Shown here: piece by piece, positions 1 to 64,000 of the stretch
How the letters are laid out: each line of letters opens with the position of its first letter
Position numbering within the stretch: position 1 is the first letter of the stretch
Source of the DNA: Cenococcum geophilum 1.58
Taxonomy: Eukaryota; Ascomycota; Dothideomycetes; Gloniales; Gloniaceae
DNA: 64,000 bases
Assembly (NCBI GenBank): GCA_001692895.1
Contig: KV748176.1
Location: 4,927,092-4,991,091 of the forward strand
Reading direction: 5' to 3'
Program-made: the position numbers and the translations under genes
The notes under the pieces: generated by a model
What the model was told of the DNA's origin: nothing
Seen by the model: the letters and a program-made list of their open reading frames with translations, nothing else
Database searches by the model: none

Positions 1-481
1 TTAAGTTAGTACGAACAATATATAAGCTCTATAGTGCACTAAGTATAATTATCTCTAATTACAGTATATAATTTATTAGCGACTTTTAGCAACGACTAAG
101 TAAACGCCTTAAGATAACTTTAAAACTAAGCTAGCCTAGTACCTAGAAATAGATAGCTAAACTAAAATTATTAACGCTACTATAAATAAGTACCTCTATA
201 CTTTTATTAGCTTTATATAGAATAACTAGGTTAACTACCTACTGCTAGCCGAGTTTACTATAAATAACTAAGTTAATAAGAGTATAGGTATCTCCCCGTT
301 CTTTATAAACTATAGCTTTAACCCTTACCTTAGAATTAAGCCTACTAGCCCTTACCTACTAATACTATTAGTATAAGTAAAGAAGGAGTTCTTTTGCGTA
401 GACTCTATAGCTAACCACTTTAAGCGGATAATAATATAGCTTAAGGCCCTAGCTTTAATTTTATAGTAACGCTATAAAGAT
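1..481 (+). pseudogene. Ty3/Gypsy integrase C-terminal fragment, cut by the window edge
   Basis: The + strand carries the end of a Gypsy integrase. Around 247-350 one frame reads like the conserved block AEF-NN---GISPFF-NYGFNP, followed by the long helix that precedes the C-terminal domain. It is a heavily mutated fossil with several breaks in under 500 bases. Its upstream part lies outside the window and its downstream part is cut off where the LTR of the neighbouring - strand Gypsy begins. It lies on the opposite strand from the Gypsy found on the far side of that neighbour, so the two flanks are not simply two halves of one element. Family assignment rests on the motif; which Gypsy lineage is not decided. 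Confidence 0.75.
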
Positions 482-791
482 AATACTATAAGGGCGCAGA
501 GAGACTTTAGGGAAGATTTAAAGGAATAATATAAATTCTATCTAAATCTAAGGGTATATAGCTCTTGCTAAGAATAAAACATTATATAAAGAAGAGAAGG
601 GAATAATAAGAGAATTATATAATTAAATAGTTAGGGGCTTAGTAGTTAATGCGTGCGTATATATATATATAGTCTTTAACAGACTTTAGTAAAATTTAAT
701 TAATCTAGTAGAATTTAGTTAAAGCGTTAGAATTTATCTATTAAGTATTTTATTAAGATATTTCTACTATAACTAGGCTAGTCCTATTATA
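482..791 (-). repeat. G1 3' LTR
   Basis: About 310 bp matching 29489-29798 along its full length, with differences mostly C/T or G/A. Read on the - strand it begins TATAATAGGACTAGCC (the other copy has TGTAATGGGACTAGCC). It is preceded by a purine-rich tract at 792-806, as expected of a 3' LTR. The low-coordinate end is ill defined by a few bases because the two copies differ in an AT-rich stretch. Confidence 0.8.
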
Positions 792-806
792 GTACTCCCC
801 CTTTTA
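792..806 (-). other. G1 polypurine tract
   Basis: Read on the - strand this is AGCTAAAAGGGGGAGTA, directly next to the LTR start. This is the position and composition expected for the plus-strand primer of a Gypsy element. It fixes G1 as - strand and 482-791 as its 3' LTR. Confidence 0.7.
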
Positions 807-1478
807 GCTAAAGGTCTAAATAATTAAATTTTAGTTAAGACTTATAACTTCGCGTATTATATTTTTATATTAAATAGTAGTATAGAGTTTTACTAGTTCT
901 AATTATAAATAAACTAATTAGGATTTTTTATACCTAGTATAGAAAATTACTATTAGCTTAGTTAAGGCGGTAAGCAGAACTAATATCTTTATAGTAGGTC
1001 TTAGTAAGGTAAATCTAACTAATTAAATAACTTTAACTAGTAGTTAAAGTTCCTTAATATCTTATATCTTATATAATTATATTATAAATATTATAACATA
1101 TTTTAAGTTCTTTTTAATTTTAAGCTTCCTATTATTATATTTTATATATTTATATTAGATAGTAATTATTTACCTTTATATTATATTTATTTAGCTAAAG
1201 TAGGCTATAAAGGGTAGTCCTTATAGAATTCTTTTACTAAAGAAGGCGTATTAGCCTTAATCTAGTTATAGGTTTCTTAGGTTTATATTTTATATCCTTT
1301 TTATTTAATAAAAAGTTTAAATTATTTAGATTATATTTTCTATTATATATTATTAATTAAGTTAATAAAGTAAGAACTATTACCGTTATTAATAATTATA
1401 AAAGGTAATAGCGGCACTTTATAAGTTAAAGGTTTACCTTTTAAAGGTTATAGTAAGTTTATATAAAATATTAGATAT
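807..1478 (-). pseudogene. G1 3' region: integrase/chromodomain tail and 3' non-coding sequence
   Basis: The - strand continues the G1 integrase tail that is broken off at 7488 by Copia A. Coding likeness fades at about 1090. The rest is 3' non-coding sequence carrying two palindromic modules, at about 914-957 and 1029-1051, that also occur in other elements of this window. Heavily mutated fossil. Confidence 0.6.
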
Positions 1479-1483
1479 ATTTT

Positions 1484-1689
1484 TATTGGGAATAGGGCAA
1501 ATTGCCACCATGTAAGGCAAATTGCCGTCACGTAAGGCAAGTTGCCGTCACGTGTCGCCGCGGCACTACCGTAGCGAGGAACCTTAAGTTCCTTGACCCT
1601 TACCCCTATCTATAAAGAATAAGAAAGAAAAATAACTATCATACTATCTACGAACCGTAGCTACGTGATATCCCCTTATAAGTCCAACA
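1484..1689 (+). repeat. Copia A 5' LTR
   Basis: 206 bp, matched by 7277-7482. It begins TATTGGGAAT (TG-type start altered) and ends CCAACA. Near its start is a threefold repeat of about 19 bp built on GGCAA(A/G)TTGCC-----ACGT, which is absent from the related LTR of Copia B. Confidence 0.9.
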
Positions 1690-2010
1690 CTAATTAGTGG
1701 TTAACTTTATAGTTATGCTATAGAACAGCTAGGTATTTACTAAAAAAAGATGAGCTACTATACCAGTACTACTCGTGCTAAGGGAAGCTGTCTTTTAAGG
1801 TTAGAACTAGTCCTAAACCTTAAATAGAACTCTTCCACGAATTTAAGGATCTAAAGGCTAGAACTAGTCCTAAGCCTTCCCTAGATTATAGATTCTTGCG
1901 TCTATTATATAGAACAACACGCTTTATAAGTCTTCGCAATTTAAGGCTAGAACTAGTCCTAAGCCCTATAATTGTAAATATACGTCACAAACGCGTACTA
2001 AATGATAATC
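1690..2010 (+). other. Copia A leader (putative primer-binding site and 5' untranslated region)
   Basis: Directly after the LTR is CTAATTAGTGGTTAACTT, which is also present after the 5' LTR of Copia B (20100) and so is a likely primer-binding region. I cannot name the tRNA. The next 300 bases have a repeated phrase, AAGGCTAGAACTAGTCCTAA and variants, about three times between 1795 and 1965. No gene is seen here. Confidence 0.5.
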
Positions 2011-3660
2011 CTTATACTACTAATATTCCCTTCCTCTGAAGATATAACTATAGCCACTCTAAATAACTAGAGAAACTCCTTACTACTAGGGGTAGCTATA
2101 TACGCGAAACTTATTAATAAAGATTAGGACGTATTTACCTTTAATATAACAACCTATACCATAAAATAAGTTAATAACTTTCTCCTACACCATATTCTAT
2201 TCTATTAAGATAGCTATTATGCCAATTTATAGTTATAGGAATACTTTAGGGAGGATTTTGTAGGATAAACCGCCGATACCTAGGCACTTAGTAATATTAA
2301 TATTATTTAGGATTTTTAAGACTCCCTCTAAAGGAATGGGGTGTACATTACTAAGAACAGTAACCTAATTACTAGTAATATTTACGCTATTCTTACTAGT
2401 ATAGAAGAACTAGTATAGACGGAAGCTAAGATTATACGTTAACTACAAAAACCTAAAACTAACCTATATTCTTTGGAAGGTAACTTTAATTTGGAATAAA
2501 ACCCCTAGAACGCTACTCTTTTACCTAAAGGTGCTCTACTACCTAGAGGTGCTCTTTCTCTATCTTTACTACTTCTAACTCCTCTATCCTAGCTAACTAA
2601 TAAGCCTCTATCTTAAGAAGTTACGAATCTAATAAAGGTATATTTAGATAAAGAGAAGAAGTTTGGAGGAGAATTATATAATATACTTAGAGTAAAACTA
2701 TAGGTCTTTTATAACTGCTGTAATAAGGTTAGAATTTAACACTACTAGTTCTATTATATTTTTTCTATTATATTAAAGGGACGGGCGGTAATGTTCTATT
2801 ACGACTATATTGTAGGTAAAAACTATAGCTTTAATATAATGCTTTAGCTTACTAGAGCCCACTTTAAAACTAATAAAAACCGCCAACTCTATATATCTAA
2901 ATAGCGGGAGACTATATTTTAGAGAGTTATCGCTTCTAACCTAATAATAACTCGCCTAGAGTGTCTTTAACTATTCTTTAATAAACTCTAGAAAATCTAA
3001 TATAGTTTTACTAAAACCTATTAAAACGAGAACAGTCTAAGGGACTAGGTTATCTTAGCATGCCGTAGCGTTCCTAAGTGTAACTTGGCGCTATATAAAC
3101 CTATAGATATATTTAAAGAAGTATATACTAAACTACGCTCCGCCGTAGGCACTATAATATAAATATAAGAACCCTAATAATTTTATACTAAAAACCCTAT
3201 TTAAACCGGGATTCTAGACTAATATAATTATAACTAGACTAATTAAATATATAGTGGCCGGAGTAGGGGATATGGCAGAGGGTATAATTAACGTTAACTA
3301 TAAAGTAATTATAAAGGTCCTTATGGAGGTTTATTTTGGAATAACCGTTAAAAGAAGTGCTATATTTATAAAAAGCTAAATTGCTAGTTAAATAGACACT
3401 CTCTTAATAAGTAAAAGGAGGTATATAATAAGTTCCGACAAAATACAAGAAACGTTAGAAATTGTAAGGTTACTGCGGCTTACTTTTAAAGCTTTTTGGT
3501 CTAATATAAAGGTATAAAAGACCTTAAGGATAAGGTTAATAAGGCCGAATAGCTCCTTATAGATATAGATATTAAGGACTACTCTCCTAACTAATACTTT
3601 ACTAAGTATGGTAAGGTAAATAGCATATAAACTATTACTATCCTTAATAACTAATCTACG
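2011..3660 (+). pseudogene. Copia A gag and start of pol
   Basis: The + strand shows degraded coding-like sequence without a conserved enzyme motif up to about 3660, followed by the protease region. From about 2640 to 3000 it aligns with the corresponding region of Copia B (21220-21600), which supports a shared gag. The part around 2590-3000 contains cysteine-containing text like a nucleocapsid, but I cannot define a clean knuckle. Fossil with many breaks. Confidence 0.55.
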
Positions 3661-6600
3661 TTCCATTCTATTATAAAGTTAGATATCTTTAATAAGCCAA
3701 AGGAAAGTTTTACGTTCTCCTTTAATAATAGATACTTGGCAAACGTCTTCTATAGTATTATACCAGATACTAGAGCCGCAGGAGTATCTATAGTAGGAGA
3801 ACCTTAAGTTTAAGCTCTTTAGCAGCTTAATAGCTCTGTTTAAATTAACTAATTAACGGCAGGCTAATATATAATTTGCTTTAGTAAGGGTACTATAATA
3901 TTTTTTGGTACAATTAAGGTCCAAACCCTATTAGGATATATTACCTTCTATATTATTCCCGCGAATACCCCATTCCTATTCTATATCTAAGATATAAATA
4001 AATTAGGTATTAAGCTTAATAACCTTAAGAATATACTTATTTAGGGAGATAATTAGGTGCCCGTTGTACGTAAGTAGGGTTATCCTTAGTTGCTTCTCTA
4101 ATAACCAGAAAGGAGTATTACTTAAAGTCACTTAACTAAGTTAGAGCTACGTTAACTATACCGTTGTTTTAGCTACTTATTTATTTACTAACTATTTAGG
4201 GTTCTTTAACGAGCAGGTTATAAAGTTAAGGTTAAGGTAATTAAGCATCTTATAAAGTATTACTATTACTACTAAATAAACTAGAAGTCCCCTAGCCGAT
4301 TTAAGTTTACCCTTAAAGATAACTACAACTTTAACTTCTGTATTATTATTAATGTTATATATCTTAATGGTAAGCCAGTCCTTTAAGCTGTTAACTTATT
4401 AACCTCCTTCTAAGCCGTACGTTTCTTAAGGGATATATTAGCTAGAAATGTATAGGATACCCTTTAGTTATACTAGATTAATATCTACCTAGAACCCCCT
4501 AATTAAATTATTTATAATATAGGAAAGAACTTCTTATCTACGGAGTTTTAATAATAGGTAAAAATAATAGCAATTAAGGTTAAGGAAGTCCCTATTAAGG
4601 CATATAATAGTATTAGAAAAGTAGAGCAATACTATATACTATTACGCTAAATATATAAGATTATTTCTTTAGAACTAGAGGACGCTAGCAAAAAAATTAT
4701 CTTATAGATAGCTATTAAGGCCATTAACAATTCCGCTAGCCTAGATAGGCTTATACCTATATTACTAGTCTTTAACGCCTACCCTTAAATAACTAACAAT
4801 TCTCTACTATCTCCCTTTATTATATAACGAGCTAAGGCTATTTATAAAGTAATAAAGGAGATATAACGTCTATACGCTATACGCTAGGTTAATAACGTAC
4901 TAGGAATAAGAAATGGCCTAAATACCTTAACTATACTTAATCTGCCACTCTAATCTAAAGTACGGGTATGGCGTAAAAAGGGAGGATAGTTAGGCCTATA
5001 TAAACTTATTACAATTAATAGTTAAACTTATACTCTTTAGATGCCCTATAGACCTACTTAATTCTATTTAACTATTATTAGGCCCTACTATAAAGATAAC
5101 AGTTCCAAGCCTTTATAGGATGCCCTAAAAGATACCCTAGAAGATGCCCTAAAGAAGAACCACAATTAATATACCCTAAAAGGCGACTGTAATCCTAATA
5201 TAATTATAGTAGATGTGCCATAACTATAACGCGGTAGAGGTCGCCCAAAGGGATTATAAAATTACTAACATCTTATTAATTTTAAAGAGCAATTCGTTAC
5301 TGCTATAGAGAGTAAAGTTGAGTTATTAATGGCCTTTATAACAGCTAAAAAGAAGGCTAACTTTAAGCTTACAAAATAGCTTTAAAAGGAAGGTTGTATT
5401 ATAACTCTAGGAGCTCCTTTCTAAGCATCTAATAAATAGGAAATCGACAGTCTCATTATAAGAGGAGTCTTTAAATTTAAGAAGTATAACCCTACTAAGT
5501 TTAATAGAATTTGCATCTTTAAGTTAAGAATAGTTAACGAGATTAAGGGTAAGGCTACTAACGCCCTATTTAAGAAATTAAGGCTTATTATTTAAGGTTA
5601 TAATAATAATAGTAAGGAGGTAATTCTTATATAATCTCCTATAATATAATAAGCTAGTTAGTAAGTTATTATTACACTAGCTCCCTTCTTAATAAAGAAC
5701 AAAATAGCAGTTTATTTATAAGATATTACTTAGGCCTATACCTAATTAGAGACGCGCCTTTAGCGCTTAATACTAGCATACCTTCTAGAGTAAATTCGCC
5801 ACCAATATCCCGAAGATACGATTATAGTTATACTTAAGCTACTATATAGAATTGCAGAAGCAGGAACTTATTAGTGGGCTACCTATAGCAAGCACCACAA
5901 AAAGAAGCTTTTAATAACTACTTCTATATTTAATCCCTACTTCCTTATTATAACTACAGGAACTCTATTTAGAATTATCGGCATATAAACTAATAATATA
6001 ATTATCTTAGGAGACGACCAATTCTTAGCTCTTAAAGAAGACAAGTTAGTAAAGGCAAATCTTATAGCAAAGCTAAAGGAAAAGCTTAGTTTAATAATAC
6101 TATTACTCTTTAATAGATGCATCCTCTCCCTAAATAAGGATTCTATTACTCTATACTAGAAGGGTTAAGGCAAGAAAATTAATATTATTAACGCTAATTC
6201 TCTAAAGTAAGAATATGTGGAGCAACGCGCTTACGGAGCTTATATTACTTCTATCTATTAACCCAAGGCTTTATTTAATCTCTCTATTACCACCCAATAC
6301 TAGGAACCAACTAAGGATAATATCCTTGCCCTAAATAAGCGTCTTTTTTAGCAAATAAACCATCTCAATTAGGGACTACTCTATATACCTATTAATCTTC
6401 CTACCGCTAAGCTCTTTGTATTTATTAATAGATCATTCGCAAATAATAAAGATTTTAGCTCCTAGTTAGGATATAAGATCATCATTATAAACAAATTTAC
6501 TAGAGAGAATAACTTCATAATCTATAGCAATCTTATCTATTAGAGCTCAACTAAGAGCAAGCGCGTTACCTAAAGTGTTTTAGCATTAGAGATATATAGA

Positions 6601-6930
6601 ATAGTTAGCGGAGTCAATATAGCAATTACAATTAAAACTACCCTAAAGATAATTATAGATCAACTTAAACTTTCCATTATCCCTATAATCGTATACACCA
6701 ACTCATATTCCCTCTATAAATATTTAGTTAAGCTTAGTACCACAAAAGAGAAGCGCCTCATAATTAATATTATAGCACTTTAGCAATCCTACAAGCATTA
6801 AAAACTCTTTAAGATTTAATAAATTAATAGCCAAGATAACCCAGCAGATATAATAATAAAGGCAAACCTAAACAAGGCACTAGAGACGTTTATTAATATA
6901 AATACTCTATATATATAAGTTAAAGGTTAG
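3661..6930 (+). pseudogene. Copia A pol: protease, integrase, RT, RNase H
   Basis: Domain order along the + strand: protease at about 3660-3900; integrase from about 4130 (zinc-binding start resembling the HRRFGHP block, then the core to about 4900); RT about 5450-6300, with a GDD-type stretch near 6010-6030; RNase H about 6370-6900. Copia pol is normally one polyprotein with integrase before RT, and this matches. The sequence is a fossil with dozens of breaks, nearly all of the type RIP makes. It aligns with Copia B 22240-25500 over the whole length. Confidence 0.8.
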
Positions 6931-7276
6931 GTTAAAAGGGAATCCCTAGAAATTTCTTAGTTATATAAGGTCTTAAGATATCCAAGAACTTTAACCAGCG
7001 GTTAAAGTTATCTAATTAGTTAGATTCTCTTACCAAGACTTTTTAGAGCATAACATTCTATAGACCCTAACTTAATCCAGCCAATTAGGATTTTCCATCC
7101 CCGGGATAGAAAATCGCCATTAGCTCGCTTACTGCTAGCGCCTTAGCAGCCTACCCGTCTTCGCCAACTGCTACATTATCGCATAGTATTTAGTCTTATC
7201 ATATACTATCTAGTATCGTTGCATCCTATCTGTTTATATATATATAAATAGCAACCATAAAAAGAAGAGTTGCCAG
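6931..7276 (+). other. Copia A 3' non-coding region with two palindromic modules
   Basis: Between the end of pol and the 3' LTR lie the palindrome AACTTTAACCAGCGGTTAAAG (6987-7007, continuing TT) and the palindrome built on GGATTTTCCATCC (7081-7122). Both recur in other elements of the window. TATATATATATAAATAG at about 7235 resembles a TATA box, but its role is not shown. No gene. Confidence 0.6.
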
Positions 7277-7482
7277 TATTAGGAATAGGGCAAATTGCCG
7301 CCATGTAAGGCAAATTGCCGTCATATAAGGCAAGTTGCCATCACGTATTGCCGCGGCACTACTGTAGCAAGGAACCTTAAGTTCCTTAACCCTTACCCCT
7401 ATCTATAAAGAATAAGAAAGAAAAACAACCATTATACTATCTACGAACCGTAGCTACGTGATATCCCCTTATAAGTCCAACA
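7277..7482 (+). repeat. Copia A 3' LTR
   Basis: 206 bp matching 1484-1689, followed by the duplicated target ATTTT. It ends in CCAACA. Confidence 0.9.
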
Positions 7483-7487
7483 ATTTT

Positions 7488-7967
7488 TATTTTAGTTAAT
7501 AGTTTAAGCTTATAAGTATATAGGCTTAGTTTCTTCTTAATTTAGTATAAACCTATAAACTTCTAGTCTAGTTTTTTTAAGAGTTATTAAGTCTTTAGGT
7601 TTTATATATTTAGGTAAACTATATTACCTTTTTTAAAGTCCTATATAAGAGCTTGTCCTTTATTTATATACTATTTTTATACTATTTAAGTATACGCTAA
7701 TTTACTTTATAATAGTTCCATTAACTACTTTATTTAATTAGTAAAGTTATATATATTAATTAGTTAAATCCTTTTAATTATAGGTCCTATTATATTAATT
7801 TTAGGTTATAGTTTAAATTTAAGTTAAGGGTTTTATCTATAGGTTACGTAAAACGGTATTATACCTATTAATTCGTTTCTTATATTATTTATAATAAACT
7901 TAGCTAAAGGTAGCTACTTTTCCTAGTTATTTTATAGGTAGGAGTAGTATATTTATAGGTATTATTC
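7488..7967 (-). pseudogene. G1 integrase C-terminal part
   Basis: Read on the - strand, this holds the AEF-YNN block and the PFY-TY (PFFANYG-like) block near 7820-7930. The later PSKKLD--F-G-Y block, which lies before the chromodomain in Gypsy elements, is near 7545-7600. It is the middle of the G1 integrase tail, bounded by the Copia A and LINE 1 insertions. Fossil. Confidence 0.75.
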
Positions 7968-7981
7968 TATAATTATATTTA
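7968..7981. repeat. LINE 1 target-site duplication, left copy
   Basis: TATAATTATATTTA, repeated at 13533-13546. A 14-bp duplication is typical of target-primed insertion by a LINE. Confidence 0.8.
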
Positions 7982-8450
7982 ATAATAATTTATTGCTTAA
8001 TATCCGATTCGGATCCCTATTAGGCCCATACAGACTACTTCTTATTTACATATAGGGAGAAAACTCTATTTAAGAAAAATGAGAAAACCCCGTATTCTAT
8101 CTCCCCGCCTTTTAGGACTTACCTACTTAGCGCCTATAAGTTGCCTATAGTGCTTTACTACCTTACTATTTAACCTCCTTAGGAACCACTGCTGCCGTAA
8201 CAAGCCTACGGACGCGCTAGTATTATAAACTATTACTCTACTACTGTAGAGTTACTAGGGGGCACCTACTGCTCGCCCCCTTGCCTTCTATTACTATTTC
8301 CCTTATAACCTAGAACTGATTTAGCATATTTTAACTAATAAGCCACTAGGTAACCGCCTTAAGGCCTTTTTATATTAAGAGNAGTGTATTATAGTTCTCT
8401 ATACCAGCTGCTAAAAGCATTATTTCTTAATTAGTATATAGGGGGCATAG
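7982..8450 (-). other. LINE 1 3' end region
   Basis: The last about 470 bases of LINE 1. No conserved domain is recognised; it is probably the tail of ORF2 plus the 3' untranslated region. One unresolved base is at 8382. A + strand open frame over 8468-8650 is antisense to ORF2 and is not considered a gene. Confidence 0.45.
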
Positions 8451-11400
8451 CAGTATTACGTGTTTTAGTGTCTGTCTTAGCTAGCCATATTCGCATCTTA
8501 GGCTACCTACTAGAATACCCACCCAGTAAAGCCAATCTTTTAGTCCTATTATTCCTGTTCTTAAGAGTATTACTATTATATTTTCTACCTTTATTAAGCC
8601 TTCTTAAAGCCCTTAGGTATTTACCCCTTATAGCATTAACTATACTATAACTTAGGTTCATCTTGCCTAAGTTAGCCTCTATACCTTTAACTCCCATTTA
8701 CCTCTTTAGCGTTGGTCTAACCAGTATTACATTACGGTAGATAGTTTCCTAGCATTCTTACGTATTCTACTTTAGCTCCTTTCTTTATCTTACTATTATC
8801 TTTACTAACCTCTTATATATCTCCCTTCCTCCTTTATATAGGCCTGGGCCCTAAAGCGGCACTATTCTTCTTCTGCTTTCTTTACCTGTTTCTCTAATAT
8901 TTCTTCCCTACTTTAGGGTTGTTGGTTTATTCTCCTATAGGGCACCCTAGGGTCCCTCTATAGTTTACTTAGGCGTGTCTTAATATACTTTATAACATTA
9001 GAGTTGCATTTATTTTGCGTCCTTTATATTACAGCGGCTTTAATATATAACTATAGGGGGGGAATATTGGATTCCTTCTTAAGTAGTGCTGTAGCCGTTC
9101 ACTTATACCTACCTATAATACTCTAAAGGTAGGCTATTTAGACCTTTTAAAGTGGTTTAAGGAGTAATTTAGGGGGGCCCTTCTTAGTTTCTCTAATGGC
9201 CCAAATACTGGATCTATATGTTATGGTTGGCCGGACAACTACTATATATAGTAGGCGTGACCTCTAGAAGTATAGACCCTATATAGAATTAACAATCCTA
9301 GATAAAGCAATAAACTATACTTAGCCTTTATAGGCTACTTACGCTGTATATACGCTCTACCGGAGCTTACTGTCTACCTATACTCCTAATACCCTTAGGC
9401 CCTAAACTAGTTAACCCCTAAAGCCTTAAATGCGAATTATATACTAAAGATCTATAAATTAGTTACGTTTTCTTATTAAATAGATTAGCTAGTATTTCTC
9501 TAGTAAGAATTAGACTCTATAACGTTTTGCCTATTCTATATAAGTGTTATAAGCTTTCTCTAGTATTCTACAATTCTTTACGGCTATTAGCCCGTATATA
9601 ATTAGGTTTATATCATTAATAAAGCCTATCCCCTAGGTCGCCCCTTTCTTAAAGGAGTTAAGCAGGTTGCTTATAAAAAAAAGGAAGAGTATAGGCAAGA
9701 GGGGTAATCCTTATAGTATTCCTATTATAACTATAATAGGGGGGCTCTGGTATCCGCTAAAGACTAATAATATTTCTTTCTGGCCTATAAACCCTTAGAT
9801 AAATTATATAATCCATTTTAGGAAGCCCTTTACCCTAAAAATATACAGGAGACGCTTATAGGGTATATTGTTGTAGGCACCACTAATATCTAGGCTAAGT
9901 ATTAATACTACAAAGTCCTTTCGCATTACCTATGCAGATTTAATAGTAGCAGCAAGTAGCGTAAGTGCTGATAGTGTTAAGCGGTTCTTTCTTGCCCCTA
10001 TTTGGCTTTATAGTAGTAGGGTATATTCCTCTACCGTGTCTGCTATATATTCCGCTATTACCCTTTCTAAGATCTTGCTAAGGGTGTTTTCTAAGGCAAT
10101 AGGGCGGTAGCTTTCTAGGATTAAGTAATCTGCTTTGCCTTCTTTTTATAGGATAACCGTCGTTATAGATCTTCCGAGTCGCGGGTAGTAGCCTATAGTA
10201 AAGCATATTTTGGCTATATCTATAAGCCAAGGTGCTATAAGTGGCCTATAGGTTTTTAGGGCCTTATTTAGAATCCCATCTAGTCCTAGTACTATATTAT
10301 TTAAAAGGCGGCTAATAGTTCTAGCTATTTCCTCTATTATTATATTGCTGTTAACCCACAGGTAAGTCACCGGTATTTCGCCTATAATATTACTAAGGTC
10401 TACTAGAGCCAGTTAAGGGAAGAACCTTTCTATAAGAATCTTTGCCTTCTTATTATTATCGTTTATAGCCTATAATTCTCCTGCTCTTTATAGGGGTAGT
10501 AGGTATAAGTCTTCTACTAAGCGCCCTACCTTTTTTTTTTTAACCCATTTTGCTATAGCCTAAAGGCCCTTATTATAGGGGAGGCTTAGGTTAAAAGTAT
10601 ACTTATTTATAAACCGTCTCCAGTTATTCCTTACTTCTTTTTTTAGGGTATTCTTTAGCTAGTTTTTTATATCTTTGTATTGTCTCTCATCTTTAGGGTT
10701 ATAGCTACTTATATATTTCCTTCTTACTCGTTATTAGCTGGTAACCAGAACTATGCATTATATAGACTATGCGTATCGCGCATAGAGGCCCAGTTTTGAG
10801 ATCGGGCAGTGCTCTTTTAGCCTATTTTTAATCGCTGCCTAGATCCTTTCTAGTCTTCGGTTAATTTCCTTAGGGGTGGCTAATAAGCCTTACTCGTTTG
10901 GTATTAGGTGGATTTCTTTTAGGTCTTAAAGTTATTATTTAACTATATTAAGGAAACTGTCTATCTTAAGCTTCCTTATTATATATCTTTTTCTATTTAG
11001 TTGCGCTTTAGTATCTAGGTCTAGCTATATTTAGATAGGGATATAGTCTAGGGTAAGTGCCTATTCTTCTTTAGGGTTACACCTTTTAAGTCTCTGGTAT
11101 AGGCCTTTGTCTATAAATATAAGGTCAATTATACTTTTAGTGGTGCCTTATTACTATATAATTGCTCCTAGGGGGGTAGCTAGCTTAAGGCCCCAGATAT
11201 CTATAGCTCTTAGTAGGCACTCTAACTGTTAATATACAGCAATATAGATACTCCCCTACCGTAGGTAGTAGAGGTTTATATCTTCTAGTAGGATAAACTT
11301 TATACCTTTAGTTTTTAGTAAGCTTATTACTAATATAATATTCTCTATTTATGGGACCTTTTTAACCCTAGGGTTATATACATTAATAATTTATACCAGT

Positions 11401-11950
11401 CCCCTATATATTTAGATTATTATAACTATAATATCTAGGTTAACTGCCTGCTATAACTATAAGGATAGGCTAATAGCCTTACTAATTATAAAGCACACGC
11501 GTATAGCTGCTTTTAGTTTATATAGGAGCTGGAATCCTTAGGGGTAGTATATTAATTATATAAAGGTATTATAATACGGTTCTTATATAGTAAGGATATA
11601 ATATTTCTTTAGGTCTAGACTGTCTAGTAGGGGCCTTATAAGGCGGTAGTTTGTATTGCTGTAGTTATACTATATAATAGATAGGTGGCGGACCCCTAGC
11701 GAGGGTCCTTTAACTCTCCTTCGTTCCTCACTTCTTCTATTTTTACTTTCTCTAGGATATTTAGAGCTTTTATCTCTTATATCTACACCCTAGTTACTAC
11801 TTATTTTATATAGAGCTTTCTATTCCCATATCTTATATTCCTATTAGCGCTTCTATATCTAAATCTATTATTATTACCGGTTCTTCCCCTATTCTTACTA
11901 GTTGGCTATATACCCTTTATAGGTCGGCTACGAATATTATATTTACCGCA
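8451..11950 (-). pseudogene. LINE 1 ORF2: endonuclease, reverse transcriptase, RNase H region
   Basis: The - strand shows an APE-type endonuclease, with F-L--DIN-----WG at about 11300-11230 and TPLG followed by S-IDLIFI at about 11180-11110. RT follows: a 74-codon open stretch at 10146-10370 contains the block LGLDGILNKALK (GPDGI-NE-LK in relatives), and SLDISGAYN lies at about 9905-9880. GL-L-PILFLFF lies at about 9720-9690, and GFINDINLIIYG, the FADD-box position, at about 9630-9590. The order endonuclease-RT and these motifs fit the I/Tad superfamily. Several dozen stops, essentially all TAA/TAG, interrupt it, and the second residue of the FADD box reads as I in the present sequence. Confidence 0.8.
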
Positions 11951-13400
11951 TTAAGTCTAATTCTTAATTGTCCTAGTCTTAAGCCTACTATTGCTATCTA
12001 TAGGGGTCTTCCTACGGGGCGTCCTCTTCCTTATATCCCCTATAACCCTTATATCCCTAATTAGTCTAGTAATATTACGCGGTATTACTTCTAGCCTATT
12101 AAGGCTTGGGATGGCTAGCCTAGCCCTCTAGTGTTAAAGGTAGGAAACGCTAGGAAGGCGCCTACGTCCCCCTAGCTTATCGCCTATTATTTCTATTTAT
12201 ATAACCTAGCGTACAGTTATTCCCGTAGCTATTAAGCCCTTACCTTCTATCTCCTATATTTAATATAGTTTTCTCTCTCCTACGCCTTATATGTGCTTCG
12301 GTGGTAGTTCGCGCATTTTATTTAGTCTTAATTTAAGTAATGTCTTATATTATAGGGGCCTATATAGTGGCCGTAGCACACCTATACTGCGTATATAGAT
12401 TAGGTGTGTCCCCATTATATATAGCGATAGTATTATTTTAGGCGTAGTCTGTAGTTATAAAGCCTTATATTATATATAAGGCCATTTATAATTATTCCTT
12501 TTTGGATAAGGAGTTTTTATATTCCTAGTATATATATGCTAACAATAAGGGAGCCATACGTTCGTTCGGCGTCTCCCTAGCGAGTCTCTAACAACCCTTA
12601 TATCCTCTTATTATTCTTATTATATACTTAGTTTACATTTTCCTATTAAAGCTATTAGATTTAGGTAATTTTAAGTCCTAGTATAAGGCGTTCCGTTTAT
12701 CTTACTATCTTCTATATAATTGCTGTATTATCTACCTAGCGTCCCTTTTCTACCCTAAAGCTTATAGAAACCGCTAGGACTTTAACTAGGTAATCCTTAT
12801 AGAGTACTTTTATACTAATACGTTCTCCTAGCCTATCCCCTACCCTTACGGCTCATTTCTTTACCTATTAGTCCTTTAGGGTAACTCTAATATCTCCGCT
12901 CTTAAGGTGTTAGACTATAATAGCGTTATGGACCTCTTTGCGTATCTTTATAAGGACTTCTATTTCTAATTATTCCCTAAGCCCCTCTACTTATTCTATA
13001 TTTAGTTATATTATAATTATATACCCAGTTATTAACTTAAGGGGGGTAAGTTCCCTATGCTGTAAAAGCGTAGCTATAGCGGCCTAGGTGCGGTTCGCCG
13101 GTAAGGGGGGGTTATACTTATTTTTAATTTTACTTAGCCGTTAGAGGATTTAATTAAGGGTTTACTAGAGGGGCGCCTAAGGTTCGCTAGACTAGCGGAG
13201 CTATTTTGCTAGCTATATTAGTTTATTATAGCTAACGGTTACTCCCCTATAATTCTAGATATTAGACGCGTCCAATAGGCTTTATATTTTATTAGATACC
13301 TTCTTAATAGAGGTATTTCCGCTTTATAGTGTGGTATTCGCCTATCTTTATTATAGAGGGCTATTGCTAGGCGTAGTTTTAGCAGTCGCGCGCGAGTGCG
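11951..13400 (-). pseudogene. LINE 1 ORF1 (gag-like) remnant
   Basis: Position and composition suggest ORF1 of a Tad-type LINE, which encodes an RNA-binding protein with CCHC knuckles. I see cysteine-containing stretches near 12300-12480 but no clean knuckle, unlike LINE 2. Strongly mutated. The assignment comes mainly from its place upstream of the endonuclease. Confidence 0.45.
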
Positions 13401-13532
13401 AGCCACCGTCGTTTAACGTGTACCTCCCCTACGATGCATGCATCTTAGGGGGATTCTCTAGGTGTTTTTCAGGGTTCTTTTAGTTAGTTTTGGTCTTTTT
13501 AGGCCGGGTGTAGCAAGAGCTCCTTTCCCCAT

Positions 13533-13758
13533 TATAATTATATTTATAATTTTAGTTTAACTATCTATCTCTAAATAAAATATAGTTAAAAGTTATATTT
13601 ATATACTTAATTATTTATATAAGGCTTACTAGAAGTCTAAAATAAACTAGCTTTTATAATTAGATATTATTAAATTAGGAAGTCTATATAGCTTAAAGAT
13701 ATATTTAATAAAATATTTAGCTACTAATATTATATTAATTAAGTCTATAAGAATTATA
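13533..13758 (-). pseudogene. G1 integrase core fragment, flanked by the two LINE duplications
   Basis: Between LINE 1 and LINE 2 about 200 bases of G1 remain. The - strand reads like the integrase catalytic block F---F-L--LP--I-S-Y--QF (FRLHGLP--IVSDRG-QFTS in relatives), followed by the ST-F---TDGQTE-type block. The segment contains the LINE 1 duplication (13533-13546) at one end and the LINE 2 duplication (13744-13758, TCTATAAGAATTATA) at the other. Fossil. Confidence 0.75.
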
Positions 13759-14480
13759 AGATAAGATATTCAATTACGCTGTTGCAGCTCCCATTAGGGT
13801 CTATATAGCGAGTCTATATAGGTATATATATATAAAAGGGAAACCGTATAGCTATAGCCGGATAAAACCTCTCCTTCTACTATTATGCGGCCTATATAGC
13901 CTCTCTTCTAAATAGTAGCTGCTAAGCATAAGTAGACGTCTCCTTAAGGCGCTATAGAAAAGCCATCTTAATACGTACTTATAGGTCCGTTTAGTAGGGT
14001 ATATAGCTAGGGCCTAAGTTCCGTCCTAGTTAATTTAGTTATCTAGGTAGGGCAAGGGCTAATAGCCCATAAGGCTAGTAGTGTAGAAGTCTATACACAG
14101 CTCTATAGCTCTATAGCTATAATAGTACTAGGGCGTATTACCTACTAAATTCTATTAAGTTCTGCTAAGTTCTACTAATTTGCTAAATTCTACTAAGTTC
14201 TGCCAACTTACTAAGTTCTACTAAATTCTACCAAATTTTGCTAGCTTGCTAATTTCTGCTAATTTCTACTAGCTTACTATATTCTACTATATTCTGCCAA
14301 CTTATTACATTCTACTAACTTTTACTAACTTGTTAAGTTCTACTAGGTTCTACTAGCTTACTAAGTTATACTAAATTCTACCAGATTCTGCCACACCTAA
14401 GTATTCTACTATATTCGGCAGATTGCCGTAACATTGCCGTAATTTGCCATACTTTACCGTACTCTACTATCCTCCTCTTC
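13759..14480 (-). repeat. LINE 2 3' region with degenerate TTCTGCTAA-type tandem array
   Basis: From about 14140 to 14420 the + strand is built from variants of TTCTACTAAGTTCTGCTAAA, repeated about twenty times with a 10-14 base beat, with an echo of TTGCCGTAA repeats to 14460. It lies in the 3' untranslated part of LINE 2. The same TTCTGCCAAATTCTGCC phrase occurs in the LTR and 3' region of Gypsy G5 (about 55940, 62640, 62975). No gene. Confidence 0.65.
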
Positions 14481-17400
14481 TTAAGGTACTTCCTAGCCTC
14501 TTCTTTTTACCCTAGCTAGCTCCCTAGCTAGTAAGAGGTATAGTAGGAGGTTTATTTATATAAACTAGTCCATAACTACCTTAGCAGCCTTTAGCTTAGC
14601 TAGGAGCTCTCTATATAAGGATATTCCAGCGCGGTAATATATTTCTACCTAACCAGCGGTGTGCCTAGGGTAAAATACTATTACGTATATTATTAATTGT
14701 TAGTTATAGCCGTATAGGCAGGCTAGAGTTAGGTACCCTAGTACTTTCTAGTAGTAGAGGTATCTATTAAGCCCTATATACTCTATTCTAAGTAGCGTAT
14801 TAATTATACTCTCTATCTTAGTAAGCTTTACGTAGCGTTTATAGACCTTCTTATTCTATAATTCGGCCTAGGCCGTTATGCGGTACGTAAGTATACTCTA
14901 GTACTTTTCCTACTCCTTTTTCTACTGCTTTTTAAACGCCTCTTATACCCTAGCCCTTCTATTCTTCCTATATTATGCTTTAGATAGGTCTACTAGCTGT
15001 ATATCTATCCCTATAATAGTAGCCGCTATCCTCTTAAGCTTATCCCTTCTAGTAGGCCGCATTAGTGGCCTTATTCTAGGTCGGAGCTAATAAGCTATTA
15101 TAGTTTATATAGTATTACACTCCCTTTTAATATGTTCTCTTACCTACCCCTCCTATATTCTCTTTATGTAGGCTATAGCTAGCTCCTCTAGGTATATCTA
15201 AAGCGGCGGAAACCCCGTCTTGTACTCTAGCACTACTATTAGCGTTAATTTATACGCCCCCGTAATAGTACAGAGGTATAGGTTTTACGCTATACCTAAT
15301 TAGTATAGCTTAGCTTTACTTATCTCCTTAGGCTTTGCCTACTTTAGTAGTGAGTACTAGGTGCTATATCTATATAAGATTACCGGCCAGACTATAGTGG
15401 AGTATATTATCCGCGCCTTCTAAAAGAAGGCGCCCTATATAGAGGCTGTGAGCCGAGTTAGTGCGGCCATTTACATAACCATTTTTGTCTTAACGATGTT
15501 AATATATAGTCCCTATTTAAGCTTTAAGTTAACTTATACCCTTAGTACGCGTAGGTTACTAACTAGGCCTTCTATAAATCTACATATATTAACTATGGCC
15601 TTTATATTAAACTTTTTATAGCTTTTTATAAAATAGATAAGGTGGTACTTTTTTAGGGCGAACACTACCCTATACCGGCGTGCCTACTTTATATATTTTT
15701 TATGCGCCCTTTTTAGGGCTCTATAGTTCTCCTCCATAGTTTTACTATATATTAGTATATTAAAGTCATTAACGAACCTAAATGCTGTAGTAGTGCCCCC
15801 TTATAGCTCCGGCAAGAGCGTATAGGTAAAGAAAAGGAATAAGATTGGCAATAACGCTAAGCCTTAGGGTATGCTAGTGTTTGTCTATATTATTTACGCT
15901 ATATATCCTCCGATTAAGAGCCTTATTATTTAGTTATTAAGGAAGGACTTTATAAACTTTACTATCTAGTAGGGTACGGCCTAGGCTTTTATATTATAGA
16001 TTAGTCTTTTATAGAAGACTTAGTTAAAAGCCCTAGAAATATTAAGGCTAAGCAGTAATGCTACTAGGTTTAGGTTACTCCTCTATACTATATATACCTA
16101 TTAAGTTAGTAGTTTTAGCGCTGTTTATATTAAGCGCCCTAGCCTTACTTCTATCTAGCTAGCTAGTAGTATACCCATCTCTTTCGCAATTTTAAATAAC
16201 CTACTAGTTACTATTCTCTTAAGTAGCTTCCTAATAGTGTTAAGTAGCGTAATCGGCCGGTAGGCCTTTACCGTAGAGTAGGACGGCTTCTGCGGTTTCT
16301 AAAGGACTACTATAATAGAGTTTTTAAATGGTTTTAGGTAGTATCTAATTACTATACAGCTGCTAAAGAGCTTAGCTAGTACTAGGGCTAGCTACTCTCC
16401 ATATATTTTAAGGAATTAATTAGTAATCTTCTTTAAGCCTAAGGCCTTATTAGGGGCAAGCCTCTTTAGGGCTATAATAATGTTCTCCTTTTTAACTTCT
16501 TCCTTTATAGTTCTTAGCTCTAGGTATATAAAACCTAGTATATTACTAAGGTCCGCCTCTATAGGCAGCGGGAAAAAAAAAGCTTTATAAGGATAGCGGC
16601 CTTCTCCTTATTATTATAGTATAGGGTCTCTTCTCCTAATCTACTAATAAAAGGGAACTATAGTAGGGCCTTTGGCTTCCCGTCCGCTATACGCGCCTAT
16701 TTTATTAACCTCTACACTCCCTTAGGGTCGTTTATTAGCTTATTAGCCTCTTACTAAATTACCCTTTTCTTTTTATTATATATAACTCTGTAGTTAATCT
16801 AATTAGGTACTAACTAGGAGGCCTTTTACGCCTAAAAAGCCTGCCGGGTTTCCTTTACTACCTCCATATATTCCTCTAACTACGCTTTAAAGGCTTACGG
16901 CAAGGGCCGCGTGCTAAGTATTATCTTTACTATAATATTTTTAATCGCCTAGTATATATCCTCTACTAGTATATCTAGTTTGTCTTTTATGTCGTACGGG
17001 AACCTATATAGGGGTTAAAGCCGGCCCTTTAGTTTATTTTATACTACCTTTTAATTAGCCTTCTTCTATAGTGGTCTCCTAGGTAATAGAGGCCCCTTTA
17101 GCGCCTTTATATCTACCTCTATAGTAATAGGGAAGTAGTTGGACCCTATATGCTAGCAGTCCTACCTTTGACTCTATAGTAGTCTGTTAATAATCTAAGG
17201 GGAGGTAAATACTAGATCTAGCGTGCTCCTTAATATACCTTTTACCCACGTCTCTATGCCCACCTTAGTAGCTAGGCTTAGGCTAGCTGCCTTTATAGCG
17301 CGGATAAGGTCATCCGCTACATTATCTGCGCTTATTACTACTATACCCCCCTAGAAGGGGTAGTGTAGGTTAAAGTCTCCTAACAGTATATATTCTCCTT

Positions 17401-17950
17401 TAGCTTTTAGCAGCTTCGGTAATACGCGGAGGCTACTATTTATCTATTAGGGGTTATAAATATTATAAATCTAAATAGTCCGCTCGCGGCCCTTTAGTTT
17501 AATTATATATACGTCTGCTAAGTAGTATATAGGCACCTACTTATTTATATTAATGGCCTTATTTATATAGAAACAGACCCTTATATTACCGACTCCCGTA
17601 TATACTAGGTAGTAGAACTTTATAGTATATATTATATTTCCTTAATTCTTCCGCTACGGCTCCTAAATAGCTAGTATATCCAGCTAGGGGTTAGCCTACT
17701 CCACCTTTTATAGGAAGTAGAGCAGTACGCCGTTCCTACTATTATTAGTATTATACTATATAATTATAAGCGGATTCCAGTGTCTTAATATAAGATATTT
17801 ATGCTAGCCTCTAAGTTAGCTAAGTCGGTACCCTTCGGCGTTTATTTACTCCCTTATAACGTAGTTTTAGAACCTCTAAACGCCTCTCTCTAGATTTAGG
17901 CTTCTGCTTTTACTTTTATATTAGGCTCTATACTTTATAGGGGCTCCTAA
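14481..17950 (-). pseudogene. LINE 2 ORF2: endonuclease, reverse transcriptase and C-terminal region
   Basis: The - strand RT block LLPILFLFFTYTLLPEL followed by FRFVNDFNILIYSKTMEEN lies at about 15870-15730. It corresponds to the SPILFL and F-DD boxes of LINE reverse transcriptases. The ALKRAHKKY---AR stretch that follows matches the RT thumb of Tad-type elements. Endonuclease-like sequence (a DFNLHH-PWG-type block) is at about 17350-17400 and S-LDL-F-type text near 17220. ORF2 is broken by dozens of RIP-type stops. The region 14481-15400 likely includes the RNase H/cysteine-rich C-terminus, but I cannot place its catalytic residues. Confidence 0.75.
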
Positions 17951-19560
17951 GTTGCTAGGACTTAGATTAGGGCGTATATACTACTATTTAGCGCTATTTA
18001 AAGTGTTAATTAGAGGGTTCTCTAGCCCTTTTTCTTTCTAGAGTAGTTAATAATCCACGGTCGGCCAACCTTTTGGGGGGCCTCCTCTGCCTATATAAAG
18101 CTTTCCCGCGTAGTTGTTTTCTTTAGCTTCCTTTTCTTAGTTTGTTACGAGGCCTCTTTAGTAGTAATCTCGTACTATAATTGTGATTACTATCCGCTTA
18201 TGGGCGCCTTATAGGTGCCTATATAGTGTATTAGCGTAAAGGCCCTAATTGCTACAGCTTTCTCCTACTGCGTCCGCTTAACGCCGCACGCCCTATTCTA
18301 TGCCTTATAGTTTGCCTTATAGTTAATACACTTCTTAGGTAGATCTCCTACGCACTCGCTAGTGTTATATTGCCTAGCGTAGCGTTTACATCTAGCCTCT
18401 CTCCTATAGCTCTTAGCTATATGGTTAAAGCCCTAGTATTTAAAGCATTGTGTTACTAGAAATGTCGTCTCATGCCTTATAACTAGGTAGTAGTCTCCTC
18501 CTAGGAAGAGGCCCTAATTAAATAGCGCATTTACTATCTCTTCCGACTATACGCCCATAATAAGTAACAATTAAACTTTTTCTCCCGTCTGGACTTTTTC
18601 TGGCCTTTTTTACGCCAGCCTTTCTACTATAAGTCCCGCTATAGTGCAGTTCTGCTTAATTATGTCCTCTATTATTTACTTAGCCTCTAGGCCCTAAATA
18701 GTAAGGCTTATAGGCACTACGTAGACCTCTACTAGTACTGGCAGTACGGCTAATATAGTAGAGCGCCCTAGGACCTTTATCTACCCTATTTCTTATAGCA
18801 ATCTATTTTTTATGTCTTTATCTATAATATATGCCCTAACGTTGCCACTCTATAGCTTCTTTATGGCTTATATCTTATAGGTATTTAGGGGTCCTACGGC
18901 CTAGAGCTTATATACTAGGGCTTAGCTATTCTACTTTAAGGTTTCCTTATAGTTAGCAGCGTCACCTATACAAATTATAATCTTGTTTACTTCTATAGGT
19001 TTATAGGCAGCTTATCTTATAGCTTAGGGCATTATAGGTATAGTGGCAGCGGCGTATATGTATAACAGCGGGCCTGTAGACGCCGGTCTGCTCTTTATAG
19101 CCATTATTACGGCCCTTTAGAGGGCGCTAATATCTATCCGAATTGCTTTTATATCTTAGGCATACTATTCCTGGGTTCCTTAAGTCTAGGTAAGCTCCGC
19201 TAACATAGCAAAGGCTACCCAGAGGGTCGTAATCGCGGTAATAAGGAAGGAGAGCATAGTAGTACGCTCCTTATCTACATTAAGAGATCGTTTCTATAGC
19301 GCCTGCTAGGTTTATTCTACGGCTTATATAGTCTATAGGACGCGTTCTTAAAGGGCGTGTTATTTAATTAGGGTTGTTAGGGTTGGGGGTAAGGGCTTAT
19401 TTATTTGTTGTGATCCGGCTTTAGGGGCTATATACTAGAAAACACCACGTATACCTCCACTAACGCCGAATTATGGTGTGTGATATTAATAGGAAGGGTT
19501 TCTATAGTCTTCTAAAGCTCGTAGAAGCTCTATTAGGCTTATTTTAAGGGTTTCTTTAGT
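17951..19560 (-). pseudogene. LINE 2 ORF1 with CCHC-type knuckles
   Basis: On the - strand, the stretch at about 18460-18260 reads CFKY-GFNHIAKSYRRE, then ARCKRYARQYNTSEC, then KKCINYKANYKA---ACG. This is the spacing of two to three cysteine knuckles at the end of Tad-type ORF1, an RNA-binding protein that forms the ribonucleoprotein with its own RNA. Several Cys/His positions now read Tyr, as C-to-T change produces. Many stops. The start is not definable. Confidence 0.65.
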
Positions 19561-19577
19561 AGGCGATTGCATCGTGT

Positions 19578-19933
19578 TCTATAAGAATTATATATTATAT
19601 TTTTATAAAATAGTTAATAACTATTATAATATTTATAAACCTATTACTGTTAGGTAGGTTAACTATAAAGTTAATTAAAATATCTTGCTATCTTTATATT
19701 AAAATTAGTAATAGTTAAAATACTTCTTACTTTTTTATATAAGAGGTCTTCCTACGTATATATATTTTATATACTTAAATGTATTTTTATATATAGTTAT
19801 ATATTATAGGCTAGTAATATACTTATTAAATAATCTTATAGGTCTTTATATAGCTAGAATGCCCTACTATAGGGGAATTATATATAAATTTAAGTATCTT
19901 AAATTATAAGGGTTTAGAATTTGGGACTATTAT
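19578..19933 (-). pseudogene. G1 integrase N-terminal and core fragment
   Basis: Starts with the right copy of the LINE 2 duplication (19578-19592). The - strand then shows the integrase entry (G-----KT block near 19880) and the block ILINFIVNLPNSNRF followed by IVINYFIK at about 19690-19610, equivalent to MDFIVGLP-S-G----VVVDR-TK. It stops at the Copia B insertion (target ATTAT, 19929-19933). Fossil. Confidence 0.75.
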
Positions 19934-20099
19934 TGTCGGGAATAAGGTAAGCGGTCGTCACGTGTCGTCGCGGCACTAGCGTGGCGAGGAGCCTTAAGCT
20001 CTTCGCCCTTCCTTAATTCTATACAATTAAGTATTATTAACAACATTACTGTATCTACTCGAGTAGTACTGGTGAGGGAGTTACCCTATATTACTAATA
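19934..20099 (+). repeat. Copia B 5' LTR
   Basis: 166 bp matching 25710-25875. Begins TGTCGGGAATAAGG and ends TACTAATA (the other copy ends TACCAACA). Confidence 0.9.
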
Positions 20100-22200
20100 C
20101 TAATTAGTGGTTAAATATATAGTTAACTATAGAATAGTAAGGTTATTAATAGAAGAGACAGTCTCGTGTAGGGGTGCTATATACGCTTATATAGAATGGA
20201 TCCCGGCGATACTATACTCCCTTAAACTTGCGGAAAACCAGTAATAGAAGTGTTACTGAGTACTGGGAGATACTAAATTGCGTCTATTACGTAGAACAAC
20301 TACGTTTACGAAGATTTGGTTAAGTACTTTAGGTTAGAAGTGTTACTAAACTTAAGGTCCTAAGTTAACGTCCGAAACGCGTTAAATAATATCTTAAATT
20401 GCCTACCTCTTAACAGCAAACCTATAAGATTCTATAAAACCGAAAACCCTACCTACCTTTAACCTATTATGGCGTTAACCTACCCAAAGAAGTATGAGGA
20501 AGATATTAACCTAAAGATATAGAATAAAGACATTAACCCTATAAATGCCAAGTAAAAGGACCTAAATGGATTCTTATTATACCATATGGTATACTATATA
20601 GACAGTAAATACAACAATACTATGCTATGGTATTGCATAAAGGAGGACTTTATTAGATGGATAAAGGAAATATAGGCTTTTGCGAATAAGCTTATTATAT
20701 AAGACTTCTGTAACTTCCTTTAAGAGAATAGAGTATTTATCCCTATAGATGGAAGCGCTATTAGAGATAATATTTAGGAGTAAGTTATTAACGTAAAAGA
20801 AGAGCACGAATGGACTCTATAAGAGATTAAGCACCAACTACGCACTATAAAGAAGCTTAACTTATAATGGAATCCGAATGATATACTAATAGAGACACGT
20901 TTAAATTCTATTGCTCTAGGCACGAGTTTTTATATTCCATATCTATTGCTTCCATTATTTTTAGCTTCCTAGGATCTACTAATTTAACCTATAACTTTAA
21001 TTACTAAATAAGAGTAAGCGCAAGATCCCCTTGCTTCGCGATTTAATAACCTTTAAACTCTATTATAGTAAGATTAGGTACTACGCCGTATTCCATTAAG
21101 ATCTATATTTCTACTATAGCCTATAAAGCAATTCCCACCTTAATTTCTAATATAATTTTAACGTGGCCTAACACCGCTTAGAGGTACCTTAAAAATGCTT
21201 ATAGAGCTTACGAAGCTCTATTTAGACCAGGAGAAGAGGTTTAACGAGGAACTATATAATATCCTTAATTTAAAGCTGTATATCTTCTATAACTGTGGCT
21301 AAAAGGTTAAACTAGAACCTAACTAATATTATAACGCCTATTTCATTATACTTAAGGGCCGCGCTAGTACCTTCTATTATAATTATTTGGTAGGAAAATG
21401 ATATAATTTTAACCAAATAATATATAAGATAAGATGCTACTTTAAAACAGAGGAGAATAAGCAGCAGTATATATTGGAGTAGAGAGAGACTACCTTCTTA
21501 AGGATTATTGCGATAAACCTAGATGTCTCTTAACTTAATTATCTCTAAAAGCTCTTTAATTAACTTTAGATAATTTAGTATAGTTTATTTAAATTATATT
21601 AAAAGGACTTTAGCCTACGTAATTAAATTATTAGCGTATACTAAGGTGTTAAAGAATACAATCTTGCTCTCTTTAATCCTATAAATACTTATAAAGGAGT
21701 ATATACTTAATTAAGATCCTCTATTAGCACCGCTCTGCGCTCTTAAGAAGTATAGCAATTTAACATCTAACCCTAACCTACTCCAACCGACCTGGCTAAT
21801 TAATATAATTATGGCTGGACCGACTAAATATATAGTAGCCGTGGTAGGGGATATAGTAGAGGGTACAATTAACGTCAACCATGAGGTAATTATGGAGGTT
21901 TATTTCGGAGCAATTGTTAAAAGAAGTACTACGTTTATAAGAAGCTAAATTACTAGTTAACTAGGCACCCCCTTAATAGACGAAAGGAGGCATATAATAA
22001 GTTTCGCTAGAGCGCATAAAACGTCAAAAACTAAGAGGTTACTCTAGCCTACTTTTAAAGCTTCCTGGTTTAATATAAAGGCGAAGAAGATCTTAAGGGT
22101 AAGGTTAATAAGGCCAAACAGCTCCTTATAGATATAGAAATTAAGGACTACTCTCTTAACTAATACTTTACTAAGTATAGTAAGGTAAATAGTATATAAA
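20100..22200 (+). pseudogene. Copia B leader and gag
   Basis: Opens with CTAATTAGTGGTTAAATATA, the same post-LTR phrase as Copia A. Coding-like text begins near 20470 (an ATG at 20469 is followed by a lysine/glutamate-rich stretch). A - strand open frame at 20625-20807 is antisense and is not a gene. The part after 21220 matches Copia A 2640 onward. Fossil with many breaks; the nucleocapsid knuckle is not clear. Confidence 0.55.
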
Positions 22201-25200
22201 CCATCGCTGTCCTTAATAACTAATCTACGCTTTATTCTATTACAAAGTTAAATATCTTTAATAAGCTAAAGGAGAGTTCCGTATTCTCCTTTAATAATAG
22301 ATACTTAGTAAACGTCTTTTATAGTATTATACTAGATACTAGAGCCATAGGAGTATCAACAGTAGGAGAACCTTAAGTTTAAGCTCTTTAGCAGCTTAAT
22401 AGCTCTGTTTAGATTAACTAATTAACGGTAGGCTAACATACAATTTGCTTTAGTAAGGATATTACAATCTCTCTTAGTATAATTAAGGTCTAAACCCCGT
22501 TAGGATATATTACTTTCCATATTATTCCTATAAATACCCTATTTCTATTCTACATCCAAAATATAAATAAATTAGGTGTTAAGCTCGATAACCTTAAGAA
22601 TATGCTCGTTTAGGGAGATAATTGGGTACCCGTTATACGCAAGTAGGGTTACCCTTAGTTACTCCTTTAATAGCCAGAAAGGAGTATTACTTAAAGCCAC
22701 TTAACCGAGTTAAAGCTACGTTAACTATACCGTTGTTTTAGCTACCTATCCATTTACTAACTGCTTAGGGTTCTTTAGCGAGCAGGTTATAAAGTTAAGG
22801 TTAAAATAATTAAGCATCTTATAAAGTACTGCTATTACTACTAAATAAACTAGAAGTCCCCTAGCCGATTTAAGTTTACCCTTAAAGATAACTATAACTT
22901 TAACTTCTGTATTATTATTAATATTATATATCTTAGCGGCAAGCCAGTACTCTAAGTTATTAACTCCTTAACCTCCTTCTAAGCCGCACGCTTCTTAAAG
23001 AATATATTAGCTAGGAACGCATAGGATACTCTTTAATTATACTAGATTAATATCTACCTAAGACCCCCTAATTAAGTTATTTACGACGTAGGAAGGAACT
23101 TCTTATTTATAGAGTTTTGGCAATAGGTAAAGGTAATGGAAATTAAGGTTAAGGAAGTCCCTATTAAGGCATATAATAATATTAGAAAAGTAGAATAATA
23201 TTACACGCCATTACGCTAAGTATATAAGATTATTTCTTTAGAACTAGAGGGCGCTAGTAAAGAGCTTATCTTATAGATAGCTGTTAAGGCTATTAACGAT
23301 TCCGCTAGCCTAGATAGGCTTATACCTATATTGCTAGTCTTTAGCGCCTACCCTTAAATAACTAATAATTCTCTACTATCTCTATCTGTTATATAATAAG
23401 CTGAGGCTATCTATAAGGTAATAAAGGAGGTGCGCCGTATCTACGCTACACGCTAGGTTAACGACGCACTAAGAATAAGAAATGGTCTAAACACCTTAAT
23501 AATAATAGATCTACCACTCCAATCTAAAGTACGGGTATGGCGTAAGAAAGGGGGCTAGTTAGGCCTATATATACTTATCGCTATTAAGGGTTAAACTTAT
23601 ACTCTTTAAATGCCCTATAGACCTACTTAATTTCGCTTAACCGTTGTTAAGCCCTACTATAGAGATAATAGTTTTAAGCCTTTATAGGATGCCCTAGAGG
23701 ATACCTTAGAGAAGAACTACGATTAATATACTCTAGAAGGCGACTATAATTCTAATATAATTATAGCAGATGTGCCGCAACTATAACGCGGTAAAGGTTA
23801 CCCAAAAGGATTATAAAATCGCTAACATTTTATTAATTTTAAAGAGCAATTCGTTGCTGCCATTAAGAGTAGAGTTAAGTTATTAATGGCCTTTATAATA
23901 GCTAAAGAAAAGGCGGACTTTAAGCTTGCAAAACAACTCTAAAAGAAAGGCCGTATTATAACTCTAGGAGCCCCTTTTTAAGCATCTAATAAGCAGGAGA
24001 TTAATGGTCTTATTATAAGAGGAGTCTTTAAATTTAAGAAGTATAACCCTACTAAGTTTTAATGGAGTTCGTATCTTTAAGTTAAAAATAGTTAATAAGA
24101 TTAAAGGCAAAGCTACTAACACCCTATTTAAGAAGTTGAGACTAGTTATTTAAGGTTATAATAATAATAGTAAGAAAGTAATTCTTATATAATCCCCTAT
24201 AATTTAACAAGCTAGTTAATAAGTTATTATTACGCTAGCTCCCTCCTTAATAAAGAATAAAATAGCGGTTTATTTATAAAATATTACTTAGGTATATACC
24301 TAATTAGAGACGTACCTTTAGCGCTTAATACTAGTATACCTTTTAGAGTAAATTTGTTACTAATATCCCGAAGATATAATTATAGTTATACTTAAGCTAT
24401 TATATAGAATTGTAGAGGTGGGAACTTATTAGTAGGCTACCTATAGTAAGCACTATAAGGAGAAGCTCTTAATAACTACTTTTATATTTAATCCCTACTT
24501 CCTTATTATAACTACGGGAACTCTATTTAGAATTGTCGGCATATAAACTAATAATATAATTATCTTAGGAGACGGTTAATTCTTAGCTCTTAAAGAAGAT
24601 AAGCTAGTAAAGGTAAATCTTATAGCAAAGCTAAAGGAAAGACTTAACTTAATAACACTACTGCTTTTTAATAAATGTATCCTCTCCCTAAACAAGAATT
24701 CTATTGCTTTATGCCAGAAAGGTTAAGGTAAGAAGATTAATATTATTAATGTTAATTCTCTAAAGTAAGGAGATGTAGAGTAACGTGCTTATGGAGTTTA
24801 TATTACTTTTATCTGTTAACTTAAGGCTTCCTTTAATCTCTCTATTGCCGCTTAATACTAGGAACTAACTAAGGAGGACATTCCTACCCTAAATAAGCGC
24901 CTTTCCTGGTAAATAAACTATCTTAATTAGGGACTACTCTATATACCTATTAATCTTCCTACCGCTAAGCTCTTTGTATTTATTAATAGATTATTTATAA
25001 ATAATAAAGATTTTAGCTCCTAGCTAAGATATAAGATTATTATTATAAATAAATCTACTAGAGAGAATAACTTTACAATCTACGGCAATCTTATTTATTA
25101 GAGCTTAACTAAGAATAAGCGTATTACTTAAAGCGTTCTAGCGTTAGAGATATATGGAATAGTTAGCGGAGCTAATATAGTAATTGCAATTGCAACTACC

Positions 25201-25500
25201 CTTAAGATAATTATAGATCGGCTTAAACTTCCTATTATTTCTATAATTGTATATACCGACTTATATTCCCTTTATAAGTATTTAGTTAAGCTTAGTACTA
25301 TAAAGGAGAAGTGTCTTATAATTAATATTATAGCACTTTAGTAATCCTACAAGCGTTAAAAAATCTTTAAAATTTAGTAGATTAATAGCTAAGATAACCC
25401 GGTAGATATAATGATAAAGGCAAACCTAAATAAGGTACTAAAGACGTTTGTTAATAAAAATACTCTATATATACGAGTTGAAGGTTAAGTTAAAAGGGAG
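22201..25500 (+). pseudogene. Copia B pol: protease, integrase, RT, RNase H
   Basis: Same order as in Copia A: protease about 22240-22480, integrase zinc-binding start about 22680-22830 and core to about 23500, RT about 24050-24930, RNase H about 24970-25470. It aligns with Copia A 3660-6930 without large gaps. Fossil with dozens of breaks. Confidence 0.8.
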
Positions 25501-25709
25501 TAGGAGATATAGCAATTTAAGAGCAGCTAATTAGGATTTTCCATCCCCGGGATAGAAAATCGCTATTGGCTCGCTTACTACTAGCGCCTTGGCGGCCCAT
25601 CTGTCTTCGTATTAACCCCTAACGTTCTTCTTCTTCTTCGCTTAGTATCTTTATATAGCAGTAATCTATAAGTGTATATAGATAGCAACTATAAAAGAAG
25701 AGTTGCTAG
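25501..25709 (+). other. Copia B 3' non-coding region with palindrome
   Basis: Directly after pol lies CTAATTAGGATTTTCCATCC and its mirror half (25527-25570), the same module as in Copia A, G1 and element E. It is followed by the tail ATTGGCTCGC------CTAGCGCCTTGGCGGCC, parts of which recur in the G5 LTR. No gene. Confidence 0.65.
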
Positions 25710-25875
25710 TGTTGGGAATGAGGCAAGCGGTCGTCACGTGTTGTCGCGGCACTAGCGTGGCGAGGAGTCTTAAGCTCTTCGCCCTTCCTTAATTCTATAT
25801 AATCAAGCATTATTAACAACATTACTGTATCTACTCGAGTAGTACTAGTGAGGGAGTTACCCTATGTTACCAACA
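25710..25875 (+). repeat. Copia B 3' LTR
   Basis: 166 bp matching 19934-20099, followed by the duplicated target ATTAT. Confidence 0.9.
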
Positions 25876-28250
25876 ATTATTTTTTATTAATAGTATAACT
25901 AATTATTACGGATTTTATATTTAGAAAGTATAATATCCTTATATTACTATTTCCCTATTTAAATTACTTTTATTATATCTACTATCTAAAGGTTATTTTT
26001 ATATTTATGCTCTATTAATTTATTAATTTCTATATTCCACTTATTAATTTCTAATTTATTCCTATTAAGCTCCATATTTAAAAATATAAGGTGTAGTTTC
26101 TTAAAGTATTTAGGGGGTAATCGAATTTATAATTAATTTATAATCTATTTATTAGAGGTATTTATAGGTAAGTTTTATAATTATTATATTAATAAGTTAG
26201 GCTTCTAATTAAGTTTACTAGGTTAGTATATAATCTTAAAGTTAAATTATAAAAGGTATTTAGCCTAATTAATTTAGCACTATATTAATTGCTTTATAGT
26301 TATAAAGTACTATAAGTTTTTATAGTCCGTTAATACGCGTATTAGGAATAATAATTCTTTAAATTCTAAACGCTATTATTTAAAATATCTAATAATTATA
26401 AGTAGTTCCTTATTATATATCTTATAGTTTAATTTAATAGGGGTAAGTTTTTAGGAAAGAAAGGCTACTAGGTATAGCTCGCCGTTCTTATTATATTATA
26501 ATAATACTCCTTCTAATATATAATTAGATAAGTCTATTTTAATAATATATTTAAGGTCTAGATTAAAGTAGGTAAGAATTAAAATAGTTATAAAATAATA
26601 TTTTAGATTATTAAAAGCTTATTTATATTTAATAGTCTATTTAAATTTTATATTCTTCCTTATTAAGTTTACTAATAGCTAAATAATTTTTAAGAAGTAA
26701 TTAATAAATTAATAGTAGAAATTTACAGATTTTAAAAATCCTTAAATATATTATATACTACTAAGACTTTCCTAGTTTATAATTATAGCAATTTTTTTAG
26801 GGTCTATTTTAATTCTATTATAGGATATAATTAGGCCTAAGTATATAACTTTAGATATATAGAACTTATATTTCTTAATATTATATTATAAGCCTATATC
26901 TTATAGGCGTTTAAGGACTATTTAAATATACTTCTAATACTTAAAAAGCAAAAATAAGTAAATTAAGATATTATTAATATACGCGGTAATAAATATATTA
27001 AGGAATTTATAAAGTGTATTATTAATATATTACTAAAATATACTAGGACTATTTTTTATACTAAATAGCATTACTAGGTATTTAAAAAGTCCCTATTATA
27101 TATAGAAAGCTATATACTTCTTATCTCCTTTATAAATATAGATTTAATTAAAGGCAGCGACTATATTAAGCTTTATAAAGTATTATACTTTTACTAAATA
27201 GTTAAGCGTTTCTTAAAGCAGAGAAATTAAATATTGGTTTTAAATTATAATTATATTTAGGGCTTAATAATTAATATAAAACTTTAAGCCTCCTCTAGGT
27301 TTCTTAATAAATAGTATAAATAAGGTAAATAGTAATTAACTAGGGTAAATAAATCCTTTCTTTAAGTGCTCTTTAAGGTATTATTATATTATAAGCAGCT
27401 CTTCTTATAATATACCGTATAATAGGCCAAACTTTAGCATTATACTAGGTTTAAGTTCTATTTTAAAATTATGCTTATCTTAATATAGGAATAATTAGTC
27501 TATAAATTATTTTTTAAACGTATTAATTAGATTATAATATTCTTTAGGTATAAGAGGTTAGGGGTTAATATATTACTTTAGTTTTAAGACCTTTTTAATA
27601 TCTTTTAGTATTATAATAAAGATTTTATAATCTTATTTTTTTTACTAATAAATAAAAGGGTACGGCTTATACTATATAAAATTTAAGGGGTTTTAATATA
27701 TTATCTTGCATTCTTTACTATAATTAGTAGTTATAACTTTATTATATTAGTTTAGGGTTTATAGTAAGGGTGATTTATATTATATTAAATTTAAATAGTT
27801 ATATATATATTTATAGGGTAAGTAGTATTTTAAGTAATAACTTTAGTAGTAAGTTATACGGAATTTTAGTATTTCTTTAACCTAGCTAATTAAANGGTTA
27901 TATTATTTTAGCTATCTATATCTAAGTATTACTTTATAATACTTTAAGGGTATTATAAATAAGGAAATATATTTAAGGTATTTACCTATCTGTATTTTTA
28001 TAAGAGTATAGTATATTAATTCGCCGTATATTAAAGGCTTACTATTAAAGCCTTATAGGCCTTAGGGCTTATTAAGTTTTTTTTTAAATTTAAGTATTTA
28101 GTTTTTATATAGTTTATATTAATAAAGCCTATACTAATAGCTCCACTATCTATAAGGATTTATACTTCTTTCTATTTTTTAAATATTTAAATTTTACTAA
28201 GTATATTAAGGGAGTTATATTATATATTAGCGCTAGAAGAGCCTAAATAC
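25876..28250 (-). pseudogene. G1 pol: RNase H, RT and protease
   Basis: The - strand shows, from right to left: a protease DSGAISIGFIN block at about 28165-28125; RT about 27500-26650 with the active-site block TAYINNILIY near 27000-26960 (YLDD or YIDD in relatives); and RNase H with a T-YKNL-YF-T-K-L-type block near 26350-26270. It is followed by the Copia B insertion at the start of integrase. Heavily mutated fossil. One unresolved base is at 27895. Confidence 0.75.
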
Positions 28251-29488
28251 TTATACTCTTTTACTTCTTATCCTAAGGCGCAACTTAGCCCTAGGATAAT
28301 TCGTTTTCTAAATTAATTAAAGGTAAAATACTTTATAGTAACTAAGTATAATTTATAAAATAAGTATAACTTAAGGACTAAAAGGAGCTACGGTGGACCT
28401 TTTTAAAAGGGTAAGTTTAGTAATTTCTTTAACTATATCCCTTTTTACTATATCTAAAGCATTGTCTATTTGCGGCTTATATTCTTTATTTATTAGTTTT
28501 TAAGGATATATAGGATTAAGTGGTATTAAGGTCTATAGGGTTATATATAGGACTTTTAGGTCTTAAAGATAGATTATACTTTAGGGTATATACTAGTTTT
28601 ATAAAGTTTTAAATATAAGATATAGTTAGCTTTAGGGAACGAGTTTGTTTATTATATTAAAGGTCCTTATTAATTTATTAATATATTATAGTAAATTTAG
28701 GTAAGTCCTTTAGCAGTTCTCTACCTATTAACTATACTCTAATTTTATCTAAAATAGCTTAATAGAGAGTAGTAACTCTAGTAGCTTTATTCTAATCTAG
28801 TTTACTAATAAGGCTTAAATTTTTTAAAAAGAAGCTAGTAAGGTCTTAGTTCCGTTATTATAGGTTTTTAAGTTTAGTAATAGCTATATATTTACGGCTA
28901 GCGTTATTATATATTTATTTTAGTAGAGAGATAAAGGTTTTAAAATTAATAAAGGTGCCGTTATAGAAGAATGGGTCTATAGTTTATATAGCGTTTTTAC
29001 TTAAATAAGATATTCTATAGCTAATCTTACTAGCTTTAGTAGGGTATTAGTTATAGTTTATTAAAAGTTTAAGATAGAGCTTAGTTATAAAGGGATATAG
29101 GTTATTTTAATTTCTATTAAATATTAGAGGGTTAAAGAGCTTTTTAGATTTTATAGTAAGTATTAAGTTTATTATAGGTATAGGTTAAGCTGCCGTTACT
29201 AGTTTAAGGTTTATATTTAATAGGTTAGGTTTATATACAGTTATTTTAATTTTATTTATAGGTGTTGCTATTAGGGTCTCTAATGTAAGTACTTTAGCAT
29301 TATAGAGTTCTTTACGTATTACTTTAATTAATTACTAATACTAAGCTTTTAGTATAGTTCGTTACCAGGCTAAGGCATCTATAAAGGACTATTGTATTAT
29401 AGTTATTTATTTCCTAACTAGGGCCATAATAGTTAATATAGCGGATTTAAGTTTATTTACTATTTTAAGGGTATTAGTATTAATATAA
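28251..29488 (-). pseudogene. G1 gag region and leader
   Basis: Between the protease and the 5' LTR, 1.2 kb of - strand sequence corresponds to gag by position. A possible degenerate zinc knuckle lies near 28390-28330, but its cysteines are not clear. No other domain seen. Fossil. Confidence 0.5.
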
Positions 29489-29798
29489 TATAATATAAGG
29501 GCGCGGAGAGACTTTAGGGAAGATTTAAAGGAATAATATAAATTCTATCTAAATTTAAGGGTATATAGCTCTTGCTAAGAACAAGACGTTACGTAAAGAA
29601 GAGAAGGGAATAATAAGAGAATTATATAATTAAATAGTTAGGGGCTTAGTGGTTAATGCGTGCGTATATACGCACGCGGTCTTTAACGGACTTTAGTAGA
29701 ATTTAATTAATCTAGCAGAATTTGGTTAAAGCGTCGGAATTTATCTATTAAGTATTTTACTAAGACATTCTTACTATAACTAGGCTAGTCCCATTACA
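29489..29798 (-). repeat. G1 5' LTR
   Basis: About 310 bp, the partner of 482-791. On the - strand it begins TGTAATGGGACTAGCC. It is less mutated than the left copy: for example it retains GCGTGCGTATATACGCACGC, where the left copy has a run of TA. Confidence 0.8.
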
Positions 29799-31783
29799 CT
29801 AGTGGGGCCGCTACTATATAAGTAATAAATAACTTCTAGGTAAAGGTCTAGGGCGTTAAAAATAAAGAGACGTTAGCGGAAGTAGATCTGTTTATTAATA
29901 ATACTATATTCTAACTTATCGCAACAAAGTAATTTCCTAATCTTCTTTAGCTACTAGCGAGCTTTCTAATTATATAGGGCCGCTACTATATCTTTTATGT
30001 GTTTGTTCTCCTAGTATTCTAACTAGATTAACTTATCTAGTAACTTTTTAGCTATTTTAGAGTCTAGAGCGGCTATAAACTTTACGTTATTAAAGTTACG
30101 GGACTTATATAGTAATTCTTTTAAGATTATAGGGTTAACTTTCTAGGGCAGTATAACGACTTAGGCTTAGTAGCGGAGGCGTTTATTATTAGTATCCTTA
30201 GGCCTTATTCCTAGTAGCTAGCTTAGGGCGTTAGGGAGCGTAGCTTTACTACTAGGTCTATATATAATTATAAAGTTAAACTATAAAAGGAACTCTACCT
30301 ACTAGACTTAGCGCTAATTTAGCTACTTAGTAGTTATAAACGTCTATAAGTTTTTATAGTTAGTAATAATTTTAAACGGCTTTTTAGTCCCTTATAGCTT
30401 AGGACGCCATTCCTTTAAAGGCTTAATAATAGCTAAGAGTTCTTTATTATAGATCTTGTAGTTATACTTTAGTATAAAGTGCTTTACGGAGAAAAATATG
30501 ACCAGTTTTAATTTACTATTGTTGTTATATTGGGAAAGGACTCCACTAGAAGCCTAATTTAATACATCTGTCTCTACTACTGTTTTCTTTATATAGTTAG
30601 AGTATGCTAATACTAGTACTAAGGTAAAGGCTCCCTTAAGGGTATTAAACAATTTAGCTTATTTTAGTCCCTATAGTTATCTAATATCCTTCTTTAAGAG
30701 TTTTATTATAGGTATGGCGATGGCAGAGTAGCCTTAAATAAATTATTAGTAGAAGTTTGCAAAGCTAAGAAATTGTTATAGTTCTTTAATTAATATTAGG
30801 TCCTTTTATTCCCATAAGGCCTATACCTTCTTAAAGTTTATAGTTATACTATTAGTTAAGATAATTAAGCCGAGGTATTTTGTTTTTATAGAGTAGAACT
30901 TAAACTTATTAATATTAATCTAAAGTCTAGTATTACTAAGTCTTTAGATAACTTTATTTATATACTTAGTATACTTAGCACGTATTTTAGAAAAGATAAG
31001 GACGTTATTAAGGTAGGCAGTATAGTAGTTATTAAGGGCGTTATATAAAATATAACGTATTCCACCAGCAAGCCGGCCACCCCACCAAGCCGGCCACTTT
31101 TTTCCCCACTAAAAATCGTAAAAATCGCAATACAATATCTTAATAACCACTTAATAATAATTTCTAAAAATTTATCTTTAAGCTTGCATATATACTCTAC
31201 TTTATTTGCTTTAATTTCAGATAAATCTATTAAGTAGTTTTAAAGATATATAGTTTTTGATCGTAAATTCTACTCTAATCTTAATATCTTTATAACTACT
31301 TAATAGATTTATCTAAAATTATAGTAAATGAAATAGAGTATATATGCAAGCTCAAATATAAATTTTTAGGAATTATTATTAAGTGGTTGTTGAGATATTA
31401 TATTGCGATTTTTACGATTTTTAGTGGGGAAAAAAGTGGCCGGCTTGGTGGGGTGGCCGGCTCGTTGGTGGAATACGTTAATTAATATAGTTTTAGAACG
31501 TAGCGGGTGCGTTATAAAGGCTAAATAGTATAACTAGTATCTTATAGAGTCTAAACTGGGTAATAAATGCTATAAGCTACTTATAGCCCTTCGCAATCCG
31601 GATTTAATTAAACGTAGTAATTATATTAAGTTTAGTAAAGTACTTAGCACTATAAAGTGCGTTAAGTGTCTTATAGATTAGTAGCAGTAGGTACTAATTC
31701 TTAATTATAACTATATTTAGGCCTTAGTAGTTATAGTAGATTTATATACTACTGCTAGGCTTAGTAGTAAGGAGGAGTAGTAT
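29799..31783 (-). pseudogene. Gypsy G2, part 1: RT, RNase H and start of integrase
   Basis: - strand Gypsy pol. RT is at about 31783-30900, with the active-site block YLNNVLIFSK near 31010-30980. RNase H has the ITNYKNL-TFITTK block near 30360-30310. The linker and the integrase entry end at 29799, with text like LHSSGPTGHPG cut after the T. It is interrupted by a MITE (31055-31478) inside RT and by element E at 31784. The remainder of G2's integrase should lie to the left of G1 on the - strand but is not there. Fossil with many breaks. Confidence 0.75.
31055..31478. mobile_element. 424-bp foldback MITE, TA duplication, in G2 RT
   Basis: The ends are near-perfect inverted copies starting ACGTATTCCACCA, followed by GAGCCGGCCACCCCACC and AAGCCGGCCACTTTTTTCCC. 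The inverted repeat extends through almost the whole element (about 200-base arms, centre near 31265), so it can fold on itself. TA flanks both sides (31053-31054, 31479-31480), the target of Tc1/mariner/pogo elements. It has no coding capacity, so it would depend on a transposase made elsewhere. Arms differ at roughly a tenth of positions. Inside the tip, AGCCGGCCAC is repeated twice in direct orientation. Confidence 0.9.
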
Positions 31784-31815
31784 TGTGGGAGGGTACGACC
31801 TCTCTAAGATAGGAA

Positions 31816-31823
31816 AGTCACGG
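31816..31823. repeat. hAT 8-bp target duplication, left copy
   Basis: AGTCACGG, repeated at 34560-34567. Eight bases is the hallmark of hAT transposition. Confidence 0.9.
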
Positions 31824-34559
31824 CAGTGGTCTCGATGATGAATGAATGAATAAATAGGCCTAATATCGTATTCAATTCATAAGCCAATCAGAATATCGCG
31901 ATATGAATGAATAATCGCGATATTGTAGATATAGGCAATATCAACAGTCTTGGCATGGTGTTGTACCTAAATTGATCTAGGCGACGTCTCTATAGAGTCC
32001 TCTACCCCTTCCCTCCCCCCCTTACATTCACCAGTAGCTGCCTCCTCCAGCCTTGTACAACTCCTCCTCTTACCCACGACTTTAAGCACTCCGATCGCTC
32101 AATATTCGCTGGCCTAAGCTTCATCCGTTACCAAGTAATTGTCCTTCGAGCTCCGGAAAATATTCGCTCTGGTTCAGCTGACATAGGTGGTATAGATAAG
32201 ATATCTATTGCCATACGGTAGAGCGATGGGTAGTCTACGTGATTGCTTGGATTAAGCCACCAATTAAGGGCAGTAGTACCAGCAGGAAGATTGGTAGGGG
32301 AGGCGTTGATAAAGTGTTCAAATTTATCCTTAATCGCGTTAAGGATTGACTGCTTCCTATTCCATATATTGTACTCGTTAGGCTCCTAATCGCGAGCAAT
32401 ATCTTCCTCTTCTGCTTGACTTGCATACTTATCCTTATACTCATTTACCCAAAGCCTCCGGGCCGCATTAACTACGGGCTTCCTCCAAGAAGCTTTCCAG
32501 TTGCGATCGATGTAGGCCTTCCTACGGTGAGGAGCCAATAGTAAGGCTGCGCCGTACACGGTAACTTCGTCGGTCTTAAGGTAGTATTTATTAAAGGCGT
32601 GCCAGCTGGTTCGAATGCAGTCGCAGAGCTTTGGGTTGGCTGCGTACTTATGTAGAGCTGATTTAAAGTGCTCTACTATAAAATCCATTGTATAAAGCAC
32701 CTTATTAAGGGTAGCCTTGTCACCTTCCGTCTCTTTTGTAACTCTCTGGAAGGGCTGTAGGAAGTCTCTAATATTTTTAAGAGCTCTCCAATCGGCGGCG
32801 TTAAGGATGTCCTCCTCATCAAATTCCTTAACATACTGCTCTTGATATTTTGCAATTGTGTCTTTTAATTTAAGAGCCACTAAGATCATATGATACCACG
32901 AGTTCCACCGTGTGTTATTATCTATAGGAATAGCTCGAAGAGCGGTCGCGACAAAGTAATTGTAGTGGGCGTTAGAGCTTTGAATATGTATAATAACGTT
33001 ATGCAACTTTCCTAGAGGACCAATCTGGCGATAAGTAAACTGGCTGGCCTTCCCTTTTTTAAACCTTTTGGCAAGGAGCTCCTTAATCCAATCGTCCTCA
33101 AGATCTAACTCTGCCTCAAGCTTCTTGCGAGCCTCCTTAAAGGCAGCGTCAACGGCTTCCTTATCCTCTAAGAAGAAGAAAGCTTGTGCGGCTATATTAA
33201 GTACGTGCCCATGGCAGCGAATACGGTGTTGCTGTGGATCGTATTAAGCTTCTGTCCCTGCTTTCTAAAGCCTCTTAAATAGCTCTCGAAGAAGTTTATC
33301 ATTACTGCCGTGATTATCGCCTACATAGTATCCAACCTTGTTAAGTATTTGGTAGTCCTTGAGGACTTGCCAGAGGACTTCCACCTGCTTGTCGCCGCCG
33401 TGTTTACCAGGAAGGAAAGGTAGAGCAAGTAGAGCCTTCCGAAGTACGCCTGTATCGTTAATAAAGTGACTGCAGATTGCAATAAAAGTCTTTCGATTTG
33501 GCGAAGTCCAGGCGTCAAGTGAGAGGTGTATTGACGTAAGAGAGGACTGCAGCTTTTGCTTAAGAACTTCCTTATCAAGGACGTAGGACTCCTCAATTAT
33601 TCTAGGCACCGTAGTATCGGAGTCTATTAGAGCCTCTTCGCAGGTGTAGTTTACTGTAAGAAGTAGCGCTCGAAGCTCCGGCCAAGTTACTGCCTTATAT
33701 GGTAGATTTCGAACCACAATTAGCTGTGCAAGGGCATCGCGTACTAGGGCTGGATTTACGCTCTCTCGTAGTATAGTGTCCTTCTGCCTTTCAAGCTGCT
33801 GCGTATGAAGCTCTCCTTGCTTGTGGAACAGGCCCTGAAGACTCTGCTGTGTGGCCCGCTTAATAACTGAGTCTTCCTCTTTAACAACTACGCCGTGGGC
33901 ATTAAATAGATGAGTGCGTATATTTGTGGTGACTACATCACGCCAAAATACACATTGCCCACAGTACCAGTATCGCCTTCCTTTACTATTTACAAGCGGC
34001 TTACTACCAACAGGCTTACGCGCGAGAGCCCATATATTTACAGCCCGAACTTTCCGTTTTTTATGGGCCTGTTCGAAGGATTGGGGGGAGGATTGGGGGG
34101 AGGACTCGGAAGAGAGTGACGCGTCGCATTCTTCGTCGGGATTTAGGTCTTCAAAGAGCTCGCTTTCAAGCTCAGATAGTTCCGATTGGGCGTCAGAATT
34201 GCTATCAGAGTCAATAACAATGGATTGCGAGAGAGAAGGAGGCATGGTACTAAATTGTGGTTGGTATTAGGGGGGGGGTGTTAAATAATATTANAGAAAG
34301 GAAGCATCTGTGGGCGAGTCTAAAAAATTTGACTCTTGCGTATATATCAGAACGTACAGTGTAAAACTGGTCCTGTGTTTACACCTCAGTATCCTTTTAC
34401 TACACCCTACTACCCCATGAGAGCTTTAAGTCTCTATATATATTTATAATCTTATGAATATTCATTCATAAGGGCTATCAAAATATTCAATCATTATCAC
34501 TCCTTATGAATGAATATATCGTTAAGAAGCAATGAATAAAAATATCATCGAGACCACTG
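31824..34559 (-). mobile_element. hAT-superfamily DNA transposon, 2.74 kb, complete ends
   Basis: Terminal inverted repeats of 16 bases (CAGTGGTCTCGATGAT at the left, its complement at the right end) and the 8-bp duplication AGTCACGG. A single - strand transposase frame fills most of it. It retains normal CA/TG content, in contrast with the sequence around E. Subterminal regions (31840-31960 and 34440-34555) are rich in ATGAATGAAT-type short repeats, a common feature of hAT ends where transposase binds. It sits inside the 3' LTR of E, so it is younger than E. Confidence 0.93.
32002..34245 (-). pseudogene. hAT transposase with BED zinc finger, interrupted by four in-frame stops
   Basis: One frame runs 748 codons from the ATG at 34243-34245 to a stop at 32002-32004. 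Residues 1-60 are acidic and serine-rich. HKKRKVR (61-67) looks like a nuclear signal. Residues 92-118 form a BED-type finger (C95, C98, H112, H117). The RNase H-like core begins with SLDAWTSPN (D244, the usual first catalytic Asp) and has GDNHGSND (D310, second Asp). RIRCHGHVLNIAAQ follows, and near the end SAEPERIFSGARRTITW is the hAT dimerisation motif. In-frame stops lie at 33265-33267, 33244-33246, 32386-32388 and 32128-32130, all TAG or TAA, so this copy is unlikely to make a full enzyme. The length fits the Ac/Restless group. The longest clean piece is the first 326 codons. Confidence 0.9.
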
Positions 34560-34570
34560 AGTCACGGTGC

Positions 34571-34612
34571 TGTCAGTCAGTCAGTTAGTCGGTCGGTCGG
34601 TCGGTCGGTCGG
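34571..34612. repeat. (GTCA/GTCG)n tetranucleotide run in the E LTR
   Basis: About ten units of GTCA then GTCG. The sister LTR has the same run at about 40556-40606 with a different unit number. It is a natural length marker between the two LTRs. Confidence 0.8.
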
Positions 34613-34772
34613 TCAGTAGAACAGTCAGTAAGAAAGAAAGAAAAGAGTGTATTTCNGGTAACTGGTAGAGTCGTGATATGTATATNATAAGGGAAGAAGG
34701 AAGGAAGCCGAAGGCTCTATAAATATAGGAAAATGCNAAGACAGTAGGCGACGTCCAATCTACACCACTATA

Positions 34773-36756
34773 TACCTCCCCCACTAAGAACGTTGTCCCC
34801 TAACGTTCTACAATATAGAAGAATAGCAAAATGAGAGTATAGCAAAAGCAGAATAGATAAAGGAAAGCATATCCCTAAATAAACGTAGGTAACTATATCC
34901 TCAGCCTTCCTATAGAACTGTTCTATGGTGTCCTTTTGTTACCCATAGCTAAGATCTAACCTTCCTACTAGTAGTAACTAGGACAGCAGTAAACCAGAAA
35001 TAATAGCGGCAGCAGTAATAGTAGCAACAGCAGTAACAGCAGCAACAGTAACGGTGGTAGCAATAGTAATACGGCAGACAGTTAGCGCGGTAAAATAAAA
35101 TAGAATAGTCGGCGGTAGAACAGTTGGTAGAAGAACTCGGTAACAGTTAGTAAGTAGCAGAACTTTAAGTAGTAGAAATCTCGGTAGCGGCAGACAGTCG
35201 ATAGCAGTCGGTTGGTCGCAGTCAGTTAATACAGCAGTAGCAGTAGCAGTAGCAGCAGTGACAGAACGGTCAATGGCAGTGGTTAGTAGCAGTCGGTTGG
35301 AGGCAGGGCGATCGAAACGGTAGGGTATGGCGGTCGGGAGAGCGGCAGTAGAATAGGTCGGTCGGAATAGCTGTATAGAACGGCATAACAGACCTAGCAG
35401 ATCCAGCAGTAAATAGACCTAGCAGCGGTACAGATCTAGGACGGTAGATACAGCAGTCGGTTGAGACAGCAAGGACGGAATAGCTGGACGGAATAGCTGC
35501 AGTAGTGGCGGTGGCAGGACAGTCAATCAAGGTAGCAGAGGCTCTGGATTGACTCGATTGTTCCGCTGCCGTTTAATATTAAAAGTCTGCATCAGGCCCT
35601 GCATCTAGCTGCGCGTCTGGCTGCGCGTCAGTAGCTCTGTATTGCATATTCTGCGTCCGCGTCTGCGTCCGTGTCTGCGTGTATGCCTGCCTTGGCTGCT
35701 GGCCGAAGACTGTCTAATTGGTCGGCGACGACGTGCTGCAACTGATCGTTCGGTCGTTCGATTAAGGTAGAAAGTCGGTCCGGTCGAAGGCCCTGATTGT
35801 CCTAATTTGAATGCGGAGACAGCGTTCAGCTAATCTAGACTTGATGAGGCCCTAGCTTGACTCAAGGCGTCTTCTACTGCATGCACGACTGAGGTTTTAC
35901 ATCCGTAGACAATTGATCAGAGCTTCCGTGTAGACGTCCGATCGGTCAAGGCTCCGCATCTGCCGTTCGATTAAGGCTTCGGATCTACAGACGTCCAGTC
36001 AAGCTGCCGTACTGTTGTCCAATCAAGGCTCTGCACCTGTATGCTCCATATCCGTAGGCTCCGTGTGAGACTCCGTGTAAAGCTCCGTATCTATATCTGC
36101 AAGAAAGACGATACGGGGGTGGGCAGTCAAGGGAAGAGACTCTCGCAGAGGCTCCAAAACGTTCTTCCGGCCGTATACTGATCTCCTGGTTAGGCCTAGT
36201 GCCTGCATGCCTGCGTGTCTGCCATTGTAGGATCTTTGACTGCTGATTGAAGACGTCTGACGGCAACGGGTGACTGATTCGATTTAACTGTGACCGTACG
36301 ATTACCTGACGTTCAAATAGGGTATTAGGTCGGCCCGACTGAAGGCTCTAATTTAACGACTTGGCTTGTATAGGCGGCGTTCGACTGATCAGGATTTGAC
36401 TGAGGCTCTGGCTTGACTCAAGGTGTCTTCTGCTACACGTACGACCTGGGTTCTGCATCCGTAGGCTCTACATCTACGGACAATCGATCAAGACTCTAGC
36501 TGTGCAGTCGTTCTGTTAAAGCTTTGCATCCATGTAGTTAATCGATTAGAGCTCTGCATCCGTAGTCGGTTGAGGCTCTTAGTGTCCACCAGACGTCTAA
36601 TTCAGAGACCTGTCTTGAGACTTCCTTGTGAGCATAAGCGGCAGCTTCCAGTAGACCATTTTCGCAGGCCTGGTGCTTTTCTAGGATGTCCTTTGTAGCT
36701 GCTTCTTTGCCCTCGCTGCTGGCTGTATGCTTACGTATCCTTGATCTTCTTCCAGC
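34773..36756. other. Element E non-coding region: CAG-rich and direct-repeat sequence
   Basis: No convincing gene. About 34980-35280 is rich in CAG/TAG/AAC triplets (AGCAGTAACAGCAGCAACAG). From about 35570 come phrases such as GATTAAGGCTCTGCATCCGT in many loose copies. A block at about 35755-35990 is repeated at about 36315-36560 and its start again near 37303 (GGTCGAAGGCTCTAATTTGA). The part next to the LTR, read on the - strand, has GTGGGGGAGGTA, a likely polypurine tract (about 34775-34786). Open frames of 60-93 codons here have biased, repeat-driven composition and are not called. Confidence 0.6.
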
Positions 36757-37188
36757 TTAAGAACCTTCTTGGGGTTGTCTTCTGCTTTTAGTCTCTTTGT
36801 CATTGTCCTGCTGGCTCTGCGCTTTATCTAAGTCGTCCTTAGTATCTTCGAAGCCATCTGGTAATAGCTTCTTAGTTATCGTGACTACCTCCGTCGCATA
36901 TCCCTTGCCCTTGTGTCTATAATATAGTCCTTTCGTTAAAACGATCCCTGAGAAGTGCTGGCTTCTATACGTCCAATGCCTGCTCCCCTTGTAATCCTTG
37001 ATAAAGTCCTTTACTAGCTTAGCCGGACACGGCTCGGTCCTGTCTTTAGTCGCATAAGGATGGCTTAGGCCTAAGGTGGTTAGCTGTGCCCTATGTACGA
37101 TCTCTTGCAGAGCATCCTTGTCTTCTCTTGTCTCGCAGTGCCTCTTTGTATACTGCTTTGCCGTTTCCGCGGTGCTTGTTTTCCAAGA
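36757..37188 (-). CDS. Unassigned 143-codon open frame downstream of E gag
   Basis: A stop-free - strand stretch with protein-like composition. From about 37170 to 36900 it reads RHCETREDKDALQEIVHR, then LGLSHPYATKDR, then KLVKDFIKDYKGSRHWTYRS, then GIVLTKGLYYRHKGKGYATE, ending in a lysine/glutamine-rich tail with a stop at 36757-36759. There is no clean ATG near the start, so it may be a continuation of another frame. I do not recognise the family. It could be a remnant of pol or of a captured host sequence inside E. The compositional contrast with the repetitive flanks is the main support. Confidence 0.4.
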   Translation of the reverse strand, partial: SWKTSTAETAKQYTKRHCETREDKDALQEIVHRAQLTTLGLSHPYATKDRTEPCPAKLVKDFIKDYKGSRHWTYRSQHFSGIVLTKGLYYRHKGKGYATEVVTITKKLLPDGFEDTKDDLDKAQSQQDNDKETKSRRQPQEGS

Positions 37189-37902
37189 TCATGCTGCTGC
37201 CCTTGTACAGGTCCCCTCCTTGCCGTGGTATCCGTTCTCGTCGTGCAGCTGGCGCAGTACTGAATTCGGATGGCAGTGACAGTCGTGCTGCGATCAGTCG
37301 TCGTTCGATTAAGGAACAAGGTCGGCCCGGTCGAAGGCTCTAATTTGACGACATTCGACTGATTTGATTCAGTGACGGCGACGTGCTGATATCGAGGCTC
37401 TGCTTGATTCGATTCCTCGACTAGTCGTGGCCCCTGTGTAGTCAATCGTTTGACCAAGGCTTCCGTGCAGTCATTCGATTAAGGCCCTGCGTGTAGCTCT
37501 GCGTCGTACAATCGGCTCTATATCCGTGCAATCAATTGAGGCTCTCGGTATCCGTTCTCATCGTGCAGCTGCATCATCGAGTTTTAGGGGCGGTGTAGAG
37601 TTCTGCCGGCTCTATTGCTAATTGGACCAATTAGGATTTTCCATCCCCGGGATGGAAAATCGCTATTGGCTTGGTAACAGGTGGTAAGCTGAACTGACAT
37701 CTCTGTAGCAGGTCGTCGCGATTGACGCGTCTCGACGCGTTGTAATTAAGAAAATAAATAAGAAAAGGAGCTTTAGGAAATATAGTAATTAAGCAGACAA
37801 ATAGAAATCTTTTTATACGGCCGTTACCTGCACCCTCTCCCCCACCTTAGAACTTGACTGTCCCTTAGTCAAACATCCTACACCTGCTGCGGAGCCTGCG
37901 GG
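37189..37902. other. Element E 3'-of-gag region with palindrome
   Basis: No gene recognised. At 37627-37670 lies the best-preserved copy of the shared palindrome: CCAATTAGGATTTTCCATCC, a three-base centre, and GGATGGAAAATCGCTATTGG. It keeps CCAAT and ATTGG at the two outer ends. It lies about 230 bases after the gag stop. The block GGTCGGCCCGGTCGAAGGCT near 37321 is the third copy of a repeat also at about 35775 and 36330. Confidence 0.6.
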
Positions 37903-39830
37903 TTAATGGCTGACCTGGTTAAGCGTCCGTCTCCAAGACCGTCTCCAAGGGTCGAACGATTTATTCTTCTTCCAAGCTTTAGCCGTCTCATCCGCAGGCC
38001 GTGACCTAATCTGGATGGAATCTCCTGATCGTACATTCTTCTGCGGCGGAGCCTGCGGTACCTGCTGCGGAGCCTGCTGCGGAGCCTGCGGCTTAACGAT
38101 TGTCCTGGCCGTACGGCTGTCTCTAAGGGTCGGGCGAGTCTGCGGACGTTGCTGGCTGGGCGTTACTACTAAGTCTGTGGGCCGTACTTGATAGCAGTCC
38201 TCCCAGTTCGTACGCATTTTGTCACTGTTCTTCAGCACTACTCCGTCATGGAAAGCCGGTTGCTGCGTCTGTTCTTTCCTTGGCCTATCTGGGTTAGTTC
38301 CTTGGTACGTACGCAGCCAGTTCTTAATACCCTTTAGCTGTCCTTTATTGCCGAGCAGCGGGAGTTCTGGTCCAGGTTGATCGCGTGTCCCAGCTGCTAG
38401 TCTTTCTTGATCGGATAGATGCACAAATCCTTGCTGAACGAGATCCTTTAGGCCTTGGCATTCGAATTCAGTAAAACGGTGACCTCCGCATCCAAAACAG
38501 GTCTGCCAGCCTTGTCTTTGTGTGCCTTGCTGACCCTGTGCGTCCCACTGCGGCCGTCCAAAGGCAGTAAAATCTTGCGGATATTGGGAGCCTTGCGGAT
38601 ATTGAGAGTCTTGCGGGGGTCGGGTGCTGTTCTGCCAGTCTTCGTATCCTAGTGCTGGGCTGTGAGCTGTAGCCTGATCCGTGGGTGACTGCTGCTGCAT
38701 TAGGGCTCCTCCGTGTACACCTAGTCTAGCTGGGTCAAGAAGTCCTCCTTCCCTTTGGCGGTCGAGCCTATTCCTTTGCTGCCGTAGCTCTTGTATAAGC
38801 TGGACATTCAGGACATCTTCTTCCAAAAGGACAGCCATTCGCTCAGCGTTCTCTGTAGCCACTATCCTTGACTCTACGGCCTCCTTCAGTCTTTCGAACA
38901 CAAAGGTGCTAGGCTTGTCTACTACGGCTCCTGTCCTTTCTATTGCATGTCTGCTGTATTCAATTGGGAGTCCTCGCATAAACCACCGCCCCTTCTCTTG
39001 CTTAGTAAGGTTTCCTGCGGCTACCGCTTTAGCTGAGATACTGGTGAAATCTTGCATATAGTGACGCAGATCTCCTGGCTACTCCGCTGACTTCCGAACG
39101 AAAGCTTCCATAAGTCCCTTGTCTCCATGCGCCGGTAGTAGTCGTCCGCTCGGTATTCTGCCCTAAGCTTTCTCACAAGCTCCGTCCAATTGCCAGCTGT
39201 GAATTCAGGCAGGCTTCGGACCCACATCCCTATCCAGTAATCGCAGTACTCCGGAAGGCCCTGGTGTTTCTTACTTGTTACATGATATCGGGCGCATAGC
39301 CGTTCGTACTGCTCGATAAACTGCGATATATTCTGTCCCGTAAAGTAAGGAGTTCCAACAGTTCCTGGGGCTGGCATCGGCTAAACCATGACGTAGATCT
39401 TGTCTTGAGCCGTCGACTGCTGGTCATAGGGTGGTGCATCTAGAGTCTCCTTGGGAGCTTGCAGGTGGTCCTTGCGGCCCATATCCTTCGTCTGCTGAGG
39501 GTTATCGGTCCTAGGGGTCACGGGTAAACGCTGCGGTAGGTCTGCTTGCATAGCTGCCTGAGATGAGGGTGTCCCAGATGGCTGTCCTGGTGTTGGTTCA
39601 TGCTTCGGCTGGTCTACTTGTACGGCCATGTCCCTAACAGAGGCCTGCCTCTTGACGCCTGAGGGGGGGTCTCCCTGGGAGAACACAGAGTCCTCATCTA
39701 CTGCTACTGGGTCTTGATTCGTACGTCCGTTTCGGACTGCCGTCGTTCCGCGCGGTAGGGTGCTGCTAAGCCTCCTGCTTTTACTCGTATCTACTTCTTC
39801 ACGGAACGCCTCTAGAGCTGCTGCTGACAT
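37903..39830 (-). pseudogene. Element E gag
   Basis: About 640 codons of - strand gag in three open pieces (39381-39830, 39021-39377, 37903-39057), with about two breaks. The middle piece has the retrotransposon gag capsid-like stretch: YFTGQNISQFIEQYERLCAR near its start, then YWIGMWVRSLPEF and WTELVRKLRAEYRADDYYRR. The last piece begins with a helical stretch (NAERMAVLLEEDVLNVQLIQ). It then has a glutamine/proline-rich linker, a short cysteine motif CFGCGGHRFTEFEC that resembles but does not exactly match a CX2CX4HX4C knuckle, and a basic tail. Gag forms the particle that packages element RNA. No pol follows. The N-terminal 150 residues are low-complexity. Confidence 0.75.
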
Positions 39831-39863
39831 AATCCGGATGACTCGAAAGAAGATAAAGCTAAG

Positions 39864-40049
39864 CTAGAATAGGAAGCTTTCAAGGACAGATCTGATCTCG
39901 TGTGCTTGCGACCGTGCTTGGTATTGTCTCCTTTGTTCGTGAATGGCAGTACTAACTTCCTTCGCCGCCAGATGTCTTAGATCTCGTTTCCATCTGATTG
40001 ATTGGCCCTTGGCGTGTCGTCTTTGCATCTTTAATAAAGGTCTGGCCAT
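39864..40049 (-). CDS. Short leader reading frame upstream of E gag
   Basis: 61 codons starting MARPLLKMQRRHAKGQSIRW, rich in Arg/Lys/Gln, ending 33 bases before the first gag ATG and in the same frame. It could be an upstream reading frame or the true N-terminal part of gag. There is no family match by eye. Confidence 0.35.
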   Translation of the reverse strand: MARPLLKMQRRHAKGQSIRWKRDLRHLAAKEVSTAIHEQRRQYQARSQAHEIRSVLESFLF

Positions 40050-40510
40050 GCTCGGTAGTAGATCTCGGTAACTCCAGCCGCCGGTTAAAGTTGTCTGATT
40101 GGCTTGCTGGTTCGCCCGACCTCCTTATATATAACTTTCCGAGACCCTTCTCTTCCTGTGACTAGGTCGGTAACCGAGTTAGTAACTAAGTTAAGGTGGC
40201 AAAGAAATCCGATTTAGGTTAATAGACCTATAGTCTTTTGCTTCTTGTTGCCACTCTTTGGCCTATGCGTAAAGTCTAGCTGTCCTATCTTTTTCCGGTA
40301 CTGCCTAGTTCCCCTTGCTGTGCGATACTGCCTGGTTCTCTTCTGCTGTCTTGTCTGTCTAGCTGGCAGTTCTTCTGTAGCTGGTCGTTCTTCTACAGCT
40401 AGCAGTTCTTCTGTAGTCGTAGTATATTCCTGCGTGTCTCCTGTGTATGTAGCACTAGACTTCTAATCTAAAGAGCTTGCTGTTGTCCCCACGTGGAATG
40501 CCATAAAATA
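40050..40510 (-). other. Element E leader with second palindrome
   Basis: The untranslated leader between the 5' LTR and gag. It contains CCGCCGGTTAAAGTTGTCTG (from about 40078), the less mutated relative of the AACTTTAACC/GGTTAAAGTT module. Next to the LTR, the - strand reads TATTTTATGGCATTCCACGT, the position of a primer-binding site; the tRNA is not identified. A + strand 73-codon frame at 40245-40466 is low-complexity and is not called. Confidence 0.5.
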
Positions 40511-40759
40511 TGTGGGAGGGTACGACCTCTCTAAGATAGGAAAGTCACGGTGCTGTTAGTCAGTCAGTCAGTCGGTCGGTCGGTCGGTCGGTCGGTCGGT
40601 TAGTAGAACAGTTAGTAAGAAAGAAAGAAAAGAGTGTATTTCTGGTAACTGGTAGAGTCGTGATATGTATATGATAAGGGAAGAAGGAAGGAAGCCGAAG
40701 GCTCTATAAATATAGGAAAATGCTAAGACAGTAGGCGACGTCCAATCTACACCACCACA
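40511..40759 (-). repeat. Element E 5' LTR
   Basis: 249 bp, begins TGTGGGAGGG and ends CCACCACA on the + strand, giving the inverted ends TGTGG/CCACA. Followed by the duplicated target GTAT. Matches the split left LTR. Confidence 0.88.
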
Positions 40760-40763
40760 GTAT

Positions 40764-41081
40764 AGTAGCTAGTAAGGTTTATTTGCAGATAAAACCCTTA
40801 TCCAGTATCTTATTAATCTATTTCTTTATATACCTAAGTTTAATAGGTAAGAGTGGTCTATTTTTATAGTATAGGGCCTAGTTTCTAGGGATAATCTTAA
40901 TTTTATAGTCCTATAGTTAGTAAAGGGGTAGCTTATCTACGTTTTTAGGGAGAAAGTGCTTAATATATTTATAAAACTCCTTTAGTAGGCATTATAGAAT
41001 ATCTTTACAGGTTAATTCTGGTTTGCCTTTTAGGAATTTTTTAATATTAGTATTAACTATCTTCTAGCGTAAAAGCTCGGG
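40764..41081 (-). pseudogene. Gypsy G2, part 2: RT N-terminal region
   Basis: - strand text includes LLKEFYKYIKHFLPKNVDKL and later INKILDKGFI, the standard stretch before the first RT motif in Gypsy pol. It lies between element E and G3 and contains the G3 target TCGGG at 41077-41081. Fossil. Confidence 0.7.
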
Positions 41082-41502
41082 TATTACGGACGCTTTAAGT
41101 ACAATGTTACGACTACTTGGAGAAGAGTCGGAAGAAGCTAATTAGTTAATACAAGCACGGTCTAGGATGGAACCCGTGGAACCATATAACAAGGAATGGT
41201 AAGCAAAGTCACGTGATATAATCTATGTGATCTGTGTAATTTATAAGATCTATAACAAAGCGAATAGAGCAGACAGAGTAGACAGAGCAACGACTTTCGT
41301 AGGAGTACGGGCGTGTATTTAAGGACCCTTAGTCCTTACCTAGATAGTTCCTTCCTCGTAGTAATTCTTAGAATATAATTAGAGTTAATCTATTGGGCAA
41401 CTACTCCACCAGTTGTTATTACGTTATTAACTTACTTATAATACCTATATACCTAGCCTATTAACGAGTTTACCATAGTCCCTACTATAAGGCTCCGTTA
41501 TA
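41082..41502 (+). repeat. G3 5' LTR
   Basis: 421 bp matching 48690-49110. Begins TATTACGGACGC (TGTTACGGACGC in the other copy). Contains GTGATCTGTGTAAT-type repeats near its middle. Confidence 0.9.
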
Positions 41503-41542
41503 TAATTACTACCACAGTTACGGTTTTAATAAGTTAAATAAT

Positions 41543-42620
41543 ATGCCACCAAAAGCAGCTACTATAACGCTATTAATGGCGGTAACTACGTTAGGATTAG
41601 GTAACGATACTAGTATAGCAGACACTAACTTATAACAGCTTATAACAGTAGAACAGTTATAAATAATAGTTAATTAGTTAACGGGAGATAATACAGCACT
41701 CGAAAATAGGATTAATGGGATAGGGGTAGTAAAGGTTAAGTTACCATTAATTGAAAAATTCTTAAGAGAAAGATTAAAGCTTAAGGGATTTCTTATATAA
41801 ATATACTTTAAGGTTACGCAAGAAGGAGTAAAGCTAGCAATAACTATAGATTAAGTAGCATATGCAGGATTGTTCTTATTAGGGAGAGTACTTAAGTAGT
41901 TTAAGTCTTACCTTATAGAGATATAAGTAAATAGAATAACAATAATAAACTAAAAAGTATGGTTTATGTTTTTAAGCTGGAATAGATTTATAGAGCGACT
42001 TATATAAATATTTGGGGACCTAGAAGCAATAACTATAGCGGAAAGAAAGCTTTAGGACCTAATATAATAAACTTTAGCAATTAAGTACATAATATAATTC
42101 TAAACGCTAGCTATATAACTTAAGTAGAATAATAAGGCGCTTATAGCATAATATAAATAGGGACTTAAGGCTAAAGTCTAGGACATAATTATTTTAATAG
42201 AAGATATGGATACCCTAAGGGAATTAATAGATTAAGCAATTAAGATTAATAATAGAATCTTCTAAAGGGAATAAGCTAAGAGGGGCTAGGATAAAGTCCC
42301 GTAGTTATATAAGATATAAAGTACGCAATAACTAAAGCCAAATTAAAAACTATGGTATGGCGCAGAGCTAATAAACCTAAGTGGTACTAAAGAAACCTAT
42401 AAAAGATGAAGTAAAAAACTATAGAAACCTAGAGGTTAAGGATTAAGTAATTATAGGACTAAGGAGTATAGGCTAAACTAAGGATCTTAGCAGCAGAAGA
42501 TGTTTAAGCGAACTTTATAGTAAAACAATGGTTTAAAGATAGAGCTTATATAAATTATAGAAAACAGGGTTATTTCGCCAGAGACTGTAGAAGTAGTTAG
42601 AGTTATTATATAGTAAAGGA
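41543..42620 (+). pseudogene. G3 gag with zinc knuckle
   Basis: An ATG at 41543 opens a + strand frame (starts MPPKAATITLLMAV). The capsid-like part has tryptophan-containing blocks (WFMFLSWNRFIERL near 41950-41995) and a basic linker. The nucleocapsid end reads GYFARDCRSS near 42562-42595, the second half of a CCHC knuckle. Fossil with many breaks. Confidence 0.65.
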
Positions 42621-44640
42621 AACTAGACTAGTAGTATATAACACACACGTATAAAGAGATAATAGTGCACTATAAGAAATAAAAGAATGTTTAATTAAAA
42701 GTTTTGCGTTTTATTATAATAACGTATGCTAAATTTATAAAGACGCCAAGTATAGTGTAAGCTATTGGCTATAGAAGCTAGAGTTAAGAGAACTTAAAGG
42801 AACCTAAGAGTTAGACAAAGAACAAAATCGACTCTATAAGCTAGATTAGGATATCACAGCAACGTGCAGATAAAGATTAGTAATAATAATAATAGAGTCG
42901 GAGTACTTATTAATTAACAGCAATAGGGATAGTAAAGGAACCAACTAGGGGTATCTAAACCTTAATAGTGTAATAGAAGTAGAAACTAAGACCGCCATAG
43001 GGCAAGGTTTAGTAACGGGCATTATAACACCGTTAGATACGGCATCTATCGCTTTACAAGACAGAAGGAGTAATATCTAGAGATAATTAAGTAAGCAGAT
43101 AACTGCTAGTGCTAGCTTACCACTTAATAAAGGCATAAGGCTAAAGGCTTAAGATTCTTAAGACGAGATAAGAGATAACTAAAATTCTTAAGATAAGATA
43201 AGGTATGCTTAGAGACCTATAATAGACAATAACCGATAGAGCAAAGTAGTAGCTTAGTTTAAGAATATACGAATAAGCTTAGGACAAGCGTTCCTAACAG
43301 CATAAGACTCTTAGGATAAGAAGAGTAAGATCTAAGACTCTTAAAATAAGATAAGGACACTAGTAAAGCCTAGTTAGACTAAGGCTAGAGCTAAGCTTAA
43401 GATAGAAGCAAGCTTAGGATTAAAGAATCTAAGGGATTAAGAATTCGGAGTATAAATTAGGACACCTATAAGTAAGAGGTAAGGAGCTTCTTTATAGATT
43501 GGGGAATCTGTAATATAAACAATAGTTAGACTAGGAGACAGATATATAGACCTAGAAGACTTACTAGTTAAACAAGATATTTAGACTAAAGATTAAGGAT
43601 TTAATACTAAGATTAAGAAGTAAGAGGACTTTAAGGATCTACTTATAAGACGCGAAAAGAAAGAAACCATAGAGGAGTTTAGAGTGAGAATTACCTTATA
43701 GTAGGAACAGAAACTAGACAAAAGATCTAGTATATTAGGACGTATAAAGGACAGAGCACCTGTATAAAGAATTACTAATAGGCTAAGAATAGGTATACTA
43801 AGAGCCAAATGGCTTACTAAACTGGAAAGTAAAGAGGATCTAGGGATTTCTACTAGGTTCGAAGAACGACATATAAAGGGCTGTTATAATGTAGTAATAA
43901 GAAGATACTTCCTTATAAATAAGCCGTATATACTCTAGCAGCTTTACTAAAAGTAGTATAGACAGCGATATAACGATAAGTAGGAAGATTTCTATATATA
44001 GTTAAACGAAAAAGTTATCTAAGACCACCTAATTACAGAAAAAGCGATGAACCATATTAAGGGAGCATTAATTATAACATTAAAAGATCTAGAGGAACGA
44101 TTAGAGGACTAGAGAAGCGAGAGGCGCGTTTTAGTACCTATAAATAAAGTCATAACGTTTAGATTAGCATAATAAAGGTTTAAACTTAAGAATAAAGATG
44201 AGCTAAGAGTTAACCTAAAGCACCCAGCACACTATATACTATCATGGATTGCGTGTATAGACGATATATACGAAATGCACAAAAATCTAAAAAAAAAAGA
44301 ATCGGAAATACCCTATAAGGATATACTGGATAATAGATAAGTAATAGTATAGGAATACTAAGTATATGCACGGCTAGTATCCAGTAAAAGTCTAAGAGAA
44401 AGGAGATTTAATACTTTAACCAGGAAGATTCCTTATAGAAGAATGCTTAGATAGACAATAATAGTAGAAATATCTAGAGAATACCTATCTATGGCATATT
44501 AAAGATAAAAAGCAAACTAGGTATTAGCTAAAGAATGAGCTAAGTATAACCGGATTAAGCAGCTAATAATTGGGAAAAGTAAAGGCCTACGGGACTAAAG
44601 GGAGCCAGCAGTAGAGCCTTAAACCCTTAAAGAAATTTAA
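42621..44640 (+). pseudogene. G3 long unassigned stretch between knuckle and protease
   Basis: About 2 kb of + strand sequence that remains coding-like, but in which I recognise no domain. From about 43145 to 43350 it contains roughly five loose copies of GACTCTTAAGATAAGATAAG, giving an S-D-K-I-R-type peptide repeat. The part 43440-44330 is rich in charged residues. In most Gypsy elements the protease follows the knuckle closely, so this is an extra segment, either a gag extension or an inserted domain. Confidence 0.45.
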
Positions 44641-47600
44641 GGACAATACCTAAACCTAAGAATTAAATAGCAAGATTAACAGTTCAAAGTATTAGTAGAT
44701 AGTAAAGTAATAAGAAACCACATTTTACTAGCAGCAGTTAAAAGGATGAGGATACCACACAGGTAGAAAGAGCACCCTTACCTATTAGTAATAATTTTAG
44801 GAGATCTAATAGCCTATAGAGGAGGTATTATCAATCTTAAAATAGGGCCAATTTAGATAACTATTAAAGGAAGATAAATCGAGATGTTTTTTAATATATT
44901 ACCATTAGGAAATAATAAGGCAGTACTAGGAATGCCTTAGTTATAGGAATATAATCCAAAGATCAATTAGGTTATAGGTTAGGTCAATATTAGAAATACA
45001 TGATAATATAAGATGCGACAATAAACTAAGTTAGTATAGTACTAAGTTGGAGCGATATATAAGGAGACTAATTAAGGATTAAGCTATATACCAAAAAGAT
45101 ACCATAAATATGGCAAAAAGCTATGGTTACTAGAAAGTAAAAAGCTATTAAATTATATAGCATAGGACTATAAAATAGAGTTAGAACTAAGAATAAGTTT
45201 AAGGTTTTACCTAACCTATAAATTAACAAAAAAGGAGTTATAAGTACTTAAGGAGTTTATCTAAGAAAACCTTTAAAAAGGATATATTAGACCATTACAA
45301 TTATCAGCAGGATATCCAGTACTGTTCGTACCAAAGAAAAATAGAAAACTTAGGCTATATATTAACTATAGATAGTTAAACAGCATCACCAGAAAGGATA
45401 GGTACCTTTTACCCTTAATTAGCGAAATTTAAGACAGGATTAGTAATATATAAATCTTTATGAAGATAGATTTAAGATGGGTATACCATTAGATTAGAAT
45501 TAAGGAAGGCGACAAATAGAAGGCAGCCTTTAGGTTAAAGGAAGGACTATATAAACCATTAGTTATACAATTTAGGCTTATAAATGCACTAGCAACGTTT
45601 TAGAAACGCATTAATAATATACTAAGGGAACATTTAGATAAATTTATTATGGTATACCTTAATAACATTATCATCTACTTAATAAGTGAGAAAGAATATA
45701 AAGAACATGTTAAATAGGTCTTAAAGAGACTATAAGAAGAATAGATGCTAGTAGCAATTAAGAAATGCGAGTTCTTTACTAAGAAGACTGATTTTATTAG
45801 ATTTATCATTAAACTAGGCCAACTTAGCATAGATCTAAAGAAGATTAAGGCTATAGTAAATTGGTAAGAACTAGAGAATGTAATATAGTTAAGGTTATTC
45901 CTAGGGTTCTGCAATTACTGCAGAAGGTTTATAGCTTAATGGTTAAAGGACATTAAGCCACTTACGAGATTAACGAAGAAGGAAGAACTATGGGCATAGG
46001 GGGAGAAATAAAAGGAACTGTTTAAAAGGATTAAATAGTTGTTTACCTAAGAACCAGTTCTTAAAATCTATTAACTATAGTTAGAGATAGTAGTTAAAAC
46101 GAATGCATTAGATTATGCACTAGAAGCGTGCTTTCTATAGAAATATTAAGATAGATGGCACCCAATAGTATACTATAGTCGAAAAATGATACTACCGGAA
46201 CTAAACTATAATATCTATAATAAGGAGTTGCTAGGTATAGTTACAGCATTAAAGGAATAGAGATCGTTCTTGCAAGGTATAGAAAAACCATTTATAGTTA
46301 AGACGGACTATAAGAACCTAACGGGGTTCCTAACAATGAAAGAACTTAATTACAGACAGGTTAGATAGGCAGAGATGCTTACGGAATACTATTTTAAGAT
46401 TTAGCATACTAAGGGTACAGAAAATGCACAAGCAGATGCTTTAAGTAAAAAGGCTAAACTATAGAATAATAAAAAGCTATTAGGGGCTTTATTGCGAAAA
46501 GATATAAATAAACTAATTAGATATAATTATCTAAAGATTACAGCAATATAAGAAGAGAAGATCTATAAATTACTAAAGAGTAACTAGGTATAAAAGATCC
46601 TAAACGCATAAATAGAGGATCTAGACTTAGAGTAATACGAAAATTAAAAAGCAACGTACGTACCAAGAACTATTATAAAGGAGTTTATTAAGTTATTTTA
46701 TAAAGGACTAACCTAAGGATACAACGGAGCTATAGGCTTAGTGTTAAGACTTTAAGAAGAGTATATTATTAATGGAATCTAGGGACTAGCTAGGCAAGTT
46801 ATAAAAGAATATCTAGATTGCTAAAGAAATAAACTAATAAGGCATAAGCCATATAGAGAACTATAACCTATTAAAATACTAGAGAGACTATGGGAGGTTA
46901 TATTATAGGACTTTATTATTAAGTTACTAAAGTTAAGAGACCCTATTACCGGATAAGATTATAACGCGATCTTAGTAATAATAGATAAGCTTATAAAGTG
47001 GGGGTACTTTATAGTATGTATAGAAGAAATATTAGCGGAAGATGTTGCTAAAATCTATATTAAAGAAGTGTTTGTAAGATATGGAGCACTAAGTAAAATT
47101 ATATTGGATAGAGATCTAAGATTCATAGCAGTATTCTAGGAAGTGTTTTTAGTAGAGCAAGAAGTTTAAGTAGTAACTTCTACCGCATATTATCTATAGA
47201 TAGACAGTTAAATAGAAAGATTAAATTAAACACTAGAACAGTATCTAAGGCACTATATTAATTATATACAGAACAATTAGGTATCGCTATTACTAGTTAT
47301 ACAGTTTGCATATAATATAACACCATAGGAAGAAATAGGCACGTTACCATTTAAGGCGAATTACGGATATAAGCTAAGGACCTTACTATTGCCATAATAA
47401 GTAAAAAAGACAAGTAGCACAGCTAGGCAAAGAATGAAGAATTTAATAAATCTTTATGCGGACCTTATAGAAACAGCTAAGATAGTATAGTAAAGAATAA
47501 AAAAGTACTATAATGCTAAGAGATCTAAGGGACTAGATCTTAAGGAGGGAGATAAAGTATGGTTACTATATAAAAATTTTAAAAGTTAATAACTAAGTAA

Positions 47601-47960
47601 GAAGTTAGACTACGTTAAACTAGGACCTTTCGAAATTATATAAAGGATTTTACCGGTTATATTTAAGTTAAACCTACTAGCTAGAATAAAGATCTACCCT
47701 ATATAATATATCGCAATGCTAGAACTAGCATATAGAAATATTAAGCCACTAATCTATAAGGTAGACATATATAGAGGATAAGAAGAAGATAAATGGTAAG
47801 TTTTAAAGATCGTTAGCTATAAGGACGTAGACGATAAAATATAGTATAAAGTAAAGTGGATAGGCTACGATAAGACTACCTAGAAGCTACTAGGAAATTT
47901 AAAAAACGCTATAGGAAAGGTACAGAAGTATTAAAAGAAAAAAGGTTAGGTAATATTAAT
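44641..47960 (+). pseudogene. G3 pol: protease, RT, RNase H, integrase, chromodomain
   Basis: Protease about 44690-44960 (LVDSKVIRNHIL-type start, then MP-L closing). RT about 45240-45800: VLFVPKKNRKLRLYINYR, then FMKIDLRWVYHQIRIKEGD, and the active-site position VYLNNIIIYL near 45653-45682. RNase H about 46080-46450 (VKTDYKNLTGFLTMK, ADALSK). Integrase about 46640-47400, with ILDRDLRF and STAYYLQID blocks. The chromodomain-like end is at about 47800-47930 (YKVKWIGYDKTT). The order is Gypsy. Fossil with several dozen breaks. Confidence 0.85.
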
Positions 47961-48672
47961 AAAGAGGAATTACTAAAGAATGAGTCACCTAAGGGGGACC
48001 TAGGAAGAGCAACTGCTAAGCTACTTAGAGTTGTTTCCTTCTCTATTAGAAAAAAACCTATTCTTTTATTACTAAGTTCCTGCAGACCTTATTTTATAAG
48101 CTTCTACTTCTTAAAACAAACTTTCTTACGAACTTTCTTAAGATAAATTAGTTAAGTAGACGCAGCAAGACGAGAATTAAGAGCCCGTTATTAAGCATTA
48201 GCAGCCTCCTTCTTAGCGTTACGCGAATAATAAAGTTCCGCTAAGGCGATGGACAACTTATTATTAAGCTTCGTAGTAGCAAATTAAATATAAAACCCTA
48301 TAACAAATTACCTAGGGAACTTAGAGACTACTAAGAGTTATAGGACGCGTATACTTAGCGTTAGAAATTAAGCAAATATCGCAGGACAATTAAATGTTTA
48401 CTTTAGTACACTCTAAGTAAGAAGAGGGTTGCCGAGATAAAGGACTCGCCAATGTAACACAAACTAACCCCTTTTTCGCATAATAAGAATATAGAGATAG
48501 TATTACTTCACCAAGTAATAGTATAAAAGAGACTATACGCGTATAATAAAGAGTTAAGGAAAAAGAAGAGGCTTTAGGCATTATAAGTAACAATATTAAC
48601 CAAATTAATTAGATAGATATTACACCTCTAGTAAACGACTTAGAGATGCTAGGTATCTTTAAGGACAAAGAT
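47961..48672 (+). pseudogene. G3 C-terminal extension after the chromodomain
   Basis: The pol frame does not end after the chromodomain. It continues as coding-like sequence for about 230 codons, through LLSYLELFPSLLEKNLFFYY, RVYLALEIKQISQDN and LVNDLEMLGIFKDKDKREGD, right into the polypurine tract. The interruptions are of the RIP kind only. I recognise no domain. A - strand frame at 48390-48593 is its antisense shadow. Confidence 0.5.
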
Positions 48673-48689
48673 AAAAGGGAGGGAGATGG

Positions 48690-49110
48690 TGTTACGGACG
48701 CTTTAAGTACAATATTACAACTACTTAGAGAAGAGTTAGAAGAAGCTAGTTAGTTAATATAAGTACGGTCCAGGATAGAACCCGTGGAACTATATAACGA
48801 GGAATAGTAAGCAGAGTCACGTAATGTGATCTGTGTAATCTATATAATCTGTAAGATCTATAATAGAGTAAATAGAGCAGACAGAGCAGATAAAGTAATG
48901 ACTTTTGTAGGAGTACGGGCGTGTATTTAAGGACCCTTAGTCCCTACCTAGATAGTTCCTTCCTTATAGTGATTCTCAGAATACAATTAGAGTTAATCTA
49001 TTAGGCAACCACTCCACTAGTTATTATTACGTTGTTGACTTACTTGTAATACCTATATACCTAGCCCATTAACGAGTCCACCGTAGTCCCTACTATAAGG
49101 CTCCATTACA
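48690..49110 (+). repeat. G3 3' LTR
   Basis: 421 bp, ends CATTACA, followed by the duplicated target TCGGG (49111-49115). Confidence 0.9.
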
Positions 49111-50360
49111 TCGGGCTTAGTTTTTAAATTTATTTTAAGAAAGTTGTAAAAATAAGGGGGTAGCACTTTATAGGCTTTCTCTATTTGCCTTCTACTAGCT
49201 AGCGGAAAGACCTTTTTAATAGGTTTAGTACTTCTATTAGGCCTATAGGCAGCTCCTTAAGCAGCTATTAGTGCTCTTCTTATTTAACCAGTTTTACTAG
49301 CTCCGCTATATAGATCCTTATTACTATTACGTCTTTTTATTTACAGAACTGGGTAAAATTAATAGTATAAGCGTATCTAATATTATCTAGGTTAGGGCGT
49401 GTCTGGTTCTCTAGTGCTATAGCTAGGCTAGTATAGCTTAGTTAGCCTAGGGGGGCGGAAATAAGGCGGTAGCCCTATATAGTACGCGCGGGAGACGGGT
49501 ATAAGGTTATAGTGGCGCGGTTTCTATTATACGAGTCTTAGTAGTTTTATAGCTAGTCCTTGCTATAATATAAGCTATAATATACGTATATAGCATATAG
49601 CTTAGTTTTAAGTATTAGGCTAGGTGGCTAGTGTTTAAATAGTGTCTAGGTTAGGGTTAGATTCTTAGTAGTAGTGGTATAAAGCAAATCTTCTTCCTTA
49701 GTCTCGGCAGGGCTAGCTAGCCTATTATTTTAGTCTTAAGTGCTAGGGTAGTTTAGTCTTTTACTATCTTATTACTTTACAGCTATATAGGCTCCCCTTT
49801 ATTAGGAACGTCTTTTACTATTAAGGCTTTATATATAGTTTTAGGCACTAGGCTTAATAGTGCCGAGTATCTATATAGGGCGTCCCTACTACTATTAGTT
49901 ATCCCCTATAGGAGGTAGTGCCTAGAGTAATAGTCTAAGTTAAAGTGGATTTTAAGCTTCCTAAAGCTAGGGCGGGGCTTATACTTCTAAAGCTAAGGCA
50001 TATCTAGAATAATTAGGGTAGTAAGTAAGAGTTTAGTAATAAAAAAGAGTATAGCTTTAGTATAGAGGCTAATTAATATTTAGGTAGTAAAGTAGTCTAT
50101 AATAAGTAAAGTTAGGATACTATTTACAAAGCGCAGTAGCCTAAGTGCCAGTAGCTTCTTAGTTATAATGTTATATTTTCTTATAATAGACTCTACGTTA
50201 GTAAATGCTATTATAGTACTACTGGAGTCTACTAGGTTTACTATATTAATATAAACTTAAGGGTATAGGTTATGTAATAAGGAGAGTTAGGTTTAAATAA
50301 GGATTAATTTTTTATTACTATTTGCTAATCTAAAATTAAGTAACAGCTTACTAATAGAAA
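49111..50360 (-). pseudogene. Gypsy G2, part 3: protease and linker, 5' end lost
   Basis: - strand protease: the NLVDSSSTIIAFTNVESI block near 50250-50195 (active-site Asp position), RLLRFVN near 50130, and IILDMP-L at about 49990 (IILGMPWL in relatives). The rest to 49116 is the linker toward RT. gag and the 5' LTR of G2 are missing, replaced at about 50360 by a G3-like fragment. Fossil. Confidence 0.65.
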
Positions 50361-50361
50361 G

Positions 50362-51042
50362 GATTAATTAATCTAGTTATATAATTTATATATAATATAA
50401 CACTATAAGAAGGAATAGGTATATTACTATTTAAGGCAAATTACAGATATAAGCTAAGAATATTATTATTACCATAATAAGTAAAGAAAACGAGTAGTAT
50501 AGCTAAAGAAAGAATAAAGACGTTAATAAATCTTTATATAGACCTTATAGAATTAGCGAAAAATGTATAAGAAAGAATAAAAAGATACTATAACGCTAAG
50601 AGATCTAAGGGACTAGATCTTAAGGAGGGGGGTAAAGTGTAGCTACTATATAAAAATTTTAAGAGTTAACGACTAAGTAAAAAGTTAGACTATATTAGGC
50701 TAGGACCTTTCGAAATTATATAAAGGATTTTACTAGTTATATTTAAGTTAAACCTACTAGCTAAAATAAAAATCTACCCTATATAGTATATTGTAATGCT
50801 AGAGCCAGTATATAGAAATATTAAGCCACTAATTTATAAAGTAGATACGTATAGAGGATAAGAGGAAGACAAATAGTAAGTTTTAAAGATTATTAGTTAT
50901 AAGGATATTAATAATAAAATATAGTATAAGGTTAAGTAGATAGGCTATAATAAGACTACCTAGGAACTACTATAAAATTTAAAGAATGCTATAGGAAAGG
51001 TATAGAAGTATTAAAAGAAAACGGGTTAGGTAATATTAAGAA
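50362..51042 (+). mobile_element. Fragment of a second G3-family Gypsy (integrase end and chromodomain)
   Basis: Aligns with G3 47290-47965 almost throughout, for example GATCTAAGGGACTAGATCTT and TTTCGAAATTATATAAAGGA in both. It starts inside the integrase and stops shortly after the chromodomain, where the next element begins. Slightly more mutated than G3. No LTR on either side, so it is a truncated fossil. Confidence 0.8.
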
Positions 51043-51235
51043 TGTTACGGAACCCCACCGCAGGGGCCTCTATAGGAGAGCCCCATGCTCTCGCGTATAC
51101 CTTATGTATAGCTTATATCAGCTACGCGTAGGTATATCACCTCCTTACGCCCTCGACCCTTACGATTGATCGCGTAACGTCTTATAAACTCCTCGAATAC
51201 ATACGTCTTATAGCCACTGCCCCCGTCCCGTGATA
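51043..51235 (+). repeat. Candidate G4 5' LTR
   Basis: Begins TGTTACGGAACCCCACCGCA, right at the end of the G3-like fragment, and may end at CCCGTGATA. It is GC-richer and less mutated than the surroundings. It cannot be confirmed because the partner LTR is outside the window. The next about 250 bases (to about 51490) are leader with nothing recognised. Confidence 0.4.
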
Positions 51236-51489
51236 TTACGTTGTGCCTTTTTACCACCAATACCTAGCCTATGACTAATTCTACGTCTCTGTAATATTAT
51301 AGGCGCTGCTAGAAATAGCGTGCCTATAAGTTACCTTACTTTATACTTCTAAGGAACCTATAATAGTAAGACGATATTCCTTACTAGCCACTATATTAAA
51401 CCTAAAGAATAATCTAATACCTATACTTAACCTACGACACTAATTAATCCTAGGAGAATTTGATTTATTAGCCCTAGCCTTAACCCCTA

Positions 51490-53050
51490 AGGAGATGGAT
51501 ACTAATAATATCTTATCTTTTATTAACTATATAACTACGGATAAGTAAGTAAAAGGGCTACTACCTATTAAAATTAAAATATAAAACGCCGAGACGTTTA
51601 TAAAAATGGTAGCATAAGAACCTAATAAATACTACCGCCTTTTATAGAACTATTACCTAAAGCTTACACGAGCCGAGATATGTGCTGCCTAAGATCGCGA
51701 TATTATTTAAGACCTATAAGCTTATAAGGCGCTCGCCAATAACACGCGTTAAGAAACTAAAGATGACCTTTACGTGTCTAAACGCGACGTTTAATAGTTA
51801 AAGAAGGCTAAGATTGTACTTATTGCTACAGTTACTAAAAGAGAAGGTATAATTAAATACCTATAATCTTAGCTTAACGAGCACATTTATAAGAACGCTA
51901 GACACTTCTCTACTATATATAACGCCACTTAAGTCTCTACGCCCCCAGCAACTTTACCTACTTAACGCTTAACAGAGGGTTAGCGCCGAGCAGCCTTACC
52001 TAATAGGAACCCCTACTAAAGTAATAATAAAAGCTATAACAACTAAACCTAAGCTGCTACTATAGGGTCTAATATATATTACCTTAATCCCCTAGTTTTT
52101 TAGGGAGACCGTAAAGAATATAGCTACTAGAAGATGTAAATCCGTAAGAAACTAACTTAGAGCGCCTGTCTTTTTCCTATAGAAGATATTAAGATTAGCT
52201 ATATTATCGGGCGAATAAAGGGTATACTATTTAATAGACTCTTCGCCTAATAGGAGACTAATGGCCTCTAAAAGTAGCAGTCCTACTAAGAAGTCCTTAA
52301 TGATCTCAACCTAATATACCACGACTATAACCTACTGGCTATTAACTAAGCTAAACTACGTGCCCTAAAGATAAGCCCTACTAAATTATTTAATAAGTTC
52401 TATGTTAAATTCTAGGAATACACCAGAGCCCTTGCCTAAGACGATACTAAAGACTAAGAAGATCTCCTTAAAAAAGTTACTTATTGCCTTAGTTACGCAG
52501 CCGCCAGCTATAACTATAATAATGTTTATAATATAGTAGCAGCTATATAGAAGATTAAACGACAACTAAATTAGATTGCTACTGTAAACCCCTACCTAAA
52601 GACCTTTTTATAGAAGCCCTCCGGACCTACTAAACCACCGACGCCTACTACCCTAAGTAACACTACTAGTCCTAATATTAACCTTTCTACACTAACCTTT
52701 CTATAGAAGCTACTAGACGGAGAATATAAGCTACTTTAGAAGCTAAAGAGTTGCTATAGATGTTGTTAAGAAGGCTATTATAGCTATAGCCTAAACTGCC
52801 TAATAGCTAGGTTTAGTAGCCACCGCCTAATACTTAACTTAGTACCTCGAACACCAAAATATGTTGCTATATGCTACTACCGTATAAGACGAAGACGTAG
52901 TAATAGTAGTAGAGTTAGATATAGAAACGGAAAATGCTAAGTCCTAGCCCTAAGTCGTAGGTTAGGACGCTCTAATAATAAGGGGATCTATATATCGGCC
53001 TGCTTAATAAATAACTTAGTAAAGATAAATAAACGGAAATAGATAGTTTT
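51490..53050 (+). pseudogene. G4 gag
   Basis: + strand coding-like sequence from an ATG at about 51499 (MDTNNILSFINYITTD). A basic linker leads to a nucleocapsid-like CYRCC-EGYYSYSLNC near 52740-52790, where the expected His reads Tyr. Fossil with many breaks. Confidence 0.6.
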
Positions 53051-55912
53051 ACCCGTAATAGGAACTACTACTAAAAAATAATATAAAAGCCGTTCTATAA
53101 TTAATTGCGGAGCTATTAATAAATTTATAGATACCTAATTTGTATATACTTATAACCTACCTACCTTACCCCTTACTAAAGCCCGCGCCTTATAACTCGC
53201 TAACGGTAGTTATACCGCACAGAAGATTACCTATATAGTATAACTCTACCTAGATATAAATGGGCACTAGGAAGAACTCTGGGCCTATATTATACTACTT
53301 ACTAACTACCCTATTATCCTTGGAATAAACTAGCTTAAATAATATAACCCCGCCATTAACTAGAAAAAGAGAGAAGTAACCTTTAACTTTAAATACTGTA
53401 GAGAGACCTGCTTAGGATATAGCCTAGCCGCCTCTATTTACTTCCTAGGATACTAACCTAAGGAACCCTTTATTACCCTACCTATAACTAACTACTACTA
53501 TATAAGTACCGCGGCCTTCTACCGCATAGCACGTAAGAAAGGCTGGACCGTTACTATAGCCTCTTAATTACGACTATATAAGCTTAATAAAGAATAGGAC
53601 TACGTCCTCTATAGTAATAGGATANATATAGTTNACCTNTTAGAAAANAATNCCCCNNTANAACTCTATNGACTTTTACCTTTAGACTTTAAGAAGTTTA
53701 TAAAGCTTAAAAAAGGACTTACTAACGAGAAACTCTGTAAGCTCCTCCCTAAGAGGTACTATAACTTTATTAACGTATGCTTATAAAAGAGCGTAGATAT
53801 ACTCCCCCTACATTAACCTAATAACTATACTATTAATATTAAATAAGGAAAAATGCCACCCTATAAGAGACCCTACTTAATATTAAAAGATAAACTTCTA
53901 GTTATTAAAAAGTATATTAACGAGCACCTTAATAAAGGGTTTATTCGCCCTAGTATATCCCTAGTAGCCGCCCCTATCCTCCTTGCTAAGAAGCTAGGAG
54001 GAGGTATTTAATTCTACGTTAACTATAGAGGACTTAACGCTATTACGATTAAGAACTAATACCCCATACCGCTTATACGTAAGACTTTTAAGCGGCTTAG
54101 CTAAGCTAAAATCTATACTAAGCTTAATATTATTACCGCCTTTAACCGCCTCTAAATACAAGAAGGTAATAAATGGAAAACCGCATTCGTATCGCGCTTT
54201 GGCCAATTTAAATATACTATTATGCCCTTTAGCGTATATAACGGCCTAAGCAGCTTCTAAAGCTATATTAATAACGCCTTACGGGACTACCTTAACGACT
54301 TCTGCTCTACGTACCTAGACGATATACTTATTTATAGCAACGACCCCTCTAAGTATACTAAGCACGTTTAAAAGGTCCTATAGCGCCTTAGGGACGTAGG
54401 ACTTTATATTAATTTAAAGAAGTGCGAATTCTTAGTTATAGAAGTAAAATACCTTAGACTAATTGTTACTACTAAGGGTGTCTGTATAGACCCTAAGAAG
54501 GTATATATAATTACTAAATGGCAAACCCCTAACTGCATTAAAGATGTATAAGCTTTCTTCGGTTTCGCCAACTTTTATTAAAAATTTATATATAACTTCT
54601 TAGGTGTTATAGCACTACTTATAGCAATAATGCGAATAAAGGGCCTTTCCGTAAAAGAAAGAAAAATATATTTACGTTTTATCTGGACGCCTAAATATAA
54701 GAAGGCGTTCTAAGACCTCAAAGATACTTTTACTAAAGCACTTATCCTAGCTTACTTTATATTAGGACGATAACTTTATCTTAAGACTAACTCTTTAGAC
54801 CACGTTAACGTAGGCGTTCTCTTCTAGATAGGTAATAATAGTCTCCTCCACCTAGTTGTATTCTATTTGTCTAAGCTTACACTATAAGAATGTAACTATA
54901 AGATCTATAATAAGGAACTTCTTGCGATTATATAAGCGTTCAAGGAATTCTAACTAGAACTCTCCTTAGCAGAACCTAACTAGCCAACTAAAGTCCTTAC
55001 GGATTATCGTAACTTTAAGTACTTTATAACTATAAAATAGCTAAACTAATGCTAAGTATACTGGAATAAGTTCCTCTCTAGTTTTAACTTTAAAATTGTA
55101 TATAGGCTAGGAGTATAAGGTATTAAGCCTAATAGCCTAATACGCCGCTTATAAGACCTTCCTTAGTCTAAAGATAACCCCTATAACTAGTTTCAATAAT
55201 AGACGATCCTAAAAGCACGGAATTTGGCCCTAGGTATGCTACCTATAATAGAGCTAACTATACCTTAGCTCTATACCACAGAACTAAAATTACCTCCTAA
55301 AATTAATGAGCTTATTACCACGGCATATAACACCTCTATTAACCTATTACTGCATTAACTTATTGCCGTAAAGACCGCTAGCGCCTGTATGCTGCTAACT
55401 AAACTCTAAAGCTTAGGCTAGATTAATATAGTAGCCTTAGAAGTAAAAGAGAATAGGCTCTATTATAGAGGCTGTTTATTTATCCCTAACTTAGAAAATC
55501 TATAACAGTAACTAATCTAAATAGCCTATAACCTTTAATTAAGCGGCTACCTAAGTAGAGGAGGAACCTATAAGCTTCTTAGCCGATACTACTTCTGGCC
55601 TAAAATAATAGACTTAGTTAAACGCTTTATAGGCGCCTACTACGGTTATAAGTGCGCTAAGGCCTTTAATATAAAGTACTAAGGACTACTATACCCTTTA
55701 CTAGTACCTATACAATAATAGGCAGATATCGCTATAGATTTCATTGTTGACCTACTACCCTATAAGCGACATGGTCGTACCTATAAGAACATCCTTATAA
55801 TAATATACTAACTTATAAAAGAACGCTACTACGTCCTAACTAAAGGCGTAGCTGTTAGCGACGTCACTAACGCCTTCCTTTACGAAATCTACCGATTATA
55901 TAGGTTACCTAA
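53051..55912 (+). pseudogene. G4 pol, first part: protease, RT, RNase H, integrase start
   Basis: Protease about 53090-53350 (IINCGAINKFIDT, later PIILGIN-L--YNP). RT about 53850-54460, with GFIRPSISLVAAPILLAKK, FGQFKYTIMPF and the active-site block TYLDDILIYSND near 54308-54343. RNase H about 54760-55120 (KVLTDYRNFKYFITIK). Integrase entry (SRYYFWPKIIDLVKRF near 55580-55625) and core (DIAIDFIVDLLPYKRHG near 55725-55775). Interrupted by G5. Fossil; the RT is unusually readable. Confidence 0.82.
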
Positions 55913-56123
55913 TGTAACGGCGCTATCGCACGTTACCTGCCAAATTCTGCCATATTTTGCCGACCTGCGATTGGCCCGCCTAAAGCTAGCGCCTTAGCGG
56001 CTTACCCTATATATTTGTTTACATTAGTCCTAGCGACCCCTTTTCCTTCTCTTTAGCTTAGTATCTTTGTAATATAGCATTCGTTTAAGCTTCGGTTTAG
56101 AGGCATTTGTTTAAGCCGTAATA
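55913..56123 (+). repeat. G5 5' LTR
   Basis: 211 bp, begins TGTAACGGCGCTATCGCACG. Contains a TTCTGCC-type triple repeat near its start and GCGATTGGCCCGCC followed by CTAGCGCCTTAGCGGC, similar to the tail of the palindrome module in Copia B. Confidence 0.9.
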
Positions 56124-57560
56124 TTATACTAAGCTCTCCCTACCTTGCCTAGGAAGGCCTTAATAATATCCCACCCTAAAGAAACTTCGTCTGTAACGAT
56201 ATATCGACGCGCTATACTTAGATACCAAAACAACTCTATATTGCCTGGGAAGGCCTAGATAATATCCCACCTTATAAGCTAGATAGAACTAAACCTGTAC
56301 CCCTAAAATTAAAACTAAAGCGTATAATACTAACGAACCTTAGGAAGCTAATAATGGCACCTAAAGTAAGCTTATCTAAGAGAGCTGCCTCTACCTAAGA
56401 GGAACCTAAGATCTAATTAGGATTAGAAATTAAAGATAATAATAATGTTATAGATATACGCGAGTAGATTCGTGCCCTCGCAGCTAGCTAGGAAGCCAAT
56501 TGTCTTAAAGCGAGAAATATATAAGAGACCCTATAAGAGATCCTAGAAAGCCTTATAGCCCTATAAAATAGCCTAGCTTCCCCTTCTTAAAGCCCTAGCC
56601 GACCTATTTACTCTACTAAATGCAATATACTAGGGAGTACGGATATAATAACGAAGTAATTAAAGTCCGTTAAGCTCCCTAACCCCCTACCACTGTCTAA
56701 TAGGATAGACCCTACCTTTAAGAATTAGAGGATTTAAGTACGAGGAAAGCTCCGCGTTAACTATAACTATTTCCTTTCTAAAGAAGCTAAAATACTCTAC
56801 CTCTTTAGTTAAACCACTGGGGATGCCTAACGGCACCTTTAAGCTAAGTTTAAGGACAACTCCCCTATCTAATTTATATCTATTAATAAGATAATACGGC
56901 ACCTAGCGGCTATTTATGTTAACCTAAACAAAGTACGGGATGCCCGTTATAACTATAATTACCTAATAATAAAACCGAACTAACCCTTTGCCAAATTCTA
57001 GACTTAATTCCTATACCTTATAGGAGAAGGCCAGGTTCCCCTTAAGAACTACTAATTAGACCTATATAATAAGCTAATAATTTAGCTATAAGAAAAGATT
57101 ACTATAACCTTAGATGACCTACTAACCCACAAAAGACTCGCAGCTTGTTGCCTATTATTAGACTTAAAACTAAAGCGGATTAACGCCTACCCTAATCGGC
57201 AGAAGTGACGCCCGCCCTAATCGGCAGAAGCGACTCCGTAACGATTAGAACTCGCCAGCTATACCTATAAAAGCTAGAGTAGGAAGACAAGTTACGACTG
57301 CTCTTATACTAAAGGCGGTTATAACTACGTATTGGCAAGCCTTGCCTAACTAGCTACGTACCACGCCATTAACTAGTATTCGCCGTAATACTCTAATTAA
57401 CCCTGCCTCGGCTATATGCTTTAACTACAATAAGTAAGGTTACTTTGCCTTATCCTACCCGGAGCTAAAGGATATAGGCGATATTAAGGAGATGGAGGAA
57501 GGAGAAATATCCAATAAGTCAGGAAAAGAAGAACCCTAGGGAAAGACTCCCCCTTAGGGT
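56124..57560 (+). pseudogene. G5 leader and gag
   Basis: Leader to about 56353, in which a phrase around GCCT-GGAAGGCCTAGATAAT occurs twice. gag starts at the ATG at 56354 (MAPKVSLSKRAAST). A coiled, charged stretch follows. The nucleocapsid end reads CFNYNK-GYFALSYPE near 57415-57465, a CCHC knuckle in which Cys and His positions appear as Tyr. A - strand 71-codon frame at 56687-56902 is antisense. Fossil. Confidence 0.65.
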
Positions 57561-58709
57561 ACCCTATTAATCTCGAAGAGATTAATCTTAGTTAGTTAAT
57601 AGGTAAAAAGTATTTTATAGTTCTATATATAGTATCTCGAAATGGATATAGAGTTAATATAACCGCCCTTATTAATACTAGAGCAAATAGCTTTGCCTTT
57701 ATAAATACTGCCTATACAAATAATGTTACTAAGTTTTTAAATACAGAAGCTATCTAACTAGAGAAGCCTGTCTAGGTAAAGGGCTATAACGGCTAAGCCG
57801 GTCGGCCTATTACCTACATCTTAAAGTTATATATTGCTCTTAACGGACAACGCTAATACGGTATCCCCTTTTATATTCTAGACCTAGGGTCCTATAATAT
57901 AATCCTTAGACGAAAATAAATGTCCTATTTTAATATTTGGTTAAATATATAAAAAAGATAGTTTGTCTAGCCGGAGGATAGACTAAGGTTACCCTCCTTT
58001 ATTAGGGAGATCTAAACTAACCGTAAGACACTAGCCGCAAGGGCTAACCCTACCTACTAGTAGGATGTCCGGGCCCATAACCTAGCCTTTACCTAAGAGG
58101 ACGCCCGCCATAAAGCTGGAAAGAACTCCATACTAATAAAGATACTCTCCTAAAGCGCTACGTTTAAAGAGGACTCTACGTACGGAAGTAGGATAGATAA
58201 TAACGTAGATAATGTCTAAATTGTATAGATCTAACTGTTATAGAAAAGAACGTATTAATAGGATATAAGGGATAACCTCTAAAAGATGTAATAGGAGCTA
58301 AAAGGAGTAACGATGATACTAGTACCCCAAAAGTCCCTAAAGTCACATACGCCCCTATTGTTAGTTAACCCCCCTACCGTAGATATTGCCGCAATTAGCG
58401 CTATAGTGTTCCACTTTAATATATACCAGAAGGATAATAAGGTCTTTATAACAAGCCTATATAAGATTAACCAAATTATTAATAATAGAGAGGAAAGGCT
58501 AGATAAGGAAACCGATAAGGAACTAGTTAAACGCCTTCTTTTTACCATTTATACAGGCTATAAGGATGCATTCTTAAAGGCGGCCTTAAATAAGTTACCC
58601 CTCTACCAGACGTACAATTATAAGATTTAATTAGAGGCTAATAACTCACTAGGCTATAGCCCCCTCTACTATTAATTAATAAATAAGCTAAAAGTAATAA
58701 AGTAGTACT
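57561..58709 (+). pseudogene. G5 protease and linker
   Basis: Protease about 57630-57920: INTRANSFAFINTAY (ID-GANS-AFI in relatives), later FYILDLGSYNIILRRK. A 105-codon clean open stretch at 58313-58630 is the linker before RT; its end, AFLKAALNKLPLYQTYNYKI, matches the conserved stretch F-K--A--LP-----DH-I of Gypsy pol. This is one of the few unbroken pieces in the region. Fossil as a whole. Confidence 0.7.
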
Positions 58710-58724
58710 TAATTAACAACCTGG
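58710..58724. repeat. 15-bp target duplication of the 1.0-kb insertion, left copy
   Basis: TAATTAACAACCTGG, repeated at 59742-59756. The length points to target-primed (LINE-type) insertion. Confidence 0.85.
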
Positions 58725-59741
58725 GGCCGTCGAAAACGGACTCTGCACCTATACGTGGTGACGGCTACGAACCTAGGTCTTTAAAGTTCAGACTTAGAGC
58801 CAACGCAGAGACGTCGCATAGCGTGCGGACAGGACCTGGTGGTGGTTGTGGGCGTTAAGGGCGGTAGTGAAAAATTTTCGGATGGTGAGATCTTGAAAAC
58901 CACTACTGTTGGCCCTCTATAATACGACGACTACCACTATTCTCCTATCTGGGGCACCTATACGATCCAACGTGGATATGTGGCACTTAATAAATATCCC
59001 TAAACCTTAACTGAAAGCATTGACGACCTTATATTGACGAACGAACGCGTGCACGAACGAATGAACGAACGAGCAAATATACGGCCCCTCCTAACCCCCA
59101 GGGCGATCGCCCGCGGAGCATGCGGTTACTCGCCGTCTTACTACCAAATACTACCTAGCAGCCTGGATTGCGACCCACGGTTTTCCCCATTGTCTTCTTT
59201 TGACGGAGTGGTGACCCTTAGGAAGGGCCTAGCTGGGGCCTAGGCATAAAAGATACCCAAATATAACATATCCCGCTCGCTTATTAGTATTACGGTGGTT
59301 AGAACGGATGAATCCCCCTTACGCCTTCGGTGGCTCTAGGGGGGGGGAGGCAAGGCGTATATAGCAACGCAATGGTTATAGGAGATAGCATACAGGGGGT
59401 GGTCAAGATATGGGAAACGACCGTACGGCAATCGATTAGCAAGGCCTAGCTGGGACGTAGTGAACCCTAGCTTTGGATAAGCTAGAGAAGGAAGCAGTGG
59501 TTCCNAAGGAGTTCNAACATNCAAGGAGGACAGGACGTAGCCGTAGNCCCGNAGGGCCGCNGCTACGGACNGACATGGCAAATNGGGGTTTTTNATCCTA
59601 CTNAGGTGGCTNATAGGGTTTTTCCTCCCCCCCAGCAGCAAGGGTTTTTTCCCGTTAATATTACTTTTCCCTTGTGTACGGAGTAGTCTGCGTGGGGCTA
59701 GATAGCATCTATATCAGACGTTAATTAAAGAAGAATTATTA
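58725..59741 (+). mobile_element. Unassigned 1,017-bp insertion, LINE-type duplication, little mutated
   Basis: Starts GGCCGTCGAAAACGGACTCT (preceded by the duplication) and ends ...GAAGAATTATTA. It lacks terminal inverted repeats and LTRs. The 15-bp duplication and AT-rich 3' end suggest mobilisation by a LINE, either as a 5'-truncated LINE, a long SINE-like element or a processed copy of a host RNA. GC-rich with normal CA/TG content, so not RIP-mutated. About 59034-59085 has a GAAC-type short repeat (ACGAACGAACG). No open frame above about 100 codons and none convincing; no tRNA-like promoter boxes identified. About 14 unresolved bases lie in 59500-59615. Confidence 0.6.
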
Positions 59742-59756
59742 TAATTAACAACCTGG

Positions 59757-62530
59757 ATAAAGGGTTTATTAAGCTAAGTTAAGCCCTTTTTACTTCCCTT
59801 ATCCTGTTCGTAAAAAAGCCTAATAGAGGCCTTTATTTTTATATTAACTATTAAAAGCTAAATGCTATTACTTAAAAGGACCAGTATCTTATTCCTTTAA
59901 TTAATAAAACCCTTATATATTTAAGCTAGGTAAAGATCTTTACTAAACTTAATATCCGCTAAGCTTTCTACCAAATTAGAATAAACCCTATATCTAAAGA
60001 TTTAATAACGTTCCGTACCCGCTATAGTTCCTATAAATATAAAGTTCTTTTTTTAGACTAATAAACGGACTAGCTACGTACTAAAGGTATATAAATAACG
60101 TTCTTTTTAATTACCTCAACAAATTCTACACAGCATACCTAGATAATATTCTTATATACTTAGATAACGAACTTAAGTATTAAGTTTATATTAAGAAGGT
60201 CCTAGAGAGACTACAGAATGCGGGCTTATAAGTTAATATTAAGAAATGCGAGTTTAGGGTAAAATGTATAAAATACCTTAGGTTTATCATAACTATAAAA
60301 GGAATTAAGGTTAACCCTAAGAAGGTAGAGGCAATCCGTAACTAGAAGCCCCCTTATATAGTAAAAGGAATCTAGTCCTTTCTTAGTTTTTATAATTTCT
60401 ACCGCCAGTTTATCCGTAACTACGGAATTATAGTAAAACCTCTTATATAACTAACTAGGAAGGACACACCTTTTGTCTTTAATAATAGCTATATAAAGGC
60501 CTTTAAAGAGGTAAAGAATTGGCTTATCTCTTCCCTAATCCTTTATTACTATAACCTAGACCTTAAATTAATACTAAAAATAGACGCCTTTAATAGGGTC
60601 GTAGTAGGAATCCTATTACAGTTATATCTAGACGGCGAATAGTACCCTATAGCTTTTTTTTAAAGATAATAGACCCGGCTAAGTGTAACTATAAAGTATA
60701 TAATAAAGAAATGCTAGCTATTATTTAATTACTTTTCTAATAGCGTATAGAGCTTAAAGGTACGAACTCCCGGATTAAGATATATATAGATTATAAAGCC
60801 CTAGAGTACTTTATAACTATAAAGCAGCTTATAGGGCAATAAGCCTAGTAGGCCAAAATACTCTCCTAATTCTTCTTTACGATTATATATCGTTCTAATA
60901 AGCAAAACTTTAAGGCTAATGCCCTAACCTAAAGAGAATAAGATATAGGACCCTAGGATAAGCTAAAGACCTAATATTGGACGCGCGCCCTCCTTTATCT
61001 AGAATAGCTTAACCCGCGGATCTTTAAGGAGCTAGACTCCTAGTAAAACGAGCTAGCACTAATAGAGGAGTCCTTAGATAAGCTAATAGGGCTAATTAAC
61101 CGCCTCCTAACTATAAACCGCACGGCTAACGCCCTAAGGGCCCTCCGCGAATAAGCCGCGAAAGGAAACCCCGATTTTAAGACGAAGGAAGGATTGCTCC
61201 TATACTAAGAGCGGCTTATAGTCCCTAATATCGATAATCTATAGACTAAACTAATCCGCAAAGCTTATTACTAAGTCTCTATAGCATACCCTGGTAAGAA
61301 TAAGACCCATAAAATTATTAACTACCACTACTACTAGCTAAGAATGGTTGCGGATATTAATTAATATATATAAAACTGCGAAGACTACTAGAGAGCTATA
61401 ATCCCACGGGATAAAACCCTAGGACTACTTAAGCTACTCCTAATACTAGAGCGCCCTTAGTAGTATATCTTTATAGACTTCTATAAACTACCTAGGGACC
61501 GTAACGGATATAATATAGTTATAGTTATAGTTAACCGCTTTAGTAAACGCCCGTTCTTAATTTTATGTTATAAGAACATTAATACTAAAGAGGCAGCCTA
61601 GCTATATATCTATTACGTCTACCAAATCTATAAACTACTAGATACTATTATATCCGATTATAGGCTATAATTTATATTAGCCTTTTAGAATAAGTTTACC
61701 TAAATCCTAGGTATTAAGCTAAAGCTTTTTATAGCTTATTACCCCTAAATAGACGGTTAGATAGAGATTATAAATTAGTACCTGGACTAGAGGTTTAGGC
61801 CCTTTATTAACTATTTCTAGGATAACTGGTCTAAACTACTACCCTTAATGGACTACGCGTAAGCAACCCTACCCCATAACTCCACAGGGTTTACCCTAAT
61901 TTAGCTAAAAATGGGATACTTACCCTATATAAGCTTTAACTAAAAAAGGCTAGAAGAACCCTAGACTGTATAAGAGAAGCTATCCTATACTAAGGCCTAA
62001 TAGTACGCCAAACGATTAGAGGAGGCCTAGATGGTAGCCCGCGAGAACTTAGAAAAAGCTTAAAGGTTAATAAAACAGCAGGCGAATAAACACCGTTAAG
62101 AGCCCGATTTTACCCCTAGCGATATAGTCTGGGTTATAACAAGGAATTAGAGGACTAAACGACCTAGCTATAAGCTAGACTACTAGATGGCAGGACCATA
62201 TAAGGTTCTTAAGAAGATAGGCAACTTATATAAGATAAAGCTCCTAGACTTAATTAGGGTTTACCCTATCTTCTTACTAGATAAGTTACGGAAAGCTATA
62301 AATAACTTATTACCTAGATAAAAGAACGAGCCTCCCCTACTAGTTTAAGTAAACGGTAATAATAAATAGGAGGTTAATAAAATGCTAGCCTGCAAGATAG
62401 TATGGGGAGCGCTAAAATACCGTATTTAATGGAAGGGCTACAATCCTAACCTAACCTAGTACCCTATATAGAACTTTATAGGCTACCCCTAGAAGCTTAA
62501 AGAATTCTATAACTAATACCCTAATGCGCC
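59757..62530 (+). pseudogene. G5 RT, RNase H, integrase and chromodomain
   Basis: RT resumes right after the insertion with LDKGFIKLS. Its active-site block YLDNILIYLDNEL lies near 60138-60175, and the thumb to about 60420. RNase H about 60540-60950. Integrase about 61240-61900, with zinc-binding start near 61270-61380 and core blocks including FKLLDT-ISDY near 61625-61660. Chromodomain-like KIVWGALKYRI-WKGYNPN near 62395-62450. Order typical of chromoviruses, which use the chromodomain to target heterochromatin. Fossil. Confidence 0.8.
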
Positions 62531-62945
62531 TAGACCCCTAAAGTACCTAGATAAATAGATAGAATATTAGTATAATAAAGACAATAAGTTACTGGAAGAA
62601 TATAGGGATAAAAACGCCCTAAAGCCCTAATATAGCTATCTGCCAAATTCTGCTATATTCTGCCGTTTTCTGCCAGTACCGTAAAATTTCAGATATTTAG
62701 GAACTTTAACCGCCAGTTAAAGTTATCTAATTAGTTAGATCCATGCTAAGACTTTTAGCGGCTACTCTTTCTAGCCTAGTGCTTCCACTTAGCCTATAAT
62801 CGCCCTTTATACTTAGTTAGGACGGACTTATATCCCCTTTATCTCCTTATCTTATATTTTTATAATCCTACGTTTATAAGCCTAGTGCTACCCTATTTTT
62901 TCTAACTAAGCCTAAGGGTAGGCTTTCTTTTAAAGAGGGGGGTAA
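62531..62945 (+). other. G5 3' non-coding region with palindrome and polypurine tract
   Basis: After the pol tail comes TCTGCCAAATTCTGCTATAT (62639-62658 region). Then the palindrome AACTTTAACCGCCAGTTAAA (62702-62721, continuing GTT) with the same following phrase TCTAATTAGTTAGAT as in Copia A and G1. The polypurine tract at about 62930-62945 is next to the LTR. No gene. Confidence 0.6.
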
Positions 62946-63156
62946 TGTAATGGCGCTATCGCACGTTACCTGCTAAATTCTGCTATATTCTGCCGACCTG
63001 CGATTAGCCCGCCTAAAGCTAGCGCCTTNGCGGCTTACCCTATATATTTGTTTACATCGGTCCTAGCNACNCCTTTTCCTTCTCTTTAGCTTAGTATCTT
63101 TGTAATACAGTATTCGTTTAAGCTTCGGTTTAGAGGTATTTATTTAAGCCGTGATA
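62946..63156 (+). repeat. G5 3' LTR
   Basis: 211 bp matching 55913-56123, followed by duplicated CCTAA. Three unresolved bases (63030, 63068, 63071) correspond to A, G and C in the 5' LTR. Confidence 0.9.
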
Positions 63157-64000
63157 CCTAACTTAATTACCTCCGACTAAGGCATATAGTTTAGCTCTAA
63201 CGTATAGAGACGAATCTGCCAACGCCTTGGTATCTCTATTAAGATATCTATATCCTTTTACTATAAAACTGCTAGGTAACCGGAAAACGCTAATACTAGT
63301 ATAAAAGCGTACCTACGATAGGTAGTCGCCTATAGTTAAGATGACTGGGTGGATTACCTTCTACTAGGTAAATTCGTAGCGAATAACTATGTCTTAACTA
63401 CTATAGGACTTACCTCGTTCTTCGCGAATAAGGGATATTACCCCTGATCCGGCATAGAACCACTAGAACCTATTAATAAGAAACTGCTATATAGAAAACG
63501 CCTTAAGATACTACTTGCTAACTAGCATGCAGACTATATGAAAAATCTACTCGACTACTATAAGGGAGAAATGGCCTAGGCTTAAGTAAAGCAGGCCTAC
63601 TTTGCTGACTGTTATAGAACGCCACCACTGGAGATACGTGTTAGCGACTAGGTATGGCTAAATATACGCAATATCTCTATATAGAGGCCTATAAAGTTAC
63701 TTAATTATAAGAACCTTAGCCCCTACCTAATTAAACGAGTTATTAATAGGGGAGCCGTATATAAGCTAGAGCTCCTACTTACCCTAGCTACCCGCGGGAT
63801 ATGGCCTATATTTTACCTATAGCTACTACACCTTTACTAGCCTAACCCCTTACCGGGGTAGATATAGCCTAAACCCCTACTAGTACTAATCCGAGATAAG
63901 AATAAAGACGAGAACTATAAGGAGTGGACCGTTAAACGAATTATTGACTCTAAATACTTTGGTAAAGGTAGAGGACGACGGCTCTACTATAGAGCTATAT
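63157..64000 (+). pseudogene. G4 pol, second part: integrase end and chromodomain start
   Basis: Integrase resumes after the duplicated CCTAA. The block FVANNYVLTTIGLTSFFANK followed by GYYP lies near 63370-63445, and VWLNIRNISI then LLNYKNLSPYLI at 63653-63735. The stretch NYKEWTVKRIIDSKYFGKGR near 63912-63975 opens the chromodomain, which is cut by the window end. Fossil. Confidence 0.8.

Follow-up and report, generated by a model that had tools for sequence, protein, structure and literature searches.

A CCAAT-flanked palindrome common to Gypsy LTRs and the 3′ non-coding sequence of Copia elements in Cenococcum geophilum suggests a control module passed between unrelated retrotransposon families

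The window, by which we mean the whole 64,000-nucleotide stretch of Cenococcum geophilum 1.58 DNA analysed here (contig KV748176.1, positions 4,927,092 to 4,991,091), contains two Copia elements (A and B), a Gypsy region at its left end (G1), a gag-only element (E) and a Gypsy element toward its right end (the window Gypsy). A palindromic module of 44 bp, here called P, occurs beside or within four of these. Two classes of P copies were told apart by the sequence that follows: R-a, in which P is followed by CGCTTACNNCTAGCGCC, and R-b, in which it is followed by GGNGGTAAGC. The features are as follows, in window positions.

914..957, plus strand: RIP-degraded module adjoining Gypsy G1, R-b class, with an ATACC/GTAT variant on both arms
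1484..1696, plus strand: 5′ LTR of Copia A (repeat D9), its end judged to be at 1689, with the GalEa-type hairpin sequence from 1690
6987..7009, plus strand: second palindrome, Q, in Copia A; the surrounding block matches Gypsy 62688–62756
7081..7124, plus strand: P in Copia A, in sense orientation, past the coding region and ahead of the 3′ LTR
7128..7153, plus strand: R-a tail after P in Copia A
7277..7489, plus strand: 3′ LTR of Copia A (repeat D9)
25527..25570, plus strand: P in Copia B, in sense orientation
25707..25906, plus strand: 3′ LTR of Copia B (repeat D11)
34572..34768, minus strand: 3′ LTR of E (repeat D10), oriented from the ORFs
37593..37714, plus strand: 122-bp stretch of E similar to 880–1000 in the G1 region, comprising P and its R-b class flanks
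37627..37670, plus strand: P in E, R-b class, antisense to the gag-like ORFs
37903..39830, minus strand: gag-like ORFs of E (37903–39057 and 39381–39830)
40559..40755, minus strand: 5′ LTR of E (repeat D10)
55910..56123, plus strand: 5′ LTR of the window Gypsy, without P (repeat D8, from alignments)
62943..63156, plus strand: 3′ LTR of the window Gypsy, without P, preceded by the purine tract AAAGAGGGGGGTAA

The window also holds a long inverted repeat at 31044–31489 (213-nt arms, 90% complementary, 20 nt apart), two ORFs of 206 and 326 aa on the minus strand of 32386–34245, which we take to resemble a hAT/BED-type transposase, and at 14143–14419 an array of TTCTGCCAA/TTCTACTAA-like units that by eye resembles the left part of a Gypsy LTR (CCTGCCAAATTCTGCC).

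P was found at all four places named by an earlier note on this DNA: 37627–37670, 7081–7124 (7081–7122 in the note), 25527–25570 and, in a more mutated form, 914–957. A search of the window with the 28-base core of P (≤3 mismatches) returned six matches, which are the first three sites on both strands and do not include the copy at 914, and none in 100 shuffles. P is a perfect 27-bp dyad with an inverted CCAAT box 3 nt from each side. RIP produces transitions, and the computed composition of this genome is RIP-like; with RIP allowed for, the left arm reads RRCCAATYAG, 3 nt from GATTTTCC, and the right arm, on the opposite strand, RRCCAATAGC, again 3 nt from GATTTTCC. Among 26 copies, the left box is preceded by RR in all 26 and is CCAAT or its RIP form CTAAT in all 26, and the right box is ATTGG or ATTAG in 24; intact boxes are rarer, with CCAAT in 15 of 26 and ATTGG in 11 of 26. 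A Copia subfamily (L023 and L025; L and C numbers denote loci and contigs) has ATTCG in place of the right box, and the string of this variant lies at C1:5070449 (L023) and C2:5971645.

Genome-wide, the 27-base palindrome (≤3 mismatches) occurs at 1974 places in the 177.19-Mb assembly, with none for the reversed pattern. At the same threshold, and again with reversed controls of 0, the whole assembly holds 2001 R-a and 660 R-b places; the R-a tail requiring only CTATTNGCT of P occurs at 2318. The published figure for the genome of this fungus is 177.57 Mb, about 10% of it GalEa, with 2368 GalEa sequences over 3 kb (PMC5445492). We read 26 copies of P, four of them from the window and the other 22 from 20 loci. 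The first 15 loci, like the 20 long ones, were taken from the top of the list of exact palindrome matches, ordered by contig (C1–C4), and hence are a non-random sample; besides the one in the window, 20 of 50 listed places were read over a long stretch, and L016b, L026a, G1, Copia A and Copia B were chosen without an exact palindrome match. Within this sample, 23 of 26 copies could be assigned to an LTR or to the 3′ region of a retroelement, the three without full placement being L022, L026a and G1. Most lie in Copia 3′ non-coding regions and only 2 of 26 in Gypsy LTRs. In about 262 kb, 35 local palindromes were found, and 28 of them fall into three groups, P (21), Q (4) and one other (3).

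The Copia carriers belong to several families. CTAATTAGT, the sequence of the GalEa Conserved Hairpin Site, is found next to the end of the 5′ LTR in both Copia A (1690) and Copia B (20100), the LTR end being seen as CCAACA in A and placed by analogy in B. CTAATTAGT or CTGATCAGT directly after the 5′ LTR is a described mark of fungal GalEa Copia elements (PMC5445492), and both elements carry it there. Of the 26 P copies, 11 belong to the clade of A and B, these two included, by colinear similarity over 4.3–5 kb upstream (2.6 kb in L016b, where the locus ends); L033 has only the last 370 bp in common with them. Since A and B are one clade, both with the GalEa hairpin sequence, the window shows three lineages rather than the four unrelated elements first proposed; the sharing across superfamilies stands, and the independence of A and B does not. 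A more distant family (L016, L018 and L024; about 56–61% over up to 2.9 kb) has P at the corresponding position, and L016, a relative of A and B alignable over 2.9 kb, matches a six-sequence copia profile (E=1.8e-7); a Pfam search of the RIP-broken pieces of Copia A gave no RVT_2 or other match. In a third family (L020 and L021) the Copia RT is on the strand opposite P, that is, P is antisense; P is spanned in each of the best 40 scored of 3659 candidates, the query itself included, about 260 bp from where similarity ends. L026 has an antisense P 227 bp beyond the end of an open frame that resembles the RNase H end of other Copias (61–64%), and L029 and L032 are short elements bounded by Copia-type LTRs with P near the 3′ LTR.

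The gag-like ORFs of E are on the minus strand, so P in E is antisense relative to Copia A and B, and it lies 2.9 kb from the 3′ LTR. 'Gag' is the label of the earlier note; the 384-aa ORF has no Pfam match above the cut-off. As in the L020 family, P is spanned in the E family in 40 of the best 40 scored of 1959 candidates (query included). P is thus present in both orientations, antisense in L020, L021, L026 and E, a difference between families that the earlier note had missed. Stretch 37583–37705 of E is similar to L026 39–163, again P with R-b class flanks, and this R-b unit of about 120 bp is common to E, the G1 region and L026. By eye the unit of L026 lies upstream of an LTR-like start. 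The unit was considered as an LTR start after GATTTAGGTGGCGG and rejected: all 40 scored hits of the L026 stretch are near full length, with no LTR pairs within 10 kb, so P there resembles an internal 3′ feature. In G1, P lies 76–125 bp beyond 789–838, where similarity to Gypsy relatives stops, and because that similarity ends before P, the tie of P to the G1 coding region is uncertain.

P also lies inside Gypsy LTRs. Positions 4971–5202 of L028 form a 232-bp sequence with ends TGTGACGG...CCGTCACA (TG...CA) and a GTACT duplication on both sides, in which the dyad of P begins 45 bp from the start. A query of 2.1 kb round this sequence found ten unoccupied sites, in which the flanks are joined without the insert to within −12 to +17 bp.

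Unoccupied sites 1–4: C1:4548473-4549448; C34:496811-497786; C54:79790-80766; C92:34341-35319
Unoccupied sites 5–7: C26:1115280-1116242; C26:1097345-1098379; C58:479391-480352
Unoccupied sites 8–10: C3:5329-6309; C1:2108129-2109028; C29:1896125-1897027

The duplication and the unoccupied sites identify the 232-bp sequence as a solo LTR. Both bracket the whole LTR, and no target duplication was seen round the 44-bp module itself. Furthermore, with the LTR of L027 as query, the best 40 scored of 3585 candidates hold eight same-strand pairs 5719–6501 bp apart, where about 0.03 such pairs within 7 kb would be expected among 40 hits by chance (an estimate).

L027-type LTR pairs, bp from start to start: C2 5752; C72 5726; C14 5723; C11 5724
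The remaining pairs: C6 5732; C4 5719; C49 5727; C5 6501

The matches of all 16 paired LTRs run across P and change in length by no more than 4 bases. In Pfam, pieces of L027 give RVT_1 (E=1.3e-22), with Integrase_H2C2 (E=1.2e-7) downstream of it, which is the Gypsy order. The L027/L028-type host of P, of the R-a class, thus has direct terminal repeats, RT before integrase, TG...CA ends and a 5-bp duplication, as Gypsy LTR elements do; the LTRs with P measure about 230–255 bp and the elements about 6 kb. A tRNA-derived SINE was considered, since the R-a tail, read on its reverse strand, resembles a D-arm by eye. It was rejected: an Rfam search of five 3-kb loci gave one match (E=0.032), below gathering and away from P, and the L027 and L028 copies are LTRs. 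In the window Gypsy, which is 83% alike inside, the LTRs are of this type and lack P, which makes P a presence/absence part of this LTR type. The proposal that P always lies in 3′ non-coding sequence stands for the families in which its position can be read, with the qualifications that P also lies inside Gypsy LTRs and that the link to G1 is uncertain.

Gypsy-type blocks lie beside some of the Copia copies. Of 17 P copies tested against the 3′-terminal part of the window Gypsy, five (A, L019, L030, L031 and L034) matched on both sides of P with order and orientation kept; L019, for example, matches Gypsy 62675–62756, including palindrome Q, and 63000–63065 inside the LTR. Matches were confined to the left in L016b, L017, L022, L033 and L035 and to the right in L023 and L026, G1 matches in reverse, and E, L016, L020 and L026a gave no match in this comparison. 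By eye, the intervening stretch of L017 and L019 reads as TTTTTTTAGAGGGGGGAG followed by TATAACATTC... or TATGACATTC..., a purine tract and an LTR start. These Copia 3′ regions may therefore contain a fossil Gypsy 3′ end, to judge from their sequence. Palindrome Q itself, AACTTTAACCGGCGGTTAAAGTT followed by a CCAAT-like box, occurs at 6987–7009, at 1029–1051 (reversed, in the G1 region) and at 62702–62724 (in the window Gypsy), and a more diverged Q-like palindrome was seen by eye in E at about 40074–40110.

Our main reading, to which we give a probability of roughly 0.45, is that P is a U3 cis-regulatory palindrome of Gypsy LTRs that was captured by other retroelements. The source would be the start (U3) of a Gypsy LTR. 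Pieces of a Gypsy 3′ end with P would have entered the 3′ non-coding regions of GalEa Copia and other Copia families, and the same kind of capture, in either orientation, would account for the R-b class lineage and the gag-only element E. The route was probably template switching during reverse transcription, or insertion of a solo LTR followed by trimming, and the chimeric families would have amplified afterwards. Template switching has been put forward for complex LTR insertions in the Triticeae, as a possible route for mixing parts of LTR retrotransposons (PMC1950507); here it would have placed Gypsy-type 3′ ends in Copia. With only 2 of 26 copies in Gypsy LTRs, the direction of transfer is weakly grounded, and P could have entered the Gypsy LTR instead.

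As to function, P would most likely act at the DNA level, as a docking site from which a CCAAT-binding or dimeric host factor drives or enhances transcription in either orientation. The CCAAT-binding complex prefers such box contexts. The dyad symmetry, the position at the LTR start, the paired CCAAT-like boxes and the occurrence in both orientations favour a DNA-level site. Outside LTRs, P cannot belong to the 5′ promoter, and an enhancer role there is a candidate only. Of the functions suggested previously, a binding site and an RNA hairpin both stay in play, with the sequence features leaning toward the former.

The main rival, which we consider unlikely, is that P would function as a hairpin in RNA, toward the 3′ terminus of the genomic transcript, in packaging, export, stability or the control of reverse transcription. 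Orientation would be immaterial to it, since either strand of a palindrome forms the hairpin. At the start of the Gypsy LTR, in Copia 3′ regions and in the L020 family, P is indeed close to the 3′ end of the RNA, and in E it is downstream of the ORFs. Predicted folding is strong in several copies (z of −4.4 for L028, −3.8 for L027, −3.6 for L017, and −3.0 for both the plus strand of E and L026a), and L028 and L026a have outer stems of differing sequence round the inner stem. A paired substitution is also kept in the arms, whose covariation the earlier note had proposed to check: for one dyad pair, with C/A and G/T allowed, there are 140 otherwise exact matches, and the 100 listed comprise 97 C-G, 3 A-T and 0 broken pairs, a result that suits the main reading too. 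However, z is only −1.9 for the transcribed (minus) strand of E, −2.3 in L016 and −1.8 in L020, where the strand folded was the one opposite its RNA; outer stems are not general; the E copy is 2.9 kb from its 3′ LTR; and a stem would need neither the unpaired RR, which is conserved, nor the mismatched TAG/GCT stretch.

It is more doubtful that P is a functionless passenger, carried with a piece of Gypsy LTR by chimeras and nested fragments and conspicuous because it was searched for. The copies were indeed selected by P, the segments held in common have several lengths (to about +72 and about +185), and 16 of the 20 long loci lack an open frame of 180 aa. Moreover, among the 11 copies of Copia clade I, coding and left-flank blocks are conserved like P: transversions per site are 0.6% in coding sequence and 0.7% in P, 26 of 38 coding blocks, each of 49 columns, equal or exceed P in conservation, and the left flank of three A-type copies has none. 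To the right of P the same clade has 3.6% in the R-a tail and 3.2–4.4% further on, and this 3–4%, against 0–1.2% in P, speaks against a passenger; counted by columns, the difference between P and the R-a tail is not significant (1/49 versus 2/26, p=0.27). The comparison across families also counts against hitch-hiking: the core from −3 to 46 is common to Gypsy, several Copia families and E, with flanks at chance level. For 15 copies chosen to represent the families, with columns scored for transversions, pairwise identity is 91.5% in P (99.0% without transitions) versus 25–34% in the flanks, and transversions affect 3 of 49 columns of P, 27 of 27 on the left and 40 of 40 on the right. Two of the three lie in the inner 27 bp, which was the search key for most copies, so invariance there is partly due to the way in which the copies were chosen; the 22 outer columns, which are less biased, have one. 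That P is spanned by all scored members of the E and L020 families also speaks against a passenger.

The 'tiny element of its own' of the earlier note, a small MITE- or foldback-like palindrome that moved into each of many elements separately, would fit the alignable Gypsy LTRs with and without P and the two orientations, and is nevertheless very improbable, because no target duplication was seen round P, the duplication and unoccupied sites of L028 bracket the whole 232-bp LTR, P is spanned in 40 of 40 scored members of the E and L020 families, 23 of 26 copies are assigned to an LTR or retroelement 3′ region, and the R-a tail accompanies P in 2001 places.

The closest known kind are the repeated motifs of Sirevirus Copia elements, which are palindromic dyads upstream of the TATA box in LTRs and clustered 5′ of the envelope gene, conserved between elements with diverged flanks and proposed as factor-binding sites (PMC2829016). 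They share with P a non-coding palindrome, dyad symmetry and diverged flanks; they are described there for plants and Copia only, in many copies per LTR and with a CGG-CCG core (PMC2829016). P, by contrast, is single in each LTR or 3′ region that was read, is flanked by CCAAT boxes and belongs to both Gypsy and Copia elements of a fungus; many copies per LTR with a CGG-CCG core were not found. A later paper on maize Sirevirus palindromes reportedly exists. The GalEa Conserved Hairpin Site is likewise a hairpin in non-coding sequence that distant families of a single host have conserved, and is described for GalEa and at the primer-binding-site position after the 5′ LTR (PMC5445492). P differs in sequence, is also in Gypsy LTRs and lies on the 3′ side in Copia A and B rather than at the 5′ LTR junction. 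Among the matches listed from the open-access literature (titles and starts of abstracts), module P was not named and one palindrome common to Gypsy LTRs and Copia 3′ regions was not found.

Palindromic control motifs were already known within single retrotransposon lineages. It is possible, if rather doubtful, that P is a portable control module of both superfamilies, a single switch that one host factor would bind in Gypsy LTRs as well as in the 3′ regions of Copia and gag-only elements, kept by selection in either orientation. If true, the sharing of P would mean that control modules cross superfamilies and that several families could be switched jointly by a single host factor. P would also help to test how a large genome affected by RIP came to be filled with Copia and Gypsy elements.
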